Source: Leptospiraceae bacterium | GTDB lineage: Bacteria > Spirochaetota > Leptospiria > Leptospirales > Leptonemataceae | Assembly (NCBI GenBank): GCA_026418015.1 | Contig: JAOACE010000009.1 | Location: 219,087-283,086 of the forward strand | Direction: 5' to 3' | Length of the DNA stretch: 64,000 bases | In this document: one piece after another, positions 1 to 64,000 of the stretch | Layout of the letters: each line of letters opens with the position of its first letter | Numbering within the stretch: the stretch's first letter is position 1 | The notes under the pieces: model-generated | What the model was told of the DNA's origin: nothing | The model's input: only the letters and a program-made list of their open reading frames with translations | The model's database searches: none | Position numbers and translations under genes: made by a program

Positions 1-8145: not shown

Positions 8146-11141
8146 ATATTGACAATACTACCATCTTCAAACTCCACTTCGTAATTCCCCTCTTGTAGAG
8201 GGGCAAGGGGAGTTATTCTCTTAATCCACTTACCTGTTAGGTTTGATAATGTTTCTGCAATGTCTATATTTTCGTACAATTTACTTAAATCTACTTTTAC
8301 TTTATTGTTTTTATAATCGATTTCTAATGCGCGAAGCATTTTTTCGTCTTTCATAAACACATATTGTTCATAAACTGATTTATTGCCTACAATAAGCATA
8401 TCGTGATTTTCGTAAACGGTATTCGCCAATGTTTCTTCGTATTGTTCCAATTCGTAGTATTTGAAAAAGCCGCCGCCTTGATAAATCCCCTCTCTTAGAG
8501 GGGATAGGGGTGTGTTATCCCCCTCTTGCAGAGGGGTGTCAGACGAAGTCTGACGGGGTGTTCTCAATTCTTTGCTTATTCCTGATTTATCATAGGCCAA
8601 AACCTTTTTCATTCTTGGCAAAACAACGGTGTAAAAATGCTCTCCCATTTCTACCCCAAGCCACTTTCTGCCGAGTTTATGGGCTACTGCTGTTGTTGTG
8701 CCGGAACCTAAAAAATAATCAAGAATCAAATCCCCTTGCCCTGAAGTAGAGTCAATAACTCGTTTTAAGAGTTGCTCTGAATTTTCAGTTCTAAATCCCC
8801 AACCAGAAGAATAACCGGGAATATCTATCCAAAGAGTATCAATCCCAATTTCTTCGGATGGCAAAACAAGATACTCCGGCATACCTTTCGTTTTTTTACC
8901 TCTTACATCAATATATTCTGCCTTTTCATTTATTCTAATTCTTCCCTCGGCATACATTAGATCTACTTTTTCCTGCCCAAATTTCCAATTATGATTCGGT
9001 CTAGGATAAAACAATCTTCCTTCCACGCTAATCGGGATTGAAGATTTACCCCCTGATTCTAGTGAATGCCAATATGCTTCTCTTTTTTGAGCTAACTTTT
9101 TGTATTGAGGATAAAATTTAAACTTTTCACTATTAGAAAACCAAAATAATTGATCAGTGCCTGATGAATACTGTTTTGACTCTTCTTTCATAAAACCCAA
9201 CTTTGTAATTCTTTTTACCTGAAGTTCATTCCTAAAATTCTCCTTTCCAAAAATCTCATCCATCAAACATCTAACAATCCAATTGCCGTTATAATCACAT
9301 CTTACAAAAATACTTCCTTTTTCATTTAGCCATTCTCTTGCTATTCTCAATCTATTTTCAAGAAGCGTTGCCCAGTTGGCATCTTTGTAGTTTGTGCGAT
9401 ATAAAAACTGGTCAGAAGAATCTAAATTAAACGGCGGATCAATATAAATTGTCTGCACTTTTTCCTTAAATTTCGGCAGGATTGTATTGAGTGCCTGATA
9501 GTTTTCGCTCTTTATAAGCCAGCCGTCCAGGGATTTGTCTAAATCATCAAATTGGCTTAATATCTCAAGTTCCAAATCTTTGAAATATTTTGTATCAATA
9601 GGTAAGTGTTTATACTTTTCTGAAAGCCTTTTACCCATCAAATCTTCTTCAAAAACATCACTAACCCTAAAGCTTTCATCTACAATACCAAGCTCCTGCC
9701 ATTCTTTTATCTGTTCGTTTATATTTGGGTGATTGAATATTTTTTCCACCAAATTCCCCTCTTGTAGAAGGGTTAGGGGTGTGACATTCCCATCTCTTAG
9801 AGGGGTTAGGGGTGTTAATTCTGTCTCCAAAAACTTCATCACCCCTTCAATATTATTCAATACATCTTCAGCTCTTACATGATAGACTTTTAGTCCTAAA
9901 CTTTTCAAATATTCATCACGCTCGGCATCATATTCCATCTTTTCGTTATGACTATCACCATCTATTTCCACAACAACTCCAAGTTCTTTGCAATAAAAAT
10001 CCACAATGTAATTGCCTACTATTTTTTGCCTATCAAAATCTAATCCCAAAAATTGTTTGTTCCTTACTTGCTTCCAAAAAATAATTTCAGCCAAATTACC
10101 TGCTTTTCTTAATTCACGGGCTCTTTCTTTGAGATTTGGATTGAATGGTAATTCATACCATTTGGGAACACCCCCAGCCACTCTATCAGAAGAAGATAAA
10201 ACTCCCCCAACCCCTCTATCAGAGGGGAGGTTTTGGTAGATTCTATCCAACGTAATCACATAATTAGAATTCTTCACAAACTTCGGCTTGTTCCAGATCT
10301 TCACCAATTCATCTTCAAATTGACTCACAAAATCTATTATCTTAAATGCAATATCCTTTAATATCTGTAATTGATTTACTCTATCGGCTGTCCATTCCTT
10401 CGCCCCATCCCAAAAATACTGATAACTCCACAACTTAAACTGTTCTTGTAAAAAACTTTTTGCATTCTTATTTATAAAAAAATCTACTTCGCTCTGTTTT
10501 TCAAATATGCGAAATGCTCTTTCTAATTGTTCTTCGTCAATCTTTATCTCTTTTTTCTTTAGCTCTTTGAGTATATCTTCAGTTTTTGTTACTCTCCCTT
10601 TTTCGGAATAATAAACATTAAAAACTATTGTCTTATCTTTTTGTATTTCTTTTAGTTCATAAATCAAACTGCGTTTTTCGTTGGCTTTCTTATTTTCTAT
10701 CGTCGCTGCATCAAAATAAAACTTATATCCATCAAACTCAACTGGCATGCTTCTAAATATTCTATCTGTCTTTACATAATAGAGCATCTGCGTCTTCCAG
10801 AATAAAATGACGTCTTTGTCGTCCGTATAAACCTTTTCATAAACATTGTTATGAAATGGCGTAGAATTAAAATAAATAGAACCGCTTTCGGAAAAATATC
10901 TAATAAAAAAAGAATAGAGTTTATCGAATAGCTCTTCCCTAAAAGAAGGATATTGTTTTAATGCTTTATCAATATCATCTTTTAATATTTTTTCAATTTT
11001 GGAATAGTAATTTGACTTTATTTTCATTAGATTTACAAATCCGCCTTGTCCTTCGATTTTGGCGCCGATAAAAACATCTTGTAATGCGTTGTAAAATTTT
11101 TGTTCTTTGGTTCCGTTTTTTGCCATAGGGATATCCTCCAA
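8097..11141 (-). CDS. mod: Type III DNA methyltransferase Mod with internal DUF559 insertion and several in-frame palindromic repeats
   Basis: TIYIDPPFNLDSSDQFLYRTNYKD; GDLILDYFLGSGTTTAVAHKLGRKWLGVEMG; GGGFFKYYELEQYEETL; C-terminal DYRLIKPLIWWE. Confidence 0.9.
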   Translation of the reverse strand: MEDIPMAKNGTKEQKFYNALQDVFIGAKIEGQGGFVNLMKIKSNYYSKIEKILKDDIDKALKQYPSFREELFDKLYSFFIRYFSESGSIYFNSTPFHNNVYEKVYTDDKDVILFWKTQMLYYVKTDRIFRSMPVEFDGYKFYFDAATIENKKANEKRSLIYELKEIQKDKTIVFNVYYSEKGRVTKTEDILKELKKKEIKIDEEQLERAFRIFEKQSEVDFFINKNAKSFLQEQFKLWSYQYFWDGAKEWTADRVNQLQILKDIAFKIIDFVSQFEDELVKIWNKPKFVKNSNYVITLDRIYQNLPSDRGVGGVLSSSDRVAGGVPKWYELPFNPNLKERARELRKAGNLAEIIFWKQVRNKQFLGLDFDRQKIVGNYIVDFYCKELGVVVEIDGDSHNEKMEYDAERDEYLKSLGLKVYHVRAEDVLNNIEGVMKFLETELTPLTPLRDGNVTPLTLLQEGNLVEKIFNHPNINEQIKEWQELGIVDESFRVSDVFEEDLMGKRLSEKYKHLPIDTKYFKDLELEILSQFDDLDKSLDGWLIKSENYQALNTILPKFKEKVQTIYIDPPFNLDSSDQFLYRTNYKDANWATLLENRLRIAREWLNEKGSIFVRCDYNGNWIVRCLMDEIFGKENFRNELQVKRITKLGFMKEESKQYSSGTDQLFWFSNSEKFKFYPQYKKLAQKREAYWHSLESGGKSSIPISVEGRLFYPRPNHNWKFGQEKVDLMYAEGRIRINEKAEYIDVRGKKTKGMPEYLVLPSEEIGIDTLWIDIPGYSSGWGFRTENSEQLLKRVIDSTSGQGDLILDYFLGSGTTTAVAHKLGRKWLGVEMGEHFYTVVLPRMKKVLAYDKSGISKELRTPRQTSSDTPLQEGDNTPLSPLREGIYQGGGFFKYYELEQYEETLANTVYENHDMLIVGNKSVYEQYVFMKDEKMLRALEIDYKNNKVKVDLSKLYENIDIAETLSNLTGKWIKRITPLAPLQEGNYEVEFEDGSIVNIKDLDYRLIKPLIWWE
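8184..8213. repeat. In-frame palindromic repeat unit in mod (encodes TPLAPLQEGN)
   Basis: ATTCCCCTCTTGTAGAGGGGCAAGGGGAGT; CCCCTCttgtAGAGGGG stem. Confidence 0.8.
8486..8563. repeat. Two tandem palindromic repeat units in mod, second with nested GTCAGACgaaGTCTGAC hairpin
   Basis: CCCCTCTCTTAGAGGGGATAGGGGTGT and CCCCTCTTGCAGAGGGGTGTCAGACGAAGTCTGACGGGGTGTT. Confidence 0.8.
9753..10229 (-). mobile_element. Putative DUF559 endonuclease-domain insertion in mod, bounded by two palindromic repeat units on each side in opposite orientation
   Basis: 477 nt = 159 codons in frame. Encodes LPSDRGVGGVLSSSDRVAGGV-[PKWYELPFNPNLKERARELRKAGNLAEIIFWKQVRNKQFLGLDFDRQKIVGNYIVDFYCKELGVVVEIDGDSHNEKMEYDAERDEYLKSLGLKVYHVRAEDVLNN...]-ELTPLTPLRDGNVTPLTLLQEGN. 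Removing it joins YVITLDRIYQN to LVEKIFNHPNINEQIKEW. Confidence 0.75.
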
Positions 11142-11298
11142 TCTAAATTTAAGTTTTTTTATGTAAATATTTTATAATTTTTTATATAAAATAATTTAAT
11201 TTATTATAACACTTTTTTTACTTTAGGTACAATTTTTGATAAAATCATAAACTTATCTTTGATTTTACAAAAATTTTATTCAACAAAAGCAAAATCCA

Positions 11299-12225
11299 TC
11301 ATTTTTTTTCGAATTCCTGCTGTTTGTAAGATGAATCATTCAAAATAAAATCATTGATTCGTCTTTGTGCTAATTCTATGTATTCTTGGTTTGTTTCGTA
11401 GCCAATATAATGTCGATGGGTTTTTATTGCTGCAATGGCTGTTTGTCCACTTCCCATAAAGGGATCGAGTATCACTTCTTTTTCGAATGTGTAGAGTTGA
11501 ATCAACCTATAAGGTAATTCCACAGGAAAAGGGGCTGGATGACCTACTTTTGTTGCAGGTTCCGCAGAAAATGTCCATACACTTTTGGTAAATTCGAGAA
11601 ATTCTTCTTTGGAGATCGTGCTCTTTTTATTTTCGATACGATCTCTGGCAAAAGAGCTTTTAGAAAACACCAAGATATATTCATGAATATCTCTTAATAT
11701 GGGGTTTTTTGCAGAAAGCCATGTTCCCCAAGCAGTGGAAGGACTTCCGCTAGATGCCTTATTCCAGATAATTTCGCCTCGCATCAGAAACCTTAAATCC
11801 AGCATATCTTCGATCAGGAATGCGTGCAAGGGAATATATGGCTTTCTTCCTAAGTTCGCGATATTAATACAAGCTCTTCCACCAGGTACAAGAACTCTTT
11901 TTACTTCGGTCAATACCCTTTTTAAGAATTCTCTGTATTCGTTTAATGTTAAGTTTTCGTCGTATTCTTTGCCTACATTGTAAGGTGGAGAGGTGACCAT
12001 CAAATGTACGCTATTATCGGGTAATTCTTCCATTTTTTCGCTCGTTTTGCAAAAGATTTGATCTAAATATTGCGATGGAATGGTATTCTCTATATATTCG
12101 TAAGATTCTTCTTTGGGCAGTCCTTCGTATAACCTGCTTTTGTAGAAATTCGTAGAGTCGTGATTGATTCTGCCGTGAGAGCCAAAAGTACTTGTTTTAG
12201 TACCTTTTTTTCTTTGATGATTCAT
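11299..12225 (-). CDS. Site-specific DNA methyltransferase (SPPY type, likely N4-cytosine or N6-adenine)
   Basis: MVTSPPYNVGKEY; VILDPFMGSGQTAIAAIKTHRHYIGYETN. Confidence 0.9.
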   Translation of the reverse strand: MNHQRKKGTKTSTFGSHGRINHDSTNFYKSRLYEGLPKEESYEYIENTIPSQYLDQIFCKTSEKMEELPDNSVHLMVTSPPYNVGKEYDENLTLNEYREFLKRVLTEVKRVLVPGGRACINIANLGRKPYIPLHAFLIEDMLDLRFLMRGEIIWNKASSGSPSTAWGTWLSAKNPILRDIHEYILVFSKSSFARDRIENKKSTISKEEFLEFTKSVWTFSAEPATKVGHPAPFPVELPYRLIQLYTFEKEVILDPFMGSGQTAIAAIKTHRHYIGYETNQEYIELAQRRINDFILNDSSYKQQEFEKK

Positions 12226-12334
12226 CTTAATCCTCCCTCTAATAGTCGACCCATCTTTTTTTAGGGTTGAATTTTATTTGTTTTTTCTAATCAATTGATG
12301 TATAAACTATCCCGTAGATTATCGCTCCATCTTT

Positions 12335-12685
12335 CTAGAACGATAATTTTTTAAAAGATTCGATTGCTTCGGGTAAGGTTCCAAAAATCTGGAATACGCG
12401 GTTTAATAAGGTAATTTGCATAACGCGAAGAACTTCGTTTTCTGTTATGACTAGACGAATATCTCCTCCCTTGCGTTTAACTCTTCTTTGCATTGCTATC
12501 AATGTTCCTAATGCGGATGAACTTACAAGCTTTACGTTGGTTAAATCTATGATGATTTTGAGGACGTTTTCTTCCAGTAAATTTTCTAATTCCTTTTCGA
12601 AGTTGGGGGTATCTGTATGTTGAATATTGCCTTTAACTTTTAATATGGTTATATTATCTTTTTTTTCTTTCGTTATTGACTCCAT
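12335..12685 (-). CDS. STAS-domain anti-sigma factor antagonist
   Basis: VKLVSSSALGTLIAMQRRVKRKGGDIRLV, typical STAS phospho-site region. Confidence 0.88.
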   Translation of the reverse strand: MESITKEKKDNITILKVKGNIQHTDTPNFEKELENLLEENVLKIIIDLTNVKLVSSSALGTLIAMQRRVKRKGGDIRLVITENEVLRVMQITLLNRVFQIFGTLPEAIESFKKLSF

Positions 12686-13365
12686 AAACTTTCCTCTTCA
12701 AAATCTTCTAAAAAAATACTCAATACGATTACTTCTTTTACTCCTGCATCTTTAAGTAATCGCGCTGCCTCATTTATGGTTGCACCAGTCGTTGTAGTAT
12801 CTTCTATTAACAAGTATTTATTTATTGGATGGAATTCTATTGTCAATCCTAATGAAAACAACACATTAAAAAAACGTTCAGCTTGCTTTCCTTTACTTTG
12901 TTTATTCTTCTTGATTTTTCGAATATCTTTTCCATAAGGTATTTGTGTAATTTTATGAATTTCTTTCAGTAATTTTTCTAAGACATCATACGAACGGTAC
13001 TTTTTGCCAAATTTAGAAGAACTAATATATCCCATTCGATCGGGTTGAATTGTTTTTACGATTTTTAAAACATCTTTTAGAAAAATTCGATAAACATTTG
13101 CATTGTTGCTATACTTCCAATCTAACAAAAGTGTTTTTGTAGAAGAATTATATTCATAGAGAGCAATTAGCTGATCAAAAAACAAATGTCTGCTATTACA
13201 AAACAAGCATGTATCATTTTTTAATTGATGACTACACTTCGGACATCGATTTTTTTGGTTTAGAATGAAATATTTTTTAAAATTCTTCCAGCATCTTAAA
13301 CACAATGCTTCTTTACTTTCTCTACCGCAAGTAGTACAATATTGAGGAAACAAAAAATCTATCAT
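12673..13365 (-). CDS. comF: ComF family phosphoribosyltransferase
   Basis: CTTCGRE..LCLRCW, CPKC zinc fingers; YLLIEDTTTTGATINEAARLLKDAGVKEVIVLSIF PRPP-binding motif. Confidence 0.85.
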   Translation of the reverse strand: MIDFLFPQYCTTCGRESKEALCLRCWKNFKKYFILNQKNRCPKCSHQLKNDTCLFCNSRHLFFDQLIALYEYNSSTKTLLLDWKYSNNANVYRIFLKDVLKIVKTIQPDRMGYISSSKFGKKYRSYDVLEKLLKEIHKITQIPYGKDIRKIKKNKQSKGKQAERFFNVLFSLGLTIEFHPINKYLLIEDTTTTGATINEAARLLKDAGVKEVIVLSIFLEDFEEESLWSQ

Positions 13366-13457
13366 ATTAATTTATATATCATTTTTTTAAAAAATTATCT
13401 CATTTTTTTGTAAAAAATCAATCGAATTTAAAATCTTATTGTTATAATTGGTCAAAA

Positions 13458-13994
13458 ATGAAAAAACTACTCTTTTTTTTGTTTGTATCATCGATATATC
13501 CACAAAAGATAGAATTTTTCCCAGAGATTCTACAAACCAACCCCAGAAATAATCACGGAATGATTTTTACCACAGAAAAGTTTTTTACACAAAAAAGGTA
13601 TTTTGTTGTTCATCAAGGGAAAGAAGGATTTTATCTTAAACTAAAAAATCCTCTTCGTTTTAAGAATCAAATATTTTCTGTTTCGGGTAATTGCACCATA
13701 ATAGAAGGTTCTTTTGCATTCTTTCTTGTCCTAAAAAATCAGCAGAACAAGACTATCAACGTTCCAACAGAATATAAATTTTTAACCGAAAACAACTTAA
13801 ATCCTTACGAGATTTTGTTTAACGACAAAAGAATACTCAAATATTTGCAGCAATCCAATAAAACAAATACAATTCAAGATATTTTGAACATAGAATTGTT
13901 GGGGTTTTTGATTGTTCCCCATGCTTTTAGGACGGTTTTTTATTGTGAGGAATTTTCTATAAAAGCAAAATCCTTTCTTATCGATGTTCTATAA
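13458..13994 (+). CDS. Hypothetical exported protein
   Basis: N-terminal hydrophobic signal MKKLLFFLFVSSIYPQ; no family recognised. Confidence 0.55.
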   Translation: MKKLLFFLFVSSIYPQKIEFFPEILQTNPRNNHGMIFTTEKFFTQKRYFVVHQGKEGFYLKLKNPLRFKNQIFSVSGNCTIIEGSFAFFLVLKNQQNKTINVPTEYKFLTENNLNPYEILFNDKRILKYLQQSNKTNTIQDILNIELLGFLIVPHAFRTVFYCEEFSIKAKSFLIDVL

Positions 13995-14117
13995 TATGAT
14001 TATGATTTTTGTTTTTATTATTAAGTATTATTAATAAAAAATATAATAATATTGACTAAATAGAATCATTTTTTTTTAGTGTTATTTATAAGAATAAAAA
14101 TAATATCGGAGTGACAT

Positions 14118-15671
14118 ATGAGGAAGGATATAAAAATAAAACCATTGATCATCATGTTGGTATTCTTTCTGTCAGCAGGTTTTCTCCGTGGGCAAGAAAA
14201 AGACATCAACAAATTGTTCGAAGAAGAAATTCAAAAAGAAACAAAGCCCTCTACAACAGAAAGCAAGGATTTTACTGGGAGAACATCGCAGTTTCAATTT
14301 CAAAGCTTTAACAAAAATGTTTATCTGGATATATTGGGTGCAGTAGATATAGTGGGAGAATGGGATAAAAACACGCCTCATAATACCAGAAACGAGACTT
14401 ACGTTCGTTCAACGGAATTAGGTTTATTCGGAGCTATCGATCATTTAGCAACAGGGACAATATACTTTGCAGCTCATAATGAAGATGGAGTATTAACCAC
14501 AGAATTACACGAAGGATATTTTTTATTTCCCGCTACATTGATTCCGAGAACCAACATTCGATTAGGACAAATGTTTCCCGATGTGGGACGCTTGAATGTA
14601 ATCCATCAACACGACTGGCCTTTTACTACTCCCCCTTTGGTACACAAGGAACTCTTGGGCGAAGAAGCTTTATTAGATACAGGAATTGAATTTCGTTATC
14701 TTTTTCCTTGGTCCTTTTGGCAAGAATTAAGCATAGGTATTTTTAGCGGAAAAGGTTTTGGACATTCACATGGTGGACACTCTCATGGCGGGCATTCGCA
14801 TGGTTCAAGTGATATAAATCCATTTAGCGATCTCGACCAGTTATTAGAAGAAGTAATTCTACACGAAAATCAGCCTATACAAAATATCACTTTTGATAGC
14901 ATCTTACATTATTTAGAAGAAACACAAAAGTGTAAAAATATTTTAAACCTATCTCCAACAGAAAAAATCGATTGCTTAGTAGAAAAATATGTTGAAGATC
15001 AAATGGATGCAATGGAAGCACAAAATGCCCAAAAAACCAAGCAAAATCCCCTAGTTACAGCACACCTTAAACATTTTATTCCTCTATCGGATTATTGGGG
15101 AACAGAATTTGGCTTTTCTTACCTAAGATGGCATCCCGAAATCTCTCCAAGAAAATGGAACAATCAATATGGGTTTGATTTTTACTTAAAATACAAAAGG
15201 GGAAAATTAAAATCCTTTGTATGGCAAACAGAGGTATGGTATAGAGAAACCAAAGAGCGTCCCACCAATCGATTAGCGTATTTTTTCGACGAAAATTCCA
15301 ACTTAAAAACAACCCTCCAAGAATATAACTATCAATTCGATCCGCCGAAAAAAATCGAGGTGGTAGAAACCAAAGCTGGTTTTTATAGTTTTCTTAATTA
15401 TCAACTTTCTGAACAATGGTTTATTGGCTATCGTTATGATTATCTAACAACACCAACATTCAAAAAAATCAATTATTTTACTCTAATACCAGAATACAAA
15501 AAAAATGGAATGGTGCAAGATAACATAATTTTAACTTATAACCCTTCAGAATTTTCTTATTTTCGTGGACAAGTAAGCACCACAGTAGATATAGAAAAAA
15601 ATAAAAGAACATGGGAGTACTATTTACAAGCTGTGTTTATTTTAGGAGTTCATCCAGCACATAAATACTAA
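14118..15671 (+). CDS. Exported protein (probable outer-membrane barrel) with His-rich loop, in metal-uptake operon
   Basis: Signal peptide MRKDIKIKPLIIMLVFFLSAGFLRGQ; GFGHSHGGHSHGGHSHGSS; amphipathic strand-rich sequence; followed by znuA-like gene 12 nt downstream. Confidence 0.65.
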   Translation: MRKDIKIKPLIIMLVFFLSAGFLRGQEKDINKLFEEEIQKETKPSTTESKDFTGRTSQFQFQSFNKNVYLDILGAVDIVGEWDKNTPHNTRNETYVRSTELGLFGAIDHLATGTIYFAAHNEDGVLTTELHEGYFLFPATLIPRTNIRLGQMFPDVGRLNVIHQHDWPFTTPPLVHKELLGEEALLDTGIEFRYLFPWSFWQELSIGIFSGKGFGHSHGGHSHGGHSHGSSDINPFSDLDQLLEEVILHENQPIQNITFDSILHYLEETQKCKNILNLSPTEKIDCLVEKYVEDQMDAMEAQNAQKTKQNPLVTAHLKHFIPLSDYWGTEFGFSYLRWHPEISPRKWNNQYGFDFYLKYKRGKLKSFVWQTEVWYRETKERPTNRLAYFFDENSNLKTTLQEYNYQFDPPKKIEVVETKAGFYSFLNYQLSEQWFIGYRYDYLTTPTFKKINYFTLIPEYKKNGMVQDNIILTYNPSEFSYFRGQVSTTVDIEKNKRTWEYYLQAVFILGVHPAHKY

Positions 15672-15683
15672 AAGGAGTTAATT

Positions 15684-16577
15684 ATGAGATTTTATAAATA
15701 TTTTTTAATTTTAATATTCATTATTACAAATGCATTATACAGCAAAACCAAGGTTGTTACAACACTAACAGTATTAGAATACATTACAAAAGAAATTGGA
15801 CAAGATAAAGTAGAAGTAGAGGCATTACTATCAGGCGATTCGGACCCTCATTTTGCGGATGCTAGACCAGACTATATTCTAAAAGTAAACCAAGCAGATA
15901 TGCTGGTATACATTGGATTAGATTTGGAAGTTGGATGGCTTCCCAAAGTGATAGAACAATCTAGAAACCCCAAAATCTACTTAGGACAGCCTGGTAATTG
16001 CGATGTAAGTAAAGGTGTTTATGTATTAGAAGTTCCAGAAAAAAGAGTCGATCGTTCTATGGGAGATATTCATATTTATGGGAACCCACATTATTGGTTA
16101 GATCCTATTAACGCGGTGATTATTGCAAGAAACATAAAAGATCATCTAATCCAGATTGATCCAGAAAATAAAACCTTCTACGAAAACAATTTTAAAAACT
16201 TTGCATCAAGAATAAAAAACTTAACCAATGATTTGTTAGCAAAATACAAAAACCTAAAAGATCTTAAAGTAGCTGTCCACCATCGCGAATTTATTTATTT
16301 AATTCAACGATTTGGTCTAAAAGAGGTGATTTCCCTCGAAGAAAAAATGGGTGTTCCACCAAATGCAAATTACTTAAAAAAGGTTGTAGATGTAGTAATA
16401 AAAGAAGGTGTAAAGATCATTCTTATCGCACCTTATAACAATCCAAAGTATGCTGAATTTGTAAAAAATCAAACCAATGCAAAAGTAGTGGTTGCTCCTA
16501 CAAACTTAGATAAATCCATCAGAACTTACGAGGATTTGCTAAAAACAATTTTACAAAAAATAAGCGAACAAATTTAA
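15684..16577 (+). CDS. znuA: Zinc/manganese ABC transporter substrate-binding protein (ZnuA-like)
   Basis: VVTTLTVLEYITKEIGQDKVEVEALLSGDSDPHFADARPDYILKVNQADMLVYIGLDLEVGWLP; HYWLDPINA. Confidence 0.85.
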   Translation: MRFYKYFLILIFIITNALYSKTKVVTTLTVLEYITKEIGQDKVEVEALLSGDSDPHFADARPDYILKVNQADMLVYIGLDLEVGWLPKVIEQSRNPKIYLGQPGNCDVSKGVYVLEVPEKRVDRSMGDIHIYGNPHYWLDPINAVIIARNIKDHLIQIDPENKTFYENNFKNFASRIKNLTNDLLAKYKNLKDLKVAVHHREFIYLIQRFGLKEVISLEEKMGVPPNANYLKKVVDVVIKEGVKIILIAPYNNPKYAEFVKNQTNAKVVVAPTNLDKSIRTYEDLLKTILQKISEQI

Positions 16578-16589
16578 TGACTTCAAACA

Positions 16590-17234
16590 ATGGTAGTAGA
16601 AAAACAAACCTTAGTAGAGCTGTCGGGGGTTTCCATTGGCTATAACAATCATCGATTGATAGAAAATATTAACTTAACCATCCAAAAAGGAGAGAAGATT
16701 TTATTACTTGGTTCTAATGGTAGCGGAAAAACTACTTTATTAAAAGTAATTGCAAAACTAAAAAAACCCATCGCAGGAAACATATCTTATAATTACAAAA
16801 TCTTATCTTATGTCCCTCAGAGTAAAAAGATTCATCACTTTCCTATAAGTATGCAAAATGCCTTGCGACTCTATTATCCTTTATTCTATCCAAAGCAAAA
16901 ACAAAACCAAGAAATCGAAGCTGTCCTAAAACAAATGAACTTGTGGGAAAAACGCAATCTATTATTGAGCGAATGTTCCGGAGGAGAATTACAAAGAGTC
17001 TACTTAGCAAGAGCATTACTAAGAAACCCAGAAATTCTACTCTTGGACGAACCGTTAAATGCTATCGATATAACAAGCAAACAAAATTTTTTATCGATAC
17101 TCGAAGAAATGTATCAACATCTTAATTGCACCATTATAATGACCAGTCACGATCTAAGCGAAAAAATATTAAATTTTTTTAATAAAAAACTTTATATTGA
17201 TCATCATACATTAAACATAATCGAAGGAAATTAA
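16590..17234 (+). CDS. znuC: Metal ABC transporter ATP-binding protein (ZnuC-like)
   Basis: GSNGSGKTTLLK Walker A, CSGGELQRVYLARAL signature, LLLDEPLNAID. Confidence 0.88.
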   Translation: MVVEKQTLVELSGVSIGYNNHRLIENINLTIQKGEKILLLGSNGSGKTTLLKVIAKLKKPIAGNISYNYKILSYVPQSKKIHHFPISMQNALRLYYPLFYPKQKQNQEIEAVLKQMNLWEKRNLLLSECSGGELQRVYLARALLRNPEILLLDEPLNAIDITSKQNFLSILEEMYQHLNCTIIMTSHDLSEKILNFFNKKLYIDHHTLNIIEGN

Positions 17235-17235
17235 A

Positions 17236-18051
17236 ATGATAGAAAACCTATATTTTTATCTACCACAAATCATTATAGGAACTATCGTTGGATTATTTAC
17301 AGCGATTATTGGCATATTTGTAATTCTTAGAAAAACCATCTTTATGGGAGTGACATTATCCCAATCCATCACGGTTGCAATTATCATCACACTACTTTTG
17401 GATTTACACTTCGAAGGATTAGTGCATTTCTTAGCTATGATTCTATTTTTACCGATCTATCTTTTGCACAATAAAGTAATCAATAAAGATGCTTTACTTG
17501 CTTCTGGTTTTGTATTCTTTGCAGCATTAGGACAAATCTTAACCACCATAGGAGCAAACGTACAAAATCATATTGTTGCTGCTTATTTTGGGAATATCTT
17601 ATTTCTATCCGAAAAAGAATGGTTGCATATCGTTATACCGATAATCTTGATTTCTATAATTTTATGGATTTTTTATCGATGGTTTTTAGCAATTTCTTTC
17701 GATCAAGAATATGCTTATATTGCGAACCTACCAGTAAACCTAATAGAAACGTTGTACTTTCTCGTTCTTTCTGCTACATTAAGTTTATCAATTTATTTTA
17801 TGGGTTCTTTCTATTCGATTGCTCATTTAATCATACCGGGCATTATCGCGTTACAAATCTCCCGAAGTATGAAGTCCACCTTTATTATCGCTATCTTAAT
17901 ATCAGTTTTTTCTACTATTGTTGGATTTATCATTTCTTTAATGGAAATCAACATAGCAAATACAAAATTTAACCTACCTACATCGAGTACAATTATCCTT
18001 GTTCTAAGCTTGAATTTTGTTTTTCTATTGTTTAAAAAATTTACAAAATAA
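17236..18051 (+). CDS. znuB: Metal ABC transporter permease (ZnuB-like)
   Basis: Multi-pass hydrophobic protein following ZnuC; IFVILRKTIFMGVTLSQSITVAI. Confidence 0.82.
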   Translation: MIENLYFYLPQIIIGTIVGLFTAIIGIFVILRKTIFMGVTLSQSITVAIIITLLLDLHFEGLVHFLAMILFLPIYLLHNKVINKDALLASGFVFFAALGQILTTIGANVQNHIVAAYFGNILFLSEKEWLHIVIPIILISIILWIFYRWFLAISFDQEYAYIANLPVNLIETLYFLVLSATLSLSIYFMGSFYSIAHLIIPGIIALQISRSMKSTFIIAILISVFSTIVGFIISLMEINIANTKFNLPTSSTIILVLSLNFVFLLFKKFTK

Positions 18052-18603
18052 ATCAATATATTTTTTCTGATTAAAGTGTTTTTCGTGTATAAAAGGCATG
18101 TTGATTCTTGTTCTTACATCATTGATTTTATCTTTGATGTCTATATCATGAATAATATTTATAAATTCATAATAATTTTTAAAACGATATTCTAGAAGAA
18201 GATTCCAATAAAGTAGTAGGATGGTTTTATAAGTATAAGAATAGACTCTGATGTGTAAGTTTGGGTTAATCAAGATTTTATCTTTAAGGTTCAAGATAAA
18301 GTTCTTTCGCGCTGGATGTAGATGCTTTATTAATTGATTCTTTTTATAAATATTTTTTACAATCCATAGCGAACCATCACTACATAAAAAATATTCAAAA
18401 CCCTCGTAAGTATAAACGGGATTTTTGTTAGAACAAAAAAGAATCTCCTTTACAGACAAATTACCTGTATAAACATCGAAGGAATTTGTTCCGATTTTGT
18501 TTAAAAGTTTTATGATTTCTTTTTCGCTTTTATTTAATTGATTATAGCAATGAAGAATATCAATCGTCTCTCGAAAATGATGTTTGATCACATTAAAAAT
18601 CAT
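18025..18603 (-). CDS. Hypothetical protein
   Basis: 192-aa ORF; convergent 27-nt overlap with znuB 3' end. Confidence 0.5.
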   Translation of the reverse strand: MIFNVIKHHFRETIDILHCYNQLNKSEKEIIKLLNKIGTNSFDVYTGNLSVKEILFCSNKNPVYTYEGFEYFLCSDGSLWIVKNIYKKNQLIKHLHPARKNFILNLKDKILINPNLHIRVYSYTYKTILLLYWNLLLEYRFKNYYEFINIIHDIDIKDKINDVRTRINMPFIHEKHFNQKKYIDLFCKFFKQ

Positions 18604-18606
18604 GTT

Positions 18607-20403
18607 TTAGAAAGAGTTTAGTTCTATCCATTTTTTAAACCTTAACTGAGGGTCGATATTTCGGTATTTTAGTTGATTTAAGTCTAGTGGATGAGGAAGA
18701 ATGTTTTCTACCCAAGGCCAATGGATGGAAAAAGTAATGGGGTGAAAGGTAAAAGCAACAGGTAAATCTCTTAGCAATAATTCATTCATTCGAGTGATGA
18801 TTGCTTTGCGTTTTTCTGGTCGAGTTTCGGTTAGTAATTGTTCGTATAGTTGATCAAATTCTTGGTTTTTGTAGCCTGCTTCGTTGTAGCCTGTCTCGAT
18901 GTTTTTGCTATAAAACAACTGAAAAAAGTTTTGTGGATCGGGATAGTCTGCTCCCCATCCCCATCCTGCTAATTGAAATTCTCTTTTGTGTCGCTTTTCG
19001 AAAAATGTGGGGGCATCGTATAAATCTACTTTAAGTTGAATACCATATTTTGCTAACGATTCTGTGTAAAATTGATAAACCGCAGTACCTCCTGCACCAG
19101 CAACCGCCGTTAACCTTAATAAAATACTTTGTTTTGTTTTTGGATCGATCCCTTTGGGATAACCAGCCTTTTCTAATAACATTGGCACTTGCTCTTTACA
19201 ATTTCTGATAGGGTATTTTTTTAAGAGAGGATCATCTTCTAAATATCCTTCCATTTCTGGGGGAATAAGTCCATTTGCGGGAATTGCGCGATTTCGAAAA
19301 AATCGATAAATCAATTCGTCTATGTCTAAGGCACAAGCAACTGCTCTTCTTAAAAAAACATTGTTCTTAACAAGAGGATCGTCCAAGTTAAAAACCCACC
19401 CATAAGTAACTGGCTCTTTCGCCATCGTTAAAACAATGCCCATCTTTTGGTATTTCTCCGAAAGAACTGTGCCATCCAACACCTGTTGCATTGTATCCTG
19501 GTTTAAACCAATTCTATCTAAGTATCCTTGTCGAAATAAAGTCCAAATGGTGGGACCAGAACGAATCACAGTAAAATAAACTTCATCAATACGCGGTAAT
19601 GGCTCTTGAAAATATTCGCTAGATTCAAGATAATTCGGATTCTTTTTTAAGATCATTCGTTGATTTCTTTTCCATTCGTATAAATAAAATGCACCAGAAC
19701 TTATAGGATGATGATCTAACAAAAAATCTTTCTCTTTACTTGCATAGATTAAACATTCTTTGGGAATCGGAGACGATGCAGTCATAGCAAAAAAATATTT
19801 AATTCGCGGATCGACTTTTTTAAGTAATACTTCTATACCATCTTCGCCCCATTTTTTTACACCTTCGATTTCTTTATCGTAAATATGAGGGTTGACTTTT
19901 TCGCTTTCTTGCTTTTCTAAATATTCAGAATATTCTAAAAAACCTAAAATATTATCTAAAAGAGGATAAGCAAAAGGATTGATTTTTCGGTTTGCCGTTC
20001 TCTTAATCGTCAAGATTAAATCTTCTACGAGAATTTTTCTTTTTTCGTTATTTAAACATTTCTCTGGGTAATAGTAAGACTCCCTTATCTTAAAGCGAAA
20101 GTAATATACATTTTGATTTTTATAAACTTTATAACCTGTTTCTGGTTCTCCGGTTGCTAACAATGGGATAATCGTTAAAGGTCTTTTTTTATAATCATAC
20201 TGATAGGGGGTAGCTGTTATATTGGATAAAATCGTTATCGAAATAGAATCTGTTGCGCGTACAATGTCCAATGTTCTAGGCTCATCTGTTAATGCAGAAA
20301 ACAAAACCTTTTTTTTTGGATCCACATCATTGTAAGGATTATTAAGAGGCTTTCTACAAAACAATAAAAAAAATAAAGATAAAATAAGAATGATGTTTTT
20401 CAT
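18607..20403 (-). CDS. Peptide/oligopeptide ABC transporter substrate-binding lipoprotein (SBP family 5)
   Basis: Lipobox-like LFFLLFC; DEPRTLDIVRATDSISITILSNI; FFQLFYSKNIETGYNEAGYKNQEFDQLYEQLLTETRPEKRKAI. Confidence 0.85.
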   Translation of the reverse strand: MKNIILILSLFFLLFCRKPLNNPYNDVDPKKKVLFSALTDEPRTLDIVRATDSISITILSNITATPYQYDYKKRPLTIIPLLATGEPETGYKVYKNQNVYYFRFKIRESYYYPEKCLNNEKRKILVEDLILTIKRTANRKINPFAYPLLDNILGFLEYSEYLEKQESEKVNPHIYDKEIEGVKKWGEDGIEVLLKKVDPRIKYFFAMTASSPIPKECLIYASKEKDFLLDHHPISSGAFYLYEWKRNQRMILKKNPNYLESSEYFQEPLPRIDEVYFTVIRSGPTIWTLFRQGYLDRIGLNQDTMQQVLDGTVLSEKYQKMGIVLTMAKEPVTYGWVFNLDDPLVKNNVFLRRAVACALDIDELIYRFFRNRAIPANGLIPPEMEGYLEDDPLLKKYPIRNCKEQVPMLLEKAGYPKGIDPKTKQSILLRLTAVAGAGGTAVYQFYTESLAKYGIQLKVDLYDAPTFFEKRHKREFQLAGWGWGADYPDPQNFFQLFYSKNIETGYNEAGYKNQEFDQLYEQLLTETRPEKRKAIITRMNELLLRDLPVAFTFHPITFSIHWPWVENILPHPLDLNQLKYRNIDPQLRFKKWIELNSF

Positions 20404-22511
20404 TAATATTCGATTTTTAATTCTTTGATTCTTTTTTCAAGAGTATTTCTGTTAATTCCTAAAAATTTTGCTGCTTTTGTTTTTGTATATTTAAATTTTT
20501 TTAAAGCATATAAAATCAGTTTTTTTTCTACTTCGCCTATAACTGTTTCGTATACGCGACCATCGTACAAATCCAACGATTGTTCTGGTATAGAAGAAAA
20601 TTCCACATCGCCAGAACTGATTAAATAAGGAACTTTTTCTACCGAAGATATTTTTTCTAAAACCTCTGGAAAATCTTTCACATCGAGATAACCTGTTTGG
20701 TTTAATACCACAGCTCTTTCGATTAAATTTTCTAATTCTCGAACATTGCCAGGCCAATCATAACTTTCTAATAATTTGATGGCTTCTGGTGTAATGCTAT
20801 GAATATCTTTATCATTTTCTTTGGAATATCTTTCGATAAAATATTTCGCTAACAATAATATATCTTCTTTTCGTTCCCTTAAAGGAGGAATATCTAAACG
20901 AATTACATTAAGTCTATAATAAAGATCGAGCCTAAATCGTTTTTGTTGAATTAATTCTTCCAAATCTGCATTGGTTGCTGCGATGATTCGAATGTCTACT
21001 TTTTTAGGTTTTCCTCCAATAGGTTCAACTTCTTTTTCTTGTAGAACGCGAAGTAGTTTTGCTTGCAAAGGTAAGCTCATTTCTCCTATTTCGTCTAAAA
21101 AAATGGTTCCTCCATCCGCTATTTCGAACTTTCCTTTTTTGTCGGATGTAGCACCTGTAAAAGCCCCCTTTCTATAACCAAATAGTTCACTTTCTAATAA
21201 GGTTTCGGGAATAGCTGCACAGTTGATTTTAATAAAAGGCATATCTTTTCGCGGGCTATTATAATGAATGGCAGAAGCAATTAATTCCTTCCCTGTGCCC
21301 GATTCTCCTATCAATAAAACAGAGCTCTTGGATTCTGCGATAAGTTCAATTTGTTCGAATAATTGTAACATTCTCGGAGACTTTCCAATTAAATTGCCAA
21401 AACGATATTTTTTGGATAATTCTTGCCTTAATCGAATATTTTCTACGATAAATGGTTGTGTTTCTTCTTCTATAAGTTTTTGGATTGTAATAGCTTGCGA
21501 AATAAAAGTTGATAAAATTTGTAAAAATTCTATAATTTCGTTTGAATTGTTTTTATCCTGAATATAAGTAAAAATAGAAAATACTCCTACTACATCCATT
21601 CCACTTAATATAGGGCAACAATAATAACCTAAGTCTAAATCCTCTGTAACCAACTTCATCCGATTTAAAAAACCCGGTTCATTTTTCGCACTAGGAATAA
21701 ACACAGGTTTTTTGTTTAAAAAAACACTTCCTGTTATACCTTCGCCAGGTTCATAGGTGATATTTTTAGAATCTTCGTTGTGGTATCCATAAATCGCGCG
21801 AATCTTTAACAGATGATCCTTTTTATCGTATAGAAACAATGTGCTACGGTATATACGAATGACTTTTTGAGTTAAAGTCATAATATCTTCGAAAACATCT
21901 TCTAGATTCGTAGATTTTGTTATAGTAGAAGAAATCTCTAACAGAACTTTATGAAATTTTTCGCGAATTTTTAGCAATTCATTATCTTGTATTTTGACAA
22001 AGATTGCAACAGACAGGTTTGCTACAATTTGTAATAAAATTGCATCCTCTTCTGTAAAGGCTGATTTTTTTTTAGAATCTAACGATAGAACCCCAATAAG
22101 TTTGTCGTTAAGAATCATTGGAACAGCAATTTCCGATACTAAGTCATCTCGAACACGTACATAATCTTGTTCTGTATAAGCATCATCAATAATGCGCGCT
22201 TTTTTGTGTTTTGCTACCCATCCTGTAATTCCCTCTCCTATTTTTAATCGCATACCAGCAGAATTTTTATCTAATCCAATGGCAACAATAGCACTCAAAT
22301 ATTCTTGATTATCTTCTAGAAGCATAATACTACCAGAATCAGCCTGCGTGATTATTATACATTCTTCTAAAAATCTTTCTAAAAGTAATTGAGAATTTTC
22401 TGTTTGGTTCATCAAAGAAGTTAAATTAGAAACAACATCTAAAATATTTTCGTATATTTTACTAGGCATACCTTTTATCGTATATATTTTGCTTTTAAAA
22501 TAAGCAACCAA
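20403..22511 (-). CDS. Sigma-54-dependent transcriptional activator with tandem GAF domains and Fis HTH
   Basis: GESGTGKELIASAIHYNSPR, ELFGYRKGAFTGA (GAFTGA), DEIGEMSLPLQAKLLRVLQE, C-terminal Fis HTH. Confidence 0.93.
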   Translation of the reverse strand: MVAYFKSKIYTIKGMPSKIYENILDVVSNLTSLMNQTENSQLLLERFLEECIIITQADSGSIMLLEDNQEYLSAIVAIGLDKNSAGMRLKIGEGITGWVAKHKKARIIDDAYTEQDYVRVRDDLVSEIAVPMILNDKLIGVLSLDSKKKSAFTEEDAILLQIVANLSVAIFVKIQDNELLKIREKFHKVLLEISSTITKSTNLEDVFEDIMTLTQKVIRIYRSTLFLYDKKDHLLKIRAIYGYHNEDSKNITYEPGEGITGSVFLNKKPVFIPSAKNEPGFLNRMKLVTEDLDLGYYCCPILSGMDVVGVFSIFTYIQDKNNSNEIIEFLQILSTFISQAITIQKLIEEETQPFIVENIRLRQELSKKYRFGNLIGKSPRMLQLFEQIELIAESKSSVLLIGESGTGKELIASAIHYNSPRKDMPFIKINCAAIPETLLESELFGYRKGAFTGATSDKKGKFEIADGGTIFLDEIGEMSLPLQAKLLRVLQEKEVEPIGGKPKKVDIRIIAATNADLEELIQQKRFRLDLYYRLNVIRLDIPPLRERKEDILLLAKYFIERYSKENDKDIHSITPEAIKLLESYDWPGNVRELENLIERAVVLNQTGYLDVKDFPEVLEKISSVEKVPYLISSGDVEFSSIPEQSLDLYDGRVYETVIGEVEKKLILYALKKFKYTKTKAAKFLGINRNTLEKRIKELKIEY

Positions 22512-22584
22512 TTTTTAATTTAAATACTTTTTTGCTTATATTTTAAGTAATCTGATGAAATGAAATTAAAGCAGCAATTTCACA

Positions 22585-23106
22585 CTAGATTTGAATTTCT
22601 TTTAATTTGATTATTTTTGGTTCGATAACATAAACACAATAGGGATAATAAGGGTTCTTTCGATAAAAATCTTGATGATAATCCTCTGCGGGATAGAATT
22701 CTTTTATCGGTACAATCTCTGTAACAATCGGAGAAGAAAAATACTTCTGATGTTCTTGTTTGGATTGAAGGGCAATCTCCTTTTGCCTTTCGTCATGATA
22801 CAAAATAATCGAACGATATTGAGTGCCAACATCTGCACCTTGTCGATTCAATGTAGTAGGATCGTGAATTTTCCAGAAAATTTTTAGAATATCTTTAAAA
22901 GAAATCAAATTGGGGTTGAACTCGATTTGAACTACTTCTGCATGGCCGGTTTCTCCCGTGCATACCTGTTTATAAGTAGGATTTTTTGTTTTACCGCCTG
23001 CATATCCACACACAACGTTCATTACCCCATTAATTCTTCTATAAATTGCGTCTAAACACCAAAAACAACCTCCGCCCAATGTTGCAAATTCTTTGTTAAA
23101 TTCCAT
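22585..23106 (-). CDS. msrA: Peptide-methionine (S)-S-oxide reductase
   Basis: [56 protein letters not shown]. Confidence 0.95.
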
Positions 23107-23230
23107 GCTTCTAATTTAATAGATATTTTTTTTTCGTCTATATAGTTAAGTTTATAGAATCAAATTATTTTAACGAAATTTTTTCTAATTATAAAAAAAA
23201 ACTTGCCTAATTAAAACAAATTATTTTTAT

Positions 23231-23253
23231 ATACATATACCTTGTATATGTAT
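23231..23253. promoter_or_regulatory. Perfect 9-bp inverted repeat upstream of the disulfide oxidoreductase gene
   Basis: ATACATATAccttgTATATGTAT, 19 nt before the ATG at 23272, before SD GGAGG. Confidence 0.5.
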
Positions 23254-23271
23254 TAATTTTGGAGGTTCAAG

Positions 23272-23913
23272 ATGAAGTTATTAAATGCAGATACACAAAA
23301 AGAAGTTCAAAGCATACTACAAGAAATGAAAGATCCCGTAAAAATGATTTTATTCGTAAAAAACGAAGATTGTATCTATTGTAAAGAAACACAACAACTT
23401 TTAGAAGAAGTAAAAGAATTAAACGATAAAATTTCTTTAGAAGTATACAACATCGATTTTGCCAAAGAAAAAGCCGAATATTATAACATCGATAAAGCAC
23501 CAGCTATCATTCTAGAAAATGGTAGTGATTTTGGTATTCGCTTTTATGGTATTCCTTCTGGTTATGAATTTGGCACACTTTTACAAGATCTGATTTATGT
23601 ATCCAAAAAAGAAACAGAGTTAAGCCCATCTACAAAAGATTTTATAAAAAAGATCAATAAACCTTTACATATTCAAGTCTTTGTTACACCCACATGTCCT
23701 TATTGCCCACGGGCAGTACTGATGGCACATCAGATGGCATTAGAATCCGAATTTATCACAGCAGATATGATCGAAGCAACAGAATTTCCCGATTTGGCGA
23801 ATAAATACCGCGTTTATGGTGTTCCCAAAATTGTAGTAAACGAAGTAGTACAAATCGAAGGTGCTGTTCCAGAATCTACTTTTATTAATAAAATTAAACC
23901 CTTACTTAATTGA
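23272..23913 (+). CDS. Thioredoxin/glutaredoxin-like protein disulfide oxidoreductase (two thioredoxin folds)
   Basis: Two CxxC: EDCIYCKET and TPTCPYCPRAV; tandem domains as in PDO. Confidence 0.82.
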   Translation: MKLLNADTQKEVQSILQEMKDPVKMILFVKNEDCIYCKETQQLLEEVKELNDKISLEVYNIDFAKEKAEYYNIDKAPAIILENGSDFGIRFYGIPSGYEFGTLLQDLIYVSKKETELSPSTKDFIKKINKPLHIQVFVTPTCPYCPRAVLMAHQMALESEFITADMIEATEFPDLANKYRVYGVPKIVVNEVVQIEGAVPESTFINKIKPLLN

Positions 23914-23922
23914 TATAATTTT

Positions 23923-23963
23923 ATAGTGGTTGATAAAAAACTTATCGACCACTATATTTTTTT
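23923..23963 (+). terminator. Rho-independent terminator
   Basis: ATAGTGGTtGATAAaaaacTTATCgACCACTAT followed by T-rich run. Confidence 0.75.
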
Positions 23964-24002
23964 TAAATTCAAAACGAATCAGCTAAAACAAACTTCTTCT
24001 TG

Positions 24003-25316
24003 TTACTTGATTGCTTGGGCTCTTTCTTTTAGAATGTTTTTAATATTATTCCTGTCGTTAAGATAGATTTTTTTAATGTAAAACCAAATCAACCCACAAG
24101 GAATCCAAAAAGCAATGCCAAATAACATCGTAATTAGATAACTAATTTCTTTGGAATAATATTTTTCTAAGTAAGAGATCAACAAACCACCGATTAAAGG
24201 TCCAATCGCTCTTCCTATGTTATCCATAATGTTAAAAATCCCAAAAACGGTTCCTCGATCTTCTGGTAGGTTTACCTGAGAAATAATTGCTCTTACATTA
24301 GGACCAGCAAAAGAAACAAATTGAATAAAAAGCACTGCATAGATAAACATTCCCAAATAATGGATTGCGTTTAGTTGCGATGGGAAAGGATATAACAATA
24401 AACCAACGGATGCCGACATGCCAATCAAAACCCCCCAACCTGCTACATAAGTTCTTCCTCCTTCGCTTCTTTTTTCGAAATAATCTCCTAAAAATCCTCC
24501 TACAAAACTACCAAAAACTGCTGCAATACCAATAAACAATAACACAAAGGTAGCTGTATCTTTACTCATACCATATACATAGATAAAATAACTGATAAAC
24601 CATGTGGTAATAATGCCCCAAGGGACAGTTCCAAAAAAACCTTGTAAAAAGATCCACTGATTGGTTTTTGTTAAGAAGGATTTTTCTAATACCTCTAAGT
24701 TAAACTTAAATTGAATATCGGTTTCTTTTAATACTTTTTCTAATTCTTTTTCTGCCTGACCTCTTTTAGGTTCTTTGGTGATTACATAAAATAAAGGTGT
24801 TAAGAATAGATTAGGAACAGCTGCAAGAATAAACGGTAATCGCCAATCTTTAATCAATCCAGCCATAATCATTCCCATTAGAGTACCAAAACCAAAGGCA
24901 GTTTCTATGTAAGAATAACCTTTACCACGCTCTTCGCCATAAAAAAAATCAGCAATTAAGGAATAACCAATAGGTATAATAGAACCAATACCAATTCCCG
25001 TTAACATTCTTAAAAAAAATAACTCCCAAAAATTCGAAACAAAAGCAGTTAGTAAACAAGGAATTTCTCCCACTAATACGCCAACTAATAGCAATAATTT
25101 TCTAGTCTTAAAATCCGAAAGCATTCCCCATACAACTGTCATAAATGCGCTAATAAAAACAAAAGCAGAAGTAACATAACCTAGTTCTTTTTCTGTGATG
25201 TTGAATTCTTGCATGATGATGGGAAAGTTTGGTGCTAGTAGATTTTGATCTGCTTGCAAAAATCCCGCAATCAAAACTAATAAAAAGATAGAAAAAGAAT
25301 TTCTTATAGTAGTCAT
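24003..25316 (-). CDS. MFS transporter
   Basis: 12-TM-like hydrophobicity; GMLSDFKTRKLLLLVGV, RMLTGIGIGSIIPIGYSLIADFF. Confidence 0.82.
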   Translation of the reverse strand: MTTIRNSFSIFLLVLIAGFLQADQNLLAPNFPIIMQEFNITEKELGYVTSAFVFISAFMTVVWGMLSDFKTRKLLLLVGVLVGEIPCLLTAFVSNFWELFFLRMLTGIGIGSIIPIGYSLIADFFYGEERGKGYSYIETAFGFGTLMGMIMAGLIKDWRLPFILAAVPNLFLTPLFYVITKEPKRGQAEKELEKVLKETDIQFKFNLEVLEKSFLTKTNQWIFLQGFFGTVPWGIITTWFISYFIYVYGMSKDTATFVLLFIGIAAVFGSFVGGFLGDYFEKRSEGGRTYVAGWGVLIGMSASVGLLLYPFPSQLNAIHYLGMFIYAVLFIQFVSFAGPNVRAIISQVNLPEDRGTVFGIFNIMDNIGRAIGPLIGGLLISYLEKYYSKEISYLITMLFGIAFWIPCGLIWFYIKKIYLNDRNNIKNILKERAQAIK

Positions 25317-25545
25317 AATTCCCCCTTTTTTATTGATATTTTTATAAATTTATAATAAATGTAAAGATTTTTTTTTGAATTTATCGAATCTATTGCCAAA
25401 ATTGATGTTTTAAGATGGATTTTGATCTTATTCAAAAATTTCTTTTTATTGTGGGATAAAAATTTGATTTTTTTTGTATAATATTCGCTAAAAACATTTT
25501 TAAATTGTTTCTTGACTAAAAGAATTGATGTAATTTATTATTCTT

Positions 25546-26139
25546 ATGGCAGGTGTCATTAAAGTAGAAACTTTACAATTCTTCGAAGATCGTTTAGGGA
25601 AAGAAGAAGGCCGTAAAGTAGCAGAAGTATTAGAAAGAGCCTTCGAAGAAATGGAAAAAAAGGCAGAATCTCTTGCCCTACAAAAAAAACTCGAATTAAA
25701 AGACGAATTAACCAAAGAATTAGCAACAAAAGAAGATATTGCGCGATTAGAAGGAATGATTCAATCCGAAGTTGCACGAATAGAAGGAATGATCAAATCT
25801 GAATCTATCAAACTCGAAAGTATGATCAAATCCGAAGTTGCGCGAATTGAAACAAAAATGGAATCCGAATTTGCACGACTTGAAGCAAAAATGGAATCCG
25901 AAATTAAAAGATTGGAAGGAATGATTCAATCCGAAGTGACGCGATTAGAAGGAATGATCAAAACCGAAATTGTACGTCTTGAAGGAAAAATGGAAGCGGA
26001 GTTGTTAAAAATTAGTAAAGAAATTTTACGTATAGATAAAAAATTTACAATTCTGTTTATTCTAATATTTTTTGCAGTGATATTCATCAACCAAAATGCG
26101 ATTGAATTTCTTCTAAAAGTTTTTAATGTGATAAAATAA
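25546..26139 (+). CDS. Coiled-coil protein with C-terminal TM anchor (DUF1640/CCDC90-like)
   Basis: MAGVIKVETLQFFEDRLGKEEGRKVAEVLERAFEEME; 11-residue repeats; hydrophobic C-terminus. Confidence 0.65.
   Translation: MAGVIKVETLQFFEDRLGKEEGRKVAEVLERAFEEMEKKAESLALQKKLELKDELTKELATKEDIARLEGMIQSEVARIEGMIKSESIKLESMIKSEVARIETKMESEFARLEAKMESEIKRLEGMIQSEVTRLEGMIKTEIVRLEGKMEAELLKISKEILRIDKKFTILFILIFFAVIFINQNAIEFLLKVFNVIK
25744..26008 (+). repeat. 33-bp degenerate tandem repeats encoding hendecads (RLEGMIQSEVA type, about 8 units)
   Basis: RLEGMIQSEVA RIEGMIKSESI KLESMIKSEVA RIETKMESEFA RLEAKMESEIK RLEGMIQSEVT RLEGMIKTEIV RLEGKMEAELL. Confidence 0.8.
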
Positions 26140-26225
26140 GCGATAGTTTTAATACTACAAAACAAATCACATCCTAAAAAAACATTTGAAAATTTATAAA
26201 AAAAAATAAAATTGTTTAAGTTGTT

Positions 26226-26651
26226 ATGGAAGATAAAAACGATAAAGTTGTTCGATTTAGTATTTCTCTACCGGATGAACTACTAAAAATCATGGATAAT
26301 AATTTTATTCATAGAGGATATGCTTCGCGTTCTGAATTTATACGTGATCTGATCCGAGAAAAGATTGTCTCCGAAAAATGGGCGGATTCGAACGAACAAG
26401 TATTTGGTGTAATTTCAATCATTTATAATCATCACCTATCCGATTTATCCGAAAAGATGATCCATATCCAGCATAACAATCTTGTCAATGTTTTATGCAA
26501 CCTTCACATGCATGTAAACCAAGAAGATTGTTTAGAAGTGATTGTACTAAAAGGATCTGCAAAAGAAATTCAAAAAATCAATTTGGAAATATCAGGAATT
26601 AAAGGCATAAAGTTTTCCGAATTGACAAAGATTGCTCTACCAGAAAAATAA
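26226..26651 (+). CDS. nikR: Nickel-responsive regulator NikR
   Basis: RHH N-terminus VVRFSISLPDELLKIMD..RGYASRSEFIRDLIR; ACT-like HH..CL metal site IYNHHLSDLSEKM, CNLHMHVNQEDCLEVIVLKG. Confidence 0.9.
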   Translation: MEDKNDKVVRFSISLPDELLKIMDNNFIHRGYASRSEFIRDLIREKIVSEKWADSNEQVFGVISIIYNHHLSDLSEKMIHIQHNNLVNVLCNLHMHVNQEDCLEVIVLKGSAKEIQKINLEISGIKGIKFSELTKIALPEK

Positions 26652-26660
26652 AAGTATTCT

Positions 26661-26912
26661 ATGATAAGCTGGACAACCATTTTTCTATTGTTGGGTATTT
26701 TTCTCTTTGTAGGGTTGATCATTCTTTATTTTTCCGTAGATACTTCCTCCCCTCAACAGAAAAACAAAAACACAATAAAAAATCCACAACCACAAAAACT
26801 AACCAAGCAAGAAACCAAAGAAATCTTGGAAAATACCAAAGAAATCGTAAAAGAAAATCCACAATTATCCGCAGAAGCCATCAGAAAATGGCTAAACCAA
26901 GACAAAAATTAA
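26661..26912 (+). CDS. Small single-TM hypothetical protein
   Basis: N-terminal TM segment; C-terminal ENPQLSAEAIRKWLNQ. Confidence 0.5.
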   Translation: MISWTTIFLLLGIFLFVGLIILYFSVDTSSPQQKNKNTIKNPQPQKLTKQETKEILENTKEIVKENPQLSAEAIRKWLNQDKN

Positions 26913-27199
26913 TTCTTGTATTTTTCTTGCTGGATGTATTCTTCGAGTATGGCTATATCTTCGATAACTACAAAGCATTCTTGAACCGATGAGCCTTTTT
27001 TTAACAAGATTTTTGTACCTGTCTGTGTAGGATATTGAAACGTAATGCGTAAATCCCCTTTGTTTGCTCTGTTGACTTTTCGGATTACACCAGGAATAAT
27101 TGCTTTGACAGGAAGCTCTTGTGACATTTTATTCAAAAACTTATCAAATCCTTCTAAAATGTGATGTTCTTTTTTGATTTTATTATTTCTATATTTCAT
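26909..27199 (-). CDS. Hypothetical protein, possibly DUF2103-like
   Basis: KKEHHILEGFDKFLNKMSQELPVKAIIPGVIRK; family call from memory only. Confidence 0.45.
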   Translation of the reverse strand: MKYRNNKIKKEHHILEGFDKFLNKMSQELPVKAIIPGVIRKVNRANKGDLRITFQYPTQTGTKILLKKGSSVQECFVVIEDIAILEEYIQQEKYKN

Positions 27200-27261
27200 A
27201 GAACAAATTCTTTTACTAAAATAAAATCGACAAATCCAATTTTATAAAATAGGAGTATGAA

Positions 27262-28314
27262 ATGGAATTAGTCTCATCAATACAAAAATATTATGGAGAA
27301 GAAATTCAAAACGTATCGGATCTAAAAACATTAGCATGCTGTACCGTAGATAGTTATCCCAAGCACGTAAAAGATGTATTGCTCCTTATAGAAGAAGAAA
27401 TAAAAAACAAATATTATGGTTGTGGTTCTCCTATTCCCGATGCATTAGATGGTTTAAAAGTATTGGATATTGGTTGTGGTACTGGTAGAGATGTTTACAT
27501 ACTTTCTAAATTAGTGGGCGAAAATGGTTTCGTTTACGGCATCGATATGACAAAACAACAAATCGAGATTGCAGAAAGATATGTTGATGTTCAAACCAAG
27601 CGATTTGGATACAAAAAACCTAATGTAATGTTTATCCACGATTTAATCGAAAATATCGACGAATACTTCGAAGAAAATTCGTTAGATCTAATTATCTCGA
27701 ATTGTGTGTTTAACCTGATTTTCGACAAAGAAATGGTATTAAGTAAAATTTATAAAATTCTTAAAAATGGTGGTGAGTTTTATTTTTCTGATAATTATGC
27801 TGATCGTCGAATACCAGAACATTTAAAAGATCATCCCATTTTATACAATGAATGCATGAGTGGTGCACTCTACAAAAAAGATTTTATTCGCTTAGCAAGA
27901 AAGGTTGGCTTTATGGAACCAAGAGTGATGTCCGAAAATAAAATCAACATCAACAACCCAGAACTAGAAGCTCTTTTAGAAAACATTCAGTTTTATTCTA
28001 TTACTTACCGATTGTGGAAAATCGAAGGATTAGAAGATGCTTGCGAAGATTATGGACATGTTGCCATCTACAAAGGAGGAATTAAAGAATCCCCTTATAA
28101 GTTTATTTTGGATCAAACCCATGTTTTCGAAAAAGGAAAACCAGAACGTGTATGCGGAAATACTGCACTGATGCTTTCTAAAACGCGATTCAAAGATTAT
28201 TTCGAAATCATCGGAGATTTTTCCACCCACTATGGTGAATTTAGTAGCTGTGGAACAACTGTTTCTAATAATGCAAGTACAACAAGTTCAAACTCTTGTG
28301 GATGTTCGGTTTAA
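27262..28314 (+). CDS. ArsM-like class I SAM methyltransferase with Cys-rich C-terminus
   Basis: VSDLKTLACCTVDSYPKHVKDVLLLI; LDIGCGTGRDVYILSKLVGENGFVYGIDMT; tail SSNSCGCSV. Confidence 0.8.
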   Translation: MELVSSIQKYYGEEIQNVSDLKTLACCTVDSYPKHVKDVLLLIEEEIKNKYYGCGSPIPDALDGLKVLDIGCGTGRDVYILSKLVGENGFVYGIDMTKQQIEIAERYVDVQTKRFGYKKPNVMFIHDLIENIDEYFEENSLDLIISNCVFNLIFDKEMVLSKIYKILKNGGEFYFSDNYADRRIPEHLKDHPILYNECMSGALYKKDFIRLARKVGFMEPRVMSENKININNPELEALLENIQFYSITYRLWKIEGLEDACEDYGHVAIYKGGIKESPYKFILDQTHVFEKGKPERVCGNTALMLSKTRFKDYFEIIGDFSTHYGEFSSCGTTVSNNASTTSSNSCGCSV

Positions 28315-28354
28315 AAAAGAGTTGAAAAATAACTTCGATAAGTTTTAATTCATT

Positions 28355-28810
28355 ATGATGCTATCGACAAAAAATAAAAAAGAAATCGAAGCTCTCTATG
28401 ACAAAGATTTTTTTTTGTGGATTACGACCCACATTGATTTACTCAAACAAAAAAAGTGGGACTTAATCGATATAGAACACCTTATTGAGGAATTAGACAG
28501 CATGGGAAAATCCGAAATCTGTTCCCTTGCAAGCTTATTCGGAATTCTTTTTGCTCATCTTTATAAATGGGATCATTTCCCCAAAAGTCGCTCTAAAAGC
28601 TGGATCAACTCCATCGAATATTCCCAAGAAGAAATAAATCGTCTGTTAAACAAACAACCAAGCCTTAAATCAAAGCTAAACGAAGCAATTGAAGATGGTT
28701 GGAGTTATGCAAAAAAAATCCTCATCGACGACACAAACATCGATTATCGACTTCTGCCCAAAGAATGTCCTTACAGCTTCGAAGAAGCAATCAATAGAAA
28801 AATAGAGTAA
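28355..28810 (+). CDS. DUF29 family protein
   Basis: LYDKDFFLWITTHIDLLKQKKWDLIDIEHLIEELDSMGKSE; HLYKWDHFPKSRSKSWINSI. Confidence 0.82.
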   Translation: MMLSTKNKKEIEALYDKDFFLWITTHIDLLKQKKWDLIDIEHLIEELDSMGKSEICSLASLFGILFAHLYKWDHFPKSRSKSWINSIEYSQEEINRLLNKQPSLKSKLNEAIEDGWSYAKKILIDDTNIDYRLLPKECPYSFEEAINRKIE

Positions 28811-28839
28811 ACACTACATTTGGTACTTCGATTTTTGAG
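28808..28839. repeat. 32-bp exact direct repeat, copy 1
   Basis: TAAACACTACATTTGGTACTTCGATTTTTGAG; identical to 30778-30809. Confidence 0.95.
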
Positions 28840-29009
28840 TAATAAAAAACTTGTAGAAAAGACGATAAATAAAATATATTGCTTTATTTTTTGAGGATAA
28901 AACTTATATAAAAGTATTTAATTTATAATAGCTATTTTAAAGTTTATATTTTTACTTCTTTTTGTGTTTAATAATAATAAAATATATCTCTTAGGTAGGT
29001 TTTAATCTT

Positions 29010-30614
29010 ATGGAACAGAAAACCTTATTTGAAGAAACAGAAAAAAAACTTCTTACAATAAAAGAAGCAAGTATCTGGGCATCTAATTATTTAAACAGTA
29101 AAATTACTGTTTCTAATATATCTTATTTAATTCAGTATGGAAAAATAAAAAAATATGGAAATGGTAGAGAAGTACTAGTCGATATAGATGAATTAAAACA
29201 TTATTATGATTCTTTTTCTATAGAGAAAAAATGGCAAAGTAAATTAGGAAAAGATATTAATTGGCATCTTTCTTTTTCTGAATACAAAGAAGCAGAAAGA
29301 ACAAAACATGTTCACAGATTGCATCCTTATAAAGGTAAATTTATACCCCAATTAGTAGAATATTTCCTTGATTCCCATACAGATGAATTTAAAAAAGAAG
29401 TTTATTTTCGTAAAGGTGATATAATATTAGATCCTTTTTGTGGAAGTGGAACAACATTAGTTCAAGCAAACGAACTTGGAATTCATGCCATCGGAATCGA
29501 TGTTTCTTTTTTTAATACATTAATTTCTAATGTAAAAGTGGAAAAGCATAATATAACTTTAATAGAAGATACAATTCGCAAATTGAACCTGAAATTAAAA
29601 GAATTTCAAAATAATAAGAATAACATTCCTTTTGAAGAACATTTGTTAATAGAACTAACAAAATTTAATAATAGATATTTCCCCACACCTGAATACAAAA
29701 AAAAAGTTTCAGATGGATTAATTAACGAAAATGTATATGCAAAAGAAAAAGAAAAAGAATTTCTAACTATATATAATGAATTAATTCAAAAGTATCAAAT
29801 TAAAATAACACAAGATAAAAACAAAACCTTTTTAGATAAATGGTTTTTAGATCCCGTAAGAAAAGAAATCGATTTCTTAACTGAAGAAATAAATAAAATA
29901 GACAATATTGATGCAAAAAATGTTTTAACTCTTATTTTAAGCAGGACTGCTCGCTCTTGTAGAGCAACAACACATGCAGATCTAGCAACTTTAAAAGAAC
30001 CCGTTTCAACTACCTATTATTGTAAAAAACATAGAAAAATTTGCAAACCTATATTTTCTATAACAAAATGGTGGGAATATTACTCTATAGATACAATAAA
30101 TCGACTAAAAGAATTTGATCAATTAAGGACAGATACAATCCAATTGTGTCTAACTGGTGATAGTAGAACAATGAACATTTACAAAGAAGTTAAAAAGAAA
30201 AATCCAATATTTGCAGAAATGTTATTAACACAAAAGATACAAGGAATATTTTCTAGTCCACCATATATCGGACTTATTGATTATCATGAACAACATGCTT
30301 ATGCTTATGATATATTTGGCTTCGAAAGAAAGGACGAATTAGAAATAGGCCCCCAATTTAAAAAGCAAAGCAAAGAGCAAAAAGAAGCTTATATCAAAGA
30401 TATAGCACAAGTCCTCATAAATTGCAAAAAATATCTGAATGATAATTATGATGTATTTTTGGTTGCTAATGATAAGTTTAATCTTTACCCAAAAATAGCA
30501 GAATTAGCTGGAATGAAAATTATTAAAGAATATAAACGTCCTGTTCTATGTCGAGTAGAAAAAGACAGAGAAAAACCTTATTCAGAATCAATATTTCATT
30601 TAAAAGCGAGATGA
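29010..30614 (+). CDS. DNA methyltransferase of TdeIII-like R-M system, with N-terminal HTH/excisionase-like domain
   Basis: LTIKEASIWASNYLNSKITVSNISYLIQYGKIKKYGNGREVLVDIDELKHY; DPFCGSGTTLVQANELGIHAIGIDVS; FSSPPYIGLIDYHEQ. Confidence 0.85.
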   Translation: MEQKTLFEETEKKLLTIKEASIWASNYLNSKITVSNISYLIQYGKIKKYGNGREVLVDIDELKHYYDSFSIEKKWQSKLGKDINWHLSFSEYKEAERTKHVHRLHPYKGKFIPQLVEYFLDSHTDEFKKEVYFRKGDIILDPFCGSGTTLVQANELGIHAIGIDVSFFNTLISNVKVEKHNITLIEDTIRKLNLKLKEFQNNKNNIPFEEHLLIELTKFNNRYFPTPEYKKKVSDGLINENVYAKEKEKEFLTIYNELIQKYQIKITQDKNKTFLDKWFLDPVRKEIDFLTEEINKIDNIDAKNVLTLILSRTARSCRATTHADLATLKEPVSTTYYCKKHRKICKPIFSITKWWEYYSIDTINRLKEFDQLRTDTIQLCLTGDSRTMNIYKEVKKKNPIFAEMLLTQKIQGIFSSPPYIGLIDYHEQHAYAYDIFGFERKDELEIGPQFKKQSKEQKEAYIKDIAQVLINCKKYLNDNYDVFLVANDKFNLYPKIAELAGMKIIKEYKRPVLCRVEKDREKPYSESIFHLKAR

Positions 30615-30617
30615 TGA

Positions 30618-31395
30618 ATGGTCCTAACAGAGGAACAAATCAAAAAAATTGAAAATACAATAAAACAGTGTATAAGAAACAAATTTTTAATATATAAACC
30701 AGAAACAAATCATATGCCATTTCATTATCGCTTGCTTGGTCGAGATAGGATGGCATTATTTTCTTTTATTCAATCTTTAAACACTACATTTGGTACTTCG
30801 ATTTTTGAGCCAGTAGCAGAAACCCTTGCAAGTTTAAGATTTCCTTTCGCAAAAAAAACAATTTATAGTAGGAAATACAATTAGCGAACAAGCACAGATA
30901 GAAATCCAACACATAATGAATGAACTAATCACAGGAAGAAAAAATCCCCATAAAATCGAAGAAATCGAAAAAATCAGAAAAGTTGCAACTTCTGGCAAAA
31001 TGAACCTTCTAAAAACTGTTAAAGTAGACCTATGCGTAATAAATAATGACGGTGTTGTTTACTTATTTGACTTAAAAACAGTTAAGCCTAACATAAGCAA
31101 TTTTAAAGATTTTAAAAGAACCCTATTAGAATGGATTGCAATCTATTTATCAAAACATCCAGAGGCAAAAATTCATTCGTATATTGCTATTCCTTATAAT
31201 CCTTATGAGCCAAAACCTTACGAACGATGGACAATAAAAGGAATGTTAGATATTGAACAAGAATTAAAAGTTGCAGAAGAATTCTGGGATTTTTTAGGAG
31301 GAAAAGGTGCTTACTATGAATTACTAAATTGTTTCGAAAGAGTTGGCATAGAACTAAGCTCAGAAATTGATGAATACTTTTCAAAATTTAAATAA
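30618..31395 (+). pseudogene. TdeIII-family type II restriction endonuclease, split by frameshift at A8 tract (ORFs 30618-30884 and 30916-31395)
   Basis: N-part NHMPFHYRLLGRDRMALFSFIQSLNTTFGTSIFEPVAETLA; C-part QIEIQHIMNELITGRKNPHKIEEIEKIRKVATSGKMNLLKTVKVDLCVIN..VYLFDLKTVKPNISNFKDFKRTLLEW. Confidence 0.75.
30778..30809. repeat. 32-bp exact direct repeat, copy 2 (inside REase)
   Basis: TAAACACTACATTTGGTACTTCGATTTTTGAG, codes for (L)NTTFGTSIFE. Confidence 0.95.
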
Positions 31396-31598
31396 TTCAT
31401 AATAATTAAATAGCATTAAATTATTAATAAAATTTGATAAAAAATATATTAAATAAAAGAGAATTTTTAGCAAAATAAATCAGAAAAAAACAAAAATTAT
31501 ATTGATTAACATAATTTTTGCTTTACAAATATTTTTTCTATGTTATGATATTTGCAACATTTTTAAAAATTTCTTTATATAGGGAGTAGCATTGAATC

Positions 31599-32627
31599 AT
31601 GATAAAATCATCAAAAAAGTATCGATGTCCACTTTGTGGTTCTTTACTTGATCAAAGTCGATATTACGAAATTGTAGGTATATGGGAGGCACGTCAAAAA
31701 TTAGAAAAAACTCTTCAAGATCAGTTAAAAAAACTACAGGAAGAAAAACAGAAACTAATACGCGAGAAAAGGGATATCAAGAATCAGATGAAGAAACAGA
31801 TAGAAAAAGCACAAAAAGAAGCTTTTGAAAAAGGAATCCAAAAAGAAAAAGCGCGGGCGGATCTTCTTTCAAAAATGATTGAGGCTAAAACTAAGGATAT
31901 TCAAAAACTAAACAATAAAATTAAGGAATTACAAGAACAACTTAAAAAAGGCACAACTCCACAAATTGAAGGCTTAAATTTAGAAGAAGAATTAGTCAAA
32001 GAACTCAAAAAAGAATTTCCAGAAGATATAATTGAACATCACGGAAAAACCGGAGATATCCTGCATCGTATTTATTTTAAAAATAATAATATAGGTTTAA
32101 TCTTGTACGAATGTAAAAAAACAACAAAATTTAGCTCTGATTTTATCGATCAAACCAAAAAAGCAATGGCACAAAGAAAAGCTAGTTATGGAGTTCTTGT
32201 TACTACTGCCTTTAAAGAAGGAACTGCTGGATTCTGGGTGGAAAAAGATATTCTTGTTGTTCACCCTTATGGAGCAATATATATTGCAAGAGTTCTACGA
32301 AAATCAATCATAGAAATTCATTCTTTAAAACTCAATCGCACTGAAATAGAAAAACGCTCAAAAGAATTAATGGAATATATTAAAAGTGATGATTTTAAAA
32401 ACAGTGTAGAGGATAGTATTTATCGGACAAGAATTTTATATGATATGTTAAAAAAAGAAATCAAAAACCATCAAAAAATTTGGCAAGATAGATATTTAAA
32501 TTATAAGTTTATACACGATAATATAACCAAACTTGAACTTATAACATCAAATATTTTGAAAGGTTTTACACAAAAAGAAGCAATCGAACATCTGAAATTA
32601 AAACAACTACCCCCTCTCGAAGATTGA
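31599..32627 (+). CDS. Zinc-ribbon/coiled-coil/PD-(D/E)xK-like protein (DUF2130-like)
   Basis: CPLCGSLL finger; long coiled coil; GDILHRIYFKNNNIGLILYECKKTTKFSSDFIDQTKKAMAQRKASYGVLVTT. Confidence 0.65.
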   Translation: MIKSSKKYRCPLCGSLLDQSRYYEIVGIWEARQKLEKTLQDQLKKLQEEKQKLIREKRDIKNQMKKQIEKAQKEAFEKGIQKEKARADLLSKMIEAKTKDIQKLNNKIKELQEQLKKGTTPQIEGLNLEEELVKELKKEFPEDIIEHHGKTGDILHRIYFKNNNIGLILYECKKTTKFSSDFIDQTKKAMAQRKASYGVLVTTAFKEGTAGFWVEKDILVVHPYGAIYIARVLRKSIIEIHSLKLNRTEIEKRSKELMEYIKSDDFKNSVEDSIYRTRILYDMLKKEIKNHQKIWQDRYLNYKFIHDNITKLELITSNILKGFTQKEAIEHLKLKQLPPLED

Positions 32628-32699
32628 ATTTTCGAACATTATCCCATCATCTCGCAGCAAAAAATAAACTCGCTAAAAACCATCGCATGATGTTATATT

Positions 32700-33470
32700 T
32701 TATTTATAATATTCCCATATTTTTTTTAGGGCGTGGGATGCTCGTTCGGGAAGATAAATATTTACTTTACTACTAAAAATTGTTTTTGTGGGGTTGATTT
32801 CTATTGTGGGAATCTTTCTATAAATGGCATGGAAAATGGGTTCGTAAATATAAGGGAAAACGCCGGATGTGCCAATCACTAAGTATAAATCAAAACCTTT
32901 GAACAATTCTTTTTGTAATAGGGTTATTTTATCTATGGACAATAGTTCTCCAAAAAGCACGACATCTGGTTTTAAGATGTGATTGCATTGGGGACAATAG
33001 GGAGGTAAAGAGATATTCTTATAGGTTTTTAGTTCTTCTCTATATCCGCAGTGATTACAAACTAAGTGTTTTAGGTTTCCGTGAATTTCGATGACATTTT
33101 TCGATCCAGCATCAATGTGGAAGCCATCAACATTCTGGGTTAATATCCAAAAACGGTGTTTTTCTTTTTCTATTTCCGCAAGAATTTTATGAGCATCGTT
33201 GTAAGTTTTATCTTCGCTTGCTACCACCAATTGTTGAATATATTTCCAAACTAATATAGGATTTTTGTAAAACATTTCTATACTTAATGCATCTTCGATT
33301 GCTAATCCATCTTCGGTGTTTTGGTTTTCGTAAATTCCCCCTACGCCTCTATAAGTTGGTAAACCAGAATCCGCAGAAATCCCCGCTCCTGTAATCACCA
33401 AAATAGAATGGGACTTTTTGATTAAATCTGCTACTTTTTGGTAGGTATTACTGAGTATTTTTGAATCCAT
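32700..33470 (-). CDS. Sir2 family NAD-dependent deacylase
   Basis: VITGAGISADSGLPTYRG, TQNVDGFHIDAG, CNHCG..CPQC zinc site, KPDVVLFGE. Confidence 0.93.
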   Translation of the reverse strand: MDSKILSNTYQKVADLIKKSHSILVITGAGISADSGLPTYRGVGGIYENQNTEDGLAIEDALSIEMFYKNPILVWKYIQQLVVASEDKTYNDAHKILAEIEKEKHRFWILTQNVDGFHIDAGSKNVIEIHGNLKHLVCNHCGYREELKTYKNISLPPYCPQCNHILKPDVVLFGELLSIDKITLLQKELFKGFDLYLVIGTSGVFPYIYEPIFHAIYRKIPTIEINPTKTIFSSKVNIYLPERASHALKKIWEYYK

Positions 33471-33611
33471 GATTGAATTTCCAATTATTTGTTTTTTTTA
33501 ACATTGCAATCCAAAATTAATTCTTAACAAAAAATTAAATACAAAATTTTTATATTGATGTAATATAATTTTCATAATCGCACGCATAATTTCTAAAAAA
33601 AGGAGAAATTT

Positions 33612-34379
33612 ATGCACAACACAATAGTAAAAGAAAGACAATTAGAAGTGCGGTTAGCGGAAGATCAATACGAAATTGAGCAAACCCTCGCATTACGATA
33701 CGAAGTGTTCAACAAAGAATTGGGGGAAGGATTACCAGAATCCCACGATACCAAAAAGGATCGAGACGAATACGATTTATATTGCGATCATCTGATTGTG
33801 ATTGATCATGCCAATAACGATAAAATTGTTGGAACATACAGAATTTTAAGACGTTCTATTGCGAAACAATACATTGGTTTTTATTCCGAAACAGAATTTA
33901 ACTTAACAAAAATTTACAAATTAAACGACGAAGTAGCAGAAATTGGTCGTAGTTGTGTCCATCAAGATTATCGTGATGGTTCTGTGATTACTCTTCTTTG
34001 GTCTGGACTTGCTTGGTACATAAAAAATTATCAAGTTCGTTATCTAATGGGTTGTGGTTCCTTTCATACTTCGGATCCGATAGCAATTTCGAAAGCTTAT
34101 GCATATTTTAGAGAAAAAAACTATCTCGTAGGGGATGATTTACGCGTTGAGCCCTTAGCACATAAACGATTAGCAGGATTTGATCCAAATTTTCAGATTG
34201 ATGATTTAAGAGAAGGGATGAAAGTAATTCCTCCATTGATTGTTGGTTATATAAAATTTGGATCATTAATTGGTGGCGAACCTGCTTATGATGAGATTTT
34301 TGGTACTACGGATTTTTTTATCTTTTTTGATGTAACTAAAATCACCAATCGTTATGGAGAAAAATTTTTGAACAAATAA
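33612..34379 (+). CDS. GNAT-type N-acyltransferase (OlsB-like ornithine lipid synthase first step)
   Basis: LALRYEVFNKELGEGLPESHDTKKDRDEYDLYCDHLIVID; VAEIGRSCVHQDYRDGSVITLLWSGLAWYI. Confidence 0.78.
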   Translation: MHNTIVKERQLEVRLAEDQYEIEQTLALRYEVFNKELGEGLPESHDTKKDRDEYDLYCDHLIVIDHANNDKIVGTYRILRRSIAKQYIGFYSETEFNLTKIYKLNDEVAEIGRSCVHQDYRDGSVITLLWSGLAWYIKNYQVRYLMGCGSFHTSDPIAISKAYAYFREKNYLVGDDLRVEPLAHKRLAGFDPNFQIDDLREGMKVIPPLIVGYIKFGSLIGGEPAYDEIFGTTDFFIFFDVTKITNRYGEKFLNK

Positions 34380-34388
34380 TAAAAAACT

Positions 34389-35288
34389 ATGAAGGCAAAA
34401 AATTCCTATTATAATGTTTTGAATTTTTTTATTGCAAGTTTTTATATAATCATTTTTAGTTGGGTATATTTTTATGTTCCTCTATCGCTAAAAGACAGCC
34501 AATGGATTTATTTTATCCCTCTTGCAGGTTTACTTACTTATCCATTGTGGATATTGATTCACGAAGCAATTCACCAAACCTTATTCTCCAACAAAAAATG
34601 GAACGATCTGATGGGGAAAATTCTTTGCCTTTATTTTGGTGCACCTTTTCGAATTGTGCAAGCAGGTCATCTTTTACACCACGGTTATAACAGAACAAAA
34701 GAAGACATCAACGATGTTTATAATCCCAAAGAACAAAACAAATTTGTCGCGGCAATCAAATATTATTACTGGTTGATTCTTGGTCTTTATGTAGCAGAAT
34801 TTTTTAGCAATTTTATCTGGATTTTGCCACAAAAAGCATTTTATCGTTTAAAAGAATATTTTAAATCCCGCTCTTCGATAAAATTCAACTTGATTTCGTT
34901 TTTGATCTTAAAAATCAACGAAGTGCGAATAGAAGGATTCATAAACACAATCTTCTATGCATTTATTTTTTATCTCTATGGCGAAAAGTTTTATGTATTC
35001 GTTTTGTTCTTACTCGTTCGTGGATTTATTATTTCGTTGATGGACAATGTATTTCATTATGGTACACCTGTTAATCTACTGATTTCTGGGTATAACTTAA
35101 AAATACCCAGAATTTTTCAGTATATTTTGATGAACGGAAACTTTCATGGATTACACCACGAAAAGCCTAAAATTCCTTGGTACAATTTAGAAAAAGAATT
35201 TATAAAATTAAATAAACAATTCGATGGTCCTCTCCTCCCCCAAATATTTCGACAATTCAAAGGACCAAAACCAGTAGATACTTTATAG
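34389..35288 (+). CDS. Fatty acid desaturase/hydroxylase-like membrane di-iron protein
   Basis: HEAIHQ, HLLHHGY, FHGLHHEKP histidine boxes; multiple TM. Confidence 0.8.
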   Translation: MKAKNSYYNVLNFFIASFYIIIFSWVYFYVPLSLKDSQWIYFIPLAGLLTYPLWILIHEAIHQTLFSNKKWNDLMGKILCLYFGAPFRIVQAGHLLHHGYNRTKEDINDVYNPKEQNKFVAAIKYYYWLILGLYVAEFFSNFIWILPQKAFYRLKEYFKSRSSIKFNLISFLILKINEVRIEGFINTIFYAFIFYLYGEKFYVFVLFLLVRGFIISLMDNVFHYGTPVNLLISGYNLKIPRIFQYILMNGNFHGLHHEKPKIPWYNLEKEFIKLNKQFDGPLLPQIFRQFKGPKPVDTL

Positions 35289-35302
35289 CCCTTATTGGGC
35301 TA
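35286..35302 (+). terminator. Short hairpin after desaturase gene
   Basis: TAGCCCttattGGGCTA then TCATTTTCTCTT. Confidence 0.45.
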
Positions 35303-35369
35303 TCATTTTCTCTTGAACAATTTTTGTTTACAATAACAAAAATTCAAAAAAGTTTACTCTATCTTTTTT

Positions 35370-38021
35370 ATGCATTGTATAAAAAAAAAATTTATTTTGA
35401 TTCTGTTATTTTTGTTCGTAGCTGATTCTATTTATAGTGAACCAAAAATCGAAATCAACCCTGCAAGAAGCCTTCTACAAAACCAACAAAAAACTCTCCC
35501 CACCATTCCAACAGAAAGAAATTATAAAATTCTTATAGAAAACATCGATTCTTCTACGTTTGTTCAAGCAGAAAATCAATCTCAAGGGGTAATACGTTTT
35601 ATCGGAAGAATTAAAGTCAACCTAAAAAATGGGGTACTTTTTGCAGACGAAGTCATTATAGATACAAACCGAAAAGAATTGTTTGCTTATGGTAATATTG
35701 AATATTACGAAAAAAATGCCTACATTACCGTAGAAAAGGTGATTTATGATTATGAACATGGTTATGGTATTTTTTACAACGGAAATGGTTATAAAGACCC
35801 TGTCTATTTTACTGGCATAGATGTAAGAGGATTAGGCGAAAATCGTTTTGAATTAAGTGACGCCTATTTTACTTCCTGTTCTGCAAAAAAACCCCACTAT
35901 CATTTTTTTGCAAAAAAGGTCTTTTTGTTCGATAACAACGAAATCTTAGCAGTTGGTGCTTGGTATTATGTAGGTGGGATTCCTTTAATTCCTTTGCCTT
36001 TTTATTATTCAAACCCATGGGGCACGGGAATCATTACTCAATTTGGATATAGCAATATCATGGGCTATTATCTACAAAATACTTATCAGTTTAGTGTGCC
36101 AGAATTATATTTAAATTCTTTTTTGCCCATTGCTTATCGATTTAAGTTGGATTATTACCAAAAAACCGGACTATTCTTTGGAACAGAGATGTATCGATTT
36201 ACTCCACAAATCAGCTATGTATTCGATTTAGGATATGCAGAATTCAAAAGATACGAAATACTCTTGGATAATCGCGAAAAAGATTTATTAAGAGTGACCA
36301 ACAAAATTCTTCAAAACGATGGCACATACAAAGAAGAAAAATATAAATGGACTAAAATCTTTACTTTGTTTTCTTACAATAATTTTGATCAACAAAAAAA
36401 CCGAAACCAAAAACTTACTATAAAAATTTTAAATTATTCTCATCGGCTTTTTGAATACGAATTTGGGAGTAGGTTTATTCCCGACTCTACTATACCAGCA
36501 CTTTATAAAACCACAGAACCAAGTCGAGGAATCATTCAAAACCAAAACGAATATGTTTTATATTATAACGACAGAGTTGACGATTTAACGATTAACTTTC
36601 AGGCTTCGCGATTAAAAATCTGGAAAGAAAAAACCAAATTCGCGGACTCGAAATACATTCCCATTCAAGATATTGTTCCCAATTTAGATATAAGCAAAAA
36701 TATTTTTTTAGGTTATGGACTTTCTTTACCCTTCTATTGGAACAACCAAATTCATTATGATTCCAACAAAGTTTATTCTGAGGGAAAACCTTATAATACG
36801 ATTCAAACAGGACGATTCCAAACAGATTTAAAAACATTTATTTCTTTTTATCCATTTTTTAGTTTTTCTCCCAATGTTGGTTATGGTGCTCAAAAAGTCA
36901 CTCCTTACAACGAAAATATGACGAGCGATAACTACAACACTTTGGTGATTTATTCCAAAAAACAATCTTATGAATACTGGTTTAGTAAATATCAACTAAT
37001 TTTAGGTCCCAATGAATTCAACTTAGAATTAAACCATACCAGAAAAGATACTTTTCGCGAAGAGTTGCTCGACACAAGTTTGGTAAATATAAGTGGGTTT
37101 ACCAATAGACAAAAAATCAACGAAACACAAGTTAAATTCAACCTCTTTCCTGTATCTTTTTTTAACTTATCCGCAGAAAGTTTTTATGATCATAGAAAAT
37201 ACGAATACAAACGGCCTTATTTAGAGCGATGGAGTTATCCGATTGTGAGGACAGAATTCTACCTAAATTTTTTGAATTTATTCGAAGAATCAAGATATCA
37301 TATTTTAAGTAGAAAGCGAATTCATATAGCAGAAATCAAAATTACCAACGATTATGTTTATGATCATCTGAATACAAGAGATCATTCGAACCTATTAGGC
37401 ATTGTCTTTACTATGTCGAATTTTGATTTATGGTTCTTTAAACGACTTCGCTATTTAGAATTGGGTTATTATTGGTATCATGTTTACTATCAGCCTGAGT
37501 TAGATCATATGCGATATTTGGCAAAATTAGACTTACAAATAACGAAAAATATCTATTTCGAGATGGAAATTGAATCGCGACTAACACAACCAGAACGATA
37601 TGTTAAAAAAGATGATCAGTGCCAGATTGTAAGTGGTACGATTAAATGCATTCCTAAAGAATGGATACCTGAATACCAGAAAAGTACAACGTTTTTTCAG
37701 GATGTGGTGGATTCTACGGGAATCAATGGGATAGAAAAAAAACAGAATTCTGCTTTTAATGTGGGATACTTTCAAGGTACTTTGATTTTTGATCTGCATG
37801 ATTGGGAACTGCGATTAGGATATGAATTATTACAAAAGAGCATGTTTGGTGGGCTAAATACAGTCAATATCGTCAACTATTACGATAATAGAATCTTTTT
37901 TAGCTTTAACTTTGTTAAATTTGATGTGGGAGGACTTTCTCGAAAACCCAGTAGGTTTATTATCCATCGAGAGAAGGTGAATCCATACGAAATTGCGAAA
38001 ACCCAGTATTATGTTCGATAA
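35370..38021 (+). CDS. lptD: LptD/OstA-like outer-membrane LPS assembly protein
   Basis: Signal peptide; OstA-like VNLKNGVLFADEVIIDTNRKELFAYGNIEYYEKNAYITVEKVIYDYEHGYGIFYNGNG; DAYFTSC; long barrel-like region. Confidence 0.8.
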   Translation: MHCIKKKFILILLFLFVADSIYSEPKIEINPARSLLQNQQKTLPTIPTERNYKILIENIDSSTFVQAENQSQGVIRFIGRIKVNLKNGVLFADEVIIDTNRKELFAYGNIEYYEKNAYITVEKVIYDYEHGYGIFYNGNGYKDPVYFTGIDVRGLGENRFELSDAYFTSCSAKKPHYHFFAKKVFLFDNNEILAVGAWYYVGGIPLIPLPFYYSNPWGTGIITQFGYSNIMGYYLQNTYQFSVPELYLNSFLPIAYRFKLDYYQKTGLFFGTEMYRFTPQISYVFDLGYAEFKRYEILLDNREKDLLRVTNKILQNDGTYKEEKYKWTKIFTLFSYNNFDQQKNRNQKLTIKILNYSHRLFEYEFGSRFIPDSTIPALYKTTEPSRGIIQNQNEYVLYYNDRVDDLTINFQASRLKIWKEKTKFADSKYIPIQDIVPNLDISKNIFLGYGLSLPFYWNNQIHYDSNKVYSEGKPYNTIQTGRFQTDLKTFISFYPFFSFSPNVGYGAQKVTPYNENMTSDNYNTLVIYSKKQSYEYWFSKYQLILGPNEFNLELNHTRKDTFREELLDTSLVNISGFTNRQKINETQVKFNLFPVSFFNLSAESFYDHRKYEYKRPYLERWSYPIVRTEFYLNFLNLFEESRYHILSRKRIHIAEIKITNDYVYDHLNTRDHSNLLGIVFTMSNFDLWFFKRLRYLELGYYWYHVYYQPELDHMRYLAKLDLQITKNIYFEMEIESRLTQPERYVKKDDQCQIVSGTIKCIPKEWIPEYQKSTTFFQDVVDSTGINGIEKKQNSAFNVGYFQGTLIFDLHDWELRLGYELLQKSMFGGLNTVNIVNYYDNRIFFSFNFVKFDVGGLSRKPSRFIIHREKVNPYEIAKTQYYVR

Positions 38022-39289
38022 TAGGATTGAACCATAAAAAATAATCTATAAAATTTATTTTATTTTTTTTAATATTCTGTGGACAAAAATTTGACACGTA
38101 TAAGAACAATAAATAATATATTTTTATGCAACAAGATTTTGACCGACACTATATAGAAGAATCTTTTCCTGTAAAAGATGTAAGTAAAGCTTCTGCCAGA
38201 GGAAAAAACATACTGCATGAGCATATTTCTACGCTATATATCTGCTGAGCAAAGCGTCCATTGGCATCTTCGCGTGCAACGAATTATTTAACACTCATTC
38301 CTGCTCCCAAAGATATTGAGGAATGAGCAAAACAACGCGATTTTATCGTAAGTTTTTCGAAGTGGGAAAATTCTCTTAATGAGTATTTGATTGAGAAAGT
38401 TCAAAAAGAAATTCGAAAAGCTTTTGGTGGTAAAGCTCCCAAAGTTTTGGATCCTTTTGGTGGAGGTGGTTCCATTCCTCTCGAAGCATTGCGATTGGGC
38501 TGTGAAGTTTATAGCAATAATTATAACCCTGTTGCTGTTTTGATCCAAAAGTGTATGTTGGAATATCTTCAAAAATTTGACAAAATTTCAAAAAATCTTT
38601 AGAAATGAAAGAAAAAGGGCTTTTATACGAGCATTCTTCGAAAAGCGAAAATGGTTTAATACAAGACGTAGAAAAATGGGGCAATTGGGTCTTAGAAGAA
38701 GCAAAAAAAAATCGAAGAGTTTTATTCTCTCGAAAAAGATGATTCTATTCCTGTTGGCTACCTTTGGGCAAGGACGATAAACTGCCAAAGTCTTTCTTGC
38801 GGTGCAGAAATTCCTTTGATGCGTCAGTATTGGATTGCAAAAAAATACAAAAAAAAGATATCGCTTTATCCTTATGGAAAAAATCAAAAAATTGACTTCG
38901 CAATTATCGAACAACGATCCAAATAATGGCATCTCGTTTATCCCGAAGGAGAGGTGAATGTTTCGGATCAGCTTGATCCCGAAGATGACACTGTTTCGCG
39001 TTTTGTGGTAAAGTCTCCAGTTTGTGGAACGGTCATTGATGATAAAACCACGAGAAAGTTATTTAGCGGCGGTAAATAGGTTAGCTGATAAAAATTCTTC
39101 ATTATGTAGGTTTGATTCCACAAACAGAAGTTTATAGGTTTTACTTATGGGAGATAGGCTCTACCAATGCTTTGGGATTATATAGAAATGAGTCCCATTA
39201 CACATCCTAGTAGTTGGATATCTATAAATAGAAGAAACATTAGAAAATCTTTCTCATCTTACCCAAATTCCACCAGTGGTGGTTGAAGA

Positions 39290-39568
39290 ATGAAGACGAT
39301 TCAAGAGATCCAAAGAATCCTAAAAGAGCATAAAGAAGAAATAAGAGAAAAGTATGGAATAGTAATCGTTGGCGTTTTTGGGTCTTATGCAAGAGGAGAA
39401 CAAAAAGAATCAAGTGATGTAGATATAATTGTTGAATTAGAAAGCCCCATAGGGCTCAAATTCTATGAGCTTTGGGATTATCTTGAAAATCTTCTTGGAA
39501 TCAAAGTAGATGTTTTAACTCTTTTCGCGTTAAAACAAAAACCTAAACTCTGGGAAAATATCAAATAA
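39290..39568 (+). CDS. MNT-type minimal nucleotidyltransferase (MntA-like)
   Basis: VGVFGSYARGEQKESSDVDIIVEL. Confidence 0.88.
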   Translation: MKTIQEIQRILKEHKEEIREKYGIVIVGVFGSYARGEQKESSDVDIIVELESPIGLKFYELWDYLENLLGIKVDVLTLFALKQKPKLWENIK

Positions 39569-39613
39569 GATATAATAAATGTCTAAAAAAAAAGAAGTTG
39601 GAAGTTATTTGTT

Positions 39614-40354
39614 ATGGATATGTTGGGAAGTATCAAAAAAATCGAAAATTATATCGAAGGGCTAAACTATGAGCAATTTTTAAGGGACGAAAAAACAAAA
39701 GATGCAGTAGTAAGAAACCTTGAAATTATCGGCAAATTCGCCAATCAGATCCCCAAAGAAATCCATCAAAAGTTTAGGAACGTTTCCTTGGCTCAAATCA
39801 TAGCAATGAGAAACAGAATGATCTACGCTTATTTTGCAATCGATTATAGCATTATTTGGGAAATTGTAAAATTCGATCTACCATCAATTAAAAACGAATT
39901 AGAATTTTTATTACAAAAAGGAGTAGAAGAAAGTTTGAATAGTAAAAGATATGATTACAAAGATAAACAATTCTTCGAAGAAGAACTTAAAAAGTCTTTT
40001 CAAGAGATGTATCATGTATTAAAAATGAGCGACATTGCCGTCATTATTTATGCCCATAAATCCACCTCGGGATGGGAAACCTTGAACAACGCTCTTTTGG
40101 ATTTGGGATTGGTCATCACTGCTGATTGGCCCATCAACACAGAAATACAATCACGATTACGAGCAAATGAATCTGCCGCATTAGCTTCGTCGATTTATAT
40201 TGTTGCGCGAAAAATTCAACGCATTCCTACGAGCTTTTATAACGAAGTAAAAAGCGAATTAAAAACACACTTAAACAAAAGACTCGAACGCCTTTGGAAA
40301 GAAGACATTACTGGTGCCGACTATTTTATCGCTGCGATTGGTTCTGCCATCTAA
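39614..40354 (+). CDS. Chimeric ORF: HepT/DUF86 HEPN protein fused to remnant of the DUF1156 methyltransferase
   Basis: First ~105 aa HepT-like (KTKDAVVRNLEIIGKFANQIPKEI..VSLAQIIAMRNRMIYAYFAIDYSIIWEIVKFDLP); the rest is MTase-like (SDIAVIIYAHKSTSGWETLNNALLDLG). Confidence 0.75.
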   Translation: MDMLGSIKKIENYIEGLNYEQFLRDEKTKDAVVRNLEIIGKFANQIPKEIHQKFRNVSLAQIIAMRNRMIYAYFAIDYSIIWEIVKFDLPSIKNELEFLLQKGVEESLNSKRYDYKDKQFFEEELKKSFQEMYHVLKMSDIAVIIYAHKSTSGWETLNNALLDLGLVITADWPINTEIQSRLRANESAALASSIYIVARKIQRIPTSFYNEVKSELKTHLNKRLERLWKEDITGADYFIAAIGSAI

Positions 40355-40911
40355 GTCTTTGACAAATATGAAAAGATCATGGATTTTGATGGAAGCATCA
40401 TATGCAGATAAAATTTTAGAAGAAGTGCGCCAAATTGCAACGAATTATGCAATTCAGCAAATCCTAAAAGACATTTTTATAGAAAGAATTTGCCCCTAAC
40501 AAGGTTTTACATTCTTTGTAGGTGGAACTACGGCGAAGAAAGGTGCATTTTGACGAAGCACGAAAACTTTCATCAAGCTGCGGCATCGAGATCACCGAAG
40601 AAAATAGATAGAATTTGTAAGGTTGTTAGGACTAAGCGATAGAAAAATCGACGAGCTAAAAAACTCGAATAAGCTTATTGACATTTTGCACTATTCTGTT
40701 CTGATATGGAAAAAAGGCGACGAAACTTACCTCAAAAAATTCGAAGATACTGGCTACCAAAAAAACGAAATCTTTTACAAATTTACCCAAGCCATTTCTG
40801 AATGCTTAGATAATACAAAGTAACGAAGACATGCTCATCGCAGCATTCCTAAACGCCAAAGAACGCCCATAAATCATGGATATCGACACCCGCGATCTTT
40901 TCGAAAAATGA

Positions 40912-41230
40912 GAGTGTGAGAACGCAACATTCGATGCGAGAAAAAAACAAAAGGATAGAATAAAAGCGATGGATAGGAAAAACGAAACAAGGAGGATAGA
41001 ACGCGACAACTGGCGAGAAGATAAAGCGAAATGAGGGATAAAAGCAGAAGCGAAGAAAAGCGTGATCTTAGGATTCAACGCGAAAAACATTACAAAATCA
41101 AAGCAAAACGATAGAATAGGTAAAAAACAACGCGAAGTAAAAATGAAACGAGGGAATAAAAACGTCGAGGAAAAGAGATGAAATCGGGGGATACAACGCG
41201 ACTGATGGTGAGAAAACAAAAGATTTTTTG
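40912..41230. other. Purine-rich, strand-asymmetric noncoding tract with four AACGCGA motifs
   Basis: AACGCGA at 41000, 41077, 41129, 41195; G+A-dominated + strand with recurring GGATAGAA/GAGGGATAAAA-like words. Confidence 0.6.
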
Positions 41231-41313
41231 AGTAATATTTTTGCTATGGAGGTGGGGAGAAATGATGGGAAATAATACATTATTATAAAATAATTTATAA
41301 AATAATTATATTA

Positions 41314-41823
41314 TCAACAGAATTGATCCAAAAAACTACAAATAATTTCTCTTGATTCATAAGTTCCTTGCTTTTCGTAAGAATAATTATTTATCCAATT
41401 TTCAGACAAAGAAGGATCAAAAACATTTCTTGCTAACTGCGGTAATGCCACCAATGGAATTATGTCGTATCCCTGAGATTGCATCTCCCATTCTATCATA
41501 ATTCTTATCATTGCACTAATTGAATACCCTACAAAATGCCTGGTTTCGAACAACTTGCTCCATAAAACGGGATTCATCTTGATGGTTCTTCTCTTGTATT
41601 GTTTGGTTCTGGGCTGATAGGTTGCAGTTTCTGTTAGTTTTATGGAAGTAATTCGTATTTCATAAAGATGATGCAGATATTTATTCAATAAATAAAAAAT
41701 GGCATGATAAGAACTGCCATCAAAACGGGTGTTGGCAATTTCTTTTAAGAATTCATAATGCTGTGGTTCTAAATTCAAACAAACAAAAGAAAATTTTTTT
41801 GTTGTGTATTGATCGACTCTCAT
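41314..41823 (-). CDS. Paralogous family member 2 (putative double RHH-like protein)
   Basis: FVCLNLEPQHYEFLKEIANTRFDGSSYHAIFYLLNKYLHHLYEIRITSIKLTETATYQPRTKQYKRRTIKMNPVLWSKLFETRHFVGYSISAMIRIMIEWEMQSQGYDIIPL; strongly similar to 671-1189. Confidence 0.75.
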   Translation of the reverse strand: MRVDQYTTKKFSFVCLNLEPQHYEFLKEIANTRFDGSSYHAIFYLLNKYLHHLYEIRITSIKLTETATYQPRTKQYKRRTIKMNPVLWSKLFETRHFVGYSISAMIRIMIEWEMQSQGYDIIPLVALPQLARNVFDPSLSENWINNYSYEKQGTYESREIICSFLDQFC

Positions 41824-42189
41824 ATAAATTTATAACTTGATTTTGGCAAAAACTATCATAGAAAAAATTAATTTTGATAAAATATTTTTTGACATATAAA
41901 TCAAACTATTCTACCACAACATAAAAAATTAATTCATTCGATGCATGAATCATAGATTACTTTTAACACGAAAAAGATGAATTCTTTTATAAATAAAAAA
42001 AATTATTTTACTTATGTTTTTTATTCTAACAATTCATGCTTTAAAACAATCATTCGAAATCAAAACAAGATGATTCAATGATCATCAACTTCGTAAAAAT
42101 AAAACAAACTTTGTGGATTTAATAAAAATAGCAGTGCGAAAATGAACTTTTGACGATTTTTTTTCTTGAAAAATTCAACTAAATAAATT

Positions 42190-42747
42190 TTGAATTTTCT
42201 ATATTTCGAAATCAGATTTCTTTATGTCATGGTTGGGAAAATAAAGATGGATAAAGAAGCTGCAAAAAAAGTGTTAGAAATGATGCTTAATGTAGAAAAT
42301 GTAGATAATGGCTATGAATTTTGTGTAAGAAAACTTTTTTTAAAATTTATCAAAGAGTTCCCGGAATATTCTTATCTTGCAAGGAAGATGTTTCGAGAAA
42401 CCTTTCATCAAGAATTAGTAATGAAAAATCACGTACAAGAAATCATTAAAGAAATAATTTATGATGTAATCAAATCTTATGGATTAGAAGTTGAAAAAAT
42501 CCTACTCTTTGGTTCAAGAGCAACAGGATTAGAAAGAGAGGATAGCGATTGGGATATACTTCTTGTAGTAAAACAAAAGATCAATAAGAAAACAAAAAAT
42601 GAATTATTTAAAGAAATTACAGAAAAGCTTTCACATTATCTTATTCCATGTGATATTATCATCAAATCAACTGATGAGATAGAGTTTTACAAAGATTTTT
42701 ATGGAACTGCCACTTATGAAGCATTAAAAAATGGGTTGAATTTATGA
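42190..42747 (+). CDS. Nucleotidyltransferase (MNT) with N-terminal extension; start may be 42247
   Basis: ILLFGSRATGLEREDSDWDILLVV; 4-nt overlap with downstream HEPN gene. Confidence 0.85.
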   Translation: MNFLYFEIRFLYVMVGKIKMDKEAAKKVLEMMLNVENVDNGYEFCVRKLFLKFIKEFPEYSYLARKMFRETFHQELVMKNHVQEIIKEIIYDVIKSYGLEVEKILLFGSRATGLEREDSDWDILLVVKQKINKKTKNELFKEITEKLSHYLIPCDIIIKSTDEIEFYKDFYGTATYEALKNGLNL

Positions 42748-43184
42748 ACGATAAAGTTCAGCATTGGTTCATCAAATCTTTCGAAGACTATATGACGATA
42801 AAAATACTCATTGATTCACCCTTGATGGAATATACTACAAGTATTATTTGTTTCCACTGCCAACAGATGGTAGAAAAGCTCCTCAAAGGATTTTTAACTT
42901 TCCATAATATGCAATTTTCCAAAACACATTTACTCGAAAATCTTAAGCAAAAATGTATTGAAATAGATGAAGAATTTCAGAAATTAGATTTTAAAAATCT
43001 TTCTATGTATGCAGTAGAAATAAGATATCCAGATGAATTAAACTTACCCTCTATTGTAGAAACCAATCAATACGTAAAAATCGCATTTCAAACCAAAGAT
43101 TTTATTTTGAGTAAATTAAACATTACCGAAGAAAAAATTTTACAATGGATAAAAGAAACAAAACAAAAAGAAGAAATTGAATAA
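42744..43184 (+). CDS. HEPN domain protein
   Basis: IICFHCQQMVEKLLKGFLTFHNMQFSKTHLLENLKQKC...SMYAVEIRYPDELNLPS; homologous to HEPN at 7432-7773. Confidence 0.85.
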   Translation: MNDKVQHWFIKSFEDYMTIKILIDSPLMEYTTSIICFHCQQMVEKLLKGFLTFHNMQFSKTHLLENLKQKCIEIDEEFQKLDFKNLSMYAVEIRYPDELNLPSIVETNQYVKIAFQTKDFILSKLNITEEKILQWIKETKQKEEIE

Positions 43185-43417
43185 AAAAACTTATACAAAT
43201 GAATCAATTAGAAAAATGACCAATATCTTTCCAAATGATGATTTTATTCATCAGTGTGAAATCAAAACAAAATGATGGATTCAATGCAAGTAGTAATATA
43301 AAACAAAAACAAAACGATAAGTAAAACATAAATAAAAAGATCATCTTCAATACATTTTTTTTAATGTTTCTTCAATTTTTTTTATTAACAATTTCCAAAA
43401 AAGTATATATAATATAT

Positions 43418-43927
43418 ATGAGGACACAAAACTTTTTTACACATGAAGAATGCGAAACATCGATTAATATTACACCCTTTCATTATGCATATTTGATTTA
43501 TCTTACAGAAACACGCTTTAACGGAAATTTATCTTTAACAATTGATTATTTATTAAAACGTCACTTAGCTTATCTTTATAAAATTAGTCTTGCTCCCAGG
43601 AAAAGAACGTTAACAGCAACATATCAACCAAAAACCAAAAACTATCTCATACGAAAAATTCGCATCCAACCAACCTACTGGGGGAAATTGCATGAGCTCA
43701 GATTTTTGTTAGGTTATTCAATCAGTTTTATCATCCGCATCATGCTTGACTGGGAGATGCAACAAGAACAAATCCCCGTTGAACCAATATTTATAAGACC
43801 AACATTAAATACTGAGTATGAACAGTTCCATACCTTTATACAGCTTGGGAATAATTATTCATGCTATAACAAACTGAGTCATGCCAATCTACAAGTATAT
43901 AATGAGTTTTCGTGCCCTGCAGCGTAA
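43418..43927 (+). CDS. Paralogous family member 3 (putative double RHH-like protein)
   Basis: SINITPFHYAYLIYLTETRFNGNLSLTIDYLLKRHLAYLYKI...RTLTATYQPKTKNYLIRKIRIQPTYWGKLHELRFLLGYSISFIIRIMLDWEMQQEQ. Confidence 0.7.
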   Translation: MRTQNFFTHEECETSINITPFHYAYLIYLTETRFNGNLSLTIDYLLKRHLAYLYKISLAPRKRTLTATYQPKTKNYLIRKIRIQPTYWGKLHELRFLLGYSISFIIRIMLDWEMQQEQIPVEPIFIRPTLNTEYEQFHTFIQLGNNYSCYNKLSHANLQVYNEFSCPAA

Positions 43928-44154
43928 ATCCATGTGAATTTTACTTAATCCTTTGTTTTATTTTATAATTTTTATTTATTATCACCCCAATCGCTTGAAT
44001 CTACCTTTGCTAGAATTTTTTTTAAAATCATAAACTCCATCTGTTGACATTCATCTATTAACCTTTTCAAGTTCTATCAAACAATTAAAAATTGATTTTA
44101 CCAGAAATAAAGAATTTTAAATTGGTTTTAAAATCACTTTACTATAATATTACT

Positions 44155-45615
44155 ATGATAAGAGAAAGAAGACAAAGTTTAAAAATTGCTTATATTTTTT
44201 TAGATTTCTTTTTAAGTTATATATCCGTTATATTTGCAACGATTTTGCATTTTTATGTAATATCACCAGAAAAAAGAGCTTTTTTTGTCCCCGATACAGG
44301 GGGATTTTTTGCACCAGGTAAATTGTTTAGCCAAAATGAGTTTTTATCGATTCTAACAACTTATAGCCTTTTAGGAGTTATTTTTGCGATTGGACAAGTG
44401 TTTGTTTTTATTGCAACAGATCTCTATCAACCCAAAAGAATCATCCAACCACTAAAAGAAACCCTGTACATACTTCGCGGTGTGATAATAAATTTGATTA
44501 TCATATTAGCATTTTTGTTTTTTTACCGAGGACATAGTTATTCCCGATTAATCATCATTTATACAACCATCAATGCAACAATTTTGATTTCTGTTGGACA
44601 TTATCTTTTTAGAATGTATATTTCTTATCTGACAAAGAAAGGCAAATTTACGCGAAACATTTTGATTGTCGGCACAGAAGCGGGAGCAGAACGTGTTTTG
44701 GATTACATTGATAAATACAAAATCTTCGGTTTTTCTCTCTTAGGAATCCTTAAAGAAAAACCTCAAAAAAAGGTATCAGAAAAATTAAAACCCTATATTA
44801 AAGGAACCATCGATGACTTAATACCATTCGTAAACAAAAATCATGTCGATATTGTATTGGTTGCATTAAAAAACGATCACAAACAAATCATAAAAATTGT
44901 TCAGATTTGTGATGCAGAAGGAATCGATTGTAGAATCATCCCCGACATATTAGAAATTATGACTCATCGCGCTCGTGTAGAAGACATGGAGGGTATTCCT
45001 ATATTAGTTTTACGCGATATACCTTTACGAAATGCATATCATCGATTTGTTAAAAGAACTTTTGATATCGTTTTTTCTTTGTTAGTAATACTTCTAACTC
45101 TTCCCTTAATGATTGTTATCGCCATTTTAGTAAAAATTTCTTCCAAAGGACCGATATTTTTCGTTCAAGAACGTGTAGGATTAGACAGAAAAATTTTTAA
45201 ACTGATCAAATTTAGAACGATGTATGTACAAGACAAAGAAACCTCCGAAAAAACATGGGGCAAAAAGAATGATCCTCGCGTAACACCCATCGGTAGATTT
45301 CTTAGAAAAACATCGTTAGATGAGCTACCTCAATTCTTTAATGTTTTAAAAGGTGATATGTCTGTTGTCGGTCCTAGACCAGAAAGACCTCATTTTGTGA
45401 ATCAATTCAAAAATCAATACGAAAAATATATGCTTCGTCATAGTGTAAAATCCGGGATTACCGGTTGGGCTCAAATCTTAGGTTATAGGGGCGATACACC
45501 TATCGAAAAGCGAATCGAAGCAGATATCTATTACATAGAAAACTGGTCCTTGTTATTCGATATTCTGATTATTCTAAAAACCATTCCTTCTATGATCAAA
45601 AATCCTGGCGAATAG
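44155..45615 (+). CDS. Polyprenyl glycosylphosphotransferase (WcaJ/WbaP-like sugar transferase); listed ORF starts at 44092
   Basis: N-terminal TMs; RTFDIVFSLLVILLTLPLMIVIAILVKISSKGPIFFVQERVGLDRKIFKLIKFRTM; LDELPQFFNVLKGDMSVVGPRPERP. Confidence 0.92.
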   Translation: MIRERRQSLKIAYIFLDFFLSYISVIFATILHFYVISPEKRAFFVPDTGGFFAPGKLFSQNEFLSILTTYSLLGVIFAIGQVFVFIATDLYQPKRIIQPLKETLYILRGVIINLIIILAFLFFYRGHSYSRLIIIYTTINATILISVGHYLFRMYISYLTKKGKFTRNILIVGTEAGAERVLDYIDKYKIFGFSLLGILKEKPQKKVSEKLKPYIKGTIDDLIPFVNKNHVDIVLVALKNDHKQIIKIVQICDAEGIDCRIIPDILEIMTHRARVEDMEGIPILVLRDIPLRNAYHRFVKRTFDIVFSLLVILLTLPLMIVIAILVKISSKGPIFFVQERVGLDRKIFKLIKFRTMYVQDKETSEKTWGKKNDPRVTPIGRFLRKTSLDELPQFFNVLKGDMSVVGPRPERPHFVNQFKNQYEKYMLRHSVKSGITGWAQILGYRGDTPIEKRIEADIYYIENWSLLFDILIILKTIPSMIKNPGE

Positions 45616-46138
45616 AAAAAGAAATCTTTTTATCTAAATCGTAATTCGTCCCTGATATCCTAAGATCTTGATAAACAATGGGAGAATTTTCTAAATAATC
45701 ATCCCAATTGTCAACATAACCTTTATACAATCCAATTGCTAAAAATAATAGATGAATCGACAAAGATAAATTTCTTGCACTTGCTTCTCTACCTGCTTGA
45801 ACATAAAATTGCTTTGTATTTTTATAACCACCATCGATAGGATCACGATAAGAATAACCCAAGCCATAATACCAATCTGCCCATTGACTTGCTTTATATA
45901 AACTACGATAACTGGTATATCGTTGATGATAATACAACACTCCATAAAGCGAAGATAACCTCATCAAAAGAAAAAAATGACCCCATGCCATTTCGTCTTT
46001 TCGATAAAAGTTATATCCTGGCAAAAGGGTTTCCCATAAAAAATCATAACGAAATTTCGGCTGCTTGCCAATTTCTTGTGGGTATATTCTTTGAAGAAAA
46101 ATAAAAAAAATCAACATCGTAATCATAATTCTTTTCAT
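45596..46138 (-). CDS. Hypothetical exported/membrane protein
   Basis: Signal-like N-terminus; GYNFYRKDEMAWGHFFLLMRLSSLYGVLYYHQRY. Confidence 0.55.
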   Translation of the reverse strand: MKRIMITMLIFFIFLQRIYPQEIGKQPKFRYDFLWETLLPGYNFYRKDEMAWGHFFLLMRLSSLYGVLYYHQRYTSYRSLYKASQWADWYYGLGYSYRDPIDGGYKNTKQFYVQAGREASARNLSLSIHLLFLAIGLYKGYVDNWDDYLENSPIVYQDLRISGTNYDLDKKISFSIRQDF

Positions 46139-46557
46139 GGCACATCCACTCTGATGATATCCGAAATTTCCGATTCTGCTCCTAAATCATAAGCTGTTAT
46201 AATAAAAAATAATGTTCCAACAAATGTCCTTGTAAATAACGTATACTGAGGGATATTCGTAATGTCTAACAAATATTTTTTATCATAGTATTGTTCCGGT
46301 TTAGGATATTCATAATACAAATAAATAAAATAATATGGTACCACTTGTTTTGTATCGGGATCGATGGAAGGATCCCATTTCAACTCCACAGAGAGCAACG
46401 AAACATTATAATCAACTTGAATATTTTTTACTTTTTCTGGTCGATTCAACCCACTTCTTAAATGACTTCCCAAAATAAAATACAAAGGGCTGTATTTTTT
46501 CTCTGTACAAAAAGAAAGTAATAGAATTAAACTAATAATTCTAACGATATTCCTCAT
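46135..46557 (-). CDS. Putative lipoprotein, fibronectin-III-like fold possible
   Basis: Lipobox LLLSFC; VSLLSVELKWDPSIDPDTKQVVPYYFIYLYY...GTLFFIITAYDLGAESEISD. Confidence 0.55.
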   Translation of the reverse strand: MRNIVRIISLILLLSFCTEKKYSPLYFILGSHLRSGLNRPEKVKNIQVDYNVSLLSVELKWDPSIDPDTKQVVPYYFIYLYYEYPKPEQYYDKKYLLDITNIPQYTLFTRTFVGTLFFIITAYDLGAESEISDIIRVDVP

Positions 46558-46987
46558 AAGTAGAAAACCAATAAATCATGTTTTTTGCATTCTTTTCGAT
46601 ATATTCATTTTCTTTACAAGACTGAATTAAATCCAAAGCATAATTCTGAAACTCCAAAACTTCTTCGCTTGTTAGATTTTGATTTTTTGATTGAACAAAA
46701 TAAGATAAAAGCAAATCATTCTTTTTTTTACAGTCTTTTTCGTTGTAGTATTGTTTTTCGAAATCTTCGATGGGAAATTGTTTATCAAAAAAATAAAACG
46801 ATATAGATTCTTTAATTACTTTTAAGGATTGATTTTGACCATACCATTGAGCATTCGATTCTATTTTTATTAGATTGTGTGGAACTTCTACTCTGATAGG
46901 AGTTAAGCTTAAGCAATTCAAAAAAATTAACCAAAAGGTCAAATTTTTCTTGCCTAATATAAAAGATAGAAATTTCTTAATACCCAT
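46541..46987 (-). CDS. Hypothetical exported protein
   Basis: 148-aa ORF overlapping downstream lipoprotein gene on the same strand. Confidence 0.5.
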   Translation of the reverse strand: MGIKKFLSFILGKKNLTFWLIFLNCLSLTPIRVEVPHNLIKIESNAQWYGQNQSLKVIKESISFYFFDKQFPIEDFEKQYYNEKDCKKKNDLLLSYFVQSKNQNLTSEEVLEFQNYALDLIQSCKENEYIEKNAKNMIYWFSTYEEYR

Positions 46988-47257
46988 ATGAAAAACCTAA
47001 AACTATTTTTAATGGCAATTCTATCAATTGCAATATTTTTTTTATCTTGTAAAAAAGATCCTGATATTAAAACAGAAAAACTGATGATTTATTTATTACT
47101 TTGTCCTAATGGTGCCGATGCATGTTACAACGATTGTGCTAATAGTTCTGGAATCTCTGATGGTACAATTACTGGTGTAGAATTCAATCAGTTTTCTACT
47201 TGTAAATCTCAATGCGATGCATATTGTAACACTTCTTTTTTACTTATCAAAGACTAA
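46988..47257 (+). CDS. Small Cys-rich lipoprotein
   Basis: Lipobox AIFFLSC; mature part has CPNGADACYNDCANSS...STCKSQCDAYCNTSF. Confidence 0.65.
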   Translation: MKNLKLFLMAILSIAIFFLSCKKDPDIKTEKLMIYLLLCPNGADACYNDCANSSGISDGTITGVEFNQFSTCKSQCDAYCNTSFLLIKD

Positions 47258-47475
47258 TTTTTTTTAAATAATTTATCTATTTTGGGATGTTTTTTTAAAA
47301 ACTGATCTTTTTTTAAATGCCATTCCTTTTCGGGATTCGTTAAAATCTTTCTTTTCGGAGTAGTTTCTAAAAGATGCCTCATAATTTTGTATTGAATTAA
47401 AATTTCTTTGATTTCCTTTTTGGTTAAGCGAATCTTTTTCTTGGTATGATCATTCGTTAGATTTTCTTTTGTCAT
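47254..47475 (-). CDS. Small basic hypothetical protein
   Basis: 73-aa Lys-rich ORF immediately downstream of trmB-strand neighbours. Confidence 0.4.
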   Translation of the reverse strand: MTKENLTNDHTKKKIRLTKKEIKEILIQYKIMRHLLETTPKRKILTNPEKEWHLKKDQFLKKHPKIDKLFKKN

Positions 47476-47516
47476 AATGATTTTTATATCGGTTAAAAAA
47501 AATTTTTCTTAAAACA

Positions 47517-48176
47517 TTATACCTTCTTCCATAAAGTATAATAAGGTTGATTCGTTTTTGATGTAATCACTTCGAACTTACTTTCGGGAAAAATTGCTGG
47601 TCTTTTTCGTAAATAATTTGGCCAGGGCACAACTGGAAGATACAAAGGAGACTTTCTAAAAAGAGAAAGAATTTTTCTTGCATAAGGCCCATAATCTGTT
47701 GCAATATAAACCATCCCATGATTTCTTAAAATTCTATAAAGAACTTCTAGAAATGGTTTTTGAATTAACCTATGTTTCCAATGCCTTCTTTTCGGCCATG
47801 GATCGGGGAAGTTAATAATCACGAAATCGAACGAATTCTCTGGCATAATTTCTTCGAAAAACCATTGAAAATTTATAGGTATGATCTTTAAATTCTTTAT
47901 ATTTTTTTTATCAATTTTTTTTAATATCTTTTTGATTCTATCTGCTTTTACTTCCATGGCAATATATTCATGCTCGGGAAAACGATTTATCCATTCCAAA
48001 GCAAATTCTCCCCAACCACATCCCAATTCTAAAACATGATACGTATTTTCAGAAAAAAATAATCGCTCTATTTCGATTGGTTTTAATGCATCTGGTAAAA
48101 TAATGGAAGGATGTTCTTTATATTTTGCTGGTTTCCTAACAATTGAAAATAATTTTCTTTGCAATTCTAAATTCAT
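47517..48176 (-). CDS. trmB: tRNA (guanine-N7-)-methyltransferase
   Basis: LELGCGWGEFALEWINRFPEHEYIAMEVKADRI; FVIINFPDPWPKRRHWKHRLIQKPFLEVLYRILRNHGMVYIATD. Confidence 0.93.
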   Translation of the reverse strand: MNLELQRKLFSIVRKPAKYKEHPSIILPDALKPIEIERLFFSENTYHVLELGCGWGEFALEWINRFPEHEYIAMEVKADRIKKILKKIDKKNIKNLKIIPINFQWFFEEIMPENSFDFVIINFPDPWPKRRHWKHRLIQKPFLEVLYRILRNHGMVYIATDYGPYARKILSLFRKSPLYLPVVPWPNYLRKRPAIFPESKFEVITSKTNQPYYTLWKKV

Positions 48177-48276
48177 TCAAAAAAATATTTACCTTTGTCG
48201 AAAATTATAAAGATATGGTCTTTTTAGGTAATTTTTATTTTCAACCAAAAAATGATTATTTTGTAGGAATAGAACA

Positions 48277-49221
48277 ATGCAAGTAAAATTTTGGGGTGTA
48301 AGAGGGTCGATCCCTGCTCCCATTGATCCTATTGATTACGAAAGTAGGATCAAAGAAATCTTACGAATCAGCCATAGAAAATGGCAGAAAGATTTATCTT
48401 TACAACCAGAAAAAATTTACGAAGAAATTCCCCTTCATTTAAGAGAAATCATTGGTGGAAATACAACCTGTGTAGAACTGATTGATGGCAATGAACAACT
48501 CATCTTCGATATGGGTACAGGTGCAAGACGTTTAGGCTACGATATGATGGCAAAAGGTCGTTCAGGAGATATTCATATTCTACTTACTCATACCCATTGG
48601 GATCATATTCAAGGCTGGCCATTTTTTATTCCAGGTTATATTCCCACAAACCATATCCATTTTTATTCTGCTTTTCCCGACTGCGAAGAACGATTCATAT
48701 TGCAGCAAAAATTTGAGTTTTTTCCTTTGGAATTTCATAAAATGCTTTCAAAACGCGAATTCCATTATTTTAAAGCAGGAGATTCTTTCCAAATTGGCAG
48801 TTTTAACATTAAAACTGAACCTCTAATCCATCCAGGTAGTTCCACTGCATATAGAATCGAAAAAGATCACAAGTCCTTTATTTTTGCAACCGATACAGAA
48901 TTTTTTGGTCCAGAATTACCCAAAATCATCAAAAAAAAGCGAAAGTTTTTCGAAAAAGCAGATGTACTTGTAATCGATGCCCAATATTCTCTTAAAGAAT
49001 CGGAGCAGAAAATTGGCTGGGGACATACGTCGATGATCATTGCAGTAGATTGTGCTGTTGAATGGAACGTTAAAAAGCTTATCCTTACACATCATGAACC
49101 AGCCCACGATGATTATAACACATACCAACTATTCGAAGAAGCATTAGAACATCTCAAACAAAATCATAAAAGCGAACTTGTGATTGAATTGGCAAAAGAA
49201 GGTAAAATCATAGAAATTTAA
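48277..49221 (+). CDS. MBL-fold metallo-hydrolase
   Basis: VKFWGVRGSIPAP; LLTHTHWDHIQGWPFF; SFIFATDTE. Confidence 0.9.
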   Translation: MQVKFWGVRGSIPAPIDPIDYESRIKEILRISHRKWQKDLSLQPEKIYEEIPLHLREIIGGNTTCVELIDGNEQLIFDMGTGARRLGYDMMAKGRSGDIHILLTHTHWDHIQGWPFFIPGYIPTNHIHFYSAFPDCEERFILQQKFEFFPLEFHKMLSKREFHYFKAGDSFQIGSFNIKTEPLIHPGSSTAYRIEKDHKSFIFATDTEFFGPELPKIIKKKRKFFEKADVLVIDAQYSLKESEQKIGWGHTSMIIAVDCAVEWNVKKLILTHHEPAHDDYNTYQLFEEALEHLKQNHKSELVIELAKEGKIIEI

Positions 49222-49536
49222 TTGATTCTTGAAAATTTTTTCCCGACAAGTTAAAAAAAAAATCATGCTTACTCCTTGTATCTTGTAGGAATTATCCTGA
49301 CTTTATACAAATTAAAATAAATTTTCTTAATGCACAATAATAATGCATAGATTTTTTATAAAATAGATAAAAATAAACAAGTATTGTTCATTTATAAAAT
49401 ATAAAATTAAAAAAAAATTTAAATTTCTTACATTAATTTCTGTAAAACGTTTGACGTGATTCTTTTTTTGATTTAAATGGTAATTAACATTCAGCGCCAC
49501 AGGTGCAAATGTTTTCGCATGAACACTCTTCCTTTT

Positions 49537-49567
49537 CCCCCTAGCCTCCCCCCTAGGGGGTTTTTTT
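49537..49567 (+). terminator. GC-rich rho-independent terminator
   Basis: CCCCCTAGcctcccccCTAGGGGG followed by TTTTTTT. Confidence 0.8.
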
Positions 49568-52500
49568 ATTTTATCAAAAAGTTTACATACGGTTTAGTAA
49601 AATAAATATTATAAAAAAATAATTTATAAATTTTATTAAATCTATTTATCATTTGGAGTTGCTCTACATTATAATAATTATCAAATATGATCAAAGTATG
49701 GATTGGTTCAAAAGTTAAAATAAATAATCCAAAAGAGTCCTGTGGAAAATCAAAATCTATTTTATTACTGCTATATAAAGGGATTTGAATATTTTCTTTT
49801 TGAATTAATTTTATAAAAATATTATATTGATTTTTAACTTCATTAGATGTTACATAGTATTTACCTTCTTTTTTACTAAACTGATTTTTGAATCTTATCA
49901 ATAATTCTAAATTTTTATTATATTCATTCGTTAATTCTGTATTCAATAAGACGATTTGGTTCAAAGAATCGGGATAGGGATTTCTTCTAAAATCAAAGTT
50001 TTTAAGGTTAAAGACAAAATAGATTTGTTTTTCTAATTTTATTGGTGCAAACTTATGAATTCCATCAACCCACAAATAATTGAATGGATTTTCTTCGGGT
50101 ATAAAATACAATTTCGAATAAAGGTCTAATAGTTCTTCGAAATTAACAGAATTTTTGCTAAAATATTTTGCTTCATAATAAAATCTTCTAAGAGTTTTTT
50201 CCAAGTTATTTCGATTTAACTCTAATTCTATACATTGATTTTTCTTTACATTGCACTGATAAAATTTTGATTTAAAAGAAATTATATTCATCCATCCTTC
50301 TTTTTCTCGAAGGTTCGTTTTTATTAAAGTATAATAGTCATAATACTTATGCGAAAGAGCATCTTTTATAAATGCTATATTCTGAAAATATTCAAAATTC
50401 TTTGCTTTTAAGAATCGAGCAAGTAGCACATCATATATATTTTTATGAAATTTTTTAGGAAGATATTCCCAATGAAAATTTTCCAATGCTTTGGAAATTT
50501 GATTTTCCGGTTCCGCCAATAATTTAATAAAATCTCCTACTAATAAGTTTAATTTTGGGTTATAACTTGCCAATTTTAGAATCAAAGTGTCATCAATTTT
50601 ATATTGAAGAGCTCTTAAAATAAACAAAGGATAAGAAATTTCTTCTATGTAATGATTCCCTTCTTGGTTCCAGATACAATCATAATGGATTTTAAATTTA
50701 TTGTAAAACTCAAAAGCTCTATCATATTCTTCGTTTTCGACATATTTCGAGATAATTTTATTTAAATAAATGTTTCCTTTAAAACAAGATTCCTGATAAT
50801 AATGATCGATTAATATATTTAAATTTTTGTAAGCAACGTTATTAGTATCGTAAGGAATTGCATCTAAACTATAATGAAACAAGATTGCCTTCTCTATCTC
50901 TGTTAATTGTTGACATAAACTAGAATTACAGATAAATTTTTCCAAAGAGAATAATTTGTCGACATACGTTTCTTTAAATAATTGATAAAATTTTAACTTA
51001 AAATTATATAACTGATTATTATACATTTTTTGATTTCGAAATTGATCGATGGTATAATCAAGTCTTTGGGATACAAATTGTTTCCATAGTTCTATTTCAT
51101 AATCCAAATAATCTTTGTTTAAGACATCTTTTACTAAGTTAAAGTTTTGTTTTATTAAACTAAGATAAATTTTATTTTTTACAACAAATTCTTTATATTC
51201 TGAGTATTTTTCTGCTAATTTTATAGAAAGTTGATAAAATCCATGTTGATTCAATTCAACAATAATAATATTCGTAAAAGATTTATCATAGTTATCGGAA
51301 TATAAAATAGCTTCTATTTTATTGTAATCTGGTTTACTTAAAGACAATTCTTTTAATAGTAATACTGTATTATAAATTTGATTTAATTTTTCTGATTCTC
51401 TATATTCTTTTTTTAATTCTTCGACGAAATTCAACAATAAGTCATATTTTTTTAAATAGGCATAAGAGTTCATTAGCATAACATAATAACGATACAACGT
51501 TGTTTTCGAATTACTTCGTATCACCTCTTCCTTTAAATTTTTATTATAAGTATCTGCATTTGGATGATTGGTTCTTATCAAAGCTCCTAATAGATAGATT
51601 TTTGTTTTTAGATCTTCATCGAATGAATTCGATAAAGAAAAATGTTTTAGTGCCAAAGAAGGATTATCTTTAAAATTTTTTAATCCCAATTCGAAATGCT
51701 CTTTAGCCAATTGCTTTTTATATTCTTTAAAGTTGTTTTCGTTATAACCTTCTATCCCCCATAAATATCCCTTTAGATCTATTACTGAAGAAATCCCTAA
51801 ATGTCTTAAGAAATCATAGACTAACCAGGTAGAATCAAAGATAGAGAGATTTTTTAAATTTTCTAAATAATTTTCTTTTTTTGCAATTGTAAGCACTTGT
51901 TGTAAAAATATTTCTTGTTTTTGATTTTGTTTTAAAAATACCTTAGATATCGTTGGTCTTTGTTTAAAATAGAGTCCTATACCTTCTTTACTTAAATTTA
52001 AAAGAAATCGTGTTGGATAAAGGTTCAATTCTTTTATATCTTGTTCTTCTATAATAGTATTATTGGAATGATTGAATAAATTTAAGTTCGATATAAACCG
52101 AAGATCTTCTTTTTTTTCTATAAATACGGGTGTTTTATCGAAAATTGATGAGCGTAAAACTACGCGATAATTTTGTTTTAATATCTCATAATATTCTTTT
52201 AATCGATTTTGATAGATATATCGATCTGGTATTAATACGAGATTTTTATTGTTAGACAAACACAAATTTAAATCTTCTTTATTTTTTATAGTACCTGATC
52301 TTATAATACGATTTTCGAATCCGATACATTTATCAATTCCTTCGTTCCATAGATATACATACTGATTCATAGATAAGTTACTCAATAAATATTTTTCATC
52401 AAAAACAATATAATCATAATAATCAGGTAATAGCTTTGCTAATTCATTTTTATATTGATTAATTCTATTTTCTACAATGATTAATTGACTCTCTATTTGT

Positions 52501-55500
52501 TTTGTGTTTTCTTTTTGAATACGTTTATCTATAAATAGATTTTTTAATTGTCGCGCTACAAGAATATTTTGAACTATCTCTTTAAAAAGTTGTGTTGTTA
52601 AATCATCCTCAAAGACTAATTTACTATTAAAGAATAAATGATTTGTTACATAAAACCTAAATCTTTCTTTTATAACGAGTATTTCTCTAAATTGTTTTTG
52701 TTCCCACAGACATTTGATGTATTTATTTATCAACGATTCGTAATTGGTAATATCACTAACATAAATAGAATGATTCTCGATGGTTTGCATCGCATTTTTA
52801 TAATAAGAAAGTGCGGTTTTATAATCGTTCAAAGAAAAATAAATATCGCCAAGGATTTGATTTAATTCTATGTATTCTGTAACAAATCCATATTCAATAT
52901 ATTTGGGATAAATATCTTCGATTTCTGCTAAAATTTTTTTAAAATCGTTTTTTCCTGTAATCCTTTGGTATTCTATTTTTGCTTTAAAATAATTTAGATA
53001 GATTCTATAATAAGCTCGATTTTTGTCTTCTTGTTTATTATATAAATTTATAATATTTTCTAACGATTGAATACTTTGGGCTATTACAAGAGAATTATTA
53101 TCAATAATTCCTAAATAATAAAATATTAACGCTTCTATATGATAAAAATCTCTTAACTCGAATTCTACTTGTTTTAATAAAATTTCTTTATCAGTATTAG
53201 TTAATTTATAGTCTGGATTTTCTGTTTTTTTGTTAGAAATAAATTCTTTTTCTCTTAAAAGATAATATTCTTTTTTAAATTTATTCAAAACTTTGTATAG
53301 GTCATTTAACTTTTTATAATATTTTTGTTTATTGTTGAATAGATGATTATATTTTAATTGATTTTCTATTTCATTAAAAATCACATAGTACATGTTTTTA
53401 AAATTTATATAATAATCTTTAACAAAATTATATTTATACGAAAGTTCATAAGCCTCTTGAAATAACGAAAACGCTACATCATATTGATTGATTCTATAAT
53501 AAATGTTTGCTTCTTGGTTGATTAAAGAAATATATGCTTCCCTTCCTAAAATAACATCCAAATCATTTTTTTGGATGATAGTTTTCTTTTCCTGAATAAT
53601 GTTTAATAAATTTATGATATCTCCTAAATTATCGTAGGCATTTTGCATTAAACCCAAAGAAATTTCGTAGCTTCTTAAACTAGATATTTCGAAAGGCATT
53701 CTACCTTCGCCAATTACAGAAAAATCTTCATTAAAGTTTAACAACAAACCAAGGAATCGACCTCCAACGGTCTGTGGAACAAATATATCATCATTTCTGC
53801 TTAACCCAGATTTTTTTGCTTCTTCCAGAGCGATTTGTGCGATTTTTATAGCATTTAGAAAATCATAATTTTGTAAGTAGTTTAATGCCATTAGATTATA
53901 CAAATTATAGGTCTTGATTTCGTTTATATTTGATAATTCTTCGATTGCTTTATTCAGATCTACGATTGCATTAGAATAATTATTATTATAAAAATTTGAT
54001 AAAGATTTGTATATATTTATGATGATCAAATTTAACTTTAAAGGAATAATATCTTGCTCTGGATTTTTGTTTTGGAATACGTTAATCTTTTGTAAAACAC
54101 CAGAACTTTCTTTATTGAGTGTTTTAATATTGTATTCTTTTAAAGATTCTTGGTATACTTCGTTAAAATAAAAAAAGGATTTATCGAACAATTCGATGGA
54201 TTTGTCGTAATTTCCTTCATAAAAATGGGATTTTGCATAATAGAAATAATAAAGTCCTTTTTGTATGTTGTTATTAAAAATATATATCTTATTTTCTAAA
54301 TTCTTAAAATTTATAATGGATTTTCGATAGTTATAGATTCTATAATAATTTCCAGCAAGCCCCAAATAAATTTCAGGAGATATATTCAAATTCTGATATT
54401 CTCTTAAATACAACGTATTTTCTAAAATCTTGATATTTTTTTCTGTTAACCTCTCTGGGAATGTTGTAGCATACAAATTTCTAAAAAAGATTTTGTCACT
54501 TAGTTTTTTGGGCTTTATTCCTGTAATAAACCGTAAGAGTCTATCGATATATCCAGGTGGATTAAGAATATTTTGCTCTTTACGATAGTCGATATAAGTA
54601 TATAAATAACTTAATAGTAAAGCTGCATCTTCGTTCGTTGGCTCTATACTTAGAATATAGAGCAACTGATATTCTGCTTCTTTTAGTTCTAGTAGTACAT
54701 TCTGTTTTCTTTTAATCAACTCAGAATTAGAAATACTGTATCCCTTCTCGAATAAGGAATCATAAAATCGTTCTCTTTCGATACTTTTTCTAATTAGCGT
54801 ATAAGCATGACCATACAATACAGAATACTCAAAGGTTTCTTGAGCCATTTTCGCGGCAACCTCTCTATAACCATAGAGAAGATCGTTAAAAATAGTACCA
54901 ACAAAGGGATCTTTTTCGATTAATATGTTGGTTAGCTTTTCTTGAGTAATAAAAATCGCCTTTTTTTCCTGCCAGTCTAATAAATAATTAAACCGTTCTA
55001 CTGCTAAATCCACTTTTAAGCGATGATAATAAATCGACCACTTTCGATGATAATCTAAAAAAATCCCCGCTTGATGTAAGTTGATAAACAATATATTGAT
55101 TAAATTTGCATAAGCATAACTTGCAAGATACATCAATTGATTAGCTTCGAAAACCAAATCAATGGGAATTTTATTCAAGTCTTGGTAGTTCTTTAAACTC
55201 GTGCATAAATCTGCATAACGTTTCTCGTATTCGGGATAATTATAATCATCGATCAGTTTACCGGCTAAAGAATTTGGAGCACAAAATTCTTTGATTGCAT
55301 CTCTTTGTAAAACACCAATTTCGACTAAATTTGATTTGGTAATACTAAAACCTTTTTTTAGGTTATCTTCGATAATTTTGTAGAGCATTTGTGCATTTTT
55401 TCTGAATTTAAAAACAAATTCATTCGATGATTGTATCAATGCTTGAATTTCTTCTTCGTCCAACTCAACATTAAAATTTTTATTGTATGTATTGATAAAT

Positions 55501-64000: not shown

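Follow-up and report, generated by a model that had tools for sequence, protein, structure and literature searches.

Why does a type III DNA methyltransferase gene carry, within its reading frame, a nuclease domain enclosed by palindromes? We examined such a gene in a window of 64,000 nucleotides from a Leptospiraceae bacterium (the window being the whole stretch of DNA analysed), in which the original prediction had seen a mobile element that the host protein tolerates. We consider it likely that the segment is a small mobile element, made up of a homing-type DUF559 nuclease and its cognate palindromic ends and lying in frame in Mod. The features on which this reading is built are as follows.

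8097..11126 (-): mod, type III DNA methyltransferase, host gene of the insertion (ORF, PADLOC, Pfam)
9753..10229 (-): in-frame inserted segment of 159 codons (477 nt), palindromes, DUF559 nuclease, palindromes
9752..9783 (+): palindromic unit AATTCCCCTCTTGTAGAAGGGTTAGGGGTGTG, outer, mod 3' side (sequence, pattern search)
9786..9818 (+): second palindromic unit, in the same orientation as the 9752-9783 unit (sequence, pattern search)
9822..10151 (-): DUF559 (Vsr/EDxHD-like) nuclease domain (PF04480, alignment, AlphaFold, Foldseek)
10168..10195 (-): degenerate palindromic unit in the opposite orientation, inner, mod 5' side (sequence)
10200..10233 (-): palindromic unit CCTCCCCTCTGATAGAGGGGTTGGGGGAGTT in the opposite orientation, outer, mod 5' side (sequence, pattern)
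8480..8570 (-): solo in-frame units ..ELRTPRQTSSDTPLQEGDNTPLSPLREGI.. in mod, including a two-hairpin form (DNA fold z=-5.7)
8175..8215, about 8187 (-): solo in-frame unit ..RITPLAPLQEGNYEV.. in mod (DNA fold z=-3.1)

The inserted segment, its nuclease and its palindromes

The product of mod is a type III Mod protein of 1009 aa, recognised as MTase_III by PADLOC (E=2e-290) and as N6_N4_Mtase by Pfam, with its methylase motifs DPPFN and FLGSGTT intact. The segment occupies exactly codons 300-458 in frame, so the predicted in-frame cassette is real, and its palindromes are translated as a low-complexity TPLTPLxxGN peptide. Excision had been expected to fuse the flanks cleanly. Removing the segment does preserve the frame, joining IYQN to LVEK, but this junction is one codon shorter than in typical empty homologues, which read I-KDEK-LIEK. 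The ends of the segment are therefore not defined to the base, and neither a target-site duplication nor an exact element end could be delimited. At the same locus, a second N6/N4 DNA methyltransferase gene devoid of DUF559 (11299-12225, -) lies directly upstream of mod, and a large helicase-like ORF (1511-4459) is a candidate Res subunit.

The nuclease domain, described beforehand as complete-looking, matches PF04480 over profile positions 3-106 of 109 (103.4 bits against a curated cut-off of 20.6; E=8e-30). In a 57-sequence alignment it has all nine invariant residues (R15, E22, W26, Q42, D51, F52, E62, H68 and D75), among them the acidic and His residues E22, D51, E62, H68 and D75, unchanged in all 57 sequences. 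AlphaFold predicts the domain with a pLDDT of 91, and Foldseek matches this model to NGO0050 (3hrl), to the catalytic domain of the homing endonuclease I-Bth0305I (3r3p; E=8e-5) and to Vsr (1vsr), in agreement with the proposed homing-type nuclease. Furthermore, phmmer finds 3hrl at 2.9e-13, and the NCBIfam match is PRK09767. Judged from substitution patterns, the nuclease is under purifying selection: pN is well below pS, synonymous differences far outnumbering nonsynonymous ones, and since synonymous sites are saturated the dN/dS ratio is unreliable for most pairs.

Two C/G-rich palindromes had been proposed at each end of the segment, in inverse orientation. The orientation holds, although one of the two units on the mod 5' side is degenerate. 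Allowing up to 3 mismatches, CCCCTCTNNNAGAGGGG has 8 matches in the window against 0.3 expected, six of them within mod. Across the host genome (2.91 Mb), all 5 matches to the extended palindrome are inside mod, and the 4 matches to the generic palindrome pattern correspond to the four exact mod units. Shuffles and within-locus controls rule out chance or composition as the source of the palindromes, whose occurrence is far beyond chance. In the same island, the M78 peptidase gene (4976-6094, -) has a small in-frame palindrome, CACCTTTAAGCAAAGGTG (about 5128-5150), read as NTPLSKGGN.

A search for another copy of DUF559 with repeats in the host genome returned none. Since in this genome the palindrome is confined to mod, DUF559 occurs once and Y1_Tnp is absent from the 2.91 Mb, it is probable that mod was acquired from another source and already contained its palindromes at that time.

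Empty and occupied sites in Mod and in other genes

Scanning GTDB contigs with the joined Mod flanks yielded 80 homologues, none of which has DUF559 at the window's site. The segment is missing from the majority of Mod homologues, an outcome in favour of the original prediction; one of them, from a congener, is empty at the site and does not carry these palindromes. On the other hand, locus L223, retrieved through its DUF559, has the nuclease at exactly the window's Mod site. Six further loci (L059, L062, L063, L065, L066 and L067) carry DUF559 about 35 codons downstream (site 2), and several of these copies have complete inverted ends of the form AATTCCCC-stem-GGGGTG-stem-GGGGT. In L014 both site-2 ends are present and the nuclease is missing, as would be expected of an internal deletion derivative.

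The solo units also vary among homologues. The site of the 8480-8570 unit is empty in L223 and in most Mod homologues; that of the 8175-8215 unit is filled in L223 and L003 and empty in the others. At positions other than the insertion site, solo palindromes differ between the mod genes of the window and L223, KELRTPRQTSSDTPLQEGDNTPLSPLREGI being present in the former but not the latter and GTPRQTSFATPLQEGN the reverse, and units have therefore been gained or lost since these two genes diverged. Eight homologues (L020, L037, L038, L044, L051, L065, L066 and L067) have a GTCAT-type palindrome at the window's Mod position instead, translated in frame as CHSERSEES / CHCEERSDEAIS. The presence of this palindrome type at the same position marks the Mod linker as a hot spot for unrelated palindromes.

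The nuclease and its host protein appear to have separate histories. On the nuclease tree, DUF559 of the window has that of L223 as its sister, within a clade of Mod site-2 copies plus L199. Every site-1 copy falls in this one clade, as do the site-2 copies apart from those of the L063/L127 type. L199 lies outside Mod and has the same two-hairpin ends, directly after a sequence that we read from the translated flank as HsdS-like. On the Mod tree, by contrast, carriers and empty alleles are intermingled: the 9 carriers require 9 label changes, as expected from shuffled labels; well-supported branches force just two label changes. The scatter fits an element moving between Mod alleles, and ordinary recombination of mod genes could also have produced it. 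No signal of co-conversion tracts was seen around the Mod insertion.

Copies of DUF559 with palindromes are numerous elsewhere, both free-standing and in frame in unrelated genes. With the host genes apart from Mod named from our reading of the translations, DUF559 with translated palindromes lies in frame in UvrC (one locus), MetH (two) and HsdM (three), and further in-frame copies are found in HsdR (two) and other methylases (four). A RecQ-like protein has another copy at its C-terminus. On the DUF559 tree, branches with good support require at least 8 switches between the free-standing and the in-gene state.

Empty sites, as predicted for a mobile element, are likewise found beyond Mod. The MetH linker is empty in 22 same-class relatives and filled in 2. 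Sinorhizobium has a DUF559 gene enclosed by two copies of a palindrome doublet in intergenic DNA; Shinella is empty at this site, and Sinorhizobium plasmids carry scattered short matches to the doublet. The Azospirillum records all have the copy and are uninformative for empty sites. In a Sphingomonas parapaucimobilis plasmid, a DUF559 gene with palindromes sits between sufB and sufC of an Fe-S operon. Palindromes adjoin the gonococcal gene (Neisseria NGO0050), and in E. coli ycjD is accompanied by palindromes of this type on a single side. We found no clean empty ycjD site in the E. coli sapF-ycjD-fabI region: this stretch is mostly missing from about 38% of complete E. coli genomes, and the three inspected strains that lack ycjD there (L234, L235 and L236, compared with L237) hold a different insert, with multidrug efflux genes right after sapF. 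The sapF-ycjD-fabI query has a median of 4 places per E. coli genome, one of those listed being a 41-bp stretch beside ycjD.

Palindromes and nuclease genes across bacteria

We compiled 132 DUF559 loci from the window's phylum, the class of genome G015 (labelled Ignavibacteria) and other genomes, and added 8 from plasmid-collection records. Among the 124 loci with usable flanks, stems of at least 7 bp were present on both sides in 53%, versus 2% of distal windows of the same loci and 3% of control ORFs; about half of the DUF559 flanks are thus without a strict hairpin on both sides. Left and right flanks were mutually inverted (score of at least 14) in 53% of the loci versus 4% of mismatched loci. 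The C/G palindrome motif lies beside 81% of DUF559 genes in the class and 68% in the phylum, absolute rates that are partly fitted because the motif was composed after viewing DUF559 flanks. The evidence therefore lies in the contrasts with background windows (2.3%) and with other families, namely GIY-YIG genes (4%) and Y1 transposase genes (0/29). The notion that any mobile gene has such palindromes fails, as same-class GIY-YIG and Y1 genes are without the C/G type. Plain hairpins on both sides do not separate DUF559 (57%) from GIY-YIG (37%; P=0.11), since palindromes of other types lie beside GIY-YIG genes.

Palindrome orientation is not constant: the hairpin points outward in some copies and inward in others. 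Palindrome sequence tracks nuclease relatedness (Mantel 0.226, permutation maximum 0.088). Within genomes, the palindrome of a copy has a similarity of 0.365 to that of its closest foreign DUF559 relative, to which the palindromes of the other copies in its genome score 0.224 (P=5.5e-6, n=44), a test that rules out genome background as the cause of this matching. Dispersed palindromes are also in excess in genomes with DUF559, with medians of 1.91 versus 0.00 per Mb above control (P=3e-6) and, in a second sample, of 2.82 versus 0.45 (P=7e-6), both P values being upper-end estimates of certainty given that species are not independent. One genome, G170, has many palindromes despite having no DUF559.

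Some GIY-YIG genes have palindromes of another type. GTCAT-type palindromes lie beside 26% of a first set of 27 same-class GIY-YIG genes and 14% of a second set of 36, versus 0-1% near DUF559 and 0% near Y1. Eight stand-alone GIY-YIG ORFs are examples, flanked by this palindrome family (CGTCATTCTGAGCGAAGCGAAGAATC type), which resembles CGTC REPs, reportedly without a transposase. These data suggest a parallel pairing of nuclease and palindrome for GIY-YIG. Many GIY-YIG ORFs (seven loci) adjoin tRNA genes, and several of these apparently lie between a tRNA gene and a partial duplicate, as if inserted with restoration of the target.

Mechanism, alternatives and known systems

Considering the empty sites, the recurrent copies and the homing-nuclease fold, the reading of the segment as a protein-tolerated mobile element is supported. 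From the sequences compared, the nuclease and its palindromes appear to move as one unit. The nuclease would cut at or near a target, and repair of the break would copy the element in; alternatively, the hairpin ends may be processed as in REP elements. In mod, the segment would have entered a linker and be translated as a tolerated extra domain, with homing as a putative route among Mod alleles. Palindromic ends without the nuclease may spread in the manner of REP/MITE units, in-frame insertion included, the solo palindromes perhaps being mobilised in trans by the nuclease.

In one alternative, DUF559 is a passenger that has repeatedly been caught between REP/MITE units of the ordinary kind, and these owe their spread to replication slippage or to a different enzyme, for example a Y1 transposase. 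This view draws on the far greater number of solo units than of nuclease copies, and on the fact that DUF559-rich genomes are usually Y1_Tnp-rich, the 5 DUF559-positive genomes without Y1_Tnp showing no palindrome excess. However, Y1 presence has no effect on these palindromes in genomes lacking DUF559 (P=0.67), the effect of DUF559 is strong among Y1-positive genomes (P=2e-6), the Y1 genes examined carry none of these palindromes, and palindrome type follows the nuclease clade within single genomes. We therefore regard this alternative as unlikely. Somewhat less probable still is a Mod-nuclease fusion of the kind seen in type IIG or defence enzymes, in which DUF559 would serve the methyltransferase by restricting foreign DNA and would be retained for that reason, the palindromes being incidental. 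Many in-frame hosts are indeed restriction-modification genes (Mod, HsdM, HsdR, Eco57I-like), and the purifying selection on the nuclease would agree with such a role. Against it stand the like insertions in uvrC and metH, the two distinct sites in a Mod family whose members mostly lack DUF559, the locus's own Res candidate, and the palindromes of the same kind that flank free-standing intergenic copies.

That the segment is an intein-like or intron-like element removed by splicing is very improbable. DUF559 does occur in the endonuclease position of an intein-like ORF (L225:701-1015, CLRKGTRV...VVHNC), and a DUF559-containing intein gene of Thermosynechococcus has been assigned to EDxHD (PMC9403480). 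Nevertheless, the palindromes of our segment are read in frame as peptide, and an intein was rejected on the segment ends, which have neither an N-terminal Cys/Ser nor a C-terminal His-Asn before a nucleophile.

Returning to the mobile-element reading, its closest counterparts are the REPtrons (RAYT / tnpA-REP), in which a Y1 HUH transposase is flanked by palindromes (PMC3733652, PMC8266576). As there, a small nuclease gene is flanked by palindromes, many solo units are dispersed, some of them inside genes, and nuclease clade and palindrome type co-vary. The flanking and dispersed units describe the DUF559 family overall, whereas the host genome of the window has such units in mod and nowhere else. 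Unlike in REPtrons, the nuclease is Vsr/EDxHD-like and unrelated to HUH Y1, the defining Y1 gene is absent, and the Y1 genes examined lack such palindromes. Unlike in REPs, no GTAG tag was recognised, the unit combining a C/G-rich stem with either a G-run or a further hairpin.

RPEs, or protein-coding palindromes, are in frame and translated and have been described without a nuclease (PMC10969869, PMC3733652); a 2013 survey states that CGTC-tagged REPs, including some RPEs, 'lack a dedicated transposase' (PMC3733652). The mod solo units and the palindromes in UvrC, MetH and HsdR resemble RPEs in lying in frame in unrelated protein genes. They differ in that full DUF559 copies carry the nuclease, and by motif-level comparison they may also differ in sequence family, a GTCAT-type motif lying near just 0-1% of DUF559 copies. 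With the EDxHD homing endonucleases, reviewed together with I-Bth0305I in PMC3943268, DUF559 shares the predicted catalytic fold, an element-like spread and an occurrence in an intein-like ORF. In contrast to I-Bth0305I, the DUF559 copies compared here are minimal single domains (about 110 aa) with no added DNA-binding domains, are flanked by palindromes, lie outside a group I intron and are often translated inside a host protein. NGO0050 (3hrl) and YcjD belong to the same family as the window's DUF559 but are free-standing genes. In the open-access literature, mostly titles and abstracts, we found no published description of DUF559 with palindromes or transposons.

Altogether, the occurrence of DUF559 with palindromes between and inside genes of many bacteria suggests a type of mobile DNA that has drawn little notice and that proteins can accommodate. 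More tentatively, and with slightly less than even confidence, we propose that small nuclease domains may be the missing autonomous partners of transposase-less REP/RPE-like palindromes, DUF559 for the C/G-rich and GIY-YIG for the GTCAT/CGTC types, together forming a class of mobile elements, each a nuclease with its palindromes, that regularly enter protein genes in frame in many bacterial phyla. How palindromes spread inside protein genes (RPEs, CGTC REPs) is a question two decades old, and a nuclease that travels with its own palindromes would make it testable with one protein and a few oligonucleotides. Such a reading would also give a role to DUF559, a large family of unknown function, and would account for many in-frame insertions in restriction-modification and core genes, such as uvrC and metH.

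Follow-up and report, generated by a model that had tools for sequence, protein, structure and literature searches.

Palindromic triplex-type units that bracket DUF559 within a bacterial mod gene: candidate ends of a small mobile element

The window (i.e. the whole stretch of 64,000 nucleotides analysed here) contains a DNA methyltransferase gene, mod, that is interrupted in frame by short palindromic sequences, and this raises the question of what those sequences are and how they came to lie inside a coding region. The gene holds seven copies of one palindromic unit, and four of these bracket a DUF559 domain in inverted orientation. The individual features are the following.

8097..11126, minus strand: mod, a type III-like N6/N4 DNA methyltransferase and the host gene; open reading frame, Pfam N6_N4_Mtase (6.6e-32) and homologues
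9756..10238, minus strand: in-frame block in mod (units, DUF559, units), missing from five relatives
9822..10133, minus strand: DUF559 (PF04480), in frame within mod, conserved residues intact; Pfam 7.8e-30
8187..8213, plus strand: triplex-type unit, short form, CCCCTCTTGTAGAGGGG-CAA-GGGGAGT; missing in homologues
8487..8513, plus strand: triplex-type unit, short form, CCCCTCTCTTAGAGGGG-ATA-GGGGTGT, in frame as TPLSPLREG; missing in homologues
8520..8561, plus strand: triplex-type unit, long form, with HP1 CCCCTCTTGCAGAGGGG, HP2 TGTCAGACGAAGTCTGAC as second loop and third strand GGGGTGT; same design in other phyla
9756..9782, plus strand: triplex-type unit, short form, CCCCTCTTGTAGAAGGG-TTA-GGGGTGT, in tandem with 9789-9815; repeat D2
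9789..9815, plus strand: triplex-type unit, short form, CCCATCTCTTAGAGGGG-TTA-GGGGTGT, inverted with respect to 10201-10227; repeats D2 and I2 (83% complementary)
about 10168..10194, minus strand: decayed second unit in the orientation of 10201-10227, TCTTCTGATAGAGTGG-CTG-GGGGTGT; 33-bp spacing repeat D12
10201..10227, minus strand: triplex-type unit, short form, CCCCTCTGATAGAGGGG-TTG-GGGGAGT, HP1 outward and tail towards DUF559; repeat and unit analysis

The mod reading frame as listed extends over 8097-11141 (1014 aa) from a TTG start, but the ATG at 11126 is a better fit to the homologues. A Pfam search of mod returned N6_N4_Mtase, DUF559 and MTES_1575 only, and the Hint splicing domain was not found; with the splicing domains missing, an intein or intron was ruled out as an explanation of the insert. 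The AlphaFold model of DUF559 has a pLDDT of 90, and its Foldseek matches are 3hrl (a DUF559-type protein from N. gonorrhoeae), the homing endonuclease I-Bth0305I (catalytic domain, E 1.5e-4) and Vsr. The residues D52, E63, D65 and H69, and the others conserved in the family, are all present in the window copy. DUF559 is thus predicted by modelling to be a small nuclease with a Vsr/I-Bth0305I-like fold of the PD-(D/E)XK type. A model of the whole Mod protein, based on five sequences, has a mean pLDDT of 41. We note that the 3′ end of mod (..DYKFIxPLIWWE stop) occurs as three direct repeats (6100-6149, 7319-7368 and 8100-8150), standing after mod, after an MNT-HEPN-like pair (7432-8093) and after the ATP-binding-type gene at 6154-7311; it looks as though each cassette put in at the end of mod had brought a copy of its tail.

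A total of 199 units, from 80 DUF559 loci in >10 phyla and from the window, have one common design. The first hairpin (HP1) is CCCCTCCn3GGAGGGG or CCCCTCTn3AGAGGGG, and is followed either by three nucleotides (TTA, CAA, CTA etc.) or by a second hairpin (HP2) such as TGCCCGAAGGGC or TGGCAGGCGAAGCCTGAC. The unit ends in a G-rich tail, GGGGTGG or GGGGTGT, which fits the purine arm of HP1 by the rules of triplex formation (G·G-C, T·A-T or A·A-T triads). Arm and tail co-vary across phyla; GGAGGGG occurs with GGGGTGG 97 times and AGAGGGG with GGGGTGT 34 times, while the two crossed combinations are found once each. The units make 6.62 of 7 triads, compared with 5.98 after random re-pairing of the tails (no overlap in 500 trials, 70 loci), where the unit search had set the tail letters partly by its pattern and the weight lies on the co-varying positions only. 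The HP2 stems also co-vary, with 83 of 84 cells Watson-Crick and several pair types among 21 distinct 36-nt units. By their sequence the units are the BoxC/PIT/TM intrastrand triplex motif of the purine type. Triplex formation has been demonstrated for the E. coli motif (PMC4666352), and folding of the present units into this form is predicted.

In the window, a count by hand gives 7 of 7 triads for the units beginning at 8187, 8487, 8520, 9789 and 10201, and 6 of 7 for that at 9756; the second loops of the short units are TTA, TTA, TTG, CAA and ATA. A first-pass annotation had pointed to palindromic units in mod at 8184-8213 and 8486-8563. Both are present and in frame, the second at 8484-8561, and they belong to a larger family than had been noted. 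The former is a 10-codon insert encoding TPLAPLQEGN that includes the unit at 8187-8213 with its palindrome CCCCTCTtgtAGAGGGG. The latter is a double unit, the second of which (8520-8561) contains GTCAGACgaaGTCTGAC and has an 18-nt hairpin as its second loop. This nested hairpin had been read as an insertion into, or growth of, an earlier unit, but it is rather the normal long form, as the HP1-HP2-tail arrangement recurs across phyla and co-varies. Translation of the units gives an open peptide, TPLxPLxEGN or similar, and of 19 cases in which units are arranged in tandem within long open reading frames, 17 have a spacing that is a multiple of three. In one methyltransferase-like protein (L122, 3700-4730) DUF559 is flanked on either side by long in-frame arrays of 42-nt units, which encode NNSPLLEGTQGVFS-like peptides.

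Comparison with relatives indicates that the inserts in mod are recent relative to the gene. Five Mod homologues, four from bacterial genomes (L080, L081, L082 and L083) and one from a viral contig (L273), are without the DUF559 block (about aa 302-462), the double unit of ~26 aa and the single unit of ~10 aa, and in each the flanks are continuous and the frame is kept. The four bacterial relatives are 58-73% identical overall and up to 82-85% in the N-terminal part; L080 is from the same genus. The sites are marked by the motifs NYVITLDRI/(L/I)(V/I)EKI, SGISKE../GGFFKYY and GKWIK.I../EVEFEDG, the first reading NYVITLDRI-xxxx-(L/I)(V/I)EKI or similar where the DUF559 block is absent. The proposal that hairpin DNA had been added to the gene with no change of frame is therefore borne out by the proteins with and without the peptides, and holds for all the inserts in mod. 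The insert sites differ in length from one Mod homologue to another, which makes it probable that they are linkers or loops. In another Mod (L121) the linker after VITLDRI, the site of DUF559 in the window, carries a different repeat-like peptide, LSARHCEERSDEAIS, suggesting a permissive hot spot. The Mod of L085 (G114), which is beside DUF559, was rejected as a further case; it has a different insertion and no hairpin flanks.

The association of the units with DUF559 extends well beyond this gene. Hairpins are found on both sides of DUF559 at 54% of the 80 loci, compared with 0.5% of control window pairs. The inverted-flank score was ≥16 at 52 of the 80 DUF559 loci and at 2 of 585 controls, about a third of the DUF559 loci falling below this threshold. 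Within the phylum of the window, 13 of 28 DUF559 genes have hairpins on both sides, against 1 of 30 GIY-YIG genes. Where units lie ≤400 bp from DUF559 the orientation with HP1 outward and tail inward predominates, by 119 to 52. The first-pass annotation had treated the flanks of DUF559 as something separate from the units in mod; the flanks exist, but they consist of these same units, inverted, which is the key to their identity. The DUF559 genes of N. gonorrhoeae (NGO0050 type; L205) and Pseudanabaena (L202) also lie between hairpin units. Inverted-repeat flanks scoring ≥16 were seen for 4 of 30 small GIY-YIG genes (L211-L240), which is above background.

Occurrence by genome follows the same pattern. 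At least 10 unit matches were found in 19 of 72 genomes with DUF559 and in 2 of 224 without it (296 genomes of the phylum; Fisher 4e-11, a value that ignores kinship), and the corresponding figures for a reversed-pattern control were 3 of 72 and 7 of 224. The two unit-rich genomes in which DUF559 was undetected are G138 (86 matches) and G055 (16 matches). G138 (e.g. L241-L269) is an exception in which another partner nuclease is a candidate.

In one genome (G037) a full element is accompanied by smaller ones. Its DUF559 gene is enclosed by ATCTCCCCTCCTGGGAGGGGTTGGGGGTGGGTT and AACCCCTCCGCGGGAGGGGAGAA. Left and right ends of this kind recur at six or more further places, for the most part in the same order, around roughly 15-65 nt from which DUF559 is absent. 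An autonomous element and miniatures derived from it would be expected to stand in this relation. In the tree the DUF559 of this genome lies beside that of a Brevinematales genome (L175), with zero branch length, on which ground the phylum is probably Spirochaetota.

E. coli offers a parallel. Its ycjD gene is a DUF559, placed between sapF and fabI and followed by BoxC-type units; that of K-12 (L207, 2539-3096) has such a unit downstream, and recognisable units near ycjD are found on its 3′ side only. The gene is present in 3363-3364 of 5426 complete E. coli genomes. In 59 chromosomes taken evenly down the ranking, there are 13-29 unit places in the 37 with ycjD (that of ycjD itself included) and 1-14 in the 22 without it, a comparison that is confounded by lineage; the higher number with ycjD is in the direction expected if DUF559 spreads the units. 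Genomes lacking ycjD still have some units, and in these a block of efflux genes adjoins fabI.

The explanation that we prefer, with a probability of roughly 0.6, is that the units belong to a small REPtron-like mobile element, either as its ends or as solo copies, and that DUF559 would be its mobility or homing nuclease; we infer both the cleavage and the mobility. The element would consist of a DUF559 nuclease gene with a triplex unit on each side, the second inverted relative to the first, and the G-rich tail of each unit could fold back as a third strand on HP1. DUF559 would recognise the unit when it is extruded or single-stranded, and cut there, and the cut could allow the element or a lone unit to be copied to new sites during repair or replication. 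With open reading through the units and a spacing that is mostly a multiple of three, insertions in the linkers of genes could survive in frame, leaving DUF559 as an extra domain. In the window, one element would have entered the Mod linker after NYVITLDRI, and solo or tandem units would have entered two further sites. A wider proposal is that DUF559 is a new class of mobility enzyme acting on triplex or hairpin ends, driving BoxC-type elements throughout the bacteria, which could enter proteins in frame without splicing, essential enzymes and restriction-modification subunits among them; this we put forward tentatively, at somewhat less than even odds.

The units might alternatively spread by some other route, either by slippage or template switching at hairpins or through a transposase encoded elsewhere, DUF559 having been captured between inverted units as recombination cargo. 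The many units in G138 and G055 and the persistence of units in E. coli without ycjD are what this would predict, the tandem arrays in the open reading frames of L122, L130 and L137 look like local amplification, and E. coli loci with these motifs are unusually rearranged (PMC4666352). Yet a single nuclease family, and not the GIY-YIG genes, is bracketed in >10 phyla, the mini-elements have the two distinct ends found on the DUF559 element, and in its order, and DUF559 is nearly always present where units are abundant. We therefore regard DUF559 as a mere passenger as unlikely, although this is the most serious competitor of the mobile element.

A further possibility arises from the proteins in which DUF559 is found. 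In-frame copies occur in HsdR (6), HsdS (2), type ISP (2), MmeI, Eco57I-type and N6_N4 methyltransferase proteins, in Mod (L121, by homology) and in one methyltransferase-like frame, with HsdM-like and helicase-methylase proteins added when hosts are named from sequence and not by Pfam. Most in-frame hosts are thus restriction-modification genes, which counts against the mobile element in that fusion of domains would predict the same. DUF559 could then be a working Vsr-like nicking or restriction domain of these systems, the hairpin stretches being linkers or scars of domain shuffling; the Vsr-like fold would suit such a role, and one paper reports on a methyltransferase of Caulobacter, in cells where a Vsr-like protein is naturally expressed (PMC12907096). 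However, the hosts also include MetH, where the activation domain is split, LipA (at the N-terminus) and acetyltransferases (at the C-terminus), and Pfam domains of MmeI and ISP are split in the same way. Closely similar Mod proteins have DUF559 at two different places, that of L121 being 71% identical to the window copy but located elsewhere in the protein. Moreover, free-standing genes between hairpins make up most copies, and this mod also carries solo units that lack DUF559. A restriction-modification role as the source of the whole arrangement is accordingly improbable. The DUF559 tree, built on few columns, requires 18 changes of host where the minimum possible is 6, and in it the window copy groups (98/94) with a DUF559 from a different host gene, also a methyltransferase, and not with the DUF559 of the other Mod. 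In one HsdR (L130, 2489-6895) GIY-YIG and DUF559 are both present as extra insertions, along with tandem unit-encoded peptides.

Within the genome of the window the units are confined to mod. CCCCTN7AGGGG with zero mismatch has four matches in the whole genome and the hairpin-plus-tail pattern has three, every one within mod, and the reversed pattern has none; because both patterns are restricted to this gene genome-wide, the palindromes are not due to chance. A search of the whole genome (2.9 Mb, 97.9% complete) found neither units nor DUF559 outside mod, so the dispersal that the first-pass annotation had anticipated was not seen. Its suggestion that palindromic elements like those of Rickettsia (RPEs) pepper the genes of this genome with no partner gene is very improbable indeed: in-frame palindromes missing from relatives do fit it, and RPEs are the classical precedent (PMC3733652), but no copies lie outside mod, unit sequence and triplex co-variation fit the BoxC/PIT/TM motifs, and the units flank DUF559 in inverted orientation. 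Since there is no further unit copy in the genome, mod most likely arrived by horizontal transfer already carrying the element and units; the direction of that transfer we infer.

The BoxC/PIT/TM motifs are known from E. coli and >260 genomes, where the second loop is T-T-A or C-C-G and units also occur as inverted pairs (Holder et al. 2015, PMC4666352, citing Hoyne and Maher). They are abundant in Enterobacteria and Cyanobacteria, and in E. coli have been known since the 1990s, yet their origin and mechanism are stated to be unanswered (PMC4666352). The units described here resemble them in having a hairpin of C-run and G-run, a short second loop and a G-rich third strand, and the known motifs are dispersed and occur as inverted pairs. 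They differ in that the E. coli motifs are intergenic with no link to a mobile element described (PMC4666352), whereas the present units are in frame, have a long form and bracket DUF559. Among openly accessible papers we found none linking DUF559 to these repeats. Such a link makes the origin of the repeats testable, as E. coli K-12 has both ycjD and the repeats. BoxC/PIT/TM motifs are present in hundreds of genomes, where they mark unstable loci, and DUF559 may explain their spread. DUF559, a family with no assigned function, gains a concrete hypothesis, and the link would account for the unusual peptides and added nuclease domains that recur among annotated proteins.

RPEs share with the present units the placing of palindromic DNA in frame within open reading frames. 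They are reported as CGTC-tagged hairpins (PMC3733652), and so have another sequence and tag; they have no known partner gene and are dispersed, where here a single gene is affected. The Vsr-like homing endonucleases (I-Bth0305I; EDxHD class) resemble DUF559 in predicted fold and in having their gene inside other genes. DUF559, by contrast, is found without intron or intein, at many unrelated sites, and is flanked by its own repeats. The closest parallel in arrangement is with the REPtrons (i.e. the RAYT-REP system), in which a small mobility gene stands between short hairpin units that are inverted relative to each other, and solo or paired units are the non-autonomous relatives (PMC3733652, PMC3116915). 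There the mobility gene encodes an HUH tyrosine transposase and the units carry a GTAG tag, whereas here the gene is DUF559, the units are of the triplex type and GTAG is absent. The element is thus not a REPtron, sharing the arrangement but neither the HUH transposase nor the tag, although it may work in a similar manner.
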